In this document: piece by piece, positions 1-64,000 of the stretch
Numbering within the stretch: the first letter of the stretch is position 1
Layout of the letters: the number at the start of each line of letters is the position of its first letter
Assembly: GCF_009939295.1 (NCBI RefSeq)
Contig: NZ_WVIC01000004.1
Coordinates: 62,001-126,000, forward strand
Reading direction: 5' to 3'
Length of the DNA: 64,000 nt
Source: Petrachloros mirabilis ULC683
GTDB taxonomy: Bacteria; Cyanobacteriota; Cyanobacteriia; Thermosynechococcales; Thermosynechococcaceae
Translations under genes and position numbers: made by a program
Notes under the pieces: model-generated
Told to the model about the DNA's origin: nothing
Database searches by the model: none
Seen by the model: the letters and a program-made list of their open reading frames with translations, nothing else

Positions 1-2
1 AA

Positions 3-125
3 AAAGCACTTGATTGGGGGGCAACGTCGGTACAAGTGCCGAGCCAAAAAGATGACGAAGACAAGCAAGGCGGTGTCACCGATCCAGGCGGCACCACTTG
101 GTGGATTGCCACCAAAGTAAAGTAG
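3..125 (+). CDS. VOC/PhnB-like glyoxalase-fold protein, C-terminal end (partial)
   Basis: The window opens inside an open frame that ends at TAG 123-125. The last 40 residues include 'GGVTDPGGTTWWIATKV', the typical C-terminus of PhnB-like members of the vicinal oxygen chelate (VOC) superfamily, where the conserved Asp/Trp segment closes the last beta-alpha-beta-beta-beta unit. The 5' part lies outside the window, so metal ligands and substrate cannot be judged. It lies 14 bases before a second VOC gene on the same strand, suggesting a small operon of related proteins. Family recognition is fairly secure; function is unknown. Confidence 0.7.
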   Translation, partial: KALDWGATSVQVPSQKDDEDKQGGVTDPGGTTWWIATKVK

Positions 126-139
126 CAGGAGAACCCATC

Positions 140-556
140 ATGGAAAATACCAGCATTATTTCGCACCTATCCCTGGGCACCAACGACTTTGAGCGAGCAG
201 TGGCCTTTTACGATCGCGTCCTCCCCACCCTCGGCTGTCAGTGCATTATGAGAGAACCGGGGGCGATCGCCTACGGTAAGCAACTGCCCGAATTCTGGAT
301 TCAGACTCCCATTGACGGTCACTCCGCCACTGTTGGCAACGGCACCCATGTGGGGTTTATTGCCCCCACTAAAGAAGCCGTTCATGCCTTTTACGAAGCG
401 GCCCTAGCGGCTGGTGCCCAGGGCGAAGGCTCACCGGGTTCTCGCCCCGACTATGGTGAACCCTACTATGGCTGCTTCGTGCGCGACCTCGACGGTCACA
501 AAATTGAAGCCGCCTACTGGGATATGACCCTGATTCAGGCTCAGTATACTGATTGA
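140..556 (+). CDS. VOC family protein (glyoxalase/bleomycin-resistance fold)
   Basis: Encodes 138 residues with the usual N-terminal signature 'ISHLSLGTNDFERAVAFYD' and the C-terminal 'FVRDLDGHKIEAAYWD' of single-domain VOC proteins that resemble lactoylglutathione lyase. The His near the N-terminus and the Glu near the C-terminus are plausible metal ligands. An in-frame ATG at 98 exists, but the ATG at 140 is preceded by AGGAG at 127-131 and begins the conserved domain directly, so I chose it. It follows another VOC gene closely. These proteins act in the cytosol as lyases, dioxygenases or drug-binding proteins; nothing here fixes the substrate. Confidence 0.85.
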   Translation: MENTSIISHLSLGTNDFERAVAFYDRVLPTLGCQCIMREPGAIAYGKQLPEFWIQTPIDGHSATVGNGTHVGFIAPTKEAVHAFYEAALAAGAQGEGSPGSRPDYGEPYYGCFVRDLDGHKIEAAYWDMTLIQAQYTD

Positions 557-600
557 CTGGTGATGCACGTAAAACGGCTCACCCGTGCAGGAGGTTCATT

Positions 601-702
601 ATGAATACTGTGCAGCAACGCTCTCAACAACGACTCTCTGATCCCCGCGCTGGTTGGGCTAGTTGGCTCGACCGTTTTGTGGAGCCGGAGGCCACCTCGT
701 GA
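601..702 (+). CDS. Small 33-residue ORF with a strong ribosome-binding site
   Basis: A 33-codon frame starts at ATG 601, preceded by GCAGGAGG at 588-595, one of the best Shine-Dalgarno sequences in the window. The product is polar, begins 'MNTVQQRSQQRLSDPRAGW' and contains two Trp-rich turns; I recognise no family. Its TGA overlaps a GTG (699-701) that opens a Uma2-like frame. This looks like a two-gene translationally coupled unit whose second gene is broken. It may be a real short leader protein or the N-terminus of a decayed gene. Confidence 0.4.
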   Translation: MNTVQQRSQQRLSDPRAGWASWLDRFVEPEATS

Positions 703-803
703 CATTGCCCATGGACGGGCACCGCTATGAAATTGTGAATGGAGAACTGGTTGACATGGGAAGTTCGGGGCATTGCATGGATATATTTGTAGCCCACTGC
801 TAG
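699..803 (+). pseudogene. Uma2-family nuclease remnant, N-terminal piece
   Basis: The frame from GTG 699 reads 'MDGHRYEIVNGELVDMGSSG', which matches the beginning of the cyanobacterial Uma2 (DUF820) restriction-endonuclease-like family. It then diverges and stops at TAG 801 after 34 codons; intact members have about 190 residues, as in the gene at 6761. The catalytic PD-(D/E)XK core is absent. It is a truncated relic. Uma2 genes are very numerous and frequently decay in cyanobacterial genomes. Confidence 0.6.
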
Positions 804-823
804 CTGCTTTAGCCAGTTCTTTT

Positions 824-1954
824 CTAATCAGAGGTCGAAACGAGTTTTATCACCAGGGATTGCAGAGTCTTGGGGTGAAAGGGTTTCGATGCATAGGCTG
901 TGGCACCAGACAGACGGATCCAGATGCGGTCAATTAACCGCTCAGCCGGACTGAGTAAGAGAATTGGCGTATTTTGAAATCCCGGCATTTGTCTAAGTGC
1001 GCGGCAAAACTGATAATTGTCTGGATCAAGGATTTGAGTATCTAAAATCACTAGATTGGGGCAATGGCGCTGAATTGCCAAGAGTGCATGTTGGGTCTGC
1101 TGTAGGGTAATAACTTCATACCCCAGAGGCTCAAGAAGTCGTCTAACCCAATGTCGGGTCAATTTACTCGAATCAATACAGATGACCGTTGGTCGTCGCG
1201 GAAGGGGACAGGTTTGATAGGGTTCCATTCCGAGCGCGCCGGACTTCACTAGAGGATGCAGCATTGCCGCCAAGTCTTGGGCATTTAGATGCAGTTGGCA
1301 CGCTAGTTGGTAGAGGCAGTGGTTTTGATTGAGCGCGTCTGTCAGAGGTTGCATACCCCAAACATCCCCCAAGAGGTAGCGCCCTTGGTGCACAAACTGA
1401 TCCCAATCTTGAATAAACGGTCGTCGAAAAGGAGAGCTGACTTCTGGGCGAATGGCTGTCCATTGCTGAATGAGCGCCTCAATGGGCAGAACTAGACTCC
1501 AAAAAGAGCTTGAGCATAACAGGGGATCTAAGTTGACGCTGGGTTCAAACAGCAGATTTGCCTTAGGAACTGCTAGCAACTGAATGAGAGCCTCTTGGGT
1601 GATGCGGGCGACTAAATGCCGGAGGTCACTCCAAGACAACCGCCTTGCTTCAAGCTGCTGATAGAGGAGATCGTAGGCTGTGGTATTAGCCTGAACTGGC
1701 GATAGATCCAAATTAGGCAGCACATCTTGGAGCAAGTAGGACAGGCGATCAGCCTGCCCCATAATACTTTCAGCAAAATGAATTTGTCCGCCGCTGAAAT
1801 AGACTCGCCAGCCGACAGAATGATCTTTGGGGTCTAGGCAACTGAGGCGTCCCGACTGCTGCTGACGAATATAATGCTGCAAGGCTACAATCGGGACGCC
1901 CTGAAGACCACTGGCAAGAACTGGAGTTATTGGATCACTCAGCGTATCAATCAT
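824..1954 (-). CDS. PatA-like response regulator (PATAN/DUF4388 domain plus REC domain)
   Basis: 376 residues. The N-terminal ~230 residues resemble the PATAN/DUF4388 module found in PatA-type regulators of cyanobacterial phototaxis and heterocyst patterning: an early 'LQHYIRQQQSGRLSCLD' segment, then 'VYFSGGQIHFAES'. The C-terminal ~120 residues form a receiver domain, with 'VICIDSS' at the acidic pocket, the phospho-acceptor Asp in 'LVILDTQ', a Ser in 'LLLSP' and the conserved Lys in 'ASKPF'. The second acidic residue normally present in the pocket is Ser here, so phosphorylation may be weak or altered. No partner kinase or che-like gene is adjacent. It acts in the cytosol as a protein-interaction output module. 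Confidence 0.85.
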   Translation of the reverse strand: MIDTLSDPITPVLASGLQGVPIVALQHYIRQQQSGRLSCLDPKDHSVGWRVYFSGGQIHFAESIMGQADRLSYLLQDVLPNLDLSPVQANTTAYDLLYQQLEARRLSWSDLRHLVARITQEALIQLLAVPKANLLFEPSVNLDPLLCSSSFWSLVLPIEALIQQWTAIRPEVSSPFRRPFIQDWDQFVHQGRYLLGDVWGMQPLTDALNQNHCLYQLACQLHLNAQDLAAMLHPLVKSGALGMEPYQTCPLPRRPTVICIDSSKLTRHWVRRLLEPLGYEVITLQQTQHALLAIQRHCPNLVILDTQILDPDNYQFCRALRQMPGFQNTPILLLSPAERLIDRIWIRLSGATAYASKPFHPKTLQSLVIKLVSTSD

Positions 1955-2177
1955 GACAACTCAGCTTGTTCAAGTGAGGAGGTGAAGTCAAAGTCCGGAT
2001 TGTACGGACTATTATTTTGTTTTCAAGGAAAAGCTGCTTGATATAGATGTCACTGAGGGCGCTATTGGATCAGGCCAAAAAGAGCTTTTTATATTCTTTC
2101 TAAATAAATAATTAAAAAATACCTCTAGGAAAAACTATGTCAAACTCCCAGAGGTTTGTCTTCCGCGTAAATACGGA

Positions 2178-2286
2178 TATAGCGGTTCTCACCTGAGTGA
2201 GATACGCGGTGGGGGGGTGAAACCCCCACGGCAGGGGGCACTGCCCCCTGCACCCCATGTACTCCATTGATCTGTAAACCGCTGTA
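2178..2286 (+). repeat. 107-bp dispersed MITE-like repeat, copy A
   Basis: The element begins TATAGCGGTTCTCACC and ends GTAAACCGCTGTA, giving 10-bp terminal inverted repeats. Inside are two C/G-rich hairpins, including GCAGGGGGCACTGCCCCCTGC split around its centre. Near-identical copies lie at 5972, 7353, 16321, 35571 (truncated) and 52378. It ends just downstream of the stop codon of the acyltransferase gene. Confidence 0.9.
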
Positions 2287-2293
2287 TTACTGA

Positions 2294-3070
2294 CTAGCCC
2301 TGAGGCTGCGAAGCAGGAGAAATCCTTGCGTCTCGGGTAGAGGCAGTGGTCACCGTATCGGCATGCAGACTATTTAGGGTCTCAGATAGGTCTGTGCAGA
2401 GGCGGTCAGCAGCCTGCTTGCCAGAGGCGTCAACGTATGCCAATGTATTTAGCACTGGCCCGATACTGACGGTGACTTCACTGCCCCAACGGGGAATGAC
2501 AGGTTGGTATTTGATCCGCACTGGCAAAATGTGAACGGGCACTTTCAGGCTATGACGTTGAGACTGAAGGGCGATTCGAGCCAAGCCAGGTTTCAGGTTC
2601 TGCACCTGAAACTCTCGAAAAATATTCCCCTCCGGGAAAATAACTAAAGCTTTACTCTGACGCAGCAGCTCGATGCTGGCTCGCATGGCTCGAATACTAG
2701 GGCTGTCTGGATCAATGGCAAATCCTCCACAGCGACGGATTAACCAGCCTTGAATGCCTCGCATTTCATTGGCGGACACCATGAAGTATAAGTCGCGCCC
2801 TGTGACTGGATAACCCATGGCGTAGGGCAAAATGAGCGCATCCCAGCGAGAACGGTGGGTGGGGGCGATCAAAACTGATCCGTGAGATGGGAAGTGTTCT
2901 AGTCCCTGAACCTGAATGTGGCGAAAATAGAGCGGAAGAACAAGTGTCTGACCAAGGCAGTAAAGAATGGGGGTGAGCCAACTCGAAATCCGAGGGGCTG
3001 CTTGAGGGGCAGGTGGCTTAGACACAAAAAACACGCGAAGCAGTCGAATCAATTGCTTTTGGCAAACCAT
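2294..3070 (-). CDS. plsC: 1-acyl-sn-glycerol-3-phosphate acyltransferase family protein
   Basis: 258 residues. PlsC-type acyltransferases transfer a fatty acyl chain to lysophosphatidic acid on the cytosolic face of the membrane, the second acylation in phospholipid and glycolipid synthesis. The HX4D catalytic motif is visible in 'THRSRWDALIL', and the substrate-binding motif in 'LVIFPEGNIFRE'. A hydrophobic stretch 'WLTPILYCLGQTLVLPLYF' precedes the catalytic motif and probably anchors the protein. The frame starts at ATG 3068-3070; the gene stands alone with a repeat directly downstream. Exact acceptor specificity cannot be read from sequence, so the symbol is a family assignment. Confidence 0.85.
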   Translation of the reverse strand: MVCQKQLIRLLRVFFVSKPPAPQAAPRISSWLTPILYCLGQTLVLPLYFRHIQVQGLEHFPSHGSVLIAPTHRSRWDALILPYAMGYPVTGRDLYFMVSANEMRGIQGWLIRRCGGFAIDPDSPSIRAMRASIELLRQSKALVIFPEGNIFREFQVQNLKPGLARIALQSQRHSLKVPVHILPVRIKYQPVIPRWGSEVTVSIGPVLNTLAYVDASGKQAADRLCTDLSETLNSLHADTVTTASTRDARISPASQPQG

Positions 3071-3430
3071 TGAATCTTGGAGATAAGATCAAATCCCTAA
3101 GCTCACCGGTTCATGGTATGAACCCATCAAAAATGAACCTAATACCCACGTTAAAGCATGAATTTTGCAGGATAATAAACTTCGGGACAGTTTCTTAACT
3201 GTCACCAATGCTGCTGTAGCCAAATGAACTACCTCTGCTAGGGTGGCTCTCTTGAACACTGGGAGTGATTTTTGTCAATGCGTAACTCCTGTTAAACTCA
3301 CCCAGAAGGCCATGGCCGAACTCGAAAAGACCCTGTGCCGATTGCCCGGTCTAGAAAAGTGGTTCGTCGAAATAGCCCCAACGCCAGCCTAGCTGTCGGA
3401 TGACTTTTTTCTTGGATCACTCTTAGATCT
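3071..3430. other. Intergenic stretch with one very short ORF
   Basis: 360 bases between the acyltransferase and the epimerase operon. A 26-codon plus-strand frame at 3312-3392, 'MAELEKTLCRLPGLEKWFV', sounds protein-like and could be a gene remnant, but I cannot place it. No RNA gene, strong hairpin or repeat is visible otherwise. Promoters for the divergent direction would lie here, but none is clear. Confidence 0.35.
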
Positions 3431-4375
3431 TCACCTCATTGCGTTAACCCAATGTCGCAAGCCTGCCTGAAGTGACCATTGTGGGGCAAACTGTAACTGA
3501 GCCTTGGCCTGAGCAATATTGGCTTGTGAATGCTGAATATCGCCCGGACGAGCAGGCTCCCAATAAATCTCACATGGCCATTGGGGAAAGCAGGTCTGAA
3601 GCTCTTGCACCAAAGTCAGTAAAGAGATGGCCTGTCCAGTGCCCAGATTGAAAATCAACGCGGCTCCAGGCAACTGAGCCAGGGTTAAGGCTTGGATGAT
3701 GCCAAGGGAGACATCTTTGACAAAAATAAAATCTCGCGTTTGAGCACCCGTGCCATACAACATGATGGCCTGTCCCTGACGCATGGCGTCAGCAAAAATT
3801 GAAATCACCCCCGAGTAAGGCGAATGTGGATCTTGCCTGATTCCATACACATTAAACAGACGTAACCCCACAAACGTAAAGCCTAGCTGGGGCGCAAATA
3901 ATTGGGCATACTGTTCGCTAGCTAGCTTTTGTAAGCCATAGGGTGAAATGGGACAGGTAGGGTGGTCTTCTCCAACGGGTTGATATTGCAGATTTCCGTA
4001 GACCGCAGCCGAGCTAGCAAACACCAGTCCAGAAACCGCCAGGGCTTCACAGAGCTGAATCACTGCCAGGGTACTAGAAAGGTTTTGGTGGTGTGCTGTG
4101 AGGGGAGCCTGCCAGGATGTTGCCACTGAGGGGGTGGCGGCAAGGTGAACAATCTTGTGTACGGGGTGCTCAAAGTCTTGGGGCTGACAGGTGTTGATGT
4201 CTTTGACCAATAGACGCAGGTGAGGGTGGGTCGGCAAATTGGCTCGTTTTCCGGTGCTGAGATTATCCACCACAGTGACCTTTGCCCCCAAGGACAACAG
4301 ATCTTCAGTCAAATGAGAGCCGATAAATCCAGCCCCACCCGTGATCAAAACGTGAACATCTGTCAAAGCAGTCAT
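3431..4375 (-). CDS. NAD-dependent sugar epimerase/dehydratase (GalE-like, extended SDR)
   Basis: About 314 residues of an extended short-chain dehydrogenase that acts on nucleotide sugars. The Rossmann motif is 'VLITGGAGFIGSHLTE' at the N-terminus, and the catalytic Ser and YxxxK appear as 'FASSAAVYG' and 'SPYGLQKLASE'. A longer frame begins at 4408, but the ATG at 4373-4375 starts the Rossmann fold directly and overlaps the stop codon of the upstream glycosyltransferase in an ATGA arrangement. The two genes are therefore translationally coupled and probably build or modify a surface glycan. The exact activity (4-epimerase versus dehydratase) is not decided by these motifs. Confidence 0.88.
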   Translation of the reverse strand: MTALTDVHVLITGGAGFIGSHLTEDLLSLGAKVTVVDNLSTGKRANLPTHPHLRLLVKDINTCQPQDFEHPVHKIVHLAATPSVATSWQAPLTAHHQNLSSTLAVIQLCEALAVSGLVFASSAAVYGNLQYQPVGEDHPTCPISPYGLQKLASEQYAQLFAPQLGFTFVGLRLFNVYGIRQDPHSPYSGVISIFADAMRQGQAIMLYGTGAQTRDFIFVKDVSLGIIQALTLAQLPGAALIFNLGTGQAISLLTLVQELQTCFPQWPCEIYWEPARPGDIQHSQANIAQAKAQLQFAPQWSLQAGLRHWVNAMR

Positions 4376-5349
4376 GGTTTGTAAGTAGACGCAGATTTTT
4401 TCGGCCAAAGAACCCCCCAGAGCGGTTGCAGCACGCGCTCGTGAAGCCGATCAACCCAGTGTAGGACTTCAAAAATAGGCTTGCTCAGAGATGGATGCCG
4501 ATAGGGCCACAGGGAGGTATTGACCGTCCGCCATAGCTCAGGATCGTTGATGTTTTGGCGGTCTAGGTAGGTGGCCAGCCAGGTCAAAAATGCTTTTCGA
4601 GCCGGACTGGGCTTAAAGGGGTGATACCGTCCGGCTCGAAGCTCTTGGGCACAACTGGACTGAGAATGTTGTCGATAGCGATCCCTGTAGTTGACATCGA
4701 CAAATACGGGGACATGCAAGTAAACCTTACTAAAAAAGACTTGATCTTCAAACATGCCTCGAAAATCCTCGACAAAACCCCCCACTTGATCAATGACTTC
4801 ATGACGGATTAGCACACTGCAAGTGGCTGGAGCCTGAGCCTGCTGCTTCAGAAGCCGCTTTAGCAGTAGGGGCGGTTGGTAGAGTTGTGGGGCATCCCAG
4901 GTTAAGATGCGCAGTGTGTCTTGGGGGTAATTCTCAGGATGTGCCATCCAGCTATACCAGTATTGAGTGGGGCCGCAAATGACTCCAGCAGCAGGATGTT
5001 GCTGGGCTAGGGCAAGCTGCTGATCTAGCTTGGGCGACAGCCAAACATCATCCGCATCTAGAAAAGAAACCCACTCCCCTCGAGCGTGGGCTAGACCTAG
5101 GTTGCGCGCCGCGCTCATGCCCCGATTTTGATGATGCTCATGGTCGAGATAACGCATTTTTTCAGGATATTGGCGAACGTAGTCCTGTGCGATCGCACTA
5201 CTCCTATCAGTGGAGCCATCATCCACGAACAACAGCTCCCAATGGGGATAGGTTTGAGCCAGCACGCTCTCAACAGCCTCTTTCATAAAGGCTTCCCCAT
5301 TGAAGAAAATCATAATCACAGAAACCAACGGAGCTGGTGATTGGGTCAT
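4372..5349 (-). CDS. Family 2 glycosyltransferase (GT-A fold)
   Basis: 325 residues. The start 'PLVSVIMIFFNGEAFMKEA' and the motifs 'LLFVDDGSTDRSSAIA' (nucleotide-sugar binding) and 'VSFLDADDVWLSPKL' (DXD metal site) identify a GT2 inverting glycosyltransferase. Such enzymes transfer a sugar from a nucleotide donor to a polysaccharide or lipid carrier at the inner membrane. The C-terminal half has the usual variable acceptor domain. It is the first gene of a two-gene operon with the sugar epimerase downstream (4-bp overlap), which suggests the epimerase supplies or modifies its donor. Confidence 0.88.
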   Translation of the reverse strand: MTQSPAPLVSVIMIFFNGEAFMKEAVESVLAQTYPHWELLFVDDGSTDRSSAIAQDYVRQYPEKMRYLDHEHHQNRGMSAARNLGLAHARGEWVSFLDADDVWLSPKLDQQLALAQQHPAAGVICGPTQYWYSWMAHPENYPQDTLRILTWDAPQLYQPPLLLKRLLKQQAQAPATCSVLIRHEVIDQVGGFVEDFRGMFEDQVFFSKVYLHVPVFVDVNYRDRYRQHSQSSCAQELRAGRYHPFKPSPARKAFLTWLATYLDRQNINDPELWRTVNTSLWPYRHPSLSKPIFEVLHWVDRLHERVLQPLWGVLWPKKSASTYKP

Positions 5350-5971
5350 TCTGCCTTACCCTTTGTCACGGATCCATTTCCACTGCAACCTTTTACCTTG
5401 CTCAGCTCGCGACGGCTGATTGGGACAAGATTAACCTGCAAAGCCCTATTTTCGGGAGTGTAATGCGTCGGAGCCCACTGGCACAACCCATGCCTCAAGA
5501 AGGTCGTAGACAAAAAGGTATTACACGTGTAGTATAAGTGAGTGACAATCTTCAAAATAGTTTGGCCTACCATGAAGTCTCTTTTCACTAGAACAGGACA
5601 GCACGCGATCCAGAGCCAGAAGCCCTCAGGCTTTGGCGGCAACTTTGTACTGTTTGTGATTGAGGCACATCTCATTCCTTTCTGGTCTGGCCGCACGCGC
5701 ATTCTAGCTCGTCTAGGCGCATGGATTAACCCAAATCAATTCAATAGGAGCGGGAGGTGCAGGTCTAGCCTGTCACCCACCTGAAGATTCAGACCCTTGA
5801 ACCGTCAACCCCCGCTTCTATCGATTCAGAAACGGGGGTTCTTGTTATGGAGCAGTCATGCTGGGGTAAAAAAGGGATGATCGACTTCAGAAAACCAGTC
5901 AGAGTCTCAAGCCAGAATCCAAAGCTCCCGTTCACCCAGCAATTGACCGAGCAATTCTGAATCATCGTAAC
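5350..5971. other. Intergenic region with a hairpin
   Basis: About 620 bases without a convincing gene; open frames here (for example 5346-5702 minus) show no recognisable protein features. It contains the hairpin listed separately at 5807-5840 and ends at repeat copy B. It should hold the promoter of the minus-strand glycan operon, but no clear -10/-35 pair stands out. Confidence 0.4.
5807..5840. terminator. Strong GC hairpin, possible terminator
   Basis: AACCCCCG at 5807-5814 pairs perfectly with CGGGGGTT at 5833-5840 around an 18-base loop. There is no uridine run after it on either strand, so intrinsic termination is uncertain. It could equally be a processing site or a remnant of a repeat. 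Confidence 0.35.
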
Positions 5972-6078
5972 ATAGCGGTTCTCACCTGAGTGAGGTACGG
6001 GGTGTGGGGGTTCCACCCCCACGCAGGGGGCAGCGCCCCCTGCGCCCCATGTACTCCATTGATCTGTAAACCGCTGTA
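5972..6078 (+). repeat. 107-bp dispersed MITE-like repeat, copy B
   Basis: Starts ATAGCGGTTCTCACC and ends GTAAACCGCTGTA. It is in the same orientation as copy A and almost identical to it through the two internal C/G hairpins. It lies 33 bases before the alr0857-like gene and may carry or disrupt its promoter. Confidence 0.9.
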
Positions 6079-6111
6079 CCAACAACCTTTTGATTAAAGA
6101 TTGTAAGACGG

Positions 6112-6498
6112 ATGTTGAAATTAATTTATACCGAAACATCATTTCGATTAGAGCGGGTGAATATTTCCCTTGAAACCTGGGTCTCTCAGCGAGTCACACT
6201 CACCCTCCACGCTGGACAAAAGCTGATCATTGAAACCAGTAGAGCCTCTTTCTTGCTCCCTGCAAAGGATCCACGACTTACCCATCTAGAGCAGCTTGTC
6301 AGAGCAGAAAGGGGTGCGTTAATTTCTATGATTTTTGTGGACGATGACTATATCGAAATCAGCCTGCCAGGAACCTGGATGACAGAAAGAATCGATGCTG
6401 ATGAAGGACTTTTTGTTACCACTTTTCCAAGCGCCATCGAACTGGCTATCTATCGAATTTGGTATACTACACAGTCGCCAGCACCCTATCTGTGCTAG
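6112..6498 (+). CDS. alr0857-family cyanobacterial protein of unknown function
   Basis: 128 residues starting 'MLKLIYTETSFRLERVNIS'. The pattern 'RVTLTLHAGQKLIIETSRA' followed by 'ISLPGTWMTERIDADEGLF' is what I know from the conserved cyanobacterial alr0857 family. No catalytic motif, signal peptide or membrane segment is visible, so the protein is probably cytosolic and single-domain. Its C-terminus ('YTTQSPAPYLC') may be shifted relative to the family. Neighbours give no functional clue. Confidence 0.65.
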   Translation: MLKLIYTETSFRLERVNISLETWVSQRVTLTLHAGQKLIIETSRASFLLPAKDPRLTHLEQLVRAERGALISMIFVDDDYIEISLPGTWMTERIDADEGLFVTTFPSAIELAIYRIWYTTQSPAPYLC

Positions 6499-6760
6499 GC
6501 GCAAGTCAGCCGTAGGACACATGGTAAAGTTGCCTGTGGATGTATCCATAGCGGGGAGTAGCAATATTCTAGGGAGGACGGATGAAGCAGGAAACTCTCG
6601 AGGGCGATCTTGGGAAGCCCGCGCTGTAATCTTTGATTCAGCGTCGGGAAGGGAATGTGCCTGCAAGGAAATATCTTGCGCCCAAAACGGAATAAGTGCG
6701 ATCGCCCCTTCCTTACCCCCACGCTAAAATTAGTTCACGTTAATACAACAGGTTGGGCTA
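6499..6760. other. Intergenic region upstream of Uma2 gene
   Basis: About 260 bases with one HIP1 site (GCGATCGC near 6700). I see no gene or terminator. The Uma2 promoter presumably lies near 6720-6755, but no convincing elements can be pointed out. Confidence 0.3.
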
Positions 6761-7351
6761 ATGATTCCCCTCGTTCTGGAGATGGAAAGCGCAGATATTC
6801 ACCTGAGCGATGAGCAGTTTTATCGACTCTGTCAGGTCAACCGAGAGTTGCGACTGGAGCGCACCGCCGCAGGAAAACTGATCATTATGCCGCCAACAGG
6901 ATGGGAAACTGGAAACCGCAACTCTAGACTGAACCAGCGTTTAGGTAACTGGGCAGACAAGGATGGAAGAGGCCTGGTGTTTGACTCGTCTACTGGTTTT
7001 ATTCTGCCCAATGGCGCGATTCGATCGCCTGATGCCGCCTGGGTCAAACGAGAGCGTCTCGAATCACTCCGCCCCGATCCCAATCGGTTTTTACCGCTTT
7101 GTCCAGATTTTGCTGTTGAGTTGCGCTCTGCCACAGATGATTTCAGCACCATGCAAACCAAAATGCAGGACTATCTAGAGAATGGTATGCAGCTTGGCTG
7201 GTTGCTCAACCCCTATGATCAGCAGGTTGAAATCTATCGATCGGGTCAACCCATTGAAGTATTGAACTCCCCAACAGAGCTATCCGGCGGAACCGTACTA
7301 CCTGGATTTGTGCTGCAACTGGATGGCATTTTGTCATCATTCAAAGTATAG
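6761..7351 (+). CDS. Uma2 family endonuclease-like protein (DUF820)
   Basis: 196 residues, the usual family length. Uma2 proteins have a PD-(D/E)XK nuclease fold. Here the core is visible as 'IRSPDAAWVKRERL' (the catalytic Asp in 'SPDAAW'), then 'PDFAVELRSATDDF' (the E-x-K equivalent reads 'VELRS', with Arg in place of the usual Lys) and 'KMQDYLENGMQLGWLLNP'. The biological role of this hugely expanded cyanobacterial family is unknown; restriction-like or mobile-element-related roles have been suggested. The stop codon abuts repeat copy C, so the 3' end of the mRNA would fold into the repeat's hairpins. Confidence 0.88.
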   Translation: MIPLVLEMESADIHLSDEQFYRLCQVNRELRLERTAAGKLIIMPPTGWETGNRNSRLNQRLGNWADKDGRGLVFDSSTGFILPNGAIRSPDAAWVKRERLESLRPDPNRFLPLCPDFAVELRSATDDFSTMQTKMQDYLENGMQLGWLLNPYDQQVEIYRSGQPIEVLNSPTELSGGTVLPGFVLQLDGILSSFKV

Positions 7352-7352
7352 A

Positions 7353-7460
7353 TATAGCGGTTCTCACCTGAGTGAGGTACGGGGTGTGGGGGTGGAACCC
7401 CCACGCAGGGGGCACTGCCCCCTGCACCCCATGTACTCCATTAATCTGTAAACCGCTATA
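7353..7460 (+). repeat. 107-bp dispersed MITE-like repeat, copy C
   Basis: This copy has perfect 10-bp ends: TATAGCGGTT at 7353 and AACCGCTATA ending at 7460. It begins two bases after the Uma2 stop codon and ends about 80 bases before cysH, so it could act as a terminator for the upstream gene. Confidence 0.92.
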
Positions 7461-7543
7461 AGTTTGAGGGCAAGCTGACCCCAGGCGGACAACCTTGCCC
7501 TTAAGAACTTAGAATAATATACTGGCGCGTTTAAAGCAGAGCC

Positions 7544-8287
7544 TTGCAAACCCTTGACTTCAATCTTGAGCAGATCAACATCCAGTTAGCAGATGCCCCA
7601 GCAGCCCAAGTCACGACTTGGGCTGCTCAACACTTTGGTGGCGGCCTAGTCATGAGCACTAGTTTTGGCATTCAATCTGCGGTCATGCTGCATCTGGTCA
7701 CCCAGATTGTGCCAGATATTCCGGTTATTTGGGTGGATACGGGCTATCTGCCCCCTGCAACCTATCGGTTTGCTGAACAGTTGATTGATTTACTGAATCT
7801 CAATATTAAGGTGTATCAGTCAACCATCAGTCCGGCTCGAATGGAAGCCATCTACGGTCGGCTGTGGCAGGGAGAAACGGTTGAAGATTTTAATCGCTAT
7901 GATGCCATGCGCAAGGTTGAACCTATGCAGCGGGCTTTGCACGAGCTGAAGGCGACGGCATGGCTAGCAGGTTTGCGCGCTGAGCAAACGAATCACCGGC
8001 GGCAACTGCGAACGTTAGAGCCCCAGGGGTCTCTCTTCAAAGTGCTGCCAATTTTGAATTGGACAGCTCAGACGGTGCATGATTACCTCCAAACCTATGA
8101 TTTGCCCTACCATCCCCTCAAGGAAAAGGGCTATGTCACGGTTGGGGATTGGCATTCGAGTAGACCCATGACTGCCGAGGATGAACATGAGCGCCAAACT
8201 CGGTTTAAGGGTATGAAGCAAGAGTGTGGTTTGCATTTACCGCAGACCTTGGCAGAAGAAAAGAGCTTAGACTCCAGCAGCTTGTAG
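7544..8287 (+). CDS. cysH: Phosphoadenylyl-sulfate (PAPS) reductase
   Basis: 247 residues. CysH reduces activated sulfate to sulfite in assimilatory sulfur metabolism in the cytosol. The nucleotide-binding part shows '[16 protein letters not shown]' and '[20 protein letters not shown]'; the catalytic C-terminal Cys is in 'KQECGLHLP'. The paired-Cys motifs that bind a 4Fe-4S cluster in APS reductases are absent ('[11 protein letters not shown]' stands where they would be), so this is the PAPS-specific, thioredoxin-dependent type. An in-frame stop at 7532 leaves TTG 7544 as the only start upstream of the conserved domain. No other cys genes are adjacent. Confidence 0.92.
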
Positions 8288-8371
8288 GAATAAGACGCGA
8301 ACGCCCTCACAATCTGACGGCAAGAAAGGTTCAACTGGGTATGCTCAGATCAACGGCATGGGGAGATCCTG

Positions 8372-9082
8372 ATGAACCTGATGAAAAAGTGGCGCTACGG
8401 GGTCTGGTTGCTCGTGGGATGCCTGATCGTGCTGCTGCTGGGCACAACTGCCAGGGGACAGACCTGGCAGGAATGGATTCGGCAGAACCCGACCTATCCA
8501 ACCCATTCAGTCGCTCCGGCACTTCGGCAACAGAGGTCGGCCTCGCCACCCAGGGCGTCTGGGTCGGGAAATCCTCGAGTTGATTTACAAACTCGGTATT
8601 ACGCCATTCAGGGTAGTACGCCATCGCAACTGCGATCGCAGCTGAATCAACTGGGGCCCCTAGACCCAGCCAGCCAGCGTCGTTTTGACGGTTATACGGG
8701 CTGGGGCGTGCAGTGGCGCTATCAGTATCTTGATCGCGGCAGCCAGTGCCACCTCACCACCCCCCAGGTGACGGCTCAAATTCAAATGACTCTGCCACAA
8801 TGGACACCCCCGGCTGGTGCTAGCCCTCAACTCGTGCAGCACTGGCAGCGGTATCTCGCAGCACTCACGCTCCATGAAGAAGGCCACAAGCAGCACGGCA
8901 TCCAGGCCAGTCATGGGGTACTCCGAGCCTTGCAAACCCTGCCCCCAAGCCCCAGTTGCCCTCAGCTTCAGCAGGCTATCAACCAGGCGGCCACTCGCGT
9001 GGTTGCAGTCTACCGTGACCGCGATCGCCAGTATGATTTGGAAACAGGGCATGGCCGCACCCAAGGCGCTGTCTTTCCCTAG
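8372..9082 (+). CDS. Exported DUF922-type putative zinc peptidase
   Basis: 236 residues. An N-terminal signal sequence, 'WLLVGCLIVLLLGTTARG', is followed by a region with the HExxH zinc motif in 'LHEEGHKQHGIQA'. This combination fits DUF922, a family of predicted secreted zinc-dependent proteases. Another candidate is a structural HExxH protein without activity. The start ATG 8372 has GGAG at about 8361. It is probably periplasmic or membrane-tethered. The gene sits directly before an SLH-containing oxidoreductase gene on the same strand, a possible envelope-related pair. Confidence 0.75.
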   Translation: MNLMKKWRYGVWLLVGCLIVLLLGTTARGQTWQEWIRQNPTYPTHSVAPALRQQRSASPPRASGSGNPRVDLQTRYYAIQGSTPSQLRSQLNQLGPLDPASQRRFDGYTGWGVQWRYQYLDRGSQCHLTTPQVTAQIQMTLPQWTPPAGASPQLVQHWQRYLAALTLHEEGHKQHGIQASHGVLRALQTLPPSPSCPQLQQAINQAATRVVAVYRDRDRQYDLETGHGRTQGAVFP

Positions 9083-9108
9083 GCCGTTGTTTATGGCGTT
9101 TCCTCATA

Positions 9109-11379
9109 TTGCACAGCGATAGACCCGTGACCTCATTCGGACTCCTGGCTCCCGAACTTTTTTTGACCCCTGCCCCTGATCAGATTCTGAGGGCTTCCAT
9201 CCTGGTGGTGGGGGCTTCCACCGCCGCCTATTCAGCAGCTCTAGGAGCACTCCAGGCCGGGGCAGCCGTGACTTGGGTGCAGCCTCACCCCATCCTGGGG
9301 GGGCAATTTACGGCTCAGGCGCTCCCCGCACCCGATGATGCCCCTTTAATGACACCCAAGGATTTGATCCCCCGCGATCGCCGCGATCCCAAGCAACTGC
9401 AAAATCCTGAGCTGTTTGCAATTTCCCGAACCCAGCGGCAATTTCGAGAGCGGCAGCGCCAGTTGCAACCCGTGGCATCTCAAGTGCGCCAGAATCCTGG
9501 GGGCAGTTGGGTGAGTCACTTTTCTGTAACCCCTTGGGTTGCGGCTCAGGCTCTCAATGAAGCCATTCAGCCCTATTTAGAACAGAAACAACTGACCTTG
9601 GTTGTTAATGCAGAGCCTATAGCAGTGCTCACAGAGCCAACTTCTAGTCATCGGCGTCAGGTGGTCGGCGTTGTGTTTGAGCAGGGGCAAAACCGCTTTA
9701 CTGTTCAGAGTCAACTGACCCTGGAAGCTACGGATTTAGGCGATTTACTGGAGCTAGGACAAATCGAGTCCCGGGTGGGTCAAGAAGCTCGACAGGAGAC
9801 TGGAGAAGCTGTTTTGCCCCAGGCTGCTCGCCCCGAGTGCCAACAGGCATTTACCTTTTGTGCCGTGGTTGAGCTGGCAGCGCACCCGCAGCCACCTCTG
9901 ACTCCCCCTCCGAGCTATAATCAGGTTCCTTGGTTGCAGGAGGCTGAGTTTACCCCCACTTTTTGGGTAAAGCAGCAGGGACAGTGGCTCGGACATCAAT
10001 TTCTGGAGCCTCAGGGGATGTTTCGTTATCGGCGGCTTCAGCGCAGTGTCTTTGACAGCCAGGTTCGCCCTGGGGATGTCACGGTTCTGAATTGGGCTAC
10101 CAGTCCTCTGGGTGTGGCTGGGGGGTCGCCCCAAACTGCTAATGGCCACCCCATGGGGAATGGCAACGATTATCGGCCTGGCGCATTGGCCGGGGTGAGT
10201 CGGGCAGAGCGGCAGCAGCATCTCCAACGGGGGCGTGATCGCACCCAAGCCTACGTTTACTACTTGCAAACCCACGGTGCCCCCCAGCTCAAACCTCGGG
10301 GAGATCTCACCTGGACCCCAGATGGCATTGCCCACGACCCCTACATTCGTGAAGCCCGTCGCGGGGTGGCGCTCACCACCATTTGCCATGAAGATGTAGC
10401 CGCCAAATTTTTTCCCAACTCAGCCCGAGCCCGCAACTTTGTAGACAGCATCGGCATCGGTCAGTATCACTATCTAGACATGCATCCCAACGATGCACCG
10501 GGGCATGTAGAGCTGGGTGATGGCCATGTTTCGCTCCCCTTCACCGTGCCGCTAGGTGCCTTGATTCCCCTAGCCACCGATGGCTTGATTCTCTCCTCTA
10601 AGAGCATTGGCACCACCCACATCACCAACGCCGCCTACCGCATGCACCCCGTTGAGTGGGCGATCGGAGAAGCCGGGGGGCACTTGGCCGCCTACGCCCT
10701 GCGCGAAGGCCGATCCATTCGAGACATTGCTCAAAACCCCAGCCTGTATCGCCGCTTTCAAGGGCATCTGACCCGTTTTGGCATTCCCCTGTTCTGGTTC
10801 AACGATGTCTCCCACGATGACCCAGACTTTGAGGCGATTCAAGTGCTGGCCACTGCTGGCATCGTCCGCAGCGAAAGCCAGAGCAATCTGAACTTTAATC
10901 CCCAGGGCATCGTCACCCGCGCTGTCGCTTGCATCGCCCTAGTCAACGCCATGGCGCTTGACCTACTGCGGCCAGAAACACCGACTTTTATTGATGTGCC
11001 CCCGACTCACTTTGCCTACACCAGTATCGAAACCCTGGCCGCCAAAGGCATTGTTGCTGGGGTGGGGCAGCAGCGCTTTGCTCCCTCCCAGCCCCTGCTG
11101 AGGGAACACTTGGCAATTCTACTTGCTAAAGTCGCGCCTGAGAGGCTGTCTTTAGAGTCTTCCCATGCTCTACATTCGCCCCCTACCCCCCCATTCCGGA
11201 GGGCTTTGATCACCCTTAAGTCCCTCAGAATCGGGGATTTAGGGGGCAAGGGTTTAGAAACTTTTCAAACCGCCTCTAAACGCTTAAAGAATGTGGCGTT
11301 ACCCCGCGATCGTGAACCTGTGCAACGACGAGACTTGTCCCGCAGTCTTTACAAAATAGACTTTGCGCGTCCAGTTTGA
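9109..11379 (+). CDS. FAD-dependent oxidoreductase with C-terminal SLH domains
   Basis: 756 residues. The N-terminal dinucleotide-binding fold reads 'ILVVGASTAAYSAALGALQ' followed by 'GGQFTAQALPAPDD', as in the FAD_oxidored family (pfam12831-like). Residues ~575-690 contain two SLH-like repeats ('FNDVSHDDPDFEAIQVLATA' and 'FIDVPPTHFAYTSIETLA'), which in cyanobacteria bind the cell wall-outer membrane interface. The last ~75 residues are encoded partly by an inserted C/G-rich repeat (11141-11277). No ATG start is available: TTG 9109 or GTG 9127 both lack a good ribosome-binding site. The substrate is unknown. Confidence 0.82.
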   Translation: MHSDRPVTSFGLLAPELFLTPAPDQILRASILVVGASTAAYSAALGALQAGAAVTWVQPHPILGGQFTAQALPAPDDAPLMTPKDLIPRDRRDPKQLQNPELFAISRTQRQFRERQRQLQPVASQVRQNPGGSWVSHFSVTPWVAAQALNEAIQPYLEQKQLTLVVNAEPIAVLTEPTSSHRRQVVGVVFEQGQNRFTVQSQLTLEATDLGDLLELGQIESRVGQEARQETGEAVLPQAARPECQQAFTFCAVVELAAHPQPPLTPPPSYNQVPWLQEAEFTPTFWVKQQGQWLGHQFLEPQGMFRYRRLQRSVFDSQVRPGDVTVLNWATSPLGVAGGSPQTANGHPMGNGNDYRPGALAGVSRAERQQHLQRGRDRTQAYVYYLQTHGAPQLKPRGDLTWTPDGIAHDPYIREARRGVALTTICHEDVAAKFFPNSARARNFVDSIGIGQYHYLDMHPNDAPGHVELGDGHVSLPFTVPLGALIPLATDGLILSSKSIGTTHITNAAYRMHPVEWAIGEAGGHLAAYALREGRSIRDIAQNPSLYRRFQGHLTRFGIPLFWFNDVSHDDPDFEAIQVLATAGIVRSESQSNLNFNPQGIVTRAVACIALVNAMALDLLRPETPTFIDVPPTHFAYTSIETLAAKGIVAGVGQQRFAPSQPLLREHLAILLAKVAPERLSLESSHALHSPPTPPFRRALITLKSLRIGDLGGKGLETFQTASKRLKNVALPRDREPVQRRDLSRSLYKIDFARPV
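11141..11277 (+). repeat. C/G-rich dispersed repeat inserted in frame in the FAD-oxidoreductase gene
   Basis: Within the coding sequence, AGAGGCTGTCT (11141) and the reverse complement of AGACGG-like ...CGCCTCT (ending 11277) bound a segment carrying 'TTCGCCCCCTACCCCCCC' and 'GGGGATTTAGGGGGCAAGG'. The same core occurs at 31060, 31262, 32949, 33286 and 45180. It adds about 45 Pro/Arg/Leu-rich residues ('SPPTPPFRRALITLKSLR') after the second SLH repeat and the frame stays open through it. Confidence 0.75.
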
Positions 11380-11408
11380 TTTTGTCCTGAAGCGAGCCTT
11401 AAGTGAAC

Positions 11409-12179
11409 ATGCACATCCATCGACTGCCTGTATTACGAGACAATTACATCTTTGTGCTCCATGATCCTAAAACCCACACTGCCGCAGTGGTCGATCCGGC
11501 AGAGGCCAGGCCCGTTTTGGCCTGCTTAAATCAGCTTCAGGCGCGCTTAGTTGCTATTTTCAACACCCACCACCATGGCGATCATGTTGGAGGCAATCAG
11601 GAACTATTACGGCATTTTCCTGGAGCGGTTGTGTATGGCAGTGCCCCCGATCGGGGGCGAATTCCGGGTCAGCAGGTCTTTTTACAAGGGGGCGATCAGG
11701 TCTGCTTCGCAGACTGCACAGCTCAAGTGTTGTTTGTTCCCGGCCATACACTGGGTCACATTGCCTATTATTTCCCAGCACCCGGCGGAGGAGACCTTTT
11801 CTGTGGAGATACCCTATTTGCTGGGGGATGTGGTCGATTGTTTGAAGGCACGCCAGCCCAAATGCTGCAATCCTTGCAGCAGATTCGAGAGTTGCCCGAC
11901 CCCACTCGGGTTTGGTGCGCCCATGAATACACCTTCAGTAACCTTAAGTTTGCGATTACGGTTGAGGCCGAAAACCTAGCCCTACAGGAGCGACTCGTGC
12001 AGGTTCAAGCGGCACGGCAGCGGCAAGAGGCCACGGTTCCCTCTGAGATCAAGATCGAAAAACAAACCAATCCGTTTCTACGCTGGGATCAACCGGCTTT
12101 AATGGCCGCCACCCAAGGCAAAAATGCGATCCAGACTTTTGCGCGGTTGCGGGGCATGAAGGATCAGTTTTCGGGTTGA
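11409..12179 (+). CDS. gloB: Hydroxyacylglutathione hydrolase (glyoxalase II)
   Basis: About 256 residues of a metallo-beta-lactamase-fold hydrolase that splits S-lactoylglutathione to lactate and glutathione in methylglyoxal detoxification. All metal-binding motifs are visible: '[11 protein letters not shown]', '[13 protein letters not shown]', '[17 protein letters not shown]' and '[10 protein letters not shown]'. GTG 11403 would add two residues; I prefer ATG 11409 because the family begins with a short 'M-x-I-x-RLPVL-DNY' stretch, as here. It is cytosolic. It starts 29 bases after the oxidoreductase gene and may be cotranscribed with it. Confidence 0.93.
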
Positions 12180-12302
12180 TTTCTTTCTGGGGATGCATGG
12201 CTGAGTGACTCAAACCCGTTAGATTACAGTTAGGCCGCGCAGTGACAGGATGAACGCCTGAGCCAAAATGCGGCCAAGCTGTTTGCGAAAATGAGGATGT
12301 CA

Positions 12303-13370
12303 ATGGCTGAAAGGAGTAGATCACGAGGGCACAATTCTGCATCAACAACGGTGGCAGCAGATCCTCCCTTGGCTTCAAGGCTTACACTTCGAGCATTGCA
12401 GACAGGGCAAGCTTCAGAAACAGACGGGGCAGATGTCATTGCAGGGTTACAACAAACCCCCAAGGTGCTGCCATCTAAGTATTTTTATGATGATCGCGGC
12501 TCACAGTTATTTGATCAAATTTGCCATGTGCCAGAGTATTACCTCACTCGCACAGAAGCTCATATCCTGAAAACCTATGCTCCGGCCATTGCCGAGATCA
12601 CGGGGCCCTGCGAGTTGGTGGAACTGGGCAGCGGTAGTGCGACTAAGACGCGATTCCTACTCGATGCCTATGGCGATCGCAATCAGCCGTTGTACTACCG
12701 CCCTATTGATGTCAGCGGCGGTGCGCTGAAGCAAAGCGCCTTGGCACTGCTTCAAGACTATCCAACGTTAAGCATTGATGGGTTGATGGGTACCTATGAG
12801 GCGGCACTTGCTCAACTGCCCCCTGCGACATTACCCAGCCGGATGCTATGTTTTCTGGGCAGTACCCTGGGCAACCTCAGTCCTACTCAGTGCAATAGGC
12901 TCTTTGCTCAAGTTCGAGAGGCTCTACAACCAGGTGAGTTTTTCCTGCTCGGGGTTGATTTACAGAAGTCGCCGCAGCAGATTGAGCCAGCCTATAACGA
13001 CCGCGAAGGGGTTACGGCTGCTTTTAACCTAAATTTGTTGCGCCATCTGAACTGGCGCTTTCAGGCCGACTTTGACCTGGATCAGTTTCGACACCATGCT
13101 TTTTATAATCACCGGGCTCATCAAATTGAAATGCATTTACAAAGCCAGTGTGACCAGGTGGTGTCTCTGGCAATACTGGAGTTTTCGTGCTTGCTGAGGC
13201 GAGGGGAAACGATTCGCACAGAGATTTCTCGCAAGTTTGATTTAGCAGCGCTGCGATCGCAGCTTGAGCATCTGCCCTGGAACCCCGACACAAAAGTATT
13301 CCGGGTTTTGGAAGCCTGGGTTGATCAGCGAAGTTGGTTTGGGCTTTTACTCTGTCAAATTCAGTCATGA
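12303..13370 (+). CDS. egtD: L-histidine N(alpha)-methyltransferase-like protein (EgtD family)
   Basis: About 355 residues. EgtD trimethylates histidine to hercynine, the first step of ergothioneine synthesis, using SAM. Family motifs are clear: 'LPSKYFYDDRGSQLFDQI', 'PEYYLTRTEAHIL', the SAM loop 'ELVELGSGSATKTRFLL', then 'MLCFLGSTLGNLSPTQ'. ATG codons lie at 12291, 12297 and 12303; GAGG at 12293-12296 favours 12303. The sulfoxide synthase EgtB, often adjacent in cyanobacteria, is not in this window, so either it is elsewhere or this is a methyltransferase for another substrate. Confidence 0.82.
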   Translation: MAERSRSRGHNSASTTVAADPPLASRLTLRALQTGQASETDGADVIAGLQQTPKVLPSKYFYDDRGSQLFDQICHVPEYYLTRTEAHILKTYAPAIAEITGPCELVELGSGSATKTRFLLDAYGDRNQPLYYRPIDVSGGALKQSALALLQDYPTLSIDGLMGTYEAALAQLPPATLPSRMLCFLGSTLGNLSPTQCNRLFAQVREALQPGEFFLLGVDLQKSPQQIEPAYNDREGVTAAFNLNLLRHLNWRFQADFDLDQFRHHAFYNHRAHQIEMHLQSQCDQVVSLAILEFSCLLRRGETIRTEISRKFDLAALRSQLEHLPWNPDTKVFRVLEAWVDQRSWFGLLLCQIQS

Positions 13371-13448
13371 AGTAATTTTCCCTTCTGAATAAATTTGCTT
13401 TAATATGTAAAATGCACCAAAGCAAGTCTTTGATTAGGGAGTTGTGCC

Positions 13449-14804
13449 TTGGCCAACCTAGGCCATCTGAAGCTAATCCGTCGTGGCGTCAAGCATTGGA
13501 ATCAATGGCGCTTGCGTCACCCCTCGGCCAAAATTGATCTTAGCCAAGCCAATTTAAAGAGCCTAGAACTGGTAAACATCAACCTCTCTAAAGCCAATCT
13601 CACCGGTGTAGACCTCAGTCATTGCAAATTGCAGGGAGCCGATCTGAGTTATGCCAACTGTCAACACAGTAATTTTCAGTACTCAGACCTAAGCCAAGCT
13701 AAGCTATGTGGCGCAAATGTGCGACAGGGAAATTTTACATCGGCCATTCTCGGACAGGCAGATTGCTCTCAAGCTAATCTGTACAGTGCTAACTTCGCCT
13801 ATGCTAATTGCGTTCGAGCCTATTTCGTGGAAGCTATCCTGAAACAGGCCAATTTTCAAAATGCCAATTTAAGTAGTAGTCTGCTCACTGAGGCAGATTG
13901 CTGTGAAGGAAATTTCTTAAGAGCCAATCTTTATAAATCGGATTTGAGTTTTATAGAAGCCCGCTTTGCCAACTTCAATGAGGCAAATTTACACAAAATC
14001 ATTTGTATTGAAGGAGACTTTTCGGGTGCCAACCTGTCCTGGGCAAACCTAAGCTATAGCAACTGTGCCCACACGAACTTCACCCGAGCTTCCCTAGATA
14101 GCGCCAATTTGGGGTGTGGCTATTTTGAGTCGTCTAGTTTTAGAAAAGCTTACCTCGTTGACACCGATTTCACTCAAGCCAAATTAAAGAAGGCTGATTT
14201 TGAAGCTGCCACGCTGATGGGAGGCAATTTTCGTGATGCAGATTTGCAGGATGCTATCATCTCCTCTTTGTCCTCAGTCTCTCAAATCTTGGTGCCAGAA
14301 GTCACCTGGCCTCAGCCCCTTGAAGCCAGTCCTGATGGGCTTGGGAATGGGTCTGGTCAGCAGCTTTTACCTCCCGTTCCGTTTTCGAGTGCCTCGGTTG
14401 CAGATTTATTAATGGTTTCGGTTTCTAACCCTTCTGACCTGCCTCCTGGCTCTCACGCTAATGGTTCCAGTCCAGTCCTGCTGGGGATTGAGTTGACAGT
14501 GCCCATTGATTGGCTAGCTTTGGCTGGCTCAATTCATGGACTGCGACAATCTGGCAAGATTTTTCACCTGGTCAGCTTGGAAGCTTTGAGCAGCAGCATT
14601 TTAGTAAGACTTCAGGCGCAGGAGCCCAGCCACCTCCCCAATCAGGCCGAGGTGCGATCGCAATACCTAGCCCTATGCCAAACCCTGCAACAGGTGAGAT
14701 GTGACGTAACTGGCATGGATAAGCAAGGAAGTTCGACCCCTGCGCAACTCCTGCCCCTTGATCAACTCTTAGCCCTCCTCGCCAGCCCTTTACGCCTCAG
14801 CTAG
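13449..14804 (+). CDS. Pentapeptide-repeat protein with a distinct C-terminal domain
   Basis: 451 residues. From about residue 30 to 275 the protein consists of A(N/D)LXX pentapeptides ('SKANLTGVDLSHCKLQGAD'), which fold into a right-handed square beta-helix. After that comes a linker rich in Ser/Pro and a C-terminal ~110-residue region ('LLGIELTVPIDWLALAGSI') that I do not recognise. The start is TTG 13449, supported by AGGGAG at 13436-13441; no ATG precedes the first repeats. Pentapeptide proteins are abundant in cyanobacteria, and most have unknown functions in the cytosol or thylakoid lumen. No signal peptide is visible. Confidence 0.88.
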   Translation: MANLGHLKLIRRGVKHWNQWRLRHPSAKIDLSQANLKSLELVNINLSKANLTGVDLSHCKLQGADLSYANCQHSNFQYSDLSQAKLCGANVRQGNFTSAILGQADCSQANLYSANFAYANCVRAYFVEAILKQANFQNANLSSSLLTEADCCEGNFLRANLYKSDLSFIEARFANFNEANLHKIICIEGDFSGANLSWANLSYSNCAHTNFTRASLDSANLGCGYFESSSFRKAYLVDTDFTQAKLKKADFEAATLMGGNFRDADLQDAIISSLSSVSQILVPEVTWPQPLEASPDGLGNGSGQQLLPPVPFSSASVADLLMVSVSNPSDLPPGSHANGSSPVLLGIELTVPIDWLALAGSIHGLRQSGKIFHLVSLEALSSSILVRLQAQEPSHLPNQAEVRSQYLALCQTLQQVRCDVTGMDKQGSSTPAQLLPLDQLLALLASPLRLS

Positions 14805-14822
14805 CGATCTCACAGCACCTCC

Positions 14823-15533
14823 TCATAAAGCTGGGGGAACGACTGGAGTTCCTACCTGGCGAAAGATTACCGAGCGATTGTTAGCAGGCATCTCAAGGGT
14901 CTGTTGATGAACCAAGCCCTGAGCCTGAGCCACAGCAATCACCTCCTCAAGATGTCGGACGCCCCAATCTGGACACTGCGATCGCAAACTGCGATCAAAG
15001 GTCGCATTACTCAAAGCCGTATGAGCACCACCCTCTTGAAATGGTCCATAGAGATAAAGCACGCCACCCAGGGGCAAGAGCTGCGCCGCCCCTTTCATAA
15101 GCCCCAACGTGGCCAACCAAGGGGAAATATGAATCATATTGATATTGACAAGAGCACTTACGCTCAGACATTCAGGCTGGTCAGCCAAAAACTGCCCTAC
15201 CTTCCAAGGCCAAGGCTGCGATGACTCCAGATCCCTCGAAAACCCTTGCCCATCCATAGATTGCACATCTATACACAGAGGCGGATAAACATTTTCAGCC
15301 CCCAAGTGGGCACACCAGGCCGCAATGCTAGTCAGATTGGCGTCCTCCACATCCGTCGGCAACCATTGAGCTGGTTGAAAGTGCGGTGCCAGATAAGCAG
15401 CATGTTCCCCTGTGCCACTGGCAATCTCTACAATGACGCCATCCGGCGGCAACACTGACTTTAGCACCCCCAAAATCGGGTCTCGATTGCGAAGCGTAGC
15501 TGGGGCATGACAGCGAAGATCAGAAGAACTCAT
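14823..15533 (-). CDS. DUF938-family SAM-dependent methyltransferase
   Basis: 236 residues. The start 'CHAPATLRNRDPILGVLK' and the SAM-binding motif 'VIVEIASGTGEHAAYLAPH' followed by 'WLPTDVED' are those of DUF938, a class I methyltransferase-like family of unknown substrate. Later 'LYLYGPFQEGGAHTALSNATFD' segments (here split by a few residues) are also typical. It is cytosolic and convergent with the pentapeptide gene 18 bases away. The family assignment is secure, the activity unverified. Confidence 0.88.
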   Translation of the reverse strand: MSSSDLRCHAPATLRNRDPILGVLKSVLPPDGVIVEIASGTGEHAAYLAPHFQPAQWLPTDVEDANLTSIAAWCAHLGAENVYPPLCIDVQSMDGQGFSRDLESSQPWPWKVGQFLADQPECLSVSALVNINMIHISPWLATLGLMKGAAQLLPLGGVLYLYGPFQEGGAHTALSNATFDRSLRSQCPDWGVRHLEEVIAVAQAQGLVHQQTLEMPANNRSVIFRQVGTPVVPPAL

Positions 15534-15740
15534 AACTCCATAACAGTATCCGTAGTTGGGGCACCTTTTACGCCGAACTACCGTCTAAACAGGTGATTGC
15601 CAATCTGAAATCATCAATCAATCCCTTCAGATAGCACTCAGGTCATCAACTGGCACAGCCCTTGATGCGATTTCCATCAGTTGCCTGCTAATATGACCCC
15701 AAGAGCAATTCAGTTCCATTTGTCTCAATCTCAAAAGCCT

Positions 15741-16310
15741 ATGTTATCCCGTAAGTCATCGATGCTGCGTCGGACTGTCTCGGTTCTGCTGTGCTCTGGA
15801 ACCCTGCTTGTGGGTGTTCCCCTTGCCAGCGTAGCGCAAACCAATCCAGGTTTTGGCTTTGTCTGGGGCGAAGGCTCTGGACGCCGACAACAACTGAGCT
15901 ATGTTCTGGAATATGGCACCCCAGGGCACATGCGCGATCGCTATCGCCTGCAATTAGGGCGTCAGAATACCGCAATCGCTAAGATTCGCATCAGCTATCC
16001 AGACTACTACGATGGTCAGTTCTCTGAAAACAGAATTGCGCTGCGCCGAACCCCTAGGAATCGTCTTTTTAGTTTCAATCGCGCCGAAGAAATTCCCCTC
16101 GCTTCCGTGACCCTTGACTCTGAAAGTCGCGTCGTTGAAATAGAGCCAGAAGAAGTGATTGCAGCCGGCATCCCTGTAGAAGTAGTACTCTCTAATGTCC
16201 GCAACCCCCGAGGGGGTGGTATGTATAACTTCAACGCCTGGGTTGCCTCCCCTGGAGATGTCCTGGTGCGACCTGCCGGCACCTGGATTATCAGCATTTT
16301 TCGCAGCTAG
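15741..16310 (+). CDS. DUF2808 domain exported protein
   Basis: About 189 residues from ATG 15741, beginning with a signal peptide ('SSMLRRTVSVLLCSGTLLVG', cleavage near 'SVAQ'). The mature part contains 'ISYPDYYDGQFSENRIALR' and 'GGGMYNFNAWVASPGDV', features of the cyanobacterial DUF2808 family. Upstream in-frame starts (TTG 15681, ATG 15693) would add a polar extension before the signal peptide, so I reject them. The family is periplasmic or surface-associated with no known role. Repeat copy D begins 10 bases after the stop. Confidence 0.82.
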   Translation: MLSRKSSMLRRTVSVLLCSGTLLVGVPLASVAQTNPGFGFVWGEGSGRRQQLSYVLEYGTPGHMRDRYRLQLGRQNTAIAKIRISYPDYYDGQFSENRIALRRTPRNRLFSFNRAEEIPLASVTLDSESRVVEIEPEEVIAAGIPVEVVLSNVRNPRGGGMYNFNAWVASPGDVLVRPAGTWIISIFRS

Positions 16311-16320
16311 GCAAAGCAGA

Positions 16321-16428
16321 TATAGCGGTTTACAGATCAATGGAGTACATGGGGTTCAGGGGGCAGTGCCCCCTGCGTGGGGGTGGAACCCCCACACCTC
16401 ATACCTCACTCAGGTGAGAATCGCTGTA
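16321..16428 (-). repeat. 107-bp dispersed MITE-like repeat, copy D (inverted)
   Basis: Reads TATAGCGGTTTACAGATC to ...CAGGTGAGAATCGCTGTA, the reverse orientation of copies A-C. It follows the DUF2808 stop codon by 10 bases and marks the beginning of the accessory island, which ends near copy E at 35571. Confidence 0.9.
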
Positions 16429-16598
16429 TCCCTCTTTTGTCACTCTAGCCAGAGGAAAACGAAGGTTGTCCATTCATCCCACGGAGAACTGGACAAACGA
16501 ATTGGTTCATCTTGTGAATTTGGCGAATGTTTGATAGTTGGGTTCGGAGTGCCAAGAAAACTTAAGCACAATTGTTTCGACATGTATTGATAGCTCCA
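16429..16598. other. Unassigned stretch between repeat D and an attC-like site
   Basis: A plus-strand frame ends at TGA 16588-16590, nine bases before the attC-like site, with C-terminus 'GFGVPRKLKHNCFDMY'. This is the position expected for a cassette gene, but the frame upstream runs into the repeat and I recognise no family. It could be the 3' remnant of a lost cassette gene or a chance frame. Confidence 0.3.
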
Positions 16599-16689
16599 GC
16601 CTAACAAGGTCATGCAAGGGACGCTCGAATCAGCCGGTCTTAGACACTTTAAATTGTGCCTCGCGCCTCTGATGACGTGGTCGTTGGAC
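16599..16689 (+). other. Degenerate attC-like recombination site
   Basis: GCCTAAC (R'' consensus RYYYAAC) at 16599-16605 and GTTGGAC (R' consensus GTTRRRY) at 16683-16689 bound a 91-bp imperfect palindrome. The inner arms contain GTCAT(G)CA on the left and the complement of GTCATCA on the right, so the left arm has an extra unpaired G, as in the two better attC sites at 26687 and 46276. Beyond that the pairing is patchy. Supported but weaker than the other two. Confidence 0.5.
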
Positions 16690-16739
16690 TGAGGCGAGCA
16701 AAAGGGTTTGTAAAGTAGTTTGTGTCAAGAGTAGGATCG

Positions 16740-17009
16740 CTACATAGGGAACCTGCCTTCAAAAGCAATAGTGATTCCAATCACCAACCAGGGAAGGACA
16801 ATCACTGAATTCTTTCTGCGATAGAAGCAGATCGCTGTCTCACGCCAAGATGGAAAGGTACTGAAAATACAAACAAGGTAGGATACCCCTGCATTGATGA
16901 GCAGGCTAGTTTGAAGACCCGAAGGCAGATTTGGGTATTCCAGTGCGATCGCCGTCAGACAGACTCCCAGCGCAAGATACAGGAAAGTAAACAAGGTAGA
17001 TCGTTTCAT
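16740..17009 (-). CDS. Small integral membrane protein of unknown function
   Basis: 89 residues starting 'MKRSTLFTFLYLALGVCLTA'. ATG 17007-17009 has GGAGAAG about 8 bases upstream, so I prefer it to the longer frame from 17057. Three hydrophobic stretches (residues ~6-22, ~36-52 and ~68-85) suggest three membrane helices separated by a basic loop ('RETAICFYRRKNS'). No family is recognised. It lies between an attC-like site and the hydrolase gene and might be cassette-borne, although its orientation is opposite to the usual gene-attC order. Confidence 0.55.
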   Translation of the reverse strand: MKRSTLFTFLYLALGVCLTAIALEYPNLPSGLQTSLLINAGVSYLVCIFSTFPSWRETAICFYRRKNSVIVLPWLVIGITIAFEGRFPM

Positions 17010-17185
17010 TATTTCTTCTCCAGTGAAGCTTATTCTCTGTATCAAACACGCACACATTGAAAGTATTTGATTGCCAGACCCTGACTGATCATCACTGGGT
17101 AGAAAGTATTACTGGTCGTCACTCCGTAGTCATCATCACCGGTGCCTTCAATCCGAATCCTTGGTTTTGGCGCTGGGGCGACTGA

Positions 17186-18745
17186 CTAGAGGATGCAGCG
17201 ATCGCCCTCTGCGGGCAGTTCAAGGTCGATGAGGTAGTTGGCAACAATCGCATTGACGCAGGGGCTGGTGCCATTCATGGCGATGGTGTGCTGCTCTCCC
17301 TCGACGGTGAGCACGGTACCGCCGAGCGACTCGGCTAGACTGGCTCCAGCAGCGTAGGGGGTGGCCGGGTCGCCCGTGATGGAGATGATCAGCGTGTCGG
17401 GTAAGCCCTCAACGTCCTGAGCATGGGGGAAGCCGAGGGTCGGTTCACTGGGCCAGAACTCGCAGGCGTCGCGGGTGACGCCCTCAACGGGGCGTCCGGT
17501 ATCAAGAAAGGGGCTCACATCGAAGATCTGGCGGCGCAGTTCTGCCTCCTGCTCAGGGGTGCGGCGCTCCTCGTCGTTACAGTTGATGGCGAGCTGGGCA
17601 TCGACCAAGTTGCTCTCCAACCCTTCAACGATAAAGTCGTCACTGAGAGCGAGGAGTTTGTCGCCTCGGCCCTCGTTTTTGAGCTGGGCGATGCCGTCAA
17701 TGATTCGTGGCCACTCCTCGGCATCGTAGAGCGCCCCAAGGACGCTGCCAGTGCCAAACAAAAAATCTAGGGTGCGCCCCTCGCCCGCAGGCACGGGATT
17801 ATCGATCAGCGGCTGGAACAGATCTTGGAACACAGCGGTGGCCTGCTCGGGGTCGGTGCCCAGCGGACAGTCTGAGCTCTGGGCGCAAAACTCGGCCATC
17901 AGCTCGAAGGAGCGCTGGAACGCGGCATGGAGCGCTAAGCGGCGTTCCACGCTGCCCTGCCGAGGGTCGAGTGCACCGTCGAGGACCATCGCCCGGACGT
18001 TCTGGGAGAACATCTCAGCGTAGACCGCGCCTAATCGGGTGCCGTAGGTTCGCCCAAGGAAGGTCAGCTTTTCGTCGCCGAGGGCGGCGCGGAGCACGTC
18101 CATGTCCCTGGCTACGTTGCGGGTGCCGACAGCAGCGAGCACCTGCTCACCCCCCGACCCATTGGCGCACTTCTCCATCAACTCGCGGGTGTCGTCGGCA
18201 CTCCATTCTCCTGACGTACCCAACAACGTCGTCTGGTTCTCGCCTCGGTCGTTCTCTTCGTCGGTGAAGCAGTTGATGGCCGGGGTCGAGGCTCCGACCC
18301 CGCGAGGGTCGAACCCAACCAAGTCAAACCGTTGAACAATGGGAGTCTCCTTCAGACTCACTGCGGTGAAGGGTGTTTGAAGCGTGCCCGAGCCCCCAGG
18401 CCCGCCAGGGTTGAGCACCAGAGAGCCGATCCGCTGGTCAGATTCACCCTGGGTCGGTAGCCGCAGTACTGCGATTTGCATGGTCTCACCCTCAGGGTCG
18501 TCGTAATTCAGCGGTACCTCCAGGCGACTACACTCAAACGGATCGACGTACACTTGTGCCTCGATCGCAGTGGTTGCAAAGCCTTCGCAGGAGCCGAAGG
18601 TCAGCTCCTGGTTGTAAAATCGCTCCAGTTCCGCCCCTGGTGCCGGGGCTGACTGTGTCAATGCGGCAGGTGCCCCAGCGAGGACAATCAACATCACTGC
18701 TGTGCCTGTTAATAAGCGCCTGACGTAGGTCTTGGGAACGCGCAT
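17186..18745 (-). CDS. Secreted alpha/beta hydrolase, S33/TAP-like family, with Thr at the nucleophile position
   Basis: 519 residues from ATG 18743-18745, which has an ideal AGGAGGAG upstream; the much longer open frame is noise. A signal peptide (residues ~8-31, 'TGTAVMLIVLAGAPAALTQ') precedes a hydrolase with the oxyanion motif 'NPGGPGGSG' (~112-120), then 'FDPRGVG'. In this family the nucleophile elbow is G-x-S-Y-G; here it reads 'LGRTYGTRLG', with Thr233 (codon ACC). Asp459 ('TGDPATPY') and His486 ('GEQHT') complete the triad. Homologues are secreted tripeptidyl aminopeptidases or proline iminopeptidases, best known from actinobacteria. It is the last of four same-strand genes led by a TetR regulator. 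Confidence 0.82.
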   Translation of the reverse strand: MRVPKTYVRRLLTGTAVMLIVLAGAPAALTQSAPAPGAELERFYNQELTFGSCEGFATTAIEAQVYVDPFECSRLEVPLNYDDPEGETMQIAVLRLPTQGESDQRIGSLVLNPGGPGGSGTLQTPFTAVSLKETPIVQRFDLVGFDPRGVGASTPAINCFTDEENDRGENQTTLLGTSGEWSADDTRELMEKCANGSGGEQVLAAVGTRNVARDMDVLRAALGDEKLTFLGRTYGTRLGAVYAEMFSQNVRAMVLDGALDPRQGSVERRLALHAAFQRSFELMAEFCAQSSDCPLGTDPEQATAVFQDLFQPLIDNPVPAGEGRTLDFLFGTGSVLGALYDAEEWPRIIDGIAQLKNEGRGDKLLALSDDFIVEGLESNLVDAQLAINCNDEERRTPEQEAELRRQIFDVSPFLDTGRPVEGVTRDACEFWPSEPTLGFPHAQDVEGLPDTLIISITGDPATPYAAGASLAESLGGTVLTVEGEQHTIAMNGTSPCVNAIVANYLIDLELPAEGDRCIL

Positions 18746-18924
18746 AATTCTCCTCCTAGTGGAAGCTGTTGGTCTTGAGTCGTACGTGAGTCGGTCACGA
18801 TTTCGTGAGCTGTTAGAAGAAACTTGAGACATGGTGTTTAACGCTTTAACTGTGGCGAAGAACTGTGGCGAAGATTCGAGATCACCCAACCCCTGTTCGT
18901 GCACAGCGGACTTGAGGAGATGCC

Positions 18925-19665
18925 TTAGCCGATGAGGGCCAGCACGGCATGAACCGTCAGGTGGGCGATTATTGCGGCCTCTAGCCCGTAGCGCCAGAAT
19001 AAATACCCCGCAACCCCTGCAAATAAAGAATTTTGGATCAGCAAGAACCCTAGCAAGGCTGGGGTTAGCGGCAGTCCTAGGGCGATCGCAGCGGGCAAGT
19101 GGCCCACGGCAAACAACAGGGAGGAGACGGCAATGGCGACTACCACCCATCGGGGCTGGGGTTTACCCTGGCGCTGCTGCCCAAATCGCCAGCCCAGCCA
19201 TAGCAGCAGCGTCATCAGTCCCCAGCGGATCAGAATTTCTTCGGTGATACCGCCGTAGAGAAATCGCGCTAGCAGCGGCGTAGGCTCAGCCGCTCCATAG
19301 GCGGATGGCAGCAGCGGGCGAGATAGCAGGGTAATCGCCGTCATTAGTGCGCCGCTGATCAACCCACCCACCACGCCGGGCAACAGTTGAGGAATCATGG
19401 CTTTCCGCCACGATCGCCCAGCGGCCAGAGCCTCTGCCACCGGTGCCATTAGCCCTAGCCGGTGAGCCAAGAGCACGCCTGTCAGCACCGCCACCGATAG
19501 CAAAACCGTGGGCTGCACTAGCACCAGTAGCCTAACCACGGCGGCAGGTGGGGCACCCTCTGGGAGCAAGGGCAAAGGCAGCAACCCCAGGGACATCACC
19601 CCAGCCATACCTGCCAACCACAGCAGCCCAAACAGTCGCAGCCTAGCGTTTCTATGTTTAACCAT
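18925..19665 (-). CDS. CPBP-family intramembrane glutamic protease (CAAX protease-like)
   Basis: About 246 residues from ATG 19663-19665 (GAGG ~9 bases upstream); TTG/ATG options up to 19764 would add 33 polar residues. The family's motifs are present in order: the catalytic 'GGITEEILIRWGLM' (EE..R), 'FAVGHLPAA' (His) and the third 'AAIIAHLTVHA'. At least six hydrophobic segments are visible. CPBP enzymes cleave prenylated or signal-like peptides in the membrane and often mature bacteriocins or regulate stress. It lies between a second CPBP gene and the secreted hydrolase, all on one strand. Confidence 0.88.
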   Translation of the reverse strand: MVKHRNARLRLFGLLWLAGMAGVMSLGLLPLPLLPEGAPPAAVVRLLVLVQPTVLLSVAVLTGVLLAHRLGLMAPVAEALAAGRSWRKAMIPQLLPGVVGGLISGALMTAITLLSRPLLPSAYGAAEPTPLLARFLYGGITEEILIRWGLMTLLLWLGWRFGQQRQGKPQPRWVVVAIAVSSLLFAVGHLPAAIALGLPLTPALLGFLLIQNSLFAGVAGYLFWRYGLEAAIIAHLTVHAVLALIG

Positions 19666-19856
19666 GGCTTTATCCTCAACTTCTTCTAAAATCGGTTTGT
19701 ACAGGTCAATGACGCGGTCGAGCGTGCCGAGTGGATAGAAAGTACTGACCTGTGGTGTTATCAAGCATTCGCGAACTTATGGTTATAGGGTGCAGGTTGT
19801 CCCTTCAGTGATGAAATCCTTTGGTACATTTACTGATGGTTTTACGGACTACGAGA

Positions 19857-20855
19857 TCACCGACGCCCCTGCCGATGGCTTTGGGAAACGGGTTCGGATG
19901 CCTCGTCGCGTTTGAATACCTTGTAGGCGATCGCCAGAAACACGGGTACGACAACCAGCATTGATAGAGCCGTGTAGGTCGCGTGGAACTTGCTGACTGT
20001 GAATAGAGTCGGCGCGGTCACGGCGCTTCCGGCTACGGCGCTTCCGGCTATGCCCATCAAGAGATTGCCGCTGATGTTGTTCGCGAAGTGTACGCCGATC
20101 GCAAGTTCGATGGTTCCGTCAATCAACGAAACCACAGTCCACACCAGCCCCGGAACGAGGAAGTAGTTGAAGAAGACCGTGAGCCAGCCGCCCGCGCTTG
20201 CCTCCGGGTTGAGCAGGTGCGCCAGGGCGAAGATCACAGCTGGCAGCAGCGCCAGAAAGACGCGGTTAGACCAAACAATACTCGCACCCTGCACGATGTA
20301 GCTGCGAAAGAAAAGCTCCTCTGTGGTGGTCTGGATCGCAGTGAAAATCAGCGCGATCGGCACAAAGAGCGCGAACGTTGCAAAGTTAAAGTCAACGTTA
20401 AAAGAGAAGGTGTCGGGATAGAAGAAGTACTGTCCCAGCCCAGCGATCAGCCAGAATGGCACGAACCACGCCACAAACCCATGACCGACCCGCCGCCAGC
20501 TAATCTTTTCCCGCGCTGTGACCAGCGTCCGGGGATGACGCTGGTGAATGAGGGTGACGGCGATCAGTATTCCCGCGAGGAAGAATGGAAAACTCGCCCT
20601 GAACGCAACGAAGCCCCCCACGAGGCCTAGCGCAGCGTAATCCAGCCGACTGAACGCCGCAAGTGCCTCCTGACCGCCGAGCAAGAACGCGACGCGCGGG
20701 ACGGTGATGCCGTTAACGACCAGCCCCACAAAGAAGATGACGACTAATCCCAGAACATACCGCCACCACCGATACTTACCCCACCCGGCAGCCTCCACGT
20801 AGGTAACTTTTTTCGCTTCTGCGATGATTCCCTGCGCTCTTTCGGTATTTTGCAT
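19857..20855 (-). CDS. CPBP-family intramembrane protease, second copy
   Basis: 332 residues. Motifs: 'TTEELFFRSYIVQG' (EE..R), 'FALAHLLNPEAS' (His) and 'ELAIGVHFANNISGN' (H..N). About eight membrane segments are evident. The ATG at 20853-20855 is chosen over ATG 20859-20861 because GGAG sits seven bases before it. A perfect 15-bp tandem duplication (CGGCGCTTCCGGCTA, 20021-20050) inserts 'GSAVAGSAV' in the C-terminal half. It follows tetR by 50 bases, so the two are probably cotranscribed. Sequence similarity to the neighbouring CPBP protein is limited to the motifs. Confidence 0.88.
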   Translation of the reverse strand: MQNTERAQGIIAEAKKVTYVEAAGWGKYRWWRYVLGLVVIFFVGLVVNGITVPRVAFLLGGQEALAAFSRLDYAALGLVGGFVAFRASFPFFLAGILIAVTLIHQRHPRTLVTAREKISWRRVGHGFVAWFVPFWLIAGLGQYFFYPDTFSFNVDFNFATFALFVPIALIFTAIQTTTEELFFRSYIVQGASIVWSNRVFLALLPAVIFALAHLLNPEASAGGWLTVFFNYFLVPGLVWTVVSLIDGTIELAIGVHFANNISGNLLMGIAGSAVAGSAVTAPTLFTVSKFHATYTALSMLVVVPVFLAIAYKVFKRDEASEPVSQSHRQGRR

Positions 20856-20905
20856 CTTCATCTCCGTTCTTTTACTCTTGTTGCTGATTTCAGTTGTTAA
20901 TTGGT

Positions 20906-21577
20906 TTAAGGATCGACAGGATCGCCGACCGCCCCACCTGTAGCTGTGTGCACGGCGCGGGCCATCTGCCCAAGCGTGTTGCCAAGCGAGGCGCGATCGA
21001 CTCCTGCCATCAGGGCAGCACTGACGTCTTCACTGATAACGCGCACGACTGCGGTGGCCGCTGCGGCATGCAGCCGCACCTCAATATCGTCAGGCGATCG
21101 CCGCAGGCGATCTGCAAAGATCTCGACTAGAGCACGCTCTATTCGGTCGTTGGTCATCAGCCAGGCCGTCCGCAGATCCGGCTCTTTTTCGGCCAGCACA
21201 GTCATCTTGATCACAGCCTGATCAAAGGACTGCTGATCGGGATCTTTAGTACGATTCATTGCCCACTCCATAAGGTGATCTTCAAGGGAGACATCCCGAG
21301 GCCAGCGGCGCAATAGCGCCACAAACTCCTCGCCATCCTGCGCCAAGACCGGCTCGACACAGCTCTCTTTGTTGCGGAAGTACCGCCAGAGGGTGCGCAC
21401 CGAGAGACCCACTGCTGCGGCGATTTGCTCGCCGGTCGTGGCAGCGACCCCTTGCTCCCAGAACAAACGCGCCGCCTCCCGCGAAATCTCCAGACGTATC
21501 CGCTGCTGCCGCTGCTCACTCATCCTCCCTGGCTTGCGCTCGTTCTTCGTTGTGTCGTTGGCACCATCACTCCCCAC
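20906..21577 (-). CDS. TetR/AcrR family transcriptional regulator
   Basis: 223 residues. The N-terminal helix-turn-helix is typical: 'ISREAARLFWEQGVAATTGE' then 'AVGLSVRTLWRYFRNKESC'. The C-terminal ligand domain is of the actinobacterial-looking type with 'EEFVALLRRWPRD'. The start could be ATG 21575-21577 or ATG 21521-21523; the latter has AGGGAGG immediately adjacent, too close to be ideal. It heads a same-strand cluster with two CPBP proteases and a secreted hydrolase. A perfect palindrome 22 bases upstream (21600-21614) is a probable autoregulatory operator. Confidence 0.9.
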   Translation of the reverse strand: MGSDGANDTTKNERKPGRMSEQRQQRIRLEISREAARLFWEQGVAATTGEQIAAAVGLSVRTLWRYFRNKESCVEPVLAQDGEEFVALLRRWPRDVSLEDHLMEWAMNRTKDPDQQSFDQAVIKMTVLAEKEPDLRTAWLMTNDRIERALVEIFADRLRRSPDDIEVRLHAAAATAVVRVISEDVSAALMAGVDRASLGNTLGQMARAVHTATGGAVGDPVDP

Positions 21578-21599
21578 AGCAGTATTCCCTTCAGCAATA

Positions 21600-21614
21600 T
21601 GTCACTAAGTGACA
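21600..21614. promoter_or_regulatory. Candidate TetR operator, TGTCACTAAGTGACA
   Basis: A perfect palindrome with 7-base arms around a central A lies just upstream of the tetR start on the minus strand. TGACACTT, a near-half-site, follows at 21627-21636. TetR regulators usually bind 15-19-bp palindromes overlapping their own promoters, so autoregulation of this cluster is likely. Confidence 0.65.
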
Positions 21615-21910
21615 ATATAGCGCTTAATGACACTTCTAACAAGAGGTTGCTTTGCTAATCAGCATGTTCAATTTGAGCCAATAGCTATTCAAGCTCTGGA
21701 AATGTTGGTCAGGGAATGACATCTGAGAGATCCCGCCACAATCGGCAGGGGTGAGGTCACCCCCGCAACGGCCACTATCAACGGGATTGTTAGGCGGTGT
21801 TTATATACTTTCCGTACAGGTTGTCTTTGTCTTAGCTAACTTGAGTGTAGTGAGTTCCAATGCTCAACTTCTTTGAAGTTCTTACGGTGATTTACCAGAT
21901 TCTTCTGGTG
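21615..21910. other. Intergenic region with a C/G hairpin
   Basis: About 300 bases. GGGGTGA/TCACCCC near 21750-21765 can form a hairpin, and GTTAGGC at 21789 looks like an isolated attC R' box without a matching partner. No gene is visible. The tetR promoter must lie at its left edge. Confidence 0.35.
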
Positions 21911-22069
21911 TTAGCGAACCTGTTTCGGTGTCATGCCAGTGAGGTGCTTAAACTGTTGTGTTAAGTGGCTTTGGCTGGAGAAGCCGACTTGTAGGGAGAT
22001 GTCTGCTTAGACGAGATTTGCCAACTCAGCCAGGGGTCGATCATTCAGCAGAACTGTCCCCGTCATTTA
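21911..22069 (-). pseudogene. AraC-family regulator remnant (C-terminal HTH)
   Basis: The minus-strand frame ending at TAA 21911-21913 reads 'ADISLQVGFSSQSHLTQQF' and 'KHLTGMTPKQVR', the second helix-turn-helix of AraC/XylS regulators. Immediately upstream comes an in-frame stop, then 'LLNDRPLAELANLV', the first helix-turn-helix. No N-terminal domain remains. It is a decayed regulator, probably once controlling the SDR gene whose remnant lies next to it. Confidence 0.75.
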
Positions 22070-22228
22070 ATGCTATGCCGTTAATTTCATCGGCTTGTAC
22101 TGGATAGGATTGTTGCAGCAACTCAGCTACTTCTTGCGCGATCGCAGTTAACACACAGTTAATTGGAGCATCAGTCTGAGGTGTAATCTCATGCTCAGAA
22201 TTATTCTTGCAGTGATGTCGCCCGGTGT

Positions 22229-22340
22229 TTACATCATCTGGCAGATCGGGCGGACAATCACTTCATTAACATCAACATCGTCCGGTTGAGACACGGCGTA
22301 TAGAACGGCTCTGGCGATCGCCTCTGCAGCTAGTGCAGTT
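22229..22340 (-). pseudogene. Short-chain dehydrogenase (SDR) remnant, C-terminus
   Basis: About 35 codons ending at TAA 22229-22231 read 'AIARAVLYAVSQPDDVDVNE' followed by 'VIVRPICQMM', the recognisable C-terminus of classical SDR oxidoreductases. The Rossmann fold and YxxxK motif are gone; the sequence is cut by the left end of an ISL3 element at 22351. AraC remnant and SDR remnant together suggest a former regulator-oxidoreductase pair. Confidence 0.7.
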
Positions 22341-22350
22341 TTGCGAATTC

Positions 22351-23085
22351 GGCTCTTTCGGCTTAAATATGGGCAAAGGGCTAGTGGGTGGGGGAAATGG
22401 AGAGAGTCATAAACGCCAGAGAGGCGTGAAGTGTTTGCTATACAAGGGATTGGCTAGAATTAAAGGGAGAGAGAAAGTCGGGATAATGGGTGAGCGCTAT
22501 GATCACGGAATCTCAAGCGAAGCAATTGACAGAGCTACTGGGTCTTCCTGAGACAAAAGTAGAGGATATGACAACAATAGATGGGGCAGGGCTATTTTTT
22601 GTAATCAGCCCAACCCGGTGAGATGCAGAGTGTCCCCGGTGTGGGAAACGAAGTCGTCATTTGCATGAGAATCATCGCTATAACATTGAAGATTTGCCAT
22701 GGAACAAACAGCCGGTGGTATTGCGAGTCAATCGCCGCCAGTTTTGGTGTCAGGGTTGTGGGCAAGTGTTTAGTGAGGAACTGGCCTTTGTCAAGAAAAG
22801 GCGGTTGTATACCCAGCGGCTAGCGAAGCAGATTGTCAGCGAAGTGTTAGGGAGTAACATTCAAAGTGTAGCGAACCAGACAGGGCTGAGTGACGAGCAG
22901 ATTGAGACAATGATGAAGGATGCTGGGGATGCCTATTTACCCAAAGCTCCAGAACCGTTTAGATATCTGGGGATAGACGAGATAGCGGTTGTCAAAGGTC
23001 AGGGTAAGTATTATGGGGTGAGCGGTGAACCTAGAGACGCACGAGCCGATTACGCTGTTACCCTCAAGGACGCAAGAGGTCAGGA
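22351..23085 (+). mobile_element. ISL3-family insertion sequence, left part
   Basis: The left end GGCTCTTTCGGCTTAAATAT at 22351-22370 is a typical ISL3 inverted repeat. The body encodes a broken ISL3 transposase. The right end is missing: around 23085 the sequence changes to a nuclease gene fragment. It is an old, deleted copy that inserted next to the SDR remnant. Confidence 0.8.
22499..23085 (+). pseudogene. ISL3-family transposase, broken
   Basis: Starts at ATG 22499. A zinc-ribbon 'CPRCGKRSRHLHENH' followed by 'RRQFWCQGCGQVFSEELA', and the catalytic-region 'YLGIDEIAVVKGQGKYYGV', identify the ISL3 family. There are two lesions: TGA at 22619-22621 inside 'SPTR-DAECPRC', and one extra G near 23020, after which the family sequence continues in the +1 frame ('NLETHEPITLLPSRTQEV'). 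It then joins foreign DNA at about 23085. No functional transposase can be made. Confidence 0.82.
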
Positions 23086-23404
23086 TGGAAGCTGGCGGAT
23101 TGCCCGAACGATTCGAGGGAAATCGGGTTCAGCTTGGGATGAGGCAGAACGGCGTGTGCTGGTCGAACTTGCCAAGTGGGATCTTCAGGACGTGTTTCGC
23201 CGCGTCAATGGACATGAAATCGTGGATTTTAGTTGGTTTCTTAACCGGAAAGGCGATGTGATTGGACGTCGGTTCGATCATATCTATGCCTCCACCCAGC
23301 TTTGGCCAGGATCATGCGAGTACATCCATGCTCTACGTACCCAAGGACTGAGTGATCACTCTCCCATCATGGCGAATTTCGCACCGAAGGAAAACGTCAC
23401 TTAA
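23085..23404 (+). pseudogene. Endonuclease/exonuclease/phosphatase (EEP) family fragment, C-terminus
   Basis: About 105 residues to TAA 23402-23404. Motifs 'KWDLQDVFRRVNGHEI', 'GRRFDHIYASTQLWP' and the catalytic 'GLSDHSPI' are those of the exonuclease III/DNase I-like superfamily. The N-terminal half with the metal-binding Asn/Glu residues is absent, replaced by ISL3 DNA. By chance the frame is continuous with the shifted transposase frame from ATG 22661, giving a 247-codon chimeric ORF. I treat it as a remnant of an exonuclease gene. Confidence 0.78.
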
Positions 23405-23764
23405 CTGCGGGTTGCATGGAACGTAAGTCTAGTCATAGTTACTTCACCGTCCTAGCATCCAGGTTTTAGGATGAGGAACTAGCGTTAGATGCATAATGAT
23501 TACATCTGCCTATGTTGTACGAAAAAGGATCACGGCGTTATCCACGGCCAATTCAAGGTTGAAGTGCATCACCTACTCAAAACCGCTTATAGTATAGGAT
23601 CTGTCACTGAACTTATATGAGGCTACAAGACCTATCTCCACTGGGGCATGCAGAGTTCTCTGCTGGGGCAATGGCCTCAAAGGCTGGCAGCGGTTCCGAG
23701 CCAGGTTGATGCACTTCAGATTTGAATCCGCGCACTAAACGCAAGCTGACGGGGGCTTAGTGCT
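23405..23764. other. Intergenic region between nuclease fragment and vapBC
   Basis: 360 bases with no gene that I can support. ACTTAAC at 23398 and GTTAGAT at 23484 resemble attC end boxes 93 bases apart, but the inner arms pair poorly, so I do not call a site. The vapBC promoter presumably lies in the last 100 bases. Confidence 0.35.
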
Positions 23765-24025
23765 ATGACAATCTCTTTAGACCTACCATCAGAGCTAGAA
23801 AATGAACTTTCTACTGAGGCTTCCCAGCTTAAATTGCCTCTGTCAGAGTATATTCTTCGGGTTCTCTCCTTTCGCCCTTTTATTCAAAACCCTCCCAAAA
23901 CAGGGCTAGACCTCGTTGCCTACTGGGAAAGTATTGGGGTGATCAACTCTCGGCCCGATATCGCTGACAGCCAGGAGCACGCCCGCCGATTGCGTGACCA
24001 AGCTGAACACCGTGAGCGGGCTTAG
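23765..24025 (+). CDS. Antitoxin of a VapBC-type pair
   Basis: 86 residues starting 'MTISLDLPSELENELSTEA', a short ribbon-helix-helix-like or coiled N-terminus followed by an acidic/basic tail 'SQEHARRLRDQAEHRERA' that would wrap the toxin. It precedes a PIN-domain gene by 7 bases on the same strand, the normal antitoxin-toxin order. Similar antitoxins in cyanobacteria are annotated only as hypothetical. Toxin inactivation next door means the antitoxin may no longer be under selection. I infer its role mainly from position. Confidence 0.7.
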   Translation: MTISLDLPSELENELSTEASQLKLPLSEYILRVLSFRPFIQNPPKTGLDLVAYWESIGVINSRPDIADSQEHARRLRDQAEHRERA

Positions 24026-24032
24026 GTAGCGA

Positions 24033-24417
24033 ATGTACCTTGTCGATACCGATGTCATAATTGACATTCAACGGGGCTACGGGCCAGCACTGGCTTGGTT
24101 TGCCTCTGTCCCAACACTGCCAAGCATTCCCGGCTTTGTGGTTATGGAATTGATTCAGGATGCTCAGAACAAGCAACAGGTGCGTAAAGTCCTACAACTT
24201 GTAGCGCCTTTGACCATTGTTTGGCCGACCGAAACTGACTGTGCCCGCGCCCTATCTGACTTTACGGCCTATCATCTCTCTCATAAGGTTGGTTTGATTG
24301 ATTGATGCCTTGATTGCGGCCTGTGCTGTTGGGCGTAGCGCAACCCTCTGTACTTTCAATGTGAAGCACTACCAAGTTATCTCCGGCTTGAGTCTGGAGC
24401 AACCCTATAGTCGCTAA
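24033..24417 (+). pseudogene. VapC-like PIN-domain ribonuclease toxin, frameshifted
   Basis: The PIN fold starts 'MYLVDTDVIIDIQRGYGPAL' with the first catalytic Asp, then 'GFVVMELIQDAQ' (Glu). The frame breaks at GATTGATTGAT (24296-24306), where one GATT appears duplicated. After removing four bases the reading continues 'GLIDALIAACAVG' and 'TFNVKHYQVISGL' to TAA 24415-24417, restoring a ~127-residue PIN protein with its last acidic residues. PIN toxins cleave tRNA or rRNA. The lesion would disarm it. Three bases after the stop begins GCCTAA, an attC left box interrupted by a group II intron. Confidence 0.8.
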
Positions 24418-24426
24418 AGCCGCCTA

Positions 24427-25037
24427 ATCGGGATAGGGAGAATCCTCACGAATCCCCCCTCCCACACCACCCATCGTGCGGCTCCGCAATGGGCGGTTTT
24501 CAACCTAACTGCTAGACGAATTGGCAGGCTTCTCATCGTAACCTTGGGCTTTCATCCAGAGGTCACGAATCGAGAGCAATCCCTGCTGTGCTAACCACTC
24601 ATTGGTCATCCCCGTCTGCGTCGCCAACGTCCGCGACAACCGCCAATAGCCCTTCCGACTTAACCCCGTCGAGAAGGCATGTTGTCTCGGGGTTTCCAGT
24701 TTGAGCAGGTTGCCAATGCGCGTCCTCGGTCTACGCCACTGTTTTCAGTAACACATCCGGATTCGACGCCTTAGCCACCCATCTAACTCGGGAATTGGGC
24801 CATAGCGCTGGGAAATCCCAAAGTAGCCCATCCAACCCCGCAGGTAGAGGCTGATCCGCTTCAGCCGGCATTCCATCGACACTCGCCACCGCCGCGAGGT
24901 TACCCCCCGCAACCGGTGCTTAAAGTCTTGGAACGCTCGCTCAGACCAAACAATGCGAATCCCCTGAAACATAAAGCTCAGGTACTCTAATCGCTCTATT
25001 CGGCAGACCCGACTCTTGAGCGGATTAACCTTGAGTC
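24427..25037 (-). mobile_element. 3' part of a group IIC-type (attC-targeting) intron
   Basis: On the minus strand the sequence carries the end of an intron-encoded maturase, then a domain V-like hairpin region ('GCGGAGCCGCACGATGGG', 'GGTGTGGGAGG') and an end '...CCCTATCCCGAT'. The 3' exon starts TAGGCGGC. This is the layout of class C introns that insert into the bottom strand of integron attC sites, opposite to the cassette gene and within its R'' box, as here directly after vapC. The 5' half is missing, cut by an IS4-family element at 25038. Confidence 0.75.
24505..25037 (-). pseudogene. Group II intron maturase (LtrA-like), C-terminal fragment
   Basis: The reading 'LKVNPLKSRVCRIERLEYL', 'WRVSMECRLKRISLYLRGWM' and 'LARTLATQTGMTNEWL'-like segments (here 'RTLATQTGMTNEWLAQQG') are the end of the reverse transcriptase and the maturase X domain. 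An in-frame TGA at 24745-24747 replaces the Trp of the family's 'C-F/Y-W-K-Q-W' motif; the frame then runs open to TAG 24505-24507. There is no endonuclease domain, as usual for class C introns. The N-terminal RT is missing. It is non-functional in this form. Confidence 0.82.
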
Positions 25038-26343
25038 CTTAGTGGTGCAGAAAACTCAAAGGAGCTGAAAGTCTTAGAAGGCAGTCACCTTGGCAAACTC
25101 AATGCGAGAGTTCATAGCATCTCGCTTCTTGAGAGAGGCATCTCTCAGGTGGTGGATTACAGCGTGGCAAATGCCTAAACGGTGGCAGCGGTAATCTTTG
25201 ATAGCAAAGCTGATTAATGCGTCGCAACCCTATTTGCAAAAAGCTTAACCCCCTGTGGGCATGCCAATCAATGGAATTGAGCGCACCTTGAGTAATTGCC
25301 TCAATCGCAACGGAAATGGCAATAATGGTCGCAGCCGCCAGTAACATCAGGAGTCGGCTTAAAGCATCTGCATCTCTGATTCGAGAGCGAGGCAGCTTAA
25401 AGGCCGCAGACTTATAATCCTTGAAATGGGGTTCAATCCCCCCAAAGCGTTGACCATAGAGGGCAAAGGTTTGCACAGAAGGCGTTGTATCTGTAATCAC
25501 AGCCCAAGCCTCCTGAGCTATGGATAAACGAGCAGTCGCCAAATGGCATTGGATATCTCCAAGAATAGTGACATCAGTAAACAGAAAAGCTTGTTCAGGC
25601 TCTGGCAACAGGTCAGCAACTGACTCAGGTTGAGTATTGGACAACGTAATTCTCAAATCCGATTTAGCTCGAATCGCCCAAAACCATTGATGGGATCGTA
25701 GCCAGCGAATCAATTCACCATGCTCAAACCCACGGTCAGCCAATAGAGTGATTTGACAATTCGGGGGCAAAACCGCCTCAGCCGCATCCAACACTGAACA
25801 ATAGTCCGCAAAGGCAACGGTTGCACTGCCATGTTTCATCACCTTTTGAGCGATGGGAAAAGAGCGTCCTCCCCAAGCTAGACAGACCTCTATGAGACAA
25901 TATTCGTCCCACAGCATGCTCGTATCCAGGGTTAGTATCATTGCCATGCCCGCCCACGCTTGAAGGAATTGCACCAGTAAGGGAATGTAGAACGTTTCTG
26001 AGGTGATCTTGGGATTATGAACAAAGTAGCTCAGCCGCTCAAAGTGGCTACGCCCATGACATGAACGATGACTCAAATAAGTCAGCCAATGGCTTAAGCA
26101 ACCACTTTGAGATTGAAGGATGGCTGCGATGTTTTCAGCAAAAACAGTCAGGTGAAGTTTATCTTTGGGTGTGATCCATTGACTCAATTGAGTTTGCAGT
26201 TGACGATAGAGTTGAGGGGTTGACATGAGTTTGCTTTGAGTTGGAGAACTTAAGCATCACATTAAAAGCCCCTCTCTGTCACCATTGACGAATTTCAATA
26301 CTCCCTGCTGGTATGCCTTCTACGACTTTTCTGCACCACTAAG
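25038..26343 (-). mobile_element. IS4-family insertion sequence, complete
   Basis: 1,306 bp with perfect 17-bp ends: CTTAGTGGTGCAGAAAA at 25038-25054 and its reverse complement at 26327-26343. It encodes one DDE transposase. Flanks differ (intron maturase on the left, isochorismatase on the right) and no target duplication is seen, so the present junctions come from a deletion or recombination between two copies rather than a simple insertion. Confidence 0.88.
25099..26226 (-). CDS. IS4-family DDE transposase
   Basis: 375 residues, full length for the element. DDE signature: 'MILTLDTSMLWDEY' (first Asp), 'ITLLADRGFEHGELIRWL' (second Asp) and 'FGGIEPHFKDYKSAAFKLP' (Glu, with the following Y-x-K part of the IS4 YREK-like box). 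The C-terminal tail is Pro/Cys-rich. The frame has no visible lesion and both IS ends are intact, so the element may still be active. Start ATG 26224-26226 lies 100 bases inside the right end. Confidence 0.85.
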   Translation of the reverse strand: MSTPQLYRQLQTQLSQWITPKDKLHLTVFAENIAAILQSQSGCLSHWLTYLSHRSCHGRSHFERLSYFVHNPKITSETFYIPLLVQFLQAWAGMAMILTLDTSMLWDEYCLIEVCLAWGGRSFPIAQKVMKHGSATVAFADYCSVLDAAEAVLPPNCQITLLADRGFEHGELIRWLRSHQWFWAIRAKSDLRITLSNTQPESVADLLPEPEQAFLFTDVTILGDIQCHLATARLSIAQEAWAVITDTTPSVQTFALYGQRFGGIEPHFKDYKSAAFKLPRSRIRDADALSRLLMLLAAATIIAISVAIEAITQGALNSIDWHAHRGLSFLQIGLRRINQLCYQRLPLPPFRHLPRCNPPPERCLSQEARCYELSH

Positions 26344-26600
26344 CCACAAGTGTGTGCTTGGTGTATCCAGTGCTCAGTGCGATCGCAGCAGGATATCAAG
26401 TTCAAGCTGTCATGGATGCTTCTGGATCGCCTTCCAAGCTAGCAGAAGATGTTTCCTGGCGACGAATGGAAAATGCTGGTGCGATTTTGACAGCTACTGA
26501 TTTAGTGATTGCTGAATTAGGGCAGGATTGGAGTACATCTGTAGGCAGTCAACTCATTCAAGTGTTATTTCAGCATGTATTACCCTCGATCTCTGCCTAG
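26344..26600 (+). pseudogene. Isochorismatase-family hydrolase, C-terminal fragment
   Basis: About 85 residues beginning right at the IS4 end: 'TSVCLVYPVLSAIAAGYQVQ' contains the catalytic Cys region, followed by 'VMDASGSPSKLAEDVSWRRM' and 'TATDLVIAELGQDW'. This matches YcaC-like cysteine hydrolases of the isochorismatase superfamily. The N-terminal half with the catalytic Asp and Lys was removed by the IS. The stop at 26598-26600 lies 86 bases before a good attC site on the same strand, so this was probably an integron cassette gene. Confidence 0.78.
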
Positions 26601-26686
26601 CTTGATTTCCGCTCAATTAAATTAATCGAGTTGTCGGCAGATAGCACCATCCTTCAGTTATTGAGCTTGTCGTTCACAAAAGCGCC

Positions 26687-26773
26687 GCATAACAATTCGC
26701 TTGGAGCGGATTGTCGAAAGATCTTGGTCTTAAGGTCAGGGTTATTTGCAGCCGCTCAAGCGAACCGTTAGGC
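26687..26773 (+). other. Integron attC recombination site
   Basis: GCATAAC at 26687-26693 and GTTAGGC at 26767-26773 are the R'' and R' boxes. Inside, TTCGCTTG-G-AGCGG on the left pairs with the reverse complement of CCGCTCAAGCGAA on the right: 8 + 5 paired bases with one extra G on one strand. That unpaired base is the extrahelical base by which integron integrases recognise the folded bottom strand. The palindrome extends outward through AAAAGCGCC. No intI gene is visible in the window. Confidence 0.85.
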
Positions 26774-26835
26774 GCTTTTCCAAATTTTTTTATCCTTGGG
26801 TCGTAACCAGCAACGTTATGGGTTACACTCAATGA

Positions 26836-27112
26836 ATGATAGTCAGTTTCAAGCATCGAGGACTAGAGCAGTTCTTTGAGTTAGGAAGCACCCGAGGTAT
26901 TCAAGCAAACCATGCTAAGCGGATTCGGATGATTCTAGCTCGCCTCAATGCTGCGACTTCACCGCAAGACATGAATTTGCCTGGATTGGCACTTCATGAA
27001 CTGGCGGGACAACGTAAAGAAACCTGGTCAAAGAGTATCTGGAAACTGGCGGATCACATTTACCTTTGACGGTGCTGATGCTTGTGATGTTGATCTTGAG
27101 GACTACCACTGA
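26836..27112 (+). pseudogene. HigB/RelE-family toxin, frameshifted
   Basis: The first 66 codons read 'MIVSFKHRGLEQFFELGS' and 'MNLPGLALHELAGQRKETWS', typical of HigB (RelE/ParE fold) mRNA interferases. Near 27035 the frame slips; reading on in the next frame gives 'RVSGNWRITFTFDGADACDV' and 'LEDYH' to TGA 27110-27112, the conserved end of the family. A one-base insertion or two-base loss explains it. Toxin activity is therefore probably lost. Its start is 63 bases after an attC site and its stop overlaps higA, as expected for a TA cassette. Confidence 0.82.
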
Positions 27113-27194
27113 TGAAAATGCATAATCCGCCACATCCTGGTGAAGTTCTTAAAGAACTTTGTATCGAACCTCTGAATCTGACCGTGACTGAGGC
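27112..27194 (+). pseudogene. HigA antitoxin, 5' fragment
   Basis: ATG 27112 overlaps the higB stop (TGATG). About 27 residues, '[20 protein letters not shown]' then 'LTVTEA', are the start of HigA-type Xre antitoxins. The gene is cut at 27195 by the left end of an ISAs1-family element. The rest of the helix-turn-helix is not found on the other side of the IS. Because the toxin is also broken, loss of the antitoxin would be tolerated. Confidence 0.8.
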
Positions 27195-28407
27195 CAGGGT
27201 TATTTCATTCTAGACAGGTAGGCTAAGATTCTTGTATAGTAGGGCATTCGCCGAAAGGAAACCCTCCCGCCAAGGACATCTCCCGCCATGAGTACCCTCG
27301 CCATTGTCGAAGCATTTCGAGACTTACCCGACACCCGCCGCGAAGCCGGACGTCGCCATGAATTAGCCTTGTGTTTAGCACTGTTCACCTTGGCGGTTAG
27401 TGCCGGATGCCGTGGCTTTTTGGCAATGGGGGACTGGTTAAACAGTTATCGAGACGAGTTGGTCGAGTGGTTTGCGCCGCCCAAAAACCGATTACCGTCG
27501 TATAGTACGATTCGGCGGGCGCTCTTGAAGTTAGACTACGCCGCCTATAGTCATTGTCTGGCAAACTTTTTTGAAATTGAGCCGTTGGCCGGGAAGACCA
27601 TCGCCCTTGACGGCAAGACCTTACGGGGGTCATATAACGCCGAGACACCCGCGAGCAAGGCCGACCCCCATCAGGCGATCCAATTGGTGAGCGTGTATGT
27701 GGTGGAACGGGGGTTGATTTTACCGGTTCAACCCGTTGATAAGAAGAGTAATGAAATCACCGCATTGCCCCCTGTACTCAAGGAACTGGCCCATCGAGGC
27801 GTGGTCTTTGCCTTTGATGCCCTCAATACCCAAAAAAAACTTGTGTACAGATAATCGCTTCCGGGAATCATTACTTGGGTGTCCTCAAAGGGAATCATGG
27901 CAACTTTCTCAAGGCCATTAAGGGGCAATTTCAGGCTCAAGAGTCAGTTCACACCGTCGAACAGGGGCATGGACGGGTGGAGCGTCGCAGTGTCAGCGTG
28001 TTTCGTGAGGTTGACTTACTTCCCGGTGCCCAGGAATGGGCTGCTCTGAAAACAGTGATTCGGGTGAAGCGCTATCGTCATATCCTCAAAGGTGGCTATA
28101 TCTTGATTAAAAAGCCGACAACCCACTATTACATTAGCTCGTTAGATGAGAGTGCCCAAGACTTTGGCCAACGGATACGAGAATATTGGCAGGTAGAGAA
28201 TAAGGTGCATTATGTACGCGATGTCACCCAAGGAGAAGATGCATCGAGAATACGGGTTGAGCCACTACCGAATATATTGGCTATAGCTCGAAATCTAGCC
28301 CTAAATTTGTATCGAGACCATGGCTGTACCAATATGGCGCAAGCCCAACCCAAGGCAGGGAAAGGTCTCAACTTCCTTAAATCTCTTTTTGGAATGAAAT
28401 AGCCCTG
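27195..28407 (+). mobile_element. ISAs1-family insertion sequence
   Basis: 1,213 bp with 16-bp ends differing at one base: CAGGGTTATTTCATTC at the left and the complement of CAGGGCTATTTCATTC at the right. It carries one transposase gene split by a frameshift. No target duplication is seen, and higA does not continue to the right, so the far flank was altered later. Confidence 0.85.
27288..28402 (+). pseudogene. ISAs1-family transposase split by a -1 frameshift at an A8 run
   Basis: Two frames together make a complete ~370-residue DDE transposase. The first (27288-27854) contains 'GKTIALDGKTLRGSYN' and 'VVFAFDALNTQKK'; the second (to TAG 28400-28402) continues 'NHYLGVLKGNHGNFLKAI' and 'YWQVENKVHYVRDVTQGED'. 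The break is exactly at eight adenines (27832-27839), read in the zero frame as AAA AAA followed by C, a classic slippery site. It may be a polymerase slip that killed the gene or a site allowing -1 ribosomal frameshifting. This IS family is normally encoded in one frame, which favours mutation. Confidence 0.8.
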
Positions 28408-28488
28408 TATATAAGCCAAGCGAGTGTCCATCGAATCGGGGAAATGGGCTAGGGCGACCTAACGGGAGATAGATTTTGAAAAATCTTC

Positions 28489-30885
28489 TTAAAAATCGAC
28501 AGATTCTTCTTGACTGGGGTCAGACTCTTCTAACTGCTCCAGCATATCCTGATGCTGTCGTGGAATAGCCTGGTGGCCAGCCTGGAAGGGGTTTGCCGGT
28601 GCTCCAAATCGAACCACAACAGAAAACGTATGATCCTGAGTCGTTAGTGAATTCCCCCCCGAATCAAGACCAATATCATAGCGGTTATTAGACCAGAGAA
28701 AATTCAGCGACGGATGGTTGGGTTGCCGTCCCAGCCGTAGATTTACGCCTGCCCCCACCCTGGAAAAACTTAGGTTTTTATTGAGCGGACTGTAGTAGGC
28801 AAACAATCGCGCATAGGGATGCATTTGCCAGCGGGTCGTGAGCGTAACGCTAGATTCCCGGGAGTTGGGCAGCACATCCCCGACTACCCCAACGACCCCA
28901 AAATCAAAATCACGAAAATTGGCCTGGGCATTGAGGCTAACCGCGCTGGCGTCATTATTAATCACAAACTGATCGATATTGGTATCGCGGTCAATGGCGT
29001 AGTTGAGTCCAGCCCCAAAAGTTAACGTAAAGTCACGGGATAGCTGCGTGCGCTTACGAACATTAGCCTCAATCGAACTGAAGTAGTCAGGATCAGGATT
29101 GGTATAGCCAATCCCAGCGAACTGAAACCGCCAACCACTTGGGGTCTCACGGGTATAGTCTGCCCCCACGTAGGCTTTGAGATCAGAACTGGTAATCAGC
29201 CCCGTGTAATAGCGAAACACATCTTCAGCCCCAGTGAAGTTGCCACTGAAGCTAATGTGAGGAACATAATTGGTCAGCTCCGTAAAGCGCCTCACCTGCG
29301 TTTGCTCGCCATCTTGCTCAAACGCAGTCACGTAGACCTGCGTATAGAAATTGAGTATATCGGTGGGATCAACCTGAAAGATTTCATCCGGTGAGGCAAT
29401 TACAACTGGAAGGTTAATATCGACATCTTCTAAGGCATCTAACCCCCCACCTTCAGCACCAATCGGGCCAACTTGACTGGTGGGGTCGTCGCCCGTAAGC
29501 CGGAGTGCTGATGACTCGGTAATGGAGCGGCGAACCACCGGAGACAGCCCCACCCACACACTATTAAAGTGCCCCCAGGGAACGTCCCGTTGGGTGCGAA
29601 TTTCGTCTAGCTCAAGGCTTCTGGCTCGCCCTAAGCCTCCTTGGTAAACCGTGTAGCTATTGGTCGGCAGACGAGTGTTGTTAGCTGCCGTAAACAAGTT
29701 GCGATTAATATTGCGGTTGGGCGGATTTTCTCCCCCTTCCAGGCGAGGGACAGCATCTGGCAATAACCAGGCCGCTGGATGCCACAGGGTCGATGACAAA
29801 AAATTGTCATTCGGTGCCACAATGGCTAATCCACGAATCGTGCGACCCAGAACAGCTTCTCGATCATTGGCTTTGACCACCTGCCGTACCTGGGAAAAAA
29901 TGCCGACCGGATATTCCCGAAAATCTTCCTGTCGTCTGATTTCAGTGGTTTCTGATTGACTGCTGCCAAAGGTGGTGCCCGTATTGGGAAAGGTGAGATC
30001 AAGGCCAATCGGTGGCTCAAGCCCCCCCTGAAACCCTGGCTGACGGGTCAACTCAATATCTTCGGGTGAGACCACATCCCCGATGCTAGAGGTGACAAAA
30101 AAGCGCGTGGGAAACAAGGTTGCAGGCTCCAGGCTATCGAGATCGGTCACCAGTCCTGGGGTAAAGGTGCAAAATTGATCCGAGCTTAGCCCAGGAAACA
30201 CGCAGGCTCCGGTCAGGGACAGTTGCAGCTGGATGCCGAGTGCCGTCACCGGCTCAATAGTGGTGGTGGTTACTTCCCGCTCTCGGCGAAAGGTGCGCAG
30301 TTGCAAGTAGGAAGCACGCTGATCTTGAATCAGCACGTTGTCTTGAATGCCCTCTCGCACTTGCCCGTGGAGGCGCACCAGGGCATTGATATTGGGGTTA
30401 GTGGAGCGATCGGTGCCAAAGTTAACCCCTGGCTCTAGCTCCCATTGGGTGCGGTGGGTAATTGTGGCACCATTCAACGGCAGGGTCGTAGAGATCGGGC
30501 TGACACTATCTGGGTCAGAGGGTTGTAATTCAGTGGAAATAGGCTTGGGGTCTTCTGGATCTGGCTGTGGCTGCTCAGGAGCTTCAGGGGCAACTTCAAA
30601 CTCATCCGGCGGCGAGATTTGAGGCGACCCAAACGGCTCGAAGGGCGGCACAAGTTCTTCTGGAAATCGTAAGTCGTTAGCGCTAGGTGGACGGGGGGTG
30701 CGCGCCACTGGAGGCTCTAAAACCAGGTCTTCAGCAGATTGAGAAATGATTGTTTTTTTGCCATTTAAGCTCTCGGTTGGAGCTGTAATTTTCTCAATTG
30801 CAGTAGCAGAACTGGCTCCGCACAAAGCCAACAGGGTGATAAATTTGACACAGAGTAAATGAAGTAGAAAGACGTAAACTTTCAC
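28489..30885 (-). CDS. Large exported protein with probable C-terminal outer-membrane beta-barrel
   Basis: 798 residues; start GTG 30883-30885 with AGGAG nine bases upstream. An N-terminal signal sequence ('LLHLLCVKFITLLALCGASS') leads into a Pro/Glu-rich linker (~60-130), a ~470-residue middle region without recognisable motifs, and a final ~250 residues of alternating hydrophobic strands ending in short acidic residues ('FTLTFGAGLNYAIDRDT', 'SSVTLTTRWQMHPYARLFAY', 'HTFSVVVRFGAP'). This looks like an outer-membrane barrel. It is last in a same-strand series with three other exported-protein genes. I do not recognise a named family; transport of, or anchoring for, those neighbours is only an inference. 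Confidence 0.65.
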   Translation of the reverse strand: MKVYVFLLHLLCVKFITLLALCGASSATAIEKITAPTESLNGKKTIISQSAEDLVLEPPVARTPRPPSANDLRFPEELVPPFEPFGSPQISPPDEFEVAPEAPEQPQPDPEDPKPISTELQPSDPDSVSPISTTLPLNGATITHRTQWELEPGVNFGTDRSTNPNINALVRLHGQVREGIQDNVLIQDQRASYLQLRTFRREREVTTTTIEPVTALGIQLQLSLTGACVFPGLSSDQFCTFTPGLVTDLDSLEPATLFPTRFFVTSSIGDVVSPEDIELTRQPGFQGGLEPPIGLDLTFPNTGTTFGSSQSETTEIRRQEDFREYPVGIFSQVRQVVKANDREAVLGRTIRGLAIVAPNDNFLSSTLWHPAAWLLPDAVPRLEGGENPPNRNINRNLFTAANNTRLPTNSYTVYQGGLGRARSLELDEIRTQRDVPWGHFNSVWVGLSPVVRRSITESSALRLTGDDPTSQVGPIGAEGGGLDALEDVDINLPVVIASPDEIFQVDPTDILNFYTQVYVTAFEQDGEQTQVRRFTELTNYVPHISFSGNFTGAEDVFRYYTGLITSSDLKAYVGADYTRETPSGWRFQFAGIGYTNPDPDYFSSIEANVRKRTQLSRDFTLTFGAGLNYAIDRDTNIDQFVINNDASAVSLNAQANFRDFDFGVVGVVGDVLPNSRESSVTLTTRWQMHPYARLFAYYSPLNKNLSFSRVGAGVNLRLGRQPNHPSLNFLWSNNRYDIGLDSGGNSLTTQDHTFSVVVRFGAPANPFQAGHQAIPRQHQDMLEQLEESDPSQEESVDF

Positions 30886-31552
30886 TCGTCATCTCCTACC
30901 ATATTTTTTATTCTTATTAAGCCAAGTTCGACATCTTCTATGATTCAACTTGTGTACACACCGTGGCTGAGAGAAGGGATCCGATCATCTTTCCGATTCC
31001 CTCTCCCCTTGGGCTACTCAGTACACACAAGTCTTCGGTTGTATTATCCAACACGCCTCGCCCCCTAAATCCCCCATTACGGGGGACTTTGAGGAGCTGA
31101 TTCCCCCCAGAGGTAGGGGGCAATGCAGCATTTTGGGTTCGACTTTGAGAGGTGTGTACTGAGTTACCCTTTGGGAGAGGGGAGTTGATTCACCCCCCTG
31201 TTTCCCCTAGTCCTCTCCCAGAGGGCTAGGATGTACACACAAATCTTAAAAGGATGATTACAAGCCTCTAACATCCTTACACTCGCCCCCCTGCCCCCCA
31301 ATTTGGGGGGTTCTGAATATCTCACAGTCCCCCAGAATGGGGGATGTAGGGGGCGAATGCAGGGTGGAATGGTTTTCCCAGGCTTCTGTGTACACCCTAG
31401 CCCTCTCCCAGTGGACTAGGGTGTAGATGCTTAGTGGCTTCTCTTTGAGTGGGCTTTTGACTGAGAAGTGTTATCAGTCAAACAGTCTCATATTGAAGCG
31501 CAGCTTGGCTTTCTTTAACAGTTGTGAAAACCTTCAGTCTTCACTGTCATCA
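30886..31552. other. Spacer with C/G-rich repeats
   Basis: No gene. It holds 'GTACACAC'-bounded segments with CCCCCTAAATCCCCC-type hairpins (about 31055-31125 and 31262-31388) and corresponds, base for base in long stretches, to the spacer at 32840-33480. It separates the barrel gene from the first exported paralogue, so these may not form one transcript. Confidence 0.6.
31262..31388. repeat. C/G-rich dispersed repeat
   Basis: Contains TCGCCCCCCTGCCCCCCAAT and GGGGGATGTAGGGGGCGAAT as facing halves, with weak AAGCCT/AGGCTT ends. Same family as the copies at 11141, 33286 and 45147. Confidence 0.65.
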
Positions 31553-32485
31553 CTAGTCGTAGTCAACACGAACGTCAGCATCATTGGTACCATCAACACC
31601 AGCATCCGACTGACCCTGATCGCCGAGGATACCCCCTTCTCCAAAAGTACCGATAGATACGAAGAAGGAGCCAATTCCTCTAGGATTGGCCGCAGCCGTA
31701 GAAGAGGCAATATCAGAATCATAGCTAGAGTTGTTTATGGCAGTTTCATCCCCTTGTGTCAAAAAATGAGCCGTGGTTGCAGAGCTAATGGTGGAGTTGG
31801 AAAAGGCACTCCCAGTTCCGTCGGCATTGATAGCCGCACCCACGGTAATGTTGTCATAGAAGAAGGCTTGTATCTGACCCGATTGTTCTGGAAGATCGAT
31901 ATCGCCGGACGAGGTATCTCCCCTACCACCTGTGGCAGCGACAGTGGCAGCAATATTTGCACCGGGCTCAGGTGTAATCGACGAGTAGGAGGCATTAATC
32001 TCGATGTCGTCTTCTCCCAAGACACCCACATCTAACAATTCAAAGGGGACATCCTCACCGACGGTTCCCTCAAACTTTGCCTCTCCGGTCAAGCCAATGG
32101 CCACGGCGAAGCCTGACAGTGGCAAGGAGTTGGCTACAGCGGTGGAGGAGGCAATATCAGAGCGGTGGAAAGATCTGCTTTCTCCATCGATAACCAGTCC
32201 TGTGTTGTCGATGAAAGTATTTCGAAGAGATGTGGAGCTAATGGTGGAGTTGGAAAAGGCACTGCCATCCCCAGATAAATTGACAGCAGCACCGACGGTG
32301 ATGTTTTCAAAGGTTGTGCTGAGATTGGCACTCTGGGAACCCAGATTAAAGTTACCCTCTAAAGTACTTTCGTTACCCGTTGCAGTGACCGTGGCAGCAA
32401 TGTTTTGAGCATTTGTAGGGTTGACTGTCAAGAGACAAGCTGAGGTGCTGGCTAAGACAGCACTGGCAATGAAGAGTTTATTCAT
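31553..32485 (-). CDS. Exported two-repeat protein, paralogue 1
   Basis: 310 residues. A signal peptide ('LFIASAVLASTSACLL', cleavage near 'TNAQ') is followed by two related ~140-residue units. Each has the order 'NIAATV-ATG', a spacer, 'ENITVGAA-N', 'SAFSNSTISS', 'SDIASSTA-AN' and a Gly-rich 'IG-GE' turn. The composition is rich in Ser, Thr, Asn, Ala, Gly and Asp, with almost no Cys, Trp or Lys in the mature part. That suggests a beta-rich extracellular or fibre-forming protein. A 298-residue paralogue is encoded just upstream; both have AAGGA ribosome sites. I recognise no family name. Confidence 0.7.
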   Translation of the reverse strand: MNKLFIASAVLASTSACLLTVNPTNAQNIAATVTATGNESTLEGNFNLGSQSANLSTTFENITVGAAVNLSGDGSAFSNSTISSTSLRNTFIDNTGLVIDGESRSFHRSDIASSTAVANSLPLSGFAVAIGLTGEAKFEGTVGEDVPFELLDVGVLGEDDIEINASYSSITPEPGANIAATVAATGGRGDTSSGDIDLPEQSGQIQAFFYDNITVGAAINADGTGSAFSNSTISSATTAHFLTQGDETAINNSSYDSDIASSTAAANPRGIGSFFVSIGTFGEGGILGDQGQSDAGVDGTNDADVRVDYD

Positions 32486-33483
32486 GATTTCAATCCTTGA
32501 TAGACAATTACTAAGAGTTCTGTCGTCTTTTAGGAGTGAAAAAGATTGAAGGATGTATCTTTAATCTCCTCGTCTAAATACACTCATAACATAAATTACC
32601 AAAAAAGTTAAATCATTAATTATCTTAATGACTAAATTCTAGGACTTTAAAATTTTATATAAATTTAAGATTAAATTTTGAATATAGAAATCATCAGATT
32701 GACTCACAAATTCCGCAGACAAAGTATTCAAAAATCTTCAAATGAGAACTTTTGAATATAAAGAGCTGTAGATGGACAGTGATTTGTCTACTGGGTGAGT
32801 TGAGGCACCCTTCGTGAATTAACTCGATAAGACACCGATTGTATGCACACCGTAGCTGAGAGAGGGGAGCCAATCCACCTTTCCGGTTTTCTCTTTCCTT
32901 GGGCTACTCAGTACACACAAGTTTTCGGTTGTATTATTCACCCTGTCTCGCCCCCTAAATCCCCCATTCTGGGGGACTTTGAGCATCAAGACTTAGGACT
33001 CGATCGCCCCAGCAATCTGCTGGAGAATTTGGCCTCCGTTTGAGATGACTTCTCTGTTGCGAAACCGCATCACTTGATGACCCAGGTGATTCAGGCTCTA
33101 CCTTCGGGCAGTATCATACTCGACTGGCGATCATGAACCTCGCCATCGACTTCAATAATCAGTTGGTGCTGAGGACAATAAAAATCGACAATGAAGGACT
33201 CAACTGGATGCTGACGGCGAAACTTTACCATGCTTTACATTTACTCCCCAACTCGAATTCTGGAGGACTTCAGGGTAATCAAAGTCCCCCAGAATGGGGG
33301 ATTTAGGGGGCGAATGCAGCATTTTGGGTTCGACTCAGAGATGTGTGTACTTAGTAGCCCTTTAGGGGAGGGCTAGGGTAAGAGTTTTTGGTTAAGAAGG
33401 TTTGGTAGTCAAGCAGTCTTATATTAAAGCGAAGCTTGGCTTTCTTTAACTGTTGTGAAAACCTTCAGTCTTCACTGTCATCA
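32486..33483. other. Spacer between the duplicated genes
   Basis: About 1 kb: the A/T-rich upstream region of paralogue 1 (32486-32830), a C/G-rich repeat at 32945-32990, the DUF559 remnant, another C/G repeat half at 33280-33320, and sequence matching the 3' flank of paralogue 1. The promoter of paralogue 1 is expected in 32520-32720; no clean -35/-10 pair can be fixed. Confidence 0.5.
32998..33230 (-). pseudogene. DUF559 (very-short-patch-repair-like) nuclease remnant
   Basis: Minus-strand reading gives 'KFRRQHPVESFIVDFYCPQ' and 'HQLIIEVDGEVHDRQ', the core of DUF559 proteins related to Vsr endonucleases. After two frame changes it continues 'LNHLGHQVMRFRNREV' and 'NGGQILQQIAGAIES'. At least two frameshifts and no start remain, so it is a dead copy sitting in the spacer of the second duplication unit only. 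Confidence 0.75.
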
Positions 33484-34380
33484 CTAGTCGTAGACAACCA
33501 CAATGGTAGCGTCGTTGGTGCCTTCAACACCAGCATCCGACTGACTCTGAGCGCCGAAGAAACCCCCTTCTCCAAAAGTACCGATGGCTACAAAGAATTC
33601 GTTAATCCCTCTAGGATTGGCTGCAGCCGTAGAAGAGGCAATATCAGAGTCATAGACAGAGTTATCTGTAATAGCATCATTCGCCGCTGTCGTGAAATGA
33701 GTCGTGGATGCAGAGCTAATGGTGGAGTTGGAGAAGGCACTCCCCGTTCCGTCGGCATTGATGGCCGCACCCACGGTAATGTTGTCATAAAACGCTTGTA
33801 TCTGCCCCGATTGTTCTGGGAGGTCGATCTCTCCAGACGACGTATGTCCCCTACCCCCTGTGGCAGAAACGGTGGCAGCAATATTTGCACCTGCTGGCTC
33901 AGGTACAATTGAAGGCTGGTCGTAGAAAACATTAATATCGATATCCTCTACTCCCAAAACACCCACACTCCTGTACTCTCCGGTCAAGCCAATGGCTACA
34001 GCAAAGCCTGACAGTGGCAAGGAGTTGGCTACAGCGGTGGAGGAGACAATGTTAGAGCGGTGGAAGGATTTAAGACCTCTATTGATAAACCCTCCTACCT
34101 CGTCGATGATACTCTTTTGAAGAGATGTGGAGCTAATGGTGGAGTTGGAAAAGGCACTTCCAGTTCCATCGGCATTGACAGCAGCACCCACGGTAATGTT
34201 ATCAAAGGTTGTACTGAGGTTGGCACTCTGGGAACCCAGATTCAAGCCACCATCTAAAGTCCTTTCGCTACCCGTCGCCGTGACCGTGGCGGCAATGTTT
34301 TGAGCATTTGCAGAATTGACAGCCAAAAGACAAGCTGAGGTGCTGGCTAAAACAGCACTGGCAATGAAGAGTTTATTCAT
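33484..34380 (-). CDS. Exported two-repeat protein, paralogue 2
   Basis: 298 residues with the same signal peptide and the same two-unit architecture as the protein at 31553. The first unit is slightly shorter in its acidic linker, and the second has 'YDQPSIVPEPAGANIAATV' at the junction. 'SAFSNSTISSTSL' and 'SAFSNSTISSAST' appear once per unit. The strongest conservation between paralogues is in the signal peptide, the 'NITVGAA' strands and the C-terminal 'SDAGVEGTNDA' tail. A beta-rich surface or matrix protein is the likeliest reading; function is unknown. Confidence 0.7.
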   Translation of the reverse strand: MNKLFIASAVLASTSACLLAVNSANAQNIAATVTATGSERTLDGGLNLGSQSANLSTTFDNITVGAAVNADGTGSAFSNSTISSTSLQKSIIDEVGGFINRGLKSFHRSNIVSSTAVANSLPLSGFAVAIGLTGEYRSVGVLGVEDIDINVFYDQPSIVPEPAGANIAATVSATGGRGHTSSGEIDLPEQSGQIQAFYDNITVGAAINADGTGSAFSNSTISSASTTHFTTAANDAITDNSVYDSDIASSTAAANPRGINEFFVAIGTFGEGGFFGAQSQSDAGVEGTNDATIVVVYD

Positions 34381-34785
34381 GATTTCAATCCTTGATAGAC
34401 AATTGCCAAGAGTTCTATCGTCTTCTAGGAGTGAAAAAGATTGAAGGATGTATCTTTAATCTCCTCGCCTAGTTACACATAACATAAATTGTCGAAAAAG
34501 CAAAATCGTTAATTATCTTAATGATTAAATTCTAAAATTCTTTGTAAATGTAAGGTTAAATTTTGAATATAGAAGTCATCTGATGGGCTCAAAAATTCCG
34601 TAGGCAAAATCTCCAAAAGTCTTCAAATCAGAACTTTTGAAGGTAGAGAGCTGTAGATGCACGGTGATTTATCTACTGAGTGAGCCACGAAATTTTTCGT
34701 GAACTAACCCGGCAAGTCATTGATTTGTTAAAAGTCAGTAATCCTATATACAAGTCATGAGGGCTTGACAATTGGATTGATAAAA
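34381..34785. other. A/T-rich upstream region of paralogue 2
   Basis: About 400 bases, matching 32486-32830 closely in its first 330 bases. It probably contains the promoter. A/T content is much higher than in flanking genes. No RNA gene is seen. Confidence 0.45.
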
Positions 34786-35163
34786 TTAAGGTTGTTCAGG
34801 TGATTGACTGGATTTAATAATGCCTCGGGTCACATTGCTGCCAAGGGGAACAATAATATTGGCATCATCAATGGGCTGAGAGGAGCTTGCAGCAAAGCTT
34901 CCGAGGAGTTGCCGATGCTCACTGTTTTCTACGAAATATCCAGCGACGGCATCTTGTTGGCCAATGGCGATACCGGTACTAATGCCAAGCAAATTAGCAT
35001 TGGAGTTGACCATGGGATTAGCGTCATACTGAAGCACCACAACCCCAGCAATAGCAGGGCTATTACCTACAGATAACTGATCTGCCAAAGCTAACCCGGG
35101 TTGAAATGTGATACTCCAAGCTGGAATCAAGAAGGCAGCCAGAATAATTTTGGGCAAAGTCAT
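34786..35163 (-). CDS. Small exported protein
   Basis: 125 residues from ATG 35161-35163, preceded by AGGA; the longer frame from 35199 adds 12 hydrophobic residues and is less likely. The signal peptide is 'ILAAFLIPAWSITFQPGLAL', with cleavage after 'LALA'. The mature part is short, uncharged in its centre ('AIAGVVVLQYDANPMV', 'NANLLGISTGIAIGQQ') and ends in a Ser/Gln/Pro-rich tail. No family is recognised. It is the most upstream gene of the exported-protein series and shares their compositional style. Confidence 0.6.
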   Translation of the reverse strand: MTLPKIILAAFLIPAWSITFQPGLALADQLSVGNSPAIAGVVVLQYDANPMVNSNANLLGISTGIAIGQQDAVAGYFVENSEHRQLLGSFAASSSQPIDDANIIVPLGSNVTRGIIKSSQSPEQP

Positions 35164-35199
35164 GACTAGATTCCTAAGCACCAAGAAGCAAAGGGTCAA

Positions 35200-35570
35200 T
35201 CTATCTAATCTCTCTTAGATGTGTTTGTAGACACAAGCCTATAGAGCAGATATTGAACCCTAATCTTTTTGTACTGGCATCCTACAGGATAGTTGTCCGA
35301 CAGATCAAGGCGTTGATTTTTTGATTTTTTGTCTCGCTTTATGAGATAGCTGTATTTGGCATGATTATGCTGAATAACCAAGGAAAAAAAGTTAAACAGC
35401 AGTTTTCATTGGAGAATGCGCCAATTTCATCGGACATAGCCCTAAATTCCTGAAATAGGCATTTGATGCGATGGCAATCCTAAATGAGTTGTGAATAGCG
35501 ACACCCTGCATAACCCCCCGGTTAACGGCGTCCCCCCATTACCAAGCTACGTTGTACGCACATTTCTGGA
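35200..35570. other. Intergenic region upstream of the exported-protein genes
   Basis: 370 A/T-rich bases with no gene. GCATAAC at ~35498 resembles an attC end box but no partner follows before repeat E at 35571. It probably contains the promoter for the small exported protein. Confidence 0.35.
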
Positions 35571-35645
35571 TATAGCGGCTCTCACCTGAGTGAGGTACGG
35601 GGTGTGGGGGTTTCACCCCCACGCAGGGGGCACTGCCCCCTGCAC
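35571..35645 (+). repeat. 107-bp dispersed MITE-like repeat, copy E (truncated)
   Basis: Begins TATAGCGGCTCTCACC and follows the family through the second hairpin (CACTGCCCCCTGCACC), then changes to unrelated sequence at 35646. The right ~35 bases including the inverted end are missing, so a rearrangement occurred inside this copy. It marks the right edge of the accessory island. Confidence 0.88.
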
Positions 35646-35736
35646 CGACGGGATCAAAATAGGGGAGGTTGAGATTCATGGCTGGCACGATGCGCGTAGG
35701 CCAGCTGCAAGACTGAATCGCCTGCTCAACCCGCCA

Positions 35737-38637
35737 CTAAGGCACGTGCGAGAGGCGCTTATATTCCTGAACCATCTGGCTCCAATGGGCAAGCATTGCC
35801 TGTAGATCTTGCTTCCGCACAGGTTTGCTGAGATAGTCGTTCATTCCGGCGGTCAAGCACTGCTCACGATCTTCCTTCATGGCGTTGGCCGTCATGGCAA
35901 TAATGACCGGATACATAAACCGATCGCCGGAGAGAGGATGACCCCCCGAGCTCTGAGATAGATCTAAAGAACCCTGAAAATCAAACCAAACCGTTGAGGT
36001 TTGGCGAATGGCACGGGTGGTCTCTATCCCATCCAGAATCGGCATTTGACAATCCATCAAAATGAGGTCGTAGGGAACTTGCTCCATTAAGGTCAGCACT
36101 TCCTCACCATTGGCTGCGACATCGGCACGATAGCCCAAGTTTGCCAGCAGCTTGAGTGCCACTTTTTGATTCACAAGGTTGTCCTCAGCCAGCAAAATAT
36201 TGAGTGATGACACTGGCACGGAAGGGGGGACTTCGACACTGCCTGAGGACTCGGGACAGGGAAAGGCAATCGTGGGAGGGGGTGGCTCTGGGGCGAGTCG
36301 ATCAAGGACATCAACAATGGTGTCGAGGAGTCGAGAGGGGCGAATGGGTTTGACCAAATAGGCTGCAAAGCCACTGGTTAATGCGCGTTGGGTTTCACCT
36401 CGCTGCTGGGTTGAAGTCAGCATAATCAACGGCAGATTTTGGAAGTCTGGATCGGCTTTAATCTGCTGCCCAAGGGTAAGACCATTCACTTTTGGCATTT
36501 GCATATCGACAAGCACCAAGTCGTAAGGCTGCCCCTGATCTTGCCCTTGGCGGAGAAGGCTCCAGGCAACAGCAGCCCCCTCTGCCTCGTCAACGTACAT
36601 TCCCCACTTGAGGGCTTGATATCGCACAACTTTGCGATTGGTGGCGTTGTCGTCCACTACCAGGATGCGACGATTCTGAAGGTGAGATAGGGTGAGGGTT
36701 TTGGCCTGAGGTGGGCTCAGGGCTTTGGCAAAGGGCAGCGAAAACCAAAAGGATGTGCCCTCTCCTATGGTGCTATCGACGCCAATTTCGCCTCCCATGA
36801 GGGTTACTAATTGACGGCTTAAGGAGAGGCCCAGACCCGTACCCCCATACTTGCGGGTGGTAGAAGCATCCACCTGGGAGAAAGGTTTGAACAGCTTGCT
36901 GAGTTCGTGGGGAGCGATGCCAATGCCGGTATCTGAAACGACAAAGCGAAGCGTGGTGTCTGTGGGGGTTTCGGTTGTGGCCGAGACGCGCACGATGATT
37001 TCGCCTGCATGGGTAAATTTAATGGCATTTCCGACTAGATTGGTGACGACCTGGCGCAACCGGCCTGCATCTCCTTGCAGGTGGGTGGGGACGTTGGGAT
37101 CAATTAGGGCGGCAATTTCTAGTTGTTTGGCATGGGCTTGAGGGGCAAGCAAATCTAGCACTTCGCTGAGGGTGTTGCTCACGTCAAAGTCCAGCAGATC
37201 TAGCTCCATTTCTCCGGCTTCTAGCTTGGATAGATCCAAGATTTGGTTTAACAGCGAGAGTAGGGCGTCGCCGCTCACCCGGACGGTTTCCACAAAGTCT
37301 CGCTGTTCGCTATTTAGGGGGGTATCCAGCAGTAAGCTGGTCATGCCAATGACCGCATTCATTGGGGTGCGGATTTCGTGGCTCATGTTTGCTAGAAAGG
37401 AGCTTTTGGCGACGGATGCGGCTTCGGCTTGCTGACGAGCTACTTCTAGTGCCTGACGCTGATGGGTTTCTTCGGCTAGGAGTTGGGCTTGAGCGATGGC
37501 AATGGCCATCTGGTTGGCTATGTATTGGAGTAAGTCAATTTCTGCCTGCTGCCACTGACGGGAGTGATGGCACTGGTGCACTGCTAAGAGTCCCCACAGG
37601 GCTTGTCGGGAAAGAATGGGGACGACCAAAGCAGCCTGGACATTTAATGCAGTCCAGAGGTTGCGATCGCAGGGCATCAACGCTTCTGAATTCACATCGG
37701 CCAGGGTCAAGATTTCCCCTTGCTGATACCGGGTCAGACTGTCTTGAAAGTAGGGATTGTGAATTTGTTGTCCGAGTAGGGATGTGCCCTTGGGGCTAAG
37801 GGCTTCGGTTTCAACCAGTCCCGAGCCATCTGACATCAATCGATACACCAGTGCTCGGTCAACCTCAAGCAATTGCTGAATCTCAGTAACCGTTGTCTGC
37901 AAAATTTGTTCCAGTTGCAAGGACTGACGAATTTTGGTGCTGATATCAGCAAAACTCTTTTGTTGTTGATTTTGGCGAATCAGTTTGACTTCAACCTGCT
38001 GGCGTTCACCCATTTCACGCCGCATGAGGCGGTACACCCACACCAAGAGACCCAGACTTAAGAAAACACTGGCAAAAATCACCCACAGCAAAACGTTGGC
38101 GCTCCAGGCAATGTTGACTTGTCGCTGAGTCAATAGGTTTTGCTCTTCAGTGGCCATGCTGGCCATAATGCTGCGAATTCGGTCGAGCTGTTGTTTGCCA
38201 TCCCCAGCCCGAATCCGGTCAGCGGCGGCCTCCCCCCCCTGCTGGATCTGAAGGGTGACAATTTCTTTGCTGAGGTCTAGTCGTCTCTGCACCCAGGGTT
38301 CTAGAATATCCAACTGCTCTTGCTGTCTGGGGTTGTTGGCTGTCAGTAACCGAAGACCTCGCAATTTTGAGTCAATTTTAGCGAGAGCCACATAGTAAGG
38401 ATCCAGATACCGAGCATTGCCTGTGAGCACATAGCCTCGGGGTGCCGACTCTACATCCTTGAGGTTGGACAGAATCGATTCAATTTCCTCTAACACCTTG
38501 TGGGTTTGATTAACGTCCTCGGCACTGCGCAAAAACTGAGTGGTTCTGAGATAAGACGTGTAGCCAACCCCTCCTAGGAGAAGGGCAGCCAACATAAATC
38601 CAATTTGAATTTTGCGCTCAAATGACCACTTCGCCAT
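35737..38637 (-). CDS. Hybrid sensor histidine kinase (CHASE3-GAF-HisKA-HATPase-REC-REC)
   Basis: 966 residues. Domains in order: a membrane helix (~8-28); a periplasmic CHASE3-like helical sensor with '[15 protein letters not shown]'; a second helix (~180-203); a GAF domain (~230-390, '[17 protein letters not shown]'); HisKA with the phospho-His in '[18 protein letters not shown]'; HATPase with '[15 protein letters not shown]' and '[13 protein letters not shown]'; and two receiver domains ('[13 protein letters not shown]...VDMQMP' and '[13 protein letters not shown]...MDCQMP'). Both receivers retain the acidic pair and acceptor Asp. No separate output regulator is adjacent. The stimulus is unknown. 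It sits in the plasma membrane. Confidence 0.95.
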
Positions 38638-39090
38638 TCTTCGGTTCCTTAGGTGGACGCCTGGATCGCTGCAAGAAAATTGTGGGTTCTAGGCATTATT
38701 AGACACAGGTTATTGGGGTCGCTAGAAGGGGGGCAGGTACAAGGTCTAAGCAACTTCTCAAACAAGCTCTTAGGATCAGATTTCCTGACTTAGTATGCCC
38801 TCACAACCTTGATTGTCGCCTGGTGTAGGCTGTCAATTTTCTAGGGGGTATCCTTCTAGAGAAGCTCAAATCTTGAGGCAATCTTAGCGCGAGTTTTGGA
38901 CTTGGCTTTGGGACTGTCTGGGTTTGTCTCCAGCCAGCTTATAGAATCAGGAGGATAGCGGAGTTGGAGTCAGGGTGGGCAGGGGGTCACTAACATAAAA
39001 ATTAAATCATTCTCACAATTGGTAATACAATGCGTCTGACATGGGCTATTGTCTGCCCTAATTATTGATCACAGGGGAAGTAGAGAAAGC
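38638..39090. other. Divergent intergenic region, kinase / argC
   Basis: About 450 bases between divergent genes. It must hold both promoters, but I cannot place them confidently. 'AATCATTCTCACAATTGGTAATACAATG' (split here) near 39006-39032 contains a TAATACAAT-like -10 candidate for argC. No RNA gene or strong repeat. Confidence 0.35.
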
Positions 39091-40152
39091 ATGGTGGGTT
39101 TGCAGTCGCGCATTCCGGTGGGGGTTGTTGGGGCATCGGGCTATGGGGGGGTACAGTTGGTGCGGCTGCTCATTGAGCATCCCAGTTTGGAGGTGGTCTA
39201 TTTGGGTGGCGATAGCAGTGCTGGACGCTCCTTTGCTGACATTTATCCCCATCTGGCACACTGTGCGAAGTGGATCATAGAGCCCATTGATGTGGATGCG
39301 ATCGCAGCCCGCACCTCAGTCGTCTTCCTGGGGCTGCCCAATGGCTTAGCCTGTGAGATAGCGCCAGCCCTACTAGAGCGAGGGTGTCGGGTTCTAGATC
39401 TCTCTGCTGACTACCGTTTCAGCAACTTAGACATCTACCAAAAGTGGTACGACAAAACCCGCACCGACCAGGCTACCGCAGCCACAGCCGTTTACGGCCT
39501 TCCAGAACTGTACCGAGATCGACTGGTTGATGCTCAACTAGTCGGCTGCCCAGGCTGCTACCCCACCGCTAGCCTCTTGGCACTGGCTCCCCTCCTCAAA
39601 CAAGGGCTGATTGATCCAGATAGTGCCATCATTGATGCCAAGTCAGGAACCTCAGGGGGAGGACGCCAGGGCAAAACCCATTTACTCCTAGCAGAAGCCG
39701 ATAACTCACTGGGTGCCTATGGCGTGGTTCACCATCGCCATACCCCAGAAATCGAGCAAATTTGCGGTGACTTAGCTGGCCATGACGTGATGGTGCAGTT
39801 TACCCCCCACCTAGTGCCCATGCCCCGGGGTATTTTAGCCACCGTCTATGCCACCCTCAGAGACCCAGGACTTGTGCGAGAAGATTTAATCACCATCTAC
39901 AGTGCTTTTTATCGAGCTTCCCCCTGGGTCAAAGTGCTGCCCAAGGGCATCTATCCCCAAACCAAATGGGCCTATGGCACCAATCTCTGTTACATCGGCA
40001 TTGAAGTCGATGAACGCACAGGCCGCGTCATTGTCATGTCCGCCCTCGATAACTTAATGAAAGGGCAGGCCAGCCAAGCCATTCAATGTTTGAACCTGAT
40101 CATGCAGTGGGATGAAACCACCGGACTGCCTCAGTTGCCCTTTTATCCCTAA
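39091..40152 (+). CDS. argC: N-acetyl-gamma-glutamyl-phosphate reductase
   Basis: About 353 residues. ArgC reduces N-acetylglutamyl phosphate with NADPH in arginine synthesis. The NADP-binding start is '[20 protein letters not shown]' and the catalytic Cys is in '[15 protein letters not shown]'; 'SGTSGGGR' and '[15 protein letters not shown]' are also diagnostic. The frame extends back to TTG 39049, but ATG 39091 starts the protein at the usual length. It is cytosolic. The gene is followed after 17 bases by a cardiolipin synthase gene, probably without functional connection. No other arg gene is in the window. Confidence 0.95.
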
Positions 40153-40169
40153 AGGAACACCCCACCTCC

Positions 40170-41609
40170 ATGTTTTTCTCCCCAGAAGGCTTGACCTTAG
40201 TCAGCGTGATTGTGTTTATCGTGCATAGCCTTGGGGTCTTTAACGCCGCCCATGCCGTCATGACCGTGCGCTCCTCCCAAAGTGCGATCGCCTGGGGACT
40301 CTCTTTGATCACCTTTCCCTGGATTACGCTTCCCCTCTACTGGGTGCTGGGTCGCCGCGAATTTCAGGGATATACCGAAGCCTATCGACGCGCCTATACC
40401 CAATACCAAGACTTGGCGCATCATGCCTACGACGCCATCGTCGCCCATCGGGTCAACCTGCCCCCAAAACTCAACCCCTTGCAACAGCTTGCCTCAGGGC
40501 TTAGCGATTTACCCTTTACCTCCGGCAACGCAGTCCGCTTGCTGATTGACGGCGACGCCACCTACACCGCCATGTTGGCAGCCATCCGCTCTGCACGGCA
40601 CTACATCCTCTTGCAGTCCTATATTATCAACAACGACGAGACCGGCCAAACTTTTCAACAAGCACTCATTCAACAAGCCCAGCAGGGGATTCGCATTTAC
40701 GTCATCTACGATGAAATCGGCTCCCAACGATTGCGTCCAGCCTTCATTCGGACTCTGCGGCGTCATGGCGTGCAAATTACAGCCTTTAAGGCCACCCGAG
40801 GCTGGCGGAACCACCTCCAGCTTAACTTTCGCAACCACCGCAAGATTTTGGTCGTAGACGGCACCCTTGGCTTTGTGGGCGGACTCAATATTGGCGATGA
40901 ATACCTAGGACGCAGCTCCCGCTTTGGTCCCTGGCGCGATACCCATACCCAACTGCAAGGCCCCGCAGTGCTCTGCCTTCAGCTTTCCTTCTTAAAAGAT
41001 TGGTACTGGGCCACTCGTGCCATTCCAGAAACCCATTGGCAAGCCCATCCTGCCCCCGCGAACCAAACCGTTCTGGTCTTTCCCACCGGTTCATCGGATC
41101 CCCTGCCCAGTTGCACCCTATTTTTTGGCACCTTGATTGCCCTAGCACAAAAGCGTCTTTGGATTGCCAGCCCCTACTTTGTGCCCGACGAAGCCACCTT
41201 GGCCGCATTAAAAATTGCCGCCTTGCGGGGCGTTGATGTCCGGATTCTGCTCCCCAACGAAGCCGATCACCTCCTGGTCTACCTGAGTTCATTTTCCTAC
41301 TACACCGAAATGGAAAATGCTGGCATTCAGCTTTATCGCTATAAAACTGGATTTATGCACCAGAAGGTCATTCTCGTCGATGACTGGGTGGCAGGGGTCG
41401 GAACCGTGAATTTAGATAATCGTTCCTTTCACCTCAACTTTGAAGTCAGCACCTTTGTGCTGGATGTCAGTTTTATCAGCCAGGTTGAGATCATGTTTGA
41501 GAACGACTGGACTGCGGCTGTTCAAGTTGACCTCTCGGAGTATGTCCGTCGTCCCTTTTGGTTTCGTTTGGCCGTGCGCGTGGCTCGACTCCTTGCCCCC
41601 TTACAGTAG
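40170..41609 (+). CDS. cls: Cardiolipin synthase (phospholipase D superfamily)
   Basis: 479 residues. Two N-terminal hydrophobic segments ('LVSVIVFIVHSLGVFNAAH' and 'WGLSLITFPWITLPLYWVLG') anchor it to the membrane. Two HKD motifs form the active site: 'NHRKILVVDGTLGFVGGLN' and 'MHQKVILVDDWVAGVGTVN'. Such enzymes condense phosphatidylglycerol with another phospholipid to cardiolipin. Cyanobacterial membranes are generally described as poor in or lacking cardiolipin, so the true product may be a different phosphatidyl transfer. ATG 40170 lies 17 bases after argC. Confidence 0.88.
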   Translation: MFFSPEGLTLVSVIVFIVHSLGVFNAAHAVMTVRSSQSAIAWGLSLITFPWITLPLYWVLGRREFQGYTEAYRRAYTQYQDLAHHAYDAIVAHRVNLPPKLNPLQQLASGLSDLPFTSGNAVRLLIDGDATYTAMLAAIRSARHYILLQSYIINNDETGQTFQQALIQQAQQGIRIYVIYDEIGSQRLRPAFIRTLRRHGVQITAFKATRGWRNHLQLNFRNHRKILVVDGTLGFVGGLNIGDEYLGRSSRFGPWRDTHTQLQGPAVLCLQLSFLKDWYWATRAIPETHWQAHPAPANQTVLVFPTGSSDPLPSCTLFFGTLIALAQKRLWIASPYFVPDEATLAALKIAALRGVDVRILLPNEADHLLVYLSSFSYYTEMENAGIQLYRYKTGFMHQKVILVDDWVAGVGTVNLDNRSFHLNFEVSTFVLDVSFISQVEIMFENDWTAAVQVDLSEYVRRPFWFRLAVRVARLLAPLQ

Positions 41610-41824
41610 TCGTGGTTTGACCTTCCCTAGCTGTTGCCCCACAGATAGTCCTCCAGAAGCTAAAATTTATCGGGTTGCGGCACATCGTGCTGCCCAGCCT
41701 AAGATTCGCAAACTTCTGTGGGGTGTGACAACGTGATAGAGCAATGCAGCCATCTGCTCAGGCCAAATTCACAAAAGTGCCTGGGGAAGCCGCTTCAATC
41801 GGTTGCAGCAGGTCATTTGGGTTA

Positions 41825-43546
41825 ATGGCGAATCTACATTACGCGGTTGGTAGCAGTTGGGTGCTGATCCTTATAGGAGTCATTCCAGCCTCAAGCATGG
41901 CTCAGCCACCCGCTGAACCATCTCCCCTATCCTGGTCGCTGTCTCAGAGGTTGCCAGACCCCTCCGTCGCCGCTGATCTGGAGCTGCTGAGTCCTGAGGC
42001 CGACTTGCTCCGGGTGCCTGAAGCCCCTGACGAAGTAACCGTTGAGCTTACCCAGCCCTTGACACTGCCACAGCTCCTTGAGTTAGCCCAGCGCCATAAC
42101 CGAGATCTGCAAGTGACCGAGCTCCAGTTGCAGCAAAGTCAAGCTGCTCTGCGACAGGCTCAAGCCCTCAACTGGCCCACCCTAGACTGGACCGCCAGTG
42201 TTGATCGCACAGATGCAGCATCGTTTCAGCCCAGTACCCCCTCCATTCAGATTCGTCAGGGGTTGCTAGGCGGAGTTCAGCAACAAGTTCAGCAACAAGT
42301 TCAGCAACAGCGCCAGCAAAGCCAGCAGCAATTTCAGCAGCAGCTTCAGCAAGTTCAGCAACGATTACAGCTCAGTCCCGCTTTGACCCAGCAAGATGGC
42401 GTCACCCAACAGTTGCAGCAGTTACAAATCTCAGCCCCTGCCTTACCCAGCCTCTTATCGGTGTCGCCATTGTCTGCCGCTGGCGCACAGTTGAATCAAA
42501 GCCAGGGTTCAACGGGGGGCAGCGGCAGCAGCTTTAACAGCAGTGTGTCTCTTAACTACGCCATTTTTACCTCAGGCCAGCGTTCAGGCACCATTCAAGC
42601 GGCTGCCGCTCAAGTGCAACAGGCCGAATTTGAAGTGGTGCGTCAATCGCAGCAATTGCGCTTGGATGTCACCAACGACTATTACAACTTGCAGCAAGCA
42701 ACAGCATTGATCCAGGTCGCCGCTTCAGCCGTAGAAAATGCCCAGCAAAGCCTTCAGGACGCTCAAGCTCGCGAGCGCGCTGGTCTGGGAACGCGCTTCG
42801 ATGTGCTACAGGCTCAGGTGCAGTTGGCAAACGCCAATCAGACTTTAACCCAGGCCAACAATTTAGAGGTGGTAGCCCAACGCCAACTTGTGCAACGGCT
42901 GAGTCTAGCACCGACTGTTAGCGTCACGGTTGACGAGCCTGTCACTACTGCCGGAGACTGGCCTCTACCCCTAGAGAACAGTATTGTCTTGGCTCTCCAA
43001 AATCGGGTGGAACTCACACAAGTGCTTTTACAGCGTGAAATTGCCCAACAGCAACGTCGGGTGGCCTTGTCTGCGAACCGCCCTCGACTGCAAGCCTTTG
43101 CCAGCTTCAACCTGTTCGACAATCTGGAAGATCGCTTTTTGGGAGCCTATGGCTACTCCGTGGGGGTTCAGGTTTCCATGAATGTTTTTGATGGAGGGGC
43201 TGCCCGAGCAAGTGCCCGTCAGCAGGAGAATAATATCGCCATTGCCGAAGAGCAGTTTGCTAACTTAAGAAACCAGATTCGCTTCCAGGTTGAGCAAGCT
43301 TACTACAATCTGCAAGCCAGCTTTAGCAACATCGCCACCAGTGCCCAAGCGGTTGAACAAGCTCGTGAGAGTCTGCGTTTAGCGCGTTTGCGGTTCCAGG
43401 CAGGAGTAGGGACGCAGCTAGAAGTGATTCAAGCCCAAAATGAACTGACCCAAGCCGAAGGCAATCAAATTGCCGCCACTTTGAACTATAACCGTGCCCT
43501 GGCAGCCCTGCAACGGGCGACGGGCAATCCAGAACTGATACCTTAG
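41825..43546 (+). CDS. TolC-family outer membrane efflux/secretion protein with a Gln-rich insertion
   Basis: 573 residues from ATG 41825, which opens a signal peptide ('VGSSWVLILIGVIPASSMAQ'). The alternative ATG 41744 would put 27 residues before it. TolC hallmarks: 'LTLPQLLELAQRHNRDLQV' in the N-terminal repeat and 'LEVIQAQNELTQAEGNQIAA' near the C-terminus, giving the alpha-barrel plus beta-barrel. Residues ~150-215 carry a Gln-rich block made of 12-bp repeats (GTTCAGCAACAA) at about 42276-42311. The protein spans the outer membrane and works with an inner-membrane exporter, not encoded nearby. Confidence 0.9.
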   Translation: MANLHYAVGSSWVLILIGVIPASSMAQPPAEPSPLSWSLSQRLPDPSVAADLELLSPEADLLRVPEAPDEVTVELTQPLTLPQLLELAQRHNRDLQVTELQLQQSQAALRQAQALNWPTLDWTASVDRTDAASFQPSTPSIQIRQGLLGGVQQQVQQQVQQQRQQSQQQFQQQLQQVQQRLQLSPALTQQDGVTQQLQQLQISAPALPSLLSVSPLSAAGAQLNQSQGSTGGSGSSFNSSVSLNYAIFTSGQRSGTIQAAAAQVQQAEFEVVRQSQQLRLDVTNDYYNLQQATALIQVAASAVENAQQSLQDAQARERAGLGTRFDVLQAQVQLANANQTLTQANNLEVVAQRQLVQRLSLAPTVSVTVDEPVTTAGDWPLPLENSIVLALQNRVELTQVLLQREIAQQQRRVALSANRPRLQAFASFNLFDNLEDRFLGAYGYSVGVQVSMNVFDGGAARASARQQENNIAIAEEQFANLRNQIRFQVEQAYYNLQASFSNIATSAQAVEQARESLRLARLRFQAGVGTQLEVIQAQNELTQAEGNQIAATLNYNRALAALQRATGNPELIP

Positions 43547-43575
43547 ACCTTGAACCTTCTACTAAGTCCCCGCCT

Positions 43576-44277
43576 ATGTGTGGACGATACAGCCTCAACC
43601 AAACCAGCGATGACCTGAGCACCGCCTTTCAGCTTTCGGGGGTGCCTCCTCTCGTGCCCCGCTACAACATTGCGCCCAGCCAGCCTGTGGTCACGGTCAT
43701 TGCCACCCCAGAGCAGCCCCCCCACGTTGATTTTTGCCTCTGGGGGCTGATTCCGAGCTGGGCAAAAGACCCTGTCATCGGCAACCGCCTCATCAATGCC
43801 CGAGCCGAAACGGTGGCCGAAAAGCCGTCCTTTCGCGCTGCGTTTAAGCGCCGCCGCTGCCTGATTCTGGCCGATGGGTTTTATGAGTGGGAGGCGATCG
43901 TCGGGCGCAAAGCCAAGCAACCCCACTATATCTTTCTCAAAGACCACCAGCCCTTTGCCTTTGCAGGTCTCTGGGAGCACTGGAGTGATCCTGTTAGCGG
44001 CGGCGAGCTGCAAACCTGCATCATTCTCACCACTGCCCCCAATGCGTTGATGGAGCCCATTCATTCCCGTATGCCAGTGATTTTGCCTTCAGAAGACTAC
44101 GCTGCATGGCTTGACTCCAACTACTACAACCCCCAACACCTCCAGAGCCTACTTCGTCCTTACGATGCCGAAGAAATGGATCACTATCCTGTTTCAACCT
44201 TGGTCAACAATCCTCAAAACGATAGCCCAGATTGCATGGTGCCAAGGGAGAAGAGTTCCTCTGCCTCCGAAGGTTAA
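43576..44277 (+). CDS. SRAP-domain protein (HMCES/YedK family) for abasic-site crosslinking
   Basis: 233 residues. The protein begins 'MCGRYSLNQ', so after removal of Met the catalytic Cys2 becomes the N-terminus. Other family features are present: 'PRYNIAPSQPV', 'FCLWGLIPSWAKD', 'NARAETVAEKPSFRAAFKRR' and 'EPIHSRMPVIL' with the active His. SRAP proteins form covalent crosslinks with abasic sites in single-stranded DNA and protect them. Start ATG is unambiguous because Cys2 is needed. It follows tolC by 29 bases. Confidence 0.93.
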   Translation: MCGRYSLNQTSDDLSTAFQLSGVPPLVPRYNIAPSQPVVTVIATPEQPPHVDFCLWGLIPSWAKDPVIGNRLINARAETVAEKPSFRAAFKRRRCLILADGFYEWEAIVGRKAKQPHYIFLKDHQPFAFAGLWEHWSDPVSGGELQTCIILTTAPNALMEPIHSRMPVILPSEDYAAWLDSNYYNPQHLQSLLRPYDAEEMDHYPVSTLVNNPQNDSPDCMVPREKSSSASEG

Positions 44278-44462
44278 TGGTGCACTTCTGCTACCAAGAG
44301 TCGTCGCAGTGCTTCGCCCATAGCCGTTGGCGAAGCCTGCCGCAGGTATAGGCTTGGGGGGTGGTGAGGCGGCGGGCGACGGTCAGGAGCAATCAGTTAA
44401 TCTCAGCCTAGTGCTGGATGTACTGCTTAAGAACTGAGATAGGCGCACCCCCAGAGGAAATA

Positions 44463-44834
44463 ATGCAGTCCGAACGACTCCAGAACGCACATTCCGCAGG
44501 TTGGGCGATGCTGCTGACCTTTTTGCCCCTCGATCCTGAACGCCAGACCCTTTTGCGGGTGTGGGTTGCCTTTTTGGGCTATGCCATTGGTCGTCCGGAA
44601 CTGATGGCGGAACACCAGCGCAGTGCGGCAGAGTTGCGATCGCAACTCATAGCAGAACTCGAAGCCTTGCAGCAGGAACAGCAGGTGCGGGCCGATATTG
44701 ACCCAAGGGTGGAGGCAAATGCCTTGCTGGCTCTTGTGAATGGCCTGGGGCTAGATTTTCTGATTCAGAGCCAAGCGCTCAGTCCGGTACAGCAAACACA
44801 GGTGGTGCAGCGTTATGTGGAGGGACTAAAATAG
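44463..44834 (+). pseudogene. TetR-family regulator fragment lacking the DNA-binding domain
   Basis: 123 residues that look like the ligand-binding C-terminal domain of TetR proteins: 'WAMLLTFLPLDPERQTLL', 'VWVAFLGYAIGRPELM' and the helical tail 'QQTQVVQRYVEGLK'. No helix-turn-helix is encoded upstream; the 180 bases before it carry unrelated sequence with a short cyanobacterial palindrome ('GCCTGCCGCAGGTATAGGC'). The gene has therefore lost its 5' third. A TG-overlap with the next frame (GTG 44834) remains from its operon. Confidence 0.7.
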
Positions 44835-44896
44835 TGAACCTGAATCAGGGCTATATCCCAGCAGTAAAGTTTTTTGTTGTTTGTTCCTCAGACTCT

Positions 44897-45058
44897 ATGG
44901 TTGACGCGCAATTCACCACGCGCTTGGGCAATCTGGCAGATTTGCCAGTGATTGAAGCGATGCTGTTTGAAGCCTTTTTCTATCCCGACAATTGGCGTGT
45001 GAGTCAGCAAAAAGCGGAATCGACCGAGACATTGCTCCTGATCCCCGACCAAGCCTGA
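44897..45058 (+). pseudogene. GNAT acetyltransferase fragment, N-terminus
   Basis: From ATG 44897, 'TTRLGNLADLPVIEAMLFEA' and 'FFYPDNWRVSQQK' match the beginning of GCN5-related acetyltransferases. It stops after 53 codons, before the acetyl-CoA-binding motif, so it is truncated. The TetR fragment just upstream suggests this was a regulator plus acetyltransferase pair that decayed together. After the stop, a further open stretch ('NTPQVQRLLRREGRAHVF') is unassigned. Confidence 0.55.
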
Positions 45059-45146
45059 TTGATCGCCATTTGCCTAACACCCCTCAAGTCCAACGACTGC
45101 TCCGAAGAGAAGGTAGAGCGCATGTCTTCAACGATCTTGAAACCTT

Positions 45147-45302
45147 AGAGAGTGTTTGAAAAGGTGCTTAGATCTTGCACTCGCTCCCCTAGCCCCCCAA
45201 TCCTGGGGGGAATAGGGTCAGAGTTCTCGCCTTTCTCCCCCCAAATTTGGGGGGTCGGGGGGGCTAATGCAGGGTTGATGAGACTTTTAAAACACGCTCT
45301 TA
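45147..45302. repeat. C/G-rich dispersed repeat with terminal inverted repeats, complete copy
   Basis: Ends AGAGTGTTTGAAAAGG and (complement) AAGAGCGTGTTTTAAAAG form imperfect ~18-bp inverted repeats. The interior has CCCCCCAAT...GGGGGG and CCCCCCAAATTTGGGGGG hairpins and 'GGGGGCTAATGCAGGGTTGA'. This is the most complete copy of the family in the window. Confidence 0.75.
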
Positions 45303-45705
45303 GAACGGGTTACGAGGCTATAGTCCCGGACTGTAGAAGATTTTGGTAGTTGGGATGAGATTTAATTAAAGTTGGCTCCAAGTCAAATATGGTAGTAAAT
45401 AAGTCTAAATGGCCGGCTGACTCCAGCAGACCGGTTAGAATGCGAGGCTCTCTTGGGAATGCGGTGGAAAATGTTCATAACGATACATAATACTGCAAGG
45501 GTATCAGTGAAAGCCTCACTATACAAAGGATTCATAAACTACAAGCTTGACTTATCACCATAGATCCAAAAGAGCCGAATGCGATTGAAGCTATCCATCT
45601 GTGCAATATGTTAGGTACATTCGCACTCTATCCGATGGATAACTTTCTTTGCTAGAGCCTACGCAAAACTGTCCGGAGTATTGAATCTTATGGAGGTTGC
45701 TTCAA
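45303..45705. other. Intergenic region upstream of the DUF433/DUF5615 pair
   Basis: About 400 A/T-rich bases; no gene, attC site or strong hairpin. The pair's promoter probably lies in 45600-45690. Confidence 0.4.
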
Positions 45706-45930
45706 ATGTCAAAGCTACTTGAACGAATTACAGTAAATCCTAGGCAATGTGGTGGTCGTCCTTGTATTCGTGGTATGAGAATCCGAGTGTCTGATGTTTT
45801 GGATTTGTTCGCAGCAGGTTTAAGTGCTGAAGAGATTTTAGAAGACTTACCAGATTTAGAAATGGATGATATACGAGCCTCCCTAACATATGCAGCACGT
45901 AAACTGAACCATCCTGTATTGGTGGCATGA
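45706..45930 (+). CDS. DUF433 antitoxin
   Basis: 74 residues. 'ITVNPRQCGGRPCIRGMRI' and 'RVSDVLDLFAAGLSAEEIL' are the signature of DUF433, a small winged-helix-like family that serves as antitoxin for PIN-like DUF5615 toxins. TGGAGG at 45691-45696 supports ATG 45706. The stop codon overlaps the start of the toxin gene (ATGA), so the two are translationally coupled. It probably binds its own promoter. Confidence 0.92.
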   Translation: MSKLLERITVNPRQCGGRPCIRGMRIRVSDVLDLFAAGLSAEEILEDLPDLEMDDIRASLTYAARKLNHPVLVA

Positions 45931-46268
45931 CAACCATTTGGATCGATGCACATCTATCTCCGGCAATAGCAAGCTGGATTACAGATACCTTTGGGATCAC
46001 AGCGTTGGCGTTACGGAATCTTGGTCTACGAGATGCAGAAGACCCTGAAATCTTTGAGGCTGCAAAGGCTCAAGGAGTAATTTTCATGACGAAAGATAGT
46101 GATTTTGTAGATTTAGTTGAGCGGCTAGGATCACCACCACAAATTATCTGGTTGACTTGCGGCAATACCTCAAATGCGAGGCTAAGAGAGATATTGAGTT
46201 CAGTTCTACCAGAAACACTAGAGTTGCTACGTTCTGGTGAAAAATTAGTAGAGATCAGTGGGGACTAG
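45927..46268 (+). CDS. DUF5615 PIN-like toxin
   Basis: 113 residues. The PIN-like fold shows 'IWIDAHLSPAIASWI' (first Asp) and 'GVIFMTKDSDFVDLVERLG' (acidic pair), then 'IIWLTCGNTSNARLREIL'. This is DUF5615 (Mut7-C-like), the ribonuclease-type partner of DUF433 antitoxins. Both genes look intact. The stop at 46266-46268 is only seven bases before an attC site on the same strand, so the pair forms a complete TA gene cassette of an integron type. Confidence 0.92.
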   Translation: MTTIWIDAHLSPAIASWITDTFGITALALRNLGLRDAEDPEIFEAAKAQGVIFMTKDSDFVDLVERLGSPPQIIWLTCGNTSNARLREILSSVLPETLELLRSGEKLVEISGD

Positions 46269-46667
46269 CACGGCAGCATAACAACCCCAATGCACCCGAC
46301 CGATGAGAGGTTGTTTATGGGCGTGCGAGGTTATCTGCGACGGGTGATTGGGGTCGTTAATGGGATTGGGTGCTGAGCATTTGCCTAGCCATGGCACAGC
46401 CAAAGTATCGCCCTCCCAGTCAATTTCCACAAACATCTCCCGCTCGCACTCATCTTCCGGTGGCATGCCCGTTACTTCCACGGTCGTACCTTCTTTCAAG
46501 GGGGAAATTCGTCGCTTACTAACACAGACGGCTGTGAAAGGAAATTGCATCGTACCCTCTAAGTAGTAGTACCAGCCCATTGCCTGTTCTTCCAGGCTAT
46601 AGGCATCCACCACAATCTCCATAGTGATCCGTTCTTCCCGCTCTTCATCACGTTTTGCTTTGGCCAT
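46245..46667 (-). CDS. CcbP-like calcium-binding protein with a foreign C-terminus
   Basis: 140 residues. The first ~95 match the cyanobacterial calcium-binding protein CcbP: 'MEIVVDAYSLEEQAMGWYYY', 'GTMQFPFTAVCVSKRRISPL', then 'MPPEDECEREMFVEIDW'. In Anabaena CcbP buffers calcium and affects heterocyst formation; here it suggests calcium control more generally. The final ~45 residues ('NPINDPNHPSQITSHAHK...') are encoded by the attC site and unlike the family's usual 'DWHYWV' ending. So the original 3' end was replaced when the cassette arrived. The acidic Ca-binding patch may be reduced. Confidence 0.8.
   Translation of the reverse strand: MAKAKRDEEREERITMEIVVDAYSLEEQAMGWYYYLEGTMQFPFTAVCVSKRRISPLKEGTTVEVTGMPPEDECEREMFVEIDWEGDTLAVPWLGKCSAPNPINDPNHPSQITSHAHKQPLIGRVHWGCYAAVLVPTDLY
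46276..46362 (+). other. Integron attC recombination site directly after a TA pair
   Basis: 87 bp, the same length as the site at 26687. GCATAAC (46276-46282) is the R'' box; the R' position reads GTTAATG (46356-46362), degenerate in its last bases. Inside, ACCCCAAT-G-CACCCG pairs with the complement of CGGGTGATTGGGGT: 8 + 6 bases with one extra G on the left strand, the extrahelical base. It overlaps the 3' end of the minus-strand ccbP-like gene. Confidence 0.82.
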
Positions 46668-46816
46668 AAACCCTCCACTGGGTAATCGTTCTTATTGACC
46701 TATAGCACCGACTCTATAGAAGATGAGCCGAGGGCGCATCCCTATGGCACCAACTGCATTATTGCTTTTCGTACAAAGAGTCCCCGCCTATAAACTACAC
46801 CGAAAGCCAATCAGCC

Positions 46817-47023
46817 TCATGATCGCCCCTGCCGCAGCATCTCCTCCAAGCTCATCGCACGACGCTTCGGCTCACCCTTTCCCACCAAGAATGCCTTCTT
46901 CGCAGCCTGGTAGCGCACCTTCTTGGAATATGTCTGATATGCCTTAAGCGCCAAGACTCTGTGAATGGGGAATTTCCTGGTATACGCGAAGTGTTCTTCG
47001 AGATGAGCGTCAACGTACCAGCC
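46817..47023 (-). other. Unidentified ORF fragment, 3' end only
   Basis: A minus-strand open frame ending at TGA 46817-46819 reads 'GWYVDAHLEEHFAYTRKF', 'KKVRYQAAKKAFLVGKG' and 'AMSLEEMLRQGRS'. Codon use and the Lys-rich helix look protein-like, but no start is available because the frame enters the ABC permease gene. It may be the tail of a lost gene fused to the permease's end. I do not recognise it. Confidence 0.3.
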
Positions 47024-47846
47024 GAGGATACAGATGACCGCACAAGGCGATCAACCCGGCAGCAACGGCTCCCAAAATTCCCAGACTCATCCCCAAGCTA
47101 TAGGTGCCTGCTGGCTCCACCAGCATGAGATTTCGCAGGGCATCGACCATATAGGTAAGCGGGTTGAGCTGCGATACCACCTGCAACCACTTCGGCATAA
47201 CCTGGATGGGATAGATCGCATTGCTGGCAAAAAAAAGTGGCATCATCATCAGTTGCCCCACCCCCATCACTCGCTCGTGGGTCTGCGCCCAACAGGCAAC
47301 GATCAGCGAAAAGGTGGAAAACAGCATTGCACCCAGCATCACCACCGTGACCACGCCTAGCACCGCCAGGGGGTTCCAGTTCAGTTCCACCCCCATCAGA
47401 ACGGCGACAATATAGATGATCACCAACTGCGACAGGCTCCGCACCCCCGCCCCGATCGCTTTGCCTAGCACCAGAGCCGACTTGGGAGCCGGACTCACCA
47501 TTAACTTGTGCAAAATGCCCAGATCCTTCTCCCAAATCACCACCAGCCCGGTAAAGATCGACATAAACAGCACGCTCTGAGCCAGAATGCCGGGTGTCAT
47601 AAAGTCGATATAGCTCAAGTTTCCCGTGGGAATGCCTCGCACCTGAGTAAATACCTGGCCAAAAATGGTCAGCCACAGCACTGGCTGCACGGCGCGGGTA
47701 AACAACTGAATCGGATCGTGCCGTAGCTTGCGGATTTCTAACTCGGCGGCGACCAGGGCTTTGACGATAAATTCTTCGATGGGGGCGGTAATTCGGCCTC
47801 GGCTAGCCCAGCCGTTGAGCGGTGCGGCGCGTGGTTGACGTGTCAC
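47010..47846 (-). CDS. ABC-2 type exporter permease
   Basis: 278 residues with the ABC-2 pattern: a cytosolic N-terminus, six membrane segments ('AVQPVLWLTIFGQVFTQV', 'TPGILAQSVLFMSIFTGLVV', 'LVIIYIVAVLMGVEL' and others) and the family's 'LGILHKLMVSPAPKSALVLG' amphipathic helix. Start GTG 47844-47846 lies inside the ATPase gene (44-base overlap), so translation is coupled. Together they form a DrrAB-like exporter for a hydrophobic compound, lipid or glycan. Substrate unknown. Confidence 0.9.
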   Translation of the reverse strand: MTRQPRAAPLNGWASRGRITAPIEEFIVKALVAAELEIRKLRHDPIQLFTRAVQPVLWLTIFGQVFTQVRGIPTGNLSYIDFMTPGILAQSVLFMSIFTGLVVIWEKDLGILHKLMVSPAPKSALVLGKAIGAGVRSLSQLVIIYIVAVLMGVELNWNPLAVLGVVTVVMLGAMLFSTFSLIVACWAQTHERVMGVGQLMMMPLFFASNAIYPIQVMPKWLQVVSQLNPLTYMVDALRNLMLVEPAGTYSLGMSLGILGAVAAGLIALCGHLYPRLVR

Positions 47847-48606
47847 GATAGCTTCCTTGGTGATCTATGGTCAGGGGATTGCGAGTGTAGTGGATGAAGA
47901 CATCATCCATGGTGGCCTCGGGGTGGGGCACGGTGGCTTTGAGCGCTGCCACAGTGCCCATGGCCACCTGCTGGCCGTCGTAGAGCATGGCGATGCGATC
48001 GCACAACACCTCTGCCTCCTCCATAAAGTGGGTGGTGAGAAACACCGTGGTCTGGTAGTCGTGCCGCAGTTGCAAAATCAGATCCCACATGGTTTTGCGA
48101 GCCACCGGGTCAAGCCCCACCGTGGGCTCATCGAGAAACAGTACAGGCGGGTGGTGCAGCGTAGCCTGAGCCACCTCCAGCCGTCGAATCATGCCGCCAG
48201 AGTAGGTATTCACCAGGCGATTGGCCACCGAATCGAGACCAACATAGTTCAAAACGGCATGGATGCGATCGAGCCGCTGCCGTCGGGGCACCCCGTAGAG
48301 CTTGGCAAGAATGAGTAGGTTTTCATAGCCAGTCAGGGTACCATCCACCGATAGCGCCTGGGGCACATAGCCAATCCGTCGCTGCACTTCCCTCGGCTGG
48401 CGGCCAATGTCATACCCAGCAATGGTGGCGCGTCCACCACTGCTGGGCAGCAACGTCGTCAGCATTTTGATCAGCGTACTTTTGCCCGCCCCATTTGGCC
48501 CCAGCAGACCAAAGACTTCCCCCCGCTCCACAATAAGGGAGAAACTCTCCACTGCGGATTGGGTGCCGAAGCGCTTGGTCAGTTTGTAAAGGTCAATCAT
48601 CGCCAT
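47803..48606 (-). CDS. ABC exporter ATPase (DrrA-like)
   Basis: 267 residues. Walker A 'LLGPNGAGKSTLIKML', signature 'TYSGGMIRRLEVAQATLHH', Walker B 'VLFLDEPTVGLDPVARKTMW' and the switch His in 'TVFLTTHFMEEAEVLCDR' are complete. It closely follows the daunorubicin-resistance type of ATPases. It hydrolyses ATP on the cytosolic side to drive the adjacent ABC-2 permease. The first gene of a two-gene operon; the last 15 codons overlap the permease start. Confidence 0.93.
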   Translation of the reverse strand: MAMIDLYKLTKRFGTQSAVESFSLIVERGEVFGLLGPNGAGKSTLIKMLTTLLPSSGGRATIAGYDIGRQPREVQRRIGYVPQALSVDGTLTGYENLLILAKLYGVPRRQRLDRIHAVLNYVGLDSVANRLVNTYSGGMIRRLEVAQATLHHPPVLFLDEPTVGLDPVARKTMWDLILQLRHDYQTTVFLTTHFMEEAEVLCDRIAMLYDGQQVAMGTVAALKATVPHPEATMDDVFIHYTRNPLTIDHQGSYRDTSTTRRTAQRLG

Positions 48607-48730
48607 CGGGTAAAGACTAAGGGGGTAGGGAGTAAGATTTTGCTGGAATCAGGCCACAGCAACCCATTGGCGTTGGCAAACTTCCTCATTTCCGTGCTTT
48701 TTGGGGTTCACCTGGGTAGGGGTGACTTGA

Positions 48731-51115
<2,385 letters not shown>

Positions 51116-51434
51116 GCCTCCATTGACCGCAAAAATGCTTTAGGGTTAATGAACTTCCCAACCGCAGCAAGCTGCGGGGTATCACTTCGCTACGCCTCTC
51201 ACACTTCGTGGTTCGGCTTCGCTCAACAGCACCCTTTCGGATGCTGTTTTTACAGATCGCAGCAAGCTGCGGGGTATGTGACCCATAGAAATTTAGATCA
51301 AGGGTTGGAAGCGAAGCCCGCGCCGTTATAGCAGGGAGTGAACAGCTTCGTTCAAAGCCGCCCGCTGGGTGATGTGGCAGGGGGGATTCGTGAAGAGTCT
51401 CCCTATCCGGATGCAACTGTGAGGCTATTGCAGT
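51116..51434. other. Intergenic region with paired CCGCAGCAAGCTGCGG hairpins
   Basis: About 320 bases between convergent genes. CGCAGCAAGCTGCGGGGTAT occurs twice, at about 51163-51182 and 51258-51277. Each can form a 6-bp stem with a CAAG loop, and the second follows a T-run. They may act as terminators for icd; the motif is a known kind of short cyanobacterial palindrome. Confidence 0.5.
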
Positions 51435-51770
51435 TTAAGCTGCACTATATTCCGTGTACGGACGCTTGAAGGGAGGCTGCAAACCCAATACAATATCCTC
51501 TCTGAGCACACCCATTTCGACCAACTCCTCAGCCGGATTCTGGTCAGTTAGATTTTGCTGGAGCCAAATTTTTCCATCTTTAATATCGAAATGGATGACA
51601 CAGCGATAAACCCGGTTGAGCTGTTCCCAGCCCACATTCATCCATTGGTAATGATCCCGTTCCGTATCAAAAATCAGTTGCACTTCAACCTCATCCCTTG
51701 AAATGTCATCCTCAGCGTACTGAGTAAGCAGTGTCTGAACATACTTTCGGTATTGAGTTACTTTGTCCAT
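51435..51770 (-). CDS. xisI: XisI-family protein (fdxN element excision controlling factor homologue)
   Basis: 111 residues starting 'MDKVTQYRKYVQTLLTQYA', with 'VQLIFDTERDHYQWMNVGW' and 'VLREDIVLGLQPPFKRPYTE'. In Anabaena XisH and XisI are needed together for excision of the fdxN element during heterocyst development. Most cyanobacterial homologues, including this one, are not near any fdxN element, so their general function is unknown. It overlaps xisH by 13 bases, implying translational coupling. Cytosolic. Confidence 0.92.
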   Translation of the reverse strand: MDKVTQYRKYVQTLLTQYAEDDISRDEVEVQLIFDTERDHYQWMNVGWEQLNRVYRCVIHFDIKDGKIWLQQNLTDQNPAEELVEMGVLREDIVLGLQPPFKRPYTEYSAA

Positions 51771-52174
51771 AGCACAATCACCTCATTAGCTGGGTCATAC
51801 ACAACGATCAAGACCTGATAACGTTTTACCGCACTTTGAGTGAACTCGTACTGGAAAAATGTTTGGTAAACATCCACAGGCACCGCTAAGTAGAGGCTCC
51901 GCTCTGGTTCGACTGACTCTAAAGCTAAACGATAGCTGAGGAACTGTCCCAATGCAGCGTAAAAATCGGTGATTGCAGACGGATTCAAAAAGCTTTTAAT
52001 CTCGACTGCGATTTTTTCTCCTGCTCGTTCTGCTGCGACCAATCGTTCTGCGCCCAGATCCACATGGAAGTTGACGTTGCCAAACTTAAACCTCAGTGGA
52101 TCGTCTGTGATCACCCACTGCTCTTTTTGTAGGGCTTGTTTGACAGCCTCATGGAAAATATCTTTGGCAGACAC
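51758..52174 (-). CDS. xisH: XisH-family protein
   Basis: 138 residues: 'KDIFHEAVKQALQKEQWVIT', 'LAAERAGEKIAVEIKSFL'-type centre ('VAAERAGEKIAVEIKSFLN', a PD-(D/E)XK-like E-x-K) and 'PERSLYLAVPVDVYQTFF'. The family has a nuclease-like fold. Start is GTG 52172-52174 with a weak GGAAA upstream. It heads the xisHI operon. No recombinase gene (xisF) is in the window, so excision function cannot be assumed. Confidence 0.92.
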   Translation of the reverse strand: MSAKDIFHEAVKQALQKEQWVITDDPLRFKFGNVNFHVDLGAERLVAAERAGEKIAVEIKSFLNPSAITDFYAALGQFLSYRLALESVEPERSLYLAVPVDVYQTFFQYEFTQSAVKRYQVLIVVYDPANEVIVLWTK

Positions 52175-52377
52175 AAATTAATTTCCAACATAACTCACCA
52201 ATAAGACTAGTTTACAATAAATTATCTTCAGCCTTGTAGTTTAATAGTCTGGTGCTTAATAGTTCTTCTATTATTTCCGTTCCTGATTTATTCCAGATTG
52301 TTGATGAGTTATGCTCAATTTTTATATACTATTTGAAATCAAAAATCTCCGGTTTTGTAGAGGTTTTTGATTGAGGT
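52175..52377. other. A/T-rich upstream region of xisHI
   Basis: About 200 bases, strongly A/T-rich, with several TATAAT-like strings (for example near 52210-52225). It probably holds the xisHI promoter. It ends at repeat copy F. Confidence 0.35.
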
Positions 52378-52485
52378 TATAGCGGTTTACAAATCAATGG
52401 AGTACATGGGGTGCAGGGGGCACTGCCCCCTGCGTGGGAGTGGAATCCCCAAACCCCGTACCTCATTCAGGTGAGAACCGCTATA
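52378..52485 (-). repeat. 107-bp dispersed MITE-like repeat, copy F (inverted)
   Basis: Begins TATAGCGGTTTACAAATC and ends GTGAGAACCGCTATA, with 10-bp perfect ends in the inverted orientation. It separates the GST gene's 3' end from the xisH promoter. Confidence 0.9.
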
Positions 52486-52542
52486 AACTTTGACGGATCG
52501 TAAATCCTCAAAATTTTTCTGACGGCACACGACTTGACACAG

Positions 52543-53775
52543 CTACAGTTGGACAAAATTAGCAGGATCCTGGTCGCGGCGATGCTTCACCGGAAGGGCG
52601 GGTGGCTGGGTGTCGCCTACAAGGGCGGCTGTTTTCTCTAGAGCCTGCCGCAGGTGCTTGGCCGCATAGATGGACATATCTCGGGGGACACTGATGCGAT
52701 CGCGCATATATCGCAGCCCCACCTCAGAACCGGGCGGTGGCACACAGGGTTCTCCTGTGATCAAGAAGGTAAGGGCACAACGCAGGGCTGCATCAAACAG
52801 CGAGTCTTCTGTGGGATTGACCCGAATCAAGTTGACCCGGTGCTTGAGAACGCGATGCAGCGCCTCAGCTCGGGCGGTCTCAGGTTCGGAATAGGCGACA
52901 TCGGGCAAGCCAAACCAGGGGCCATGATCCACCTGGTGCTGATGGTGGCGCGTCTGCGGATCAGAGTTGGCATAGCATCCCCCCATCTGGGGCGGCAAAT
53001 CGTGGGCGTGGGTATGGAAGTCGCTCTGGGTGCCCCGATAGGTGGGGCGCTGCTCTAGGGCATCAAACCAGGCCGAAAAGCCAGGATTATCTGTCCGCAG
53101 GGAATAGCCCTTGTAGTAGTAGAGGCTGGCATGCATCCGCTCTACATAGGGGGTAAAAATGACATCAGCGGTGCTAAAGTCTACCAGAAAGTAGGAACCG
53201 GGCGTACGCGCCAAGGCCGCCTCAACCCGTGTCACTTCTTCTATAAACTGATGGCGGCTGCGTTGCTCTTCTCCCTCGGATCGAGCTGGGTAGCACAGCC
53301 ATAGACACCAGGCTCGAAACAGCCGCCGCTCTAGCTGTCGCAGTGGGATTACTTCGGGGTCAGTCATGGCAGTGCCCAAAGAGCCAAAGGCTTGCTCCAG
53401 GGCAACCAAAATCTCATCGCTTTCAGTAATGAGCCGCCCATCTAGTTCCAGGGCGGGCAACATCCCAGAGGGCACTTTGCGTTTATACCAGTGCTCTTTC
53501 TGCCCATAGCAGAACATGGTTACTTTTGCGATTCGATAGGGAATTTCTTTTTCTTCAAGCCACAGCCAGACTTTCTGGCAGTAAGGGCACCAGGCATGGT
53601 GATCGCGGTACAGGGTGACCCGCACGGCTGATTCTGGCTGACCAAACAGACGGAGGCGGGCCTGGGCATTGGTGGGGCCATTTTCTCGATCCAGGTGAAA
53701 GTCTGTGAAGGCTTCGAGGGCTGACCAGGTTAGGGGAGGGGTGTTCATGGGGTCTGAATTTGTCGTTCTCAGCAT
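52543..53775 (-). CDS. Glutathione S-transferase-family protein with CPYC motif
   Basis: 410 residues (403 if ATG 53748 is used). A thioredoxin-fold domain with '[20 protein letters not shown]' and '[20 protein letters not shown]' is followed by an all-helical GST C-terminal domain ('[19 protein letters not shown]') and a ~140-residue extension without recognised family ('[17 protein letters not shown]' at its end). The Cys pair resembles glutaredoxin or omega/xi-class GSTs that reduce rather than conjugate. Cytosolic. Neither start has a clear ribosome-binding site. It stands alone. Confidence 0.85.
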
Positions 53776-53878
53776 GGGGTTAGATCAGGAGTGGAGTTTT
53801 CGGCTGCGCTTGCCGCTATACTGCTGAAAACTCAAATCCATCGAATGGCGCTATCAACCCGATAGCCCTACTTAAACT

Positions 53879-54778
53879 ATGGTAAAAATTTTGCTGATGG
53901 GTGCCCAAGGACAGGTTGGTATTGAATTGCAGCATACCCTGTCCTCCCTCGGTGCAGTCATTGCCTTGGGACGAAGTGCGTTGGACTTGACCCAGCGTCA
54001 ACAAATTGACCAGCAGATTGAGGCGCATCAGCCTCAGGTGATTGTGAATGCTGCTGCCTATACCGCTGTGGATAAGGCGGAAGCTGAGCCAGATCTTGCG
54101 GCTGCCATTAATGCCATAGCGCCGGGTGTAATGGCTGAGGCAGCCGACCGGATCGGAGCTACCCTGGTTCATCTCTCAACTGACTATGTTTTTGATGGCA
54201 CCCAGAGCCAACCCTATCGAGAGGATTCCCCCACCCATCCCCAAAGTGTTTATGGGCACACCAAGCAACAGGGAGAAGAGGCGATTCGCCAAGCCTGCGA
54301 TCGCCACTTTATCTTACGGACGGCCTGGGTTTACGGAGCTTACGGCAAAAGTAACTTTGTCAAAACTATGCTGCGCTTGGGGGCGGAGCGCGAAGAACTG
54401 CGGGTGGTCATGGATCAAGTCGGTAGCCCGACCTGGGCACGGGATATTGGAGGTGCGATCGCAGCTCTCCTCCAGGCGGCCAACACTTCAGAAGCCTCTC
54501 TCTACGGCACGTACCACTTCACCAATAGTGGGGTAGCCAGTTGGTACGACTTTGCCGTCGCCATTTTTGAAGAAGCCCAATACCTTTGGTTTCCCCTTCA
54601 AGTGAAGCGGGTCGTGCCGATCACCACCGCAGAATTCCGCACCCCAGCCCATCGTCCCGCTTATTCGGTTCTGTCAACGACCAAAATTGCCGGACTGATG
54701 GGCACCCCTCCCCACTGGCGCACCTCACTCCGCAAAATGTTGGCACAGTGGCAGACCCATCAATCTCTGGAGCGCTGA
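53879..54778 (+). CDS. rfbD: dTDP-4-dehydrorhamnose reductase
   Basis: 299 residues. RfbD/RmlD reduces dTDP-4-dehydrorhamnose to dTDP-L-rhamnose, the last step in the rhamnose donor pathway for surface polysaccharides. Motifs: 'ILLMGAQGQVGIELQHTL' (NADPH), 'LSTDYVFDGTQSQPYRED' and 'YGHTKQQGEEAIRQA' (YxxxK), plus 'GTYHFTNSGVASWYDFA'. Cytosolic. rfbA, rfbB and rfbC are not in the window. It is convergent with proA six bases away. Confidence 0.95.
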   Translation: MVKILLMGAQGQVGIELQHTLSSLGAVIALGRSALDLTQRQQIDQQIEAHQPQVIVNAAAYTAVDKAEAEPDLAAAINAIAPGVMAEAADRIGATLVHLSTDYVFDGTQSQPYREDSPTHPQSVYGHTKQQGEEAIRQACDRHFILRTAWVYGAYGKSNFVKTMLRLGAEREELRVVMDQVGSPTWARDIGGAIAALLQAANTSEASLYGTYHFTNSGVASWYDFAVAIFEEAQYLWFPLQVKRVVPITTAEFRTPAHRPAYSVLSTTKIAGLMGTPPHWRTSLRKMLAQWQTHQSLER

Positions 54779-54784
54779 CCCTGA

Positions 54785-56086
54785 TCAAACCTCGAAGTCT
54801 CTATGGGTAAAGGATTTTGCGGCTGCCCCTGTATAGGAAGCCACGACTTGTCCACGCCCGTGGAGTTGATATTTATAGGTCACCAGCCCCTCTAAGCCCA
54901 CAGGACCCCGAGGGGGCATTTGCTGGGTGCTAATGCCCACCTCAGCCCCAAAGCCGTAGCGAAACCCATCGGAAAACCGGGTCGAACAGTTGTGAAACAC
55001 CCCAGCCGCATCCACTTGAGCCATAAAGACTTCAGCCGCCTCGGCAGACTCGGTGACAATAGCATCTGTGTGCCCGGAGCCGTAGGTATTGATGTGATCA
55101 ATGGCGCTGGCCAGGGAGTTCACGATCTTGATCGACAGAATCAGATCGCTATACTCGGTGGCCCAGTCGCTATCACTGGCCGCAGCAATCTCTAAAATCT
55201 CGCAGGTAGCGGCATCCCCCCGCAGTTCCACCTGATGCAATTGCAGTGCTACAGCTAAGGGGGGCAGGAAATCGGCTGCGATCGCCCGATGCACCAGCAG
55301 GGTTTCAATGGCATTACAGGCCGCCGGGTACTGGGTCTTGGCATCCACAGCAATAGCCACTGCCTGGGGAATATCCGCCGCCTCATCTATATAGAGGTGA
55401 CAGATACCCTCAGCGTGACCCAGCACCGGAATCCGGGTATTTTCCTGGACAAACCGCACAAAGCTGTTCGAGCCACGGGGAATAATCAAATTCACATCCT
55501 GATCCAGCTTTAGCAGCGCTAGGGTTTCCTCCCGGCTGGTCAACAGCGCCACCACCTCAGGGGAAACCTCAGTGGATGCTAGCCCCGACTGGATTGCTCG
55601 CACCAAAGCCCGACAGGACTCCATGGCCTCCTGCCCCCCCTTGAGGAGTACCCCATTGCCCGACTTAACCGCCAGTGCCGCAATTTGCACCACCGCATCC
55701 GGTCGAGCCTCAAAAATCACCCCCAAAACGCCCAAGGGACAGGTCACTCGCTTTAAGATCAACTGCTCATCCAGTTCCCGGTGCAGTTGCACTTGGCCCA
55801 GGGGGTCAGGCAGTGCCGCCACGCTGCGAACTCCCTCAATAGCAGCCTTAAGCTTCTGTTCATCCAGTTTTAGGCGGGCATAGAGCGACTGGGCTAATCC
55901 TGAGGCTTGCGCCCGTTGGCAGTCCTGGGCATTGGCCACCAAAATCTTGGGGGCGGCGGCCTCAAGGGCTTGAGCCATGCTTTCCAGCGACGCCTGCCGC
56001 GCCTCAGTCGTCAGCAAAGCCAACCCCTGAGCCGCCTGTCGCGTTTGTTTGGCCACCTGAGGCAGCGAATCTACCACAGCAGTCAC
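54785..56086 (-). CDS. proA: Glutamate-5-semialdehyde dehydrogenase (gamma-glutamyl phosphate reductase)
   Basis: 433 residues of the proline synthesis enzyme that reduces glutamyl-5-phosphate with NADPH. Signature segments: '[19 protein letters not shown]', '[20 protein letters not shown]', '[14 protein letters not shown]' and the catalytic Cys in '[17 protein letters not shown]'. The start is GTG 56084-56086 without a visible ribosome site. The family usually has ~420-435 residues, so length fits. Cytosolic. proB is not adjacent. Confidence 0.95.
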
Positions 56087-56208
56087 AGTATCCTATCCCA
56101 AATCACTTTCCTTTATTATCCCCGAGGGGGTTCTCCCTGACAGAGAATCTCAGAAAATCACCCTAACGCCCCAGATCCTCACCAGCTATCTCCCTTGCTC
56201 TACGAGGG

Positions 56209-57996
56209 CTAGAACGGACGACCCACAATCGAAAATAAAATGCGGCTCTCATCAATCCCACCGGACTGCTCACCCACGGACAGCAACGGGATGCCCCAAT
56301 CGACCCGAGCAGTGATGCGATCGCGCCAGTTCCAACGCAAACCAACCCCCACTGCCAGGAGCGGATTGGCATCAACCTGCCCCTGATTTCCCCGGTTCCA
56401 GCCTTTGCCAATATCCAGAAAGGGAATAACCTGGAGCACCCCCTCACCCTGGGGCATTCGATAGAGTGGAAATCTAGCCTCAGCGGAGCCAAACACCCCC
56501 ATGTCGGCAAGCTGCAAGTCTTGAGGATAGCCCCGCACGCTGTCTGCCCCGCCGAGTCCAAACTGTTCGAGAGAGGGCAAGGGACGATCGCTGACCTGGG
56601 CGTTGGCGCGGAGCACCAAAAGGGTATCGGGAGCCAATTCTCGTACCCACTGAGCCTGAGTTCGCCATAGAAAAAAGTGGCCGTCTGGAGGGGTTGGATT
56701 GGTGGTTGCCCCCAGTCCCAGTCCAAAGTTAAATTCAGAACGCAAGGCCAAAACCGAATTGGAGTGTCGCTGCAACCAGTCCTGAAAAAACTTTAATTCT
56801 GTGAGCCGGGTTTTACCCTGGTCATCTGACCCCGGTGAAATGGGAAAGGGTTCACCTAAAATCGTGGTCTCGCTTTCTCTGCGAGCTACCCCCAGCCCCA
56901 AGGCAAGCTCTTGCCGGGGGGTTTGAATCACCGGTTGGCGATAGGTCAGATGCAGCGATCGCGCCTGCCCCTTGAGATCAATTAAGCGAAACACCTCTGG
57001 CTCTATGACCTGGCTCCAGGTTTGCTCGTAGGTCACTTCCAAGGTGCCATTGCGGGCATTGATGGGCAGACGATATCCCCCGCTGAATTGATGGCTGCCA
57101 TCGGTGTTGGCATAGGCAACTCGGAGGGCATCGCCATAGCCCAGAAGATTTAAATGCTCAAACTGCACCTGCCGTTGAAAACTGCCAATGGACTCTGGAC
57201 GAGCATTGTCTAAAACAACCTGGGTGCGAAAAGCTTGGGCTTCTTCTGCCGTGATCGCCAATACACTTTCCCCAGGTTGGAGACCCGCCACCAACTCCGC
57301 CGACAACCGCTCCACCAATGGATCAAGTTGCAACATCTGTAATGCCACCAAGACCTGATTCACATTCAGGGGGGCACGTACTTGAAGGGTGATGCGATCG
57401 CGAATATATCGAGGACTCAAACGCCGTAATCCCGTCACCTCAACCGCCGCTAATCGGCCTTCAATCACCTGAATGATCACGACCCCTTCTGAAATGACCT
57501 GCCCGGCTGGAATAAAAGCCCCTGAAGTGATGTAGCCCTTATCGATATACAGTTGGGTGATGGCAGTCCGCGCCTGGAGTAGTTCCGTAAAGGTAATCGG
57601 TCGATTGACAAAAGGAGCCGTCGCCGCCGCCAGCTCCTCAGGAGTGAATACGGTGCTTCCTTCTACCTGGAATGCCCTTACCGTAACGGTCTCAGCATCC
57701 TCTGGCAAATCAGGTTCAGTCGGCAGCGGTGGCAGTTCCGTGGGAGGTCGCAGCAACTCCCCTGGAGGAGGCAACCGCTCAGGCACCTGTTCAGGAGAGG
57801 GCAATGGGGGCGGGAATATAGGGCTGGGGAAACTGGGAACTTGAGCCAGGGACGAACTGGACAGCCCCATACAGCTCCAAAAACTGATCAGTCCCAACCA
57901 TCTTAGGGGTCTCCTCGGTGACGGCCAACCCAGTCGTATAGGAGCAGCCAAGGGTGGGTGCAAACAAAGCGCAGACATTACCGTCAATCGAGTCAT
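56209..57996 (-). CDS. Two-partner secretion porin (TpsB; ShlB/FhaC/HecB family)
   Basis: 595 residues from ATG 57994-57996 (TTG 58008 is an alternative). A signal region ('WLGLISFWSCMGLSSSSLAQ') precedes a Pro-rich linker, POTRA-type domains ('TVRAFQVEGSTVFTPEELAA', 'IEGRLAAVEVTGLRRLSPRY') and a 16-strand-type barrel with 'EQFGLGGADSVRGYPQD', the conserved VRGY motif of the plug loop L6. It should secrete a TpsA partner across the outer membrane. No TpsA gene is adjacent. C-terminus ends 'RILFSIVGRPF', with terminal Phe as in barrel proteins. Confidence 0.93.
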   Translation of the reverse strand: MTRLTVMSALCLHPPLAAPIRLGWPSPRRPLRWLGLISFWSCMGLSSSSLAQVPSFPSPIFPPPLPSPEQVPERLPPPGELLRPPTELPPLPTEPDLPEDAETVTVRAFQVEGSTVFTPEELAAATAPFVNRPITFTELLQARTAITQLYIDKGYITSGAFIPAGQVISEGVVIIQVIEGRLAAVEVTGLRRLSPRYIRDRITLQVRAPLNVNQVLVALQMLQLDPLVERLSAELVAGLQPGESVLAITAEEAQAFRTQVVLDNARPESIGSFQRQVQFEHLNLLGYGDALRVAYANTDGSHQFSGGYRLPINARNGTLEVTYEQTWSQVIEPEVFRLIDLKGQARSLHLTYRQPVIQTPRQELALGLGVARRESETTILGEPFPISPGSDDQGKTRLTELKFFQDWLQRHSNSVLALRSEFNFGLGLGATTNPTPPDGHFFLWRTQAQWVRELAPDTLLVLRANAQVSDRPLPSLEQFGLGGADSVRGYPQDLQLADMGVFGSAEARFPLYRMPQGEGVLQVIPFLDIGKGWNRGNQGQVDANPLLAVGVGLRWNWRDRITARVDWGIPLLSVGEQSGGIDESRILFSIVGRPF

Positions 57997-58215
57997 AGCC
58001 CCATACAAAACAATTCAAAACAGGCGTTGCAGAACAGATCATGCAATACCCAAATCAGCATGACTTTACCATTCACCTCTCAATCCGCTCTGCCTTAATT
58101 GGATATTTGCCCCCAAAATTAGTGCGTCCCGTCCCCATTTTTGCCAAGAAAATCAGCCAGTGCGGTTTCTCAGCTCTACAATAAAATAGGTTTTGTTAAG
58201 AAACGTTAGGGTATT

Positions 58216-59124
58216 ATGGCGGATCAACTCATTCGGGCGACCGCAGCAGATCATGGCATCCGAGCCGTGGGCGTGATTACCACGCGGCTCACGGATGTAG
58301 CCCGCCAGCGGCATCAACTTTCTTACGTGGCCACGGCTGCCCTAGGGCGCACCATGACCGCAGGGCTTTTATTAGCCTCAAATATGAAGCAACCCCAGTC
58401 GCGGGTAAATATTCGGGTCAAAGGCAATGGCCCCTTAGCCGACATTTTGGTGGATGCAGGTCTAGATGGAACCGTGCGCGGCTATGTCTACAATCCCGTC
58501 GTGGAGCTGCCGCCTAAGCCCAACGGCAAACTAGATGTGGGGGGTGCTGTCGGGCGTGATGGCTTTCTGTATGTCGCTCGTGATATTGGCTACGGCTATC
58601 CCTACTCCAGTACCGTTGAACTTGTGTCTGGGGAAATTGGAGATGATGTCACTCACTATCTCGTCACCTCTGAGCAGACCCCTTCCGCCTTGGTCTTGGG
58701 GGTGTTCGTAGACGCGAGCGGCGTCACAGCTGCGGGTGGCTTTTTAATCCAGGTGATGCCCAAGGCTGCCCGAGACGAGGCACTAGTTGCCAAGCTAGAA
58801 TCTCGAATTGGTCCACTGCAAGGATTTACCCCCCTATTGCAAGCAGGCAAAACCCTGCCTGATATTTTTGCAGATCTGCTGGGTGACCTAGGTCTAGAAA
58901 TTTTTCCGCAGCGGCAGATGGTTCGCTTTCAATGTTCCTGCTCCTTCGAGCGGGTATTGGGCGCTCTTAAGCTCTTAGGAGAAACTGAACTTCAAGACAT
59001 GATTCTCAAAGACAACGGCGCTGAGGCCACCTGTGAGTTCTGTGGCCAAGTCTACCAGACCAACCGTCACCAGCTTGAGCAACTGATTGTAGATTTGCGG
59101 GCTGAGACCGCTGCCTCCCAATGA
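58216..59124 (+). CDS. hslO: Redox-regulated chaperone Hsp33
   Basis: 302 residues. Hsp33 is activated by oxidation, holding unfolded proteins. The N-terminal domain starts 'QLIRATAADHGIRAVGVITT'. The C-terminal zinc switch is complete: 'VRFQCSCSFERVLGALKLLG' (CxC) and 'ATCEFCGQVYQTNRHQLE' (CxxC). ATG 58216 follows TTAGGGT. The stop overlaps the ureD start (ATGA), an unusual coupling of stress and urease genes. Cytosolic. Confidence 0.95.
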   Translation: MADQLIRATAADHGIRAVGVITTRLTDVARQRHQLSYVATAALGRTMTAGLLLASNMKQPQSRVNIRVKGNGPLADILVDAGLDGTVRGYVYNPVVELPPKPNGKLDVGGAVGRDGFLYVARDIGYGYPYSSTVELVSGEIGDDVTHYLVTSEQTPSALVLGVFVDASGVTAAGGFLIQVMPKAARDEALVAKLESRIGPLQGFTPLLQAGKTLPDIFADLLGDLGLEIFPQRQMVRFQCSCSFERVLGALKLLGETELQDMILKDNGAEATCEFCGQVYQTNRHQLEQLIVDLRAETAASQ

Positions 59125-59975
59125 GTGCCGCTAACGGCGCTGCCTCTGCAAGCTGGCAGGGAAAGCTGCACCTCAACTACGGGGTGACCGGTGACCAAAC
59201 CCGTTTGCGCGCTCCCTTTGCCCAGGCTCCGTTAAAAATTCAACGCCCGTTTTATCCTGAAGCGGGGGGGGTCTGCCATAGCATTCTATTGCACACCGCC
59301 GGGGGAATGGTGGGTGGCGATCGGCTCTCAATTGACGTTAACTTAGCGCCAGAGTCTAAGGCTTTACTCACCAGCGCTGCTGCCGCCAAAATCTATGGCA
59401 GCATCGGCACAGAGGCTTCTCAAAACATTCAGATCCATCTTGGGGCAAATGCTCGCCTCGAATGGCTTCCCCAGGAAACAATTGTGTTTAATCAAGCCCA
59501 GTTCCGCCAAACCTTGCGCGTGACCCTAGATCCCGGTGCCCAGTGGTTGGGTTGGGATATTGTGCGGCTGGGGCGTAGCGCTCGTGGCGAGGAATTCCAA
59601 TCCGGCAACTGGCGATCGCACACCGAAATCTGGCAAGGCAATCGTCCCCTATGGATTGACCGACAGCGGCTATCGGGCAGCACTGAGACCGTAGCCAGCC
59701 CCCACGGCCTTGCCCATAGTGCTCTGGTGGGTAGCTTGGCTTGGGTGGGGATGGCAGTCACACCAGACTTTGTGGAAGCCATACGCACCCAATGGCATCC
59801 TGACCCCGGCTCCTCAGCAGAGATAGGGGTCACCCGTCTGCAACAAGGGCTACTGTGCCGCTACCGGGGGTGCTCCACCCTAGAAGTACAGCGCTGGTTT
59901 AGGGCAGTCTGGCAGCAGATTAGAACCGAATGTTGGGGCCGAGACATTTGTCTGCCCCGCGTTTGGCAACGCTAA
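59121..59975 (+). CDS. ureD: Urease accessory protein UreD
   Basis: 284 residues. UreD takes part with UreF and UreG in nickel insertion into urease. Diagnostic: 'FYPEAGGVCHSILLHTAGGM' then 'VGGDRLSIDVNL', 'LTSAAAAKIYGS' and 'WLPQETIVFNQAQFRQT', with 'RGCSTLEVQRWFRAVW' near the end. It starts inside the hslO stop codon. ureA follows after 32 bases. Cytosolic. ureE, ureF and ureG are not here. Confidence 0.95.
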   Translation: MSAANGAASASWQGKLHLNYGVTGDQTRLRAPFAQAPLKIQRPFYPEAGGVCHSILLHTAGGMVGGDRLSIDVNLAPESKALLTSAAAAKIYGSIGTEASQNIQIHLGANARLEWLPQETIVFNQAQFRQTLRVTLDPGAQWLGWDIVRLGRSARGEEFQSGNWRSHTEIWQGNRPLWIDRQRLSGSTETVASPHGLAHSALVGSLAWVGMAVTPDFVEAIRTQWHPDPGSSAEIGVTRLQQGLLCRYRGCSTLEVQRWFRAVWQQIRTECWGRDICLPRVWQR

Positions 59976-60007
59976 GGCTTTGGCAACACTAAATGATGAG
60001 GTGAGGA

Positions 60008-60310
60008 ATGCAACTCAGTCCCCAGGAAAAAGATAAGCTGTTGATTTTCACCGCTGCCCTGCTGGCTGAACGACGAAAAGCCCGAGGCATTAAGCTTAAC
60101 TACCCAGAGGCCATTGCCTACATTTCCGCCGCAATTTTAGAAGGAGCTAGAGAGGGCCGCACCGTTGCCGAGTTGATGCAAGCTGGCACCACCCTACTCA
60201 CCCGAACAGATGTGATGGACGGCATTGCCGAAATGATTCCAGAGGTGCAAGTAGAAGCCACCTTCCCCGATGGCACCAAGCTGGTGACCGTACACCATCC
60301 GATTCAGTAA
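60008..60310 (+). CDS. ureA: Urease gamma subunit
   Basis: 100 residues, the standard length of the small gamma subunit. '[20 protein letters not shown]', '[20 protein letters not shown]' and '[20 protein letters not shown]' are characteristic. TGAGG lies directly before ATG 60008. With UreB and UreC it forms the nickel urease that hydrolyses urea to ammonia and carbamate. It is 39 bases before ureB. Confidence 0.97.
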
Positions 60311-60349
60311 GGGCAAAGCCCTATTTTGATCTATACCCGAGGAGAAACG

Positions 60350-60658
60350 ATGATTCCCGGAGAATTGCTAATTGACCCCGGCGACCTAGCTCTCAATGTA
60401 GGTCGTCCGACCCTCGCCCTGATGGTTGCCAATACTGGAGATCGCCCCATTCAGGTGGGTTCCCACTTTCATTTCTATGAAGTGAACGCAGCCCTACAAT
60501 TTGACCGTGACCAAACCCGAGGTTGGCGCTTAGACATTCCGGCGGGTACAGCGGTGCGTTTTGAACCAGGAGACACCAAACAAATTACCCTGGTACCTTA
60601 CCTGGGGCAGCGAGCAGTTTATGGATTTAATGGGCAGGTGAATGGGGCTTTGGATTGA
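60350..60658 (+). CDS. ureB: Urease beta subunit
   Basis: 102 residues from ATG 60350, which has CGAGGAG at ~60339-60344; the frame-upstream start at 60326 is not needed. '[20 protein letters not shown]', '[19 protein letters not shown]' and '[12 protein letters not shown]' define the subunit and show it complete. The catalytic alpha subunit gene ureC does not follow; instead a hairpin and the convergent fusA-like gene come next. So ureC must be elsewhere for a working enzyme. Confidence 0.97.
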
Positions 60659-60670
60659 TGGAAAAACCAG

Positions 60671-60700
60671 GCTCCTGTCTCCATAAACAAAGACAGGAAC
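60671..60700. terminator. Hairpin between convergent ureB and EF-G genes
   Basis: CCTGTCT (60674-60680) pairs with AGACAGG (60691-60697) around a 10-base loop; GG/CC extends the stem with one mismatch. It lies between two convergent stop codons and probably ends transcription from both sides, though U-runs are weak. Confidence 0.55.
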
Positions 60701-60717
60701 CGCGACTGGCAACAACC

Positions 60718-62802
60718 TTAGCCCTCAGCCTGACGTTCCTTGACCTCCTGAATCACTGCCTCAGCGACATTGGCCGGACAAGGATAATAGTGCGAGAAGG
60801 ACATAGAGAACTGTCCCCGCCCCGAGGTCATGGTTCGTAAGTCTCCAATGTAGCCAAACATCTCGCTCAAGGGCACATCGGCCTTAATTCGCGCACCCAT
60901 AGGGCCTGTCTCCTGAGATTTGATGATGCCCCGGCGACGGTTGAGATCCCCAATGACATCTCCCATGTAGTCATCAGGGGTGAAGACATCCACTGCCATG
61001 ATTGGCTCTAGTAACTGCGGTCCCGCTTTGGGAATAGACTGGCGATAGGCTGCTTTGGCCGCAATTTCAAAGGCAATGGCAGAAGAGTCAACCGGGTGAT
61101 ACCCCCCATCCATCAAGGTCACCTTCAGATCGACACAGGGGAACCCAGCCAACACCCCTTTGACGATGCTGGTTTCAAACCCTTTCTGCACAGCAGGCCA
61201 ATATTCTCGGGGCACATTCCCACCCGTCACTTTTGACTCAAACTGGAAGCCCGTGCCCGATTCGCCCGGTTCAATCACGTAGTCAATCTTGCCGTATTGG
61301 CCTGACCCACCCGACTGTTTCTTGTGGGTATAGCTGTCTTCTAGGCGGCGAGTAATAGACTCACGGTAGGCTACCTGAGGTTTACCCACTTCCACTTCCA
61401 CGCCATGGGTACGCTTGAGAATATCGACCTTGATGTCGAGGTGCAACTCACCCATTCCCTTGATGATGGTTTCCCCACTTTCTTCATCGGTTTCCACATG
61501 GAAAGACGGATCTTCCTGCACCATTTTGCTGAGCGCCATGCCCATTTTTTCGTCAGCCCCTTTCTTCTTGGGCTTGACGGACACAGAAATCACCGGATCG
61601 GGGAAAACCATGGGTTCCAGGGTGGCTGGATTTTTGGGATCACAGAGGGTATGCCCGGTTTGGACATTCTTGAGCCCCACAATGGCCACGATATCCCCGG
61701 CCTGAGCCGAGTTAATTTCTTCGCGCGAGTCGGCGTGCATTTCCACCAGGCGGCTGACGCGCTCGGTTTTGCCGGTGGCGGTGTTGAGGATAGTATCCCC
61801 TTTATTGAGGGTTCCGGAATACAGTCGGGTAAAGGTGAGCGCACCGAAGCGGTCGTCCATGATTTTGAAGGCTAGTGCCCGCAATGGCTTTTCAGGATCG
61901 ACAATGGCGAAGTTGCCGGTTTCATGACCCTCTAGGTCAACTTCAGGCTGGGGCTTGACTTCAGTGGGGTTGGGCAAATAGTCCACCACCGCATCCAAGA
62001 CCAACTGCACCCCTTTGTTTTTGAAAGAAGACCCGCAGTAGGTGGGGAAAAAGGCCAGATCGCGGGTTCCTTTACGGATACAGTGTTTGATTTCGTCAAT
62101 GTCGAGTTCTTCGCCTTCGAGATATTTCTCCATTAGATCATCATCTTGCTCGACAGCGATCTCGATGAGCTGTTCACGGTAGGTTTCGACCTGTTCGACC
62201 AGATCTGCGGGCACGTCTTGAATTTCATAGTTGAGGGGGTCGCCAGAGTCATCCCAGATCCAGGCTTTTCGGGTGAGCAGATCGACCACGCCCTGAAATT
62301 CAGTTTCGACGCCGATGGGCAGCACCATGACCAGGGGTTTGGCAGCCAGCACGTCTTCAACCTGTTTGACGACGCGGTAGAAGTCAGCTCCGGTGCGATC
62401 TAACTTATTGATATAGATAATCCGAGCAACCTTAGAGTCGTTGGCATAGCGCCAGTTGGTCTCAGATTGTGGCTCGACCCCACCGGAGCCACAGAACACG
62501 CCAACGCCACCGTCGAGCACTTTGAGGGAGCGATACACCTCGATGGTGAAGTCAACGTGTCCGGGGGTGTCGATAATGTTGAGTTGGCAATCTTTCCAAA
62601 AACAAGAAGTGGCGGCAGACTGAATGGTGATGCCCCGCTCTTGTTCTTGCTCCATGAAGTCTGTGGTTGCTGCCCCGTCATGCACTTCCCCAATTTTGTG
62701 GATCTTGCCGGTTAGTTTGAGGATGCGCTCGGTGGTGGTGGTTTTGCCCGCATCCACGTGGGCGAAGATACCAATGTTGCGATAGCGTGTGAGGTCTTTC
62801 AT
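60718..62802 (-). CDS. Elongation factor G paralogue (EF-G2-like)
   Basis: 694 residues with complete G motifs: '[20 protein letters not shown]', '[19 protein letters not shown]' and '[18 protein letters not shown]'. Domains II-V are intact ('[18 protein letters not shown]', '[18 protein letters not shown]'). The segment '[19 protein letters not shown]' differs from the canonical 'D-GVQPQTETVW' and is typical of the EF-G paralogue class rather than the str-operon fusA. No rpsL, rpsG or tuf is adjacent, which supports this. It likely acts in translocation or ribosome recycling under particular conditions. Confidence 0.88.
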
Positions 62803-63037
62803 TAACTACTCTTGATTTCGTTGATTTGCAAAGATGGATTGGGGATTACGGGCAGGGCCGCATTGAATTTGCCCAAGGGGGGCGGGCTCAATAGCCTTTC
62901 TCTAGATTATCTTTACATTTGATCTTCGCGACTACAAATCTGCCGCGAGAGTCTTTGACTGGTCTTTGGCCATCGAACTGATCATATCGAGAATTTCAGC
63001 CGCAGTGTTGTCGTGATTGCCGCAGTTTCAGAGCGAT
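62803..63037. other. Intergenic region upstream of the EF-G paralogue
   Basis: About 235 bases between two minus-strand genes. It should contain the EF-G promoter ('TTTACATTTGATCTTC' near 62910 on the plus strand is A/T-rich). No gene, repeat or hairpin is convincing. Confidence 0.3.
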
Positions 63038-63475
63038 CTAGCCACAGGGCGCTCTAGCCTCCCCAGGCTGAGGCGGAGGGGGTAGACTCAGCACCCCGCA
63101 TTCTGCATCGGGGCGTTGGGCACTAACGATGTCTTCGCAGCGATGCACTAGGGGCAGCAGTTCTGCTTTCAAAGCCTGTAATTGGGCAATGGTGGCATCA
63201 ATTTTCTGCACTTTGGCCAGCAACCGATCGTGAATTTCTTGGCAGGTGAGGGATTGATCGGCTTGCAGAGTGAGAATCTCGCGAATTTCTTCTAGGGTTA
63301 ATCCCAGGGTCTTGGCGCGACCAATCAGGGCTAGGCGCTCTACATCCTGGGGTTGAAACAAGCGATAGCCAGCAGGACTGCGAGGCGGAGAGGGAATTAA
63401 ACCAATCCGCTCATAAAAATAAATGGTTTGGGGATTAATGCCCAGGGATTGAGCAACCTGCTGAACCTGCAACAT
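63038..63475 (-). CDS. MerR-family regulator, heavy-metal type
   Basis: 145 residues from ATG 63473-63475 (AAAGG upstream); ATG 63499 would add 8. The winged helix 'MLQVQQVAQSLGINPQTIYF', 'YERIGLIPSPPRSPAGYRLF' and the coiled-coil 'KVQKIDATIAQLQALKAEL' fit MerR. Cys78, Cys113 and Cys126, plus a terminal Cys, are arranged like the metal-binding Cys of ZntR/CadR/PbrR regulators. It probably activates a metal exporter gene, but none is adjacent. Cytosolic, dimeric, binds a 19-20-bp spaced promoter. Confidence 0.88.
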   Translation of the reverse strand: MLQVQQVAQSLGINPQTIYFYERIGLIPSPPRSPAGYRLFQPQDVERLALIGRAKTLGLTLEEIREILTLQADQSLTCQEIHDRLLAKVQKIDATIAQLQALKAELLPLVHRCEDIVSAQRPDAECGVLSLPPPPQPGEARAPCG

Positions 63476-63565
63476 TTGGGCACCTTTGGTTTGGGTCACT
63501 GTTTTTGCTCTGTGGTTTACCAGCCCTGGACGCCTTGCCTGTGCGGTTGAGCCTGTGGATGCTCG

Positions 63566-64000
63566 TTACTGGACGCTATGTTTGAGGGCACGTGCCATTT
63601 CGCGGTTGTCTTGCTTGCGTTTGAGGTCTTCCCGCTTATCGTGTAGTTTCTTGCCGCGCCCTAGGGCGATGACGACCTTAATTAAGCCATTTTTGAGATA
63701 CATTTTTAGGGGCACTAAGGTCAACCCCTTTTGCTCAGTCTGGCCAATGAGTTTGCGAATTTCGCGCTTGTGCAGCAGCAATTTACGATGGCGACGGGGC
63801 TCATGATTAAACACTTGACTGACGGTACTCAGGGGGGAGATATGCACATTCATGAGCCAGGCTTCTCCGTTGCGAATCCGGGCAAAGCCATCCCTCAGGT
63901 TGACTTTGCCAGCCCGAATCGCCTTGACCTCTGTGCCGGTCAGTTCCAGGCCGGCTTCGTAGGTTTCCAGAATTTCGTACAGGAACCGCGCTTGACGGTT
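63566..64000 (-). CDS. smpB: SsrA-binding protein SmpB (5' end outside the window)
   Basis: 144 residues visible, reading into the window edge; about 10 N-terminal residues are missing. '[20 protein letters not shown]', '[20 protein letters not shown]' and the C-terminal '[18 protein letters not shown]' are unmistakable. SmpB binds tmRNA and brings it to stalled ribosomes for trans-translation. The basic tail that mimics an mRNA in the channel is intact. ATG 63853 is internal (Met of 'WLMNVH'), not the true start. The tmRNA gene is not in this window. Confidence 0.96.

Follow-up and report, generated by a model that had tools for sequence, protein, structure and literature searches.

The stretch of DNA analysed here, referred to as the window, comprises 64,000 nt of the cyanobacterium Petrachloros mirabilis ULC683 (positions 62001-126000 of contig C7; the assembly has 4.12 Mb in 79 contigs). 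The locus under study consists of the 3′ part of an isochorismatase-family gene, an attC site and the 5′ part of a HigBA cassette, flanked by two insertion sequences (Table 1). The IS4-family element cuts the isochorismatase gene on the left, and the first-pass annotation had correctly described this gene as truncated. The ISAs1-family element cuts HigA after about 27 codons. No matching target duplications were found at either element. The annotation had also placed a HigBA pair 3′ of the attC site; the position holds, but the “pair” consists of remnants. The higB gene carries a 2-bp deletion, which is shared by a copy on contig C1, while the alignment shows intact versions on contig C78 and in the relative G017. 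With higB out of frame and higA interrupted by the ISAs1-family element, both genes are dead in the window.

An IS-rich stretch of the window also contains, judged by eye, a VapB-like gene and, after it, a VapC-like PIN gene (23765-24305), for both of which no Pfam match was obtained at 0.001. In the same stretch, a short open reading frame on the minus strand (24745-24972) resembles by eye the terminal part of a group II intron maturase.

Table 1. Features of the window (positions refer to its first nucleotide)
Feature	Position	Strand	Characteristics
attC, solitary	16599..16689	+	R1 30.5 bits
IS4-family insertion sequence	25038..26343	-	17-bp ends CTTAGTGGTGCAGAAAA; transposase 25099-26226
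Isochorismatase-family hydrolase gene, 3′ part	26344..26600	+	PF00857; NF041461 YcaC-like
attC under study	26687..26773	+	87 bp; R″ GCATAAC 26687-26693, R′ GTTAGGC 26767-26773
HigBA cassette, 5′ part	26767..27194	+	from the junction of G and TTAGGCGC to the ISAs1 insertion
higB toxin gene, frameshifted	26836..27069	+	PF05015; 77 aa (92 aa if intact)
higA antitoxin gene, first ~27 codons	27114..27194	+	C1 copy: TIGR02607 HigA, 116 bits
ISAs1-family insertion sequence	~27195..28407	+	ends CAGGGTTATTTCATTC / GAATGAAATAGCCCTG; transposase in two frames 27288-28402
attC, third site	46276..46361	+	R1 16.1 bits, R2 52.9 bits

The R′ box of the attC site matches GTTRRRY exactly. The R″ box deviates from RYYYAAC in one base, an A for a Y, as it does in other attCs upstream of intI genes. 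A strict RYYYAAC scan passes over the site, and the definition of the R″ box was relaxed for the box-plus-arm scan. The arms read TTCGCTT[G]GAGCGG[A] on the left and CCGCTCAAGCGAA on the right, and beyond the L boxes the inner stem is weak. Boxes, length and arms with one extra G on the left are all as the first-pass annotation had given them. The box-plus-arm score is 22.2, compared with 19.7 for the top of 60 random 64-kb windows that were matched to the real window in dinucleotide make-up. The bottom strand folds with -20.1 kcal/mol versus -11.6 +/- 2.4 kcal/mol for shuffled sequences, i.e. better than 199 of the 200 shuffles (z -3.5).

The covariance-model search that the annotation had recommended was performed with model R1, which was trained on 43 attCs upstream of IntI genes, from non-cyanobacterial genomes only. 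The site reaches 33.6 bits on the plus strand (E-values of 3.9e-6 in the 64-kb window and 2.6e-4 in the genome) versus 8.3 bits on the minus strand. For a second model, R2, which was built from 42 cyanobacterial attCs and used for the inventory only, the score is 80.1 bits. Rfam models at gathering thresholds gave no match anywhere in the 64-kb window. Over the 42 cyanobacterial sites, compensating changes occur in 13 of 18 pairs, and the covariation counts were matched by none of 500 shuffles. The unpaired positions of the left arm are conserved among these sites, and the extra G of the site in the window falls at one of them. The extrahelical base of attCs is thought to create strand polarity. 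By its end boxes, its paired L″/L′ arms with an extrahelical base and its R1 score, the element is an attC, and it is polar; the earlier reading of the site as an integron attC whose extrahelical base determines strand choice is borne out by the difference between the strands and by the conserved unpaired position of the extra G.

Could the site be an ordinary dispersed hairpin repeat, REP- or MITE-like or a terminator, with a chance likeness to attC? Similar hairpins are present at 39 loci of the genome and are mostly solitary, as such a repeat would be. However, R1 finds the site with the right strand polarity though it contains no cyanobacterial training sequence, and it has no match at all in the cyanobacterial genomes G025, G050 and G295. 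In addition, attCs occur in tandem beside a full intI gene, and the identity of HigBA copies ends exactly between G and TT (both described below). A chance likeness is thus extremely improbable.

The block in the window has a near-identical copy elsewhere in the genome: over 855 bp, positions 26340-27194 are 99.9% identical to C1:44-897. That C1 and the window represent one locus assembled twice was discounted, as the flanks differ on both sides. The C1 block has the order isochorismatase-attC-HigBA-attC, with HigA whole and the second attC at C1:1097-1183, and the two attCs around HigBA are about 620 bp apart. We aligned the HigBA copies of C1, C78 and the relatives G017, G012 and G003, and they are alike only between the crossover points, with unrelated flanks. 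The 5′ identity starts between G and TTAGGCGC, with different attCs before it (these ends are comparable in C1, C78 and G017). The 3′ identity stops between CCG and TT of the second attC (CCATT in G012) and is followed by unrelated sequence. HigBA is therefore a gene cassette in C1, C78, G017, G012 and G003, while the window keeps only its 5′ part. Judged from the alignment, these boundaries appear to be the signature of IntI-mediated cassette exchange. The first-pass annotation had named a score no better than that of random palindromes, together with a block fixed in all relatives and devoid of cassette boundaries, as findings that would speak against an attC; instead, the R1 score is high, and the HigBA cassette is found in differing contexts with exact boundaries.

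For the isochorismatase gene, contig C1 breaks inside the gene. Its N-terminal part was sought genome-wide for a left cassette boundary and is missing from the assembly. The orthologues in G009 and G001 adjoin an HxlR-like regulator (named by eye), and no attC was found at either of them. We do not claim the isochorismatase gene as a cassette gene. A hairpin, GGTYGGTAGTGAGACGACC, that lies behind two attCs was checked as a possible common target and occurs only twice.

The annotation had reported that the window contains no integrase gene and had suggested looking for intI elsewhere. The statement is true of the window, but not of the genome, since the end of contig C18 encodes a full IntI of 322 aa (TIGR02249, 480 bits, over the cut-off). 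The closest relative of solved structure is V. cholerae IntI4 (1e-98), and the catalytic motifs GLR, CHTLRHS, LLGH and IYTH are intact. Beside the gene lie an attI-like GTTAGGC and 241-bp tandem attC units, where the contig ends. At the level of the genome, this is a complete integron, with an IntI over the curated cut-off, intact motifs and an adjacent attC array. The integrase is probably active. About 15 kb from intI, contig C18 also carries what looks like a CRISPR array (G000, locus L006, 2596-3921), in which 36-bp repeats, GTGCCGAAACCTCTGATGCCGTAAGGCGTTGAGCAC, alternate with spacers of about 35 bp.

A 55-residue intI fragment is found on C78. It belongs to an array-like stretch (locus L009, 8147-17626) with at least seven attCs and an intact HigBA, as well as a GNAT-like acetyltransferase gene and two GTPase-like genes. 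The stretch may be the distal part of the C18 array, now detached. Of 386 sampled cyanobacterial species, 23 encode an IntI that exceeds the cut-off, and so do 6 of the 29 genomes from the family of the present strain. Genomes of the family also contain many short intI fragments, some with stops (18 matches in G011 alone), which suggests a frequent gain and loss of integrase genes.

Two further attCs in the window, 16599-16689 and 46276-46361, are absent from the first-pass annotation; the latter lies directly behind a DUF5615 PIN-like gene (45927-46268). The nearest same-strand attCs are about 10 and 20 kb away from the site under study, which is thus solitary, the only attC within 4 kb. This bears on the proposal, made in the annotation, that it belongs to a CALIN, a cluster of attCs lacking an integron integrase. 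CALINs are known away from intI, and their threshold is two attCs (PMC12444791). Like the elements that IntegronFinder reports as CALINs (PMC12444791), the site is an attC without an adjacent intI; unlike them, the locus has one attC only, and an intI is present elsewhere in the genome. The combination of two or more attCs within about 4 kb with a lack of intI in the vicinity is found at the C1 twin and not in the window. The parent of the block would count as a small CALIN, because the C1 twin has two attCs around HigBA, and to that extent the proposal survives. Moreover, clusters of several attCs are present in the relatives G017 and G018, both of which lack a full intI. In the window, however, the loss of the downstream attC at the ISAs1 junction, the single attC within 4 kb and the intI in the same genome together make a standing array without integrase highly unlikely. 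A real CALIN does occur in a relative: in G018 (contig C1, 2010000-2029000), which has no intI match, seven attCs lie at 8722-12913 of locus L222.

The inventory with R2 (E < 0.01) yielded at least 51 attCs, which lie at 39 loci on 23 contigs; 30 are solitary. These numbers are a lower bound, as 150 of 810-973 candidates were scored in both genome searches. Some of the scattered attCs score modestly and may have decayed. For 11 of 28 attCs, the gene directly upstream belongs to a toxin-antitoxin family, compared with 1 of 70 control positions (p 2e-6). The families are PIN, DUF5615, YafQ, PemK/MazF, HigA and HEPN; the YafQ cassette on contig C4 is an example that is both intact and solitary. 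The controls were taken from the same contigs and comprise 20 longer proteins, with their top 25 families considered, and 50 shorter ones with all families considered; against the latter alone, the enrichment is 11/28 vs 1/50 (p 2.5e-5).

Two sources of this scatter were compared. The dispersed attCs could stem from the fragmentation of one large array by insertion sequences rather than from the insertion of single cassettes by IntI. Array break-up by insertion sequences clearly happened in the window, where the copy lies between two different elements that lack matching target duplications, and many contigs break at repeats. However, the relative G011 has a solo HigBA between gloA and a porin-like gene. 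The eno-gloA-porin interval is conserved, and no transposase gene was seen next to this HigBA; in G009, G008, G003, G014, G006 and G012, enolase, gloA and porin are contiguous without HigBA. Furthermore, the exact R′ sequence GTTAGGC is found in 3 of 21 solitary or last-in-cluster sites vs 6 of 11 internal sites (p 0.03; grouped by hand), and a more degenerate R′ in solitary and last sites is expected if the last bases come from the target. Fragmentation as the sole source is possible, though on balance doubtful.

Insertion of single cassettes at non-att sites (attG-type) fits as a source of the scatter, and IntI presumably made these insertions. The likeliest history combines both processes: IntI would have inserted cassettes outside arrays, and insertion sequences would have broken arrays up. 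A more far-reaching view is that toxin-antitoxin cassettes colonise the whole chromosome singly in this cyanobacterium and its family, via IntI at non-att sites, and persist as their loss is toxic, with solitary cassettes outnumbering arrayed ones. We put it forward tentatively, at somewhat less than even odds.

For the site in the window, our reading, with a probability of about 0.9, is that it is a genuine attC of an IntI-type integron that was stranded by insertion sequences. It would be an attC of the functional type that belongs to a cyanobacterial chromosomal integron and is now a relic. Its bottom strand would fold into a hairpin, and the unpaired bases of the left arm, the extra G and then the A, would orient the integrase. 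IntI is predicted to cut the folded bottom strand between the G and the TT of the R′ box, which would make the downstream HigBA segment the next cassette. The IntI encoded on the other contig could in principle act in trans on the site. The block in the window is an 855-bp duplicate of the C1 segment that was cut off by the IS4-family and ISAs1-family elements. Cut on both sides, this copy would no longer be excisable as a complete cassette.

Integrons in cyanobacteria are known from surveys (Nemergut 2008, PMC2426708; Ghaly 2021, PMC8352920), and a Cyanobacteria attC model was built in the latter. The integrons covered in the survey text searched share the phylum and the attC type with the present genome, which adds one case to them, and a per-genome scatter of solitary toxin-antitoxin cassettes was not found in that text. 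The cyanobacterial integron literature that we searched consisted of surveys, none of them on this genome, and a limited literature search retrieved no paper describing an excess of solitary toxin-antitoxin cassettes in cyanobacteria. Toxin-antitoxin cassettes as such are known from chromosomal integrons (PMC11023631). The sedentary chromosomal integrons of the V. cholerae type (superintegron, IntI4) have an integrase of the same family (1e-98 to IntI4), a homogeneous attC family, which here spans 86-92 bp, and toxin-antitoxin cassettes. In contrast to them, few attCs are seen beside intI here, where the contig ends, and the majority are dispersed across the genome.

Cassette insertion at attG sites is known from laboratory work in E. 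coli (Loot et al. 2024, Nat Microbiol, as described in PMC11023631 and PMC12444791). As in that account, the cassettes considered here lie outside arrays, at sites of the chromosome other than attI or attC; that work is an experiment in E. coli, whereas ours draws on natural genomes. In itself, the site in the window is a further natural member of the known attC class. The part worth following is its setting, i.e. an intact IntI together with at least 51 attCs that are mostly solitary and often lie behind toxin-antitoxin genes. The family also offers at least one clear pair of a filled and an unfilled site, the HigBA of G011 versus the six relatives. With these properties, the genome is a natural test bed for the spread of cassettes outside arrays, which, according to the descriptions consulted, has so far been known mainly from experiments in E. 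coli.

Follow-up and report, generated by a model that had tools for sequence, protein, structure and literature searches.

A predicted outer-membrane barrel and its small exported partner protein at a locus of the cyanobacterium Petrachloros mirabilis

We analysed a stretch of 64,000 nucleotides, called the window here, from Petrachloros mirabilis ULC683 (assembly GCF_009939295.1, contig NZ_WVIC01000004.1, positions 62,001 to 126,000 of the forward strand), whose genome comprises 4.1 Mb in 79 contigs. A first-pass annotation, made from the sequence alone, had placed four minus-strand genes between window positions 28489 and 35163, and all four open reading frames are present. The locus contains the following features, given in window positions:

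28489 to 30885, minus strand: predicted outer-membrane barrel protein, 798 residues, GTG start.
31553 to 32485, minus strand: P1, putative exported two-unit protein, 310 residues, with unit a at 31961 to 32407 and unit b at 31556 to 31960.
33484 to 34380, minus strand: P2, a P1 paralogue and putative exported two-unit protein, 298 residues, with unit a at 33889 to 34302 and unit b at 33487 to 33888.
34786 to 35163, minus strand: small, putatively exported protein, apparently a divergent member of the "GEGG" family, 125 residues from the ATG at 35163.
30950 to 34684, no strand assigned: tandem duplication of a segment of about 1.9 kb, with copies at about 30950 to 32799 and 32839 to 34684, which gave rise to P1, P2 and the flanks of both.

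The small protein has an alternative start at TTG 35199, giving 137 residues. Signal peptides of the locus proteins were judged by eye, as a hydrophobic run plus A-x-A. No protein of the locus matches Pfam, NCBIfam or PADLOC above the cut-off, and no defence families were found at the locus. Transposase genes at window positions 22661 to 23404, 25099 to 26226 and 27288 to 28402, one of them apparently split by a frame break, border the locus and end about 90 bases from the 3' end of the barrel gene.

P1 and P2 are two paralogues of two units each, as had been described from the sequence, the units being about 134 to 149 residues long where some 140 had been proposed. The two proteins are 78% identical, and at the DNA level the identity is 81% over 1.37 kb, a stretch that takes in both flanks. 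A tandem duplication of the 1.9-kb segment, flanks included, gave rise to them. Repeats in either orientation (TCGCCCCCTAAATCCCCCATTCTGGGGGACTTTGA and related elements) at window positions 31058 to 31092, 31321 to 31356, 32948 to 32982 and 33279 to 33313 occupy intergenic gaps inside the duplicated segment.

A second set of these genes is found on another contig of the same genome (C71). It encodes a barrel of 798 residues that is 68% identical to the window barrel, one single-unit protein of 148 residues and a small protein of 125 residues that is 46% identical to its window counterpart. The order small gene, unit gene, barrel gene and their orientation are alike in both loci, indicating that the set was duplicated or kept whole, and the two barrels are sisters in the barrel tree. 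The stretch ITVGAA-N--G-GSAFS-STI-S is kept in all five units. Relatives of the two-unit proteins are confined to the two loci of this genome, a search of 386 genomes of the phylum and of 58 relatives giving none; P1 matches in two genomes (G340 and G072) are histidinol-phosphate aminotransferase-like proteins and were dismissed as chance. A 55-codon piece of a barrel C-terminus, 65% identical and with a stop, lies on a further contig (C51:32976-33128, about 4977 to 5129 of locus L009) and is the remnant of a decayed third copy. The only CsgG-domain protein of the genome is encoded at C5:92574-93170 (L134), on a different contig from the window locus.

The dN/dS ratio is 0.08 for the barrel against its C71 paralogue and 0.47 for P1 against P2, which indicates constrained coding genes. 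Between the two loci, the ratio is 0.21 for the small protein and 0.30 for the unit protein; the between-locus values are rough, with dS near saturation. The exported partners are under weaker constraint than the barrel (0.21 to 0.47 versus 0.08).

The 798-residue protein consists of an N-terminal hydrophobic segment, a Pro-rich disordered linker at about residues 25 to 125, a barrel at about 131 to 765 and a disordered C-terminal tail at 768 to 798. The Pro-rich linker had been noticed before and is confirmed by a Pro content of 22% in residues 25 to 125. A C-terminal outer-membrane barrel had also been suggested; a barrel is indeed predicted by AlphaFold2, but it extends over about residues 131 to 765 and thus well beyond the C-terminus. 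The model, built with 16 family members as input, shows 22 long strands from about residue 148 to 762, counted manually from the strand list, and is of moderate quality only (mean pLDDT 72, pTM 0.62). The cysteines C228 and C239 are invariant across the aligned cyanobacterial and Cereibacter barrels and probably form a disulphide.

The best structural matches of the barrel are substrate-specific OprD/Occ porins with Z scores of 14 to 15; the VIA-align 2 alignment of residues 134 to 763 to an OprD-type porin gives Z 15.2 and an rmsd of 3.9 over 273 residues with 10% identity. The Foldseek top ranks are TonB receptors, LptD and the usher FimD, with a best E-value of 3e-8 and low TM-scores. The identity to the structural matches is just 6 to 12%. 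Within the limits of the model, these matches point to a large outer-membrane barrel without indicating its function. The first-pass annotation recognised no named family for the barrel, in line with the lack of any Pfam or NCBIfam name. In the 16 barrel members, the Pfam scan yields only a sub-threshold OMP_b-brl match and no CsgG domain, no TonB plug and no porin family domain, and at an E-value of 0.1 there is no match to a POTRA/ShlB or autotransporter barrel. A profile match to a K+/Cl- cotransporter in the PDB was set aside, as it covers the N-terminal Pro-rich part.

Nearly every barrel relative has a small-protein gene as its neighbour, mostly of 124 to 190 residues, which encodes a leader and, after it, a core of the type AGEGG--G-AAFT---G-VTGVAVAAAVGK--AAA-A. 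Most often a barrel has a single small gene, and some other loci have the small gene twice. The window small protein carries the family core V-x-G-x-A-x-A-A-x-G-x-x-x-A-A-x-A in a mature, Cys-free, putatively exported protein adjoining a barrel. Against a GEGG profile with leaders removed and the own genome excluded, it scores 12.0 bits and the small protein of the second locus 19.9 bits, both above all 500 shuffles; with leaders kept, it enters the profile at the second iteration with 2e-6. By these sequence features, we assign the window small protein to the GEGG family as a divergent member. Its structure model is a short strand meander, for which neither Foldseek (E above 1) nor VIA-align finds a match in the PDB.

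The partner proteins contain no Cys (0/49) and about 2% Lys plus Arg, and the residues G, A, S, T and N make up 54 to 60% of the units and the GEGG proteins. The two-unit proteins share the composition of the small family, with no Cys, no Trp, 2% Lys plus Arg and 54% G, A, S, T and N. We considered whether they are divergent copies of the small family and rejected this, their profile scores being no higher than those of shuffles and the hhalign probability under 1%. The simplest reading is that they are an extra lineage-specific exported component.

The full barrel occurs in 14 of 386 cyanobacterial genomes, a fifteenth being a fragment. A small-protein profile built without members from the own genome matches 13 of the 386 genomes, exactly the 13 other barrel genomes (Fisher p about 2.5e-23). 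With the own members included, a broad profile matches 14 of 349 cyanobacterial genomes; these are the 14 full-barrel genomes, and the remaining 335 searched give no match. The expectation that barrel and repeat genes co-occur elsewhere is thus borne out for the small protein, in 14 of 14 full-barrel genomes, but fails for the two-unit proteins, for which relatives were detected in this genome only. The pair of barrel and small protein is found in Trichodesmium, Arthrospira, Calothrix, Nodularia and Picosynechococcus, and phage records contain no barrel. Petrachloros mirabilis is the only genome with a barrel among 29 of its family, and the distribution is patchy; the barrel locus was probably gained by transfer.

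Searching the contigs with an alignment as query gave 44 loci of named organisms, and a single-sequence pattern scan gave none. The small gene lies beside the barrel in 32 of the 44, and in 27 of the 32 with enough flanking sequence. Of the five flank-sufficient loci that lack it, two, namely those of Aphanothece (L081) and of the second Picosynechococcus barrel (L122), show a different small exported protein nearby. This second barrel, in Picosynechococcus PCC 7117, is divergent, and the small exported protein near it (L122:8690-9070) is of another subtype. The small gene can stand upstream or downstream of the barrel and on the same or the opposite strand, and the tree of barrels implies seven or more changes among these four arrangements. 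The adjacency survives rearrangement, which suggests a working link with the barrel rather than an inherited gene order, and we consider a connection of the small protein to the barrel well supported by the genome comparisons.

Barrel relatives are also encoded on plasmids of Cereibacter (Rhodobacter) sphaeroides 2.4.1, of EBL0706 and of C. azotoformans, sharing 30% identity across 626 residues (E 2e-71). In Cereibacter, a gene for a small exported protein rich in Ala, Ser and Thr, with LSSLSVAAGIGASAAATATSTQGATSASAAAT, precedes the barrel gene at a distance of 116 bases; in strain 2.4.1, the accessions are WP_011331344.1 for the small protein and WP_011331345.1 for the barrel. A third small gene follows directly downstream of the barrel. 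This third gene encodes an exported protein of 121 to 123 residues with four Cys and no family match (L131:10935-11306 and L132:10942-11307). In EBL0706 and ORIO, the barrel set adjoins the cellulose synthase genes bcsA and bcsB (bcsB being so named in ORIO). The whole-profile search of the Cereibacter plasmids with small-protein profile A3 gives no match; when the small protein is compared with the cyanobacterial profile, its score is reached by 0 of 500 shuffles for EBL0706 and by 2 of 500 for 2.4.1. The shuffle test and the gene position weakly suggest a relationship to the cyanobacterial family.

DUF4347/RTX or other repeat-rich surface or beta-helix-like proteins are encoded near 17 of 49 barrel loci. 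At L032, L033, L034, L082, L085, L087, L091, L094, L096 and L105, the barrel has a DUF4347-like protein in its vicinity, in many cases encoded between barrel and small gene, and both DUF4347-like proteins scanned (n=2) contain RTX calcium-binding repeats. Loci of Rivularia and Calothrix have a beta-helix-like protein in its place. Such neighbours fit a surface role whether the barrel exports its partners, is a porin with an accessory protein or is a surface anchor.

The initial reading of the locus was that of exported subunits with a dedicated barrel, following the logic of a fibre or matrix system. The exported, duplicated low-complexity subunits, the unnamed barrel and the co-conservation agree with it; the conserved subunit, however, is the small protein and not the repeat proteins. 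We regard a barrel-and-subunit system as the best reading of the locus from the available genomes. The small protein, and here also the two-unit proteins, would leave the cytoplasm via Sec, as their leader sequences suggest, would cross or be displayed at the outer membrane with the aid of the barrel of about 22 strands, and may then form surface or matrix material by assembly outside the cell. That the barrel is a dedicated outer-membrane conduit with cognate secreted substrates of this kind has, in our judgement, a little less than an even chance. In its favour are the gene pair with its tight co-occurrence and kept adjacency, the two copies of the set in this genome, the predicted barrel, and both the composition of the partners and their rapid evolution. 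Against it count the likeness of the predicted barrel to porins and plugged receptors as much as to export channels, the small-protein model without a PDB match, the two-unit proteins being tied to the barrel within this genome only, and the RTX proteins near many loci, which normally exit by type I secretion. In its widest form, the proposal would be an undescribed outer-membrane route in cyanobacteria and some Rhodobacterales, in which a single-chain barrel of about 22 strands exports its own small beta-rich subunits to form an extracellular matrix or fibre, the two-unit proteins being lineage-specific extra substrates; we put this forward tentatively and consider it doubtful as a whole.

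The barrel might instead be a specialised porin or uptake channel that moves a solute, with the small partner as a periplasmic or surface accessory such as a gate, plug or ligand binder. The top structural matches to OprD/Occ porins (Z 14 to 15) and TonB receptors, the single small gene per barrel as the common state and the strongly constrained barrel (dN/dS 0.08) are in keeping with such a channel. We nevertheless consider it unlikely, given that the 16 members have no TonB plug or porin family domain, that the partners resemble secreted polymer or surface proteins (no Cys, poor in Lys and Arg, less constrained) and that they are duplicated in several loci, which would be unneeded for an accessory. 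A surface-display complex, in which the barrel anchors small proteins secreted by other routes, together with large RTX or beta-helix proteins in Oscillatoriales and Rivulariaceae, would account for the repeat-rich surface proteins in 17 of 49 loci and agrees with the type I secretion of RTX proteins described in PMC3034196. Most loci, including both in this genome and those of Cereibacter, have no such large protein, while the small partner is nearly always present, and we find display quite improbable.

Compatible with any of these readings, P1 and P2 could lack a working link to the barrel and be lineage-specific exported proteins that lie in the locus by chance. They have no relative outside the genome and are not detectably similar to the small-protein family, as this would predict; yet in the second locus, on a separate contig, a single-unit relative again stands between small gene and barrel with order and orientation unchanged, which makes a chance placement rather unlikely in our view.

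The building of surface and matrix in cyanobacteria is poorly known, and many outer-membrane proteins are unnamed. The pair of barrel and small protein is missing from Pfam and NCBIfam, yet it recurs in several cyanobacterial genera and on plasmids of the model bacterium C. sphaeroides 2.4.1. We found no description of such a system in the literature covered, which leaves out most subscription journals. The rule that a barrel nearly always comes with a small exported protein provides a clean, testable prediction.

Among known systems, the OprD/Occ porins and TonB-dependent receptors share a large single-chain barrel and give the best structural matches. They differ in their 6 to 12% identity, in the plug domain, which was not found here, and in the nearly constant small exported partner of the present barrel. 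The OprD/Occ porins are 18-stranded and substrate-specific; the present barrel reaches Z 15.2 over 273 residues at 10% identity and has no sequence match to a porin family. Curli (CsgG/CsgA) are alike in the logic of an outer-membrane channel with a secreted beta-rich, polar, low-charge subunit. In contrast to curli, the scanned members have no CsgG domain or curlin repeat, the latter giving no match in P1, P2, the small protein or four GEGG members, so that by the sequence features tested the system is not curli. The Fap system of Pseudomonas (channel FapF, subunits FapC and FapB; PMC5557850) likewise encodes a dedicated outer-membrane barrel with an N-terminal periplasmic extension together with exported low-complexity subunits. 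FapF is a plugged barrel of 12 strands that forms trimers via its N-terminal coiled coil, and the cysteine protease FapD acts together with it (PMC5557850). In place of 12 strands and a coiled coil, AlphaFold2 predicts for the barrel described here about 22 strands and an N-terminus that is disordered and rich in Pro, and neither a FapD protease nor other fap genes were seen among the neighbours examined at the window locus, the second own locus and the annotated Cereibacter loci. The composition of the partners is compatible with a functional amyloid. A curli- or Fap-like working is possible and is our leading reading. The pair is undescribed, being new as a family and known as a kind of arrangement.
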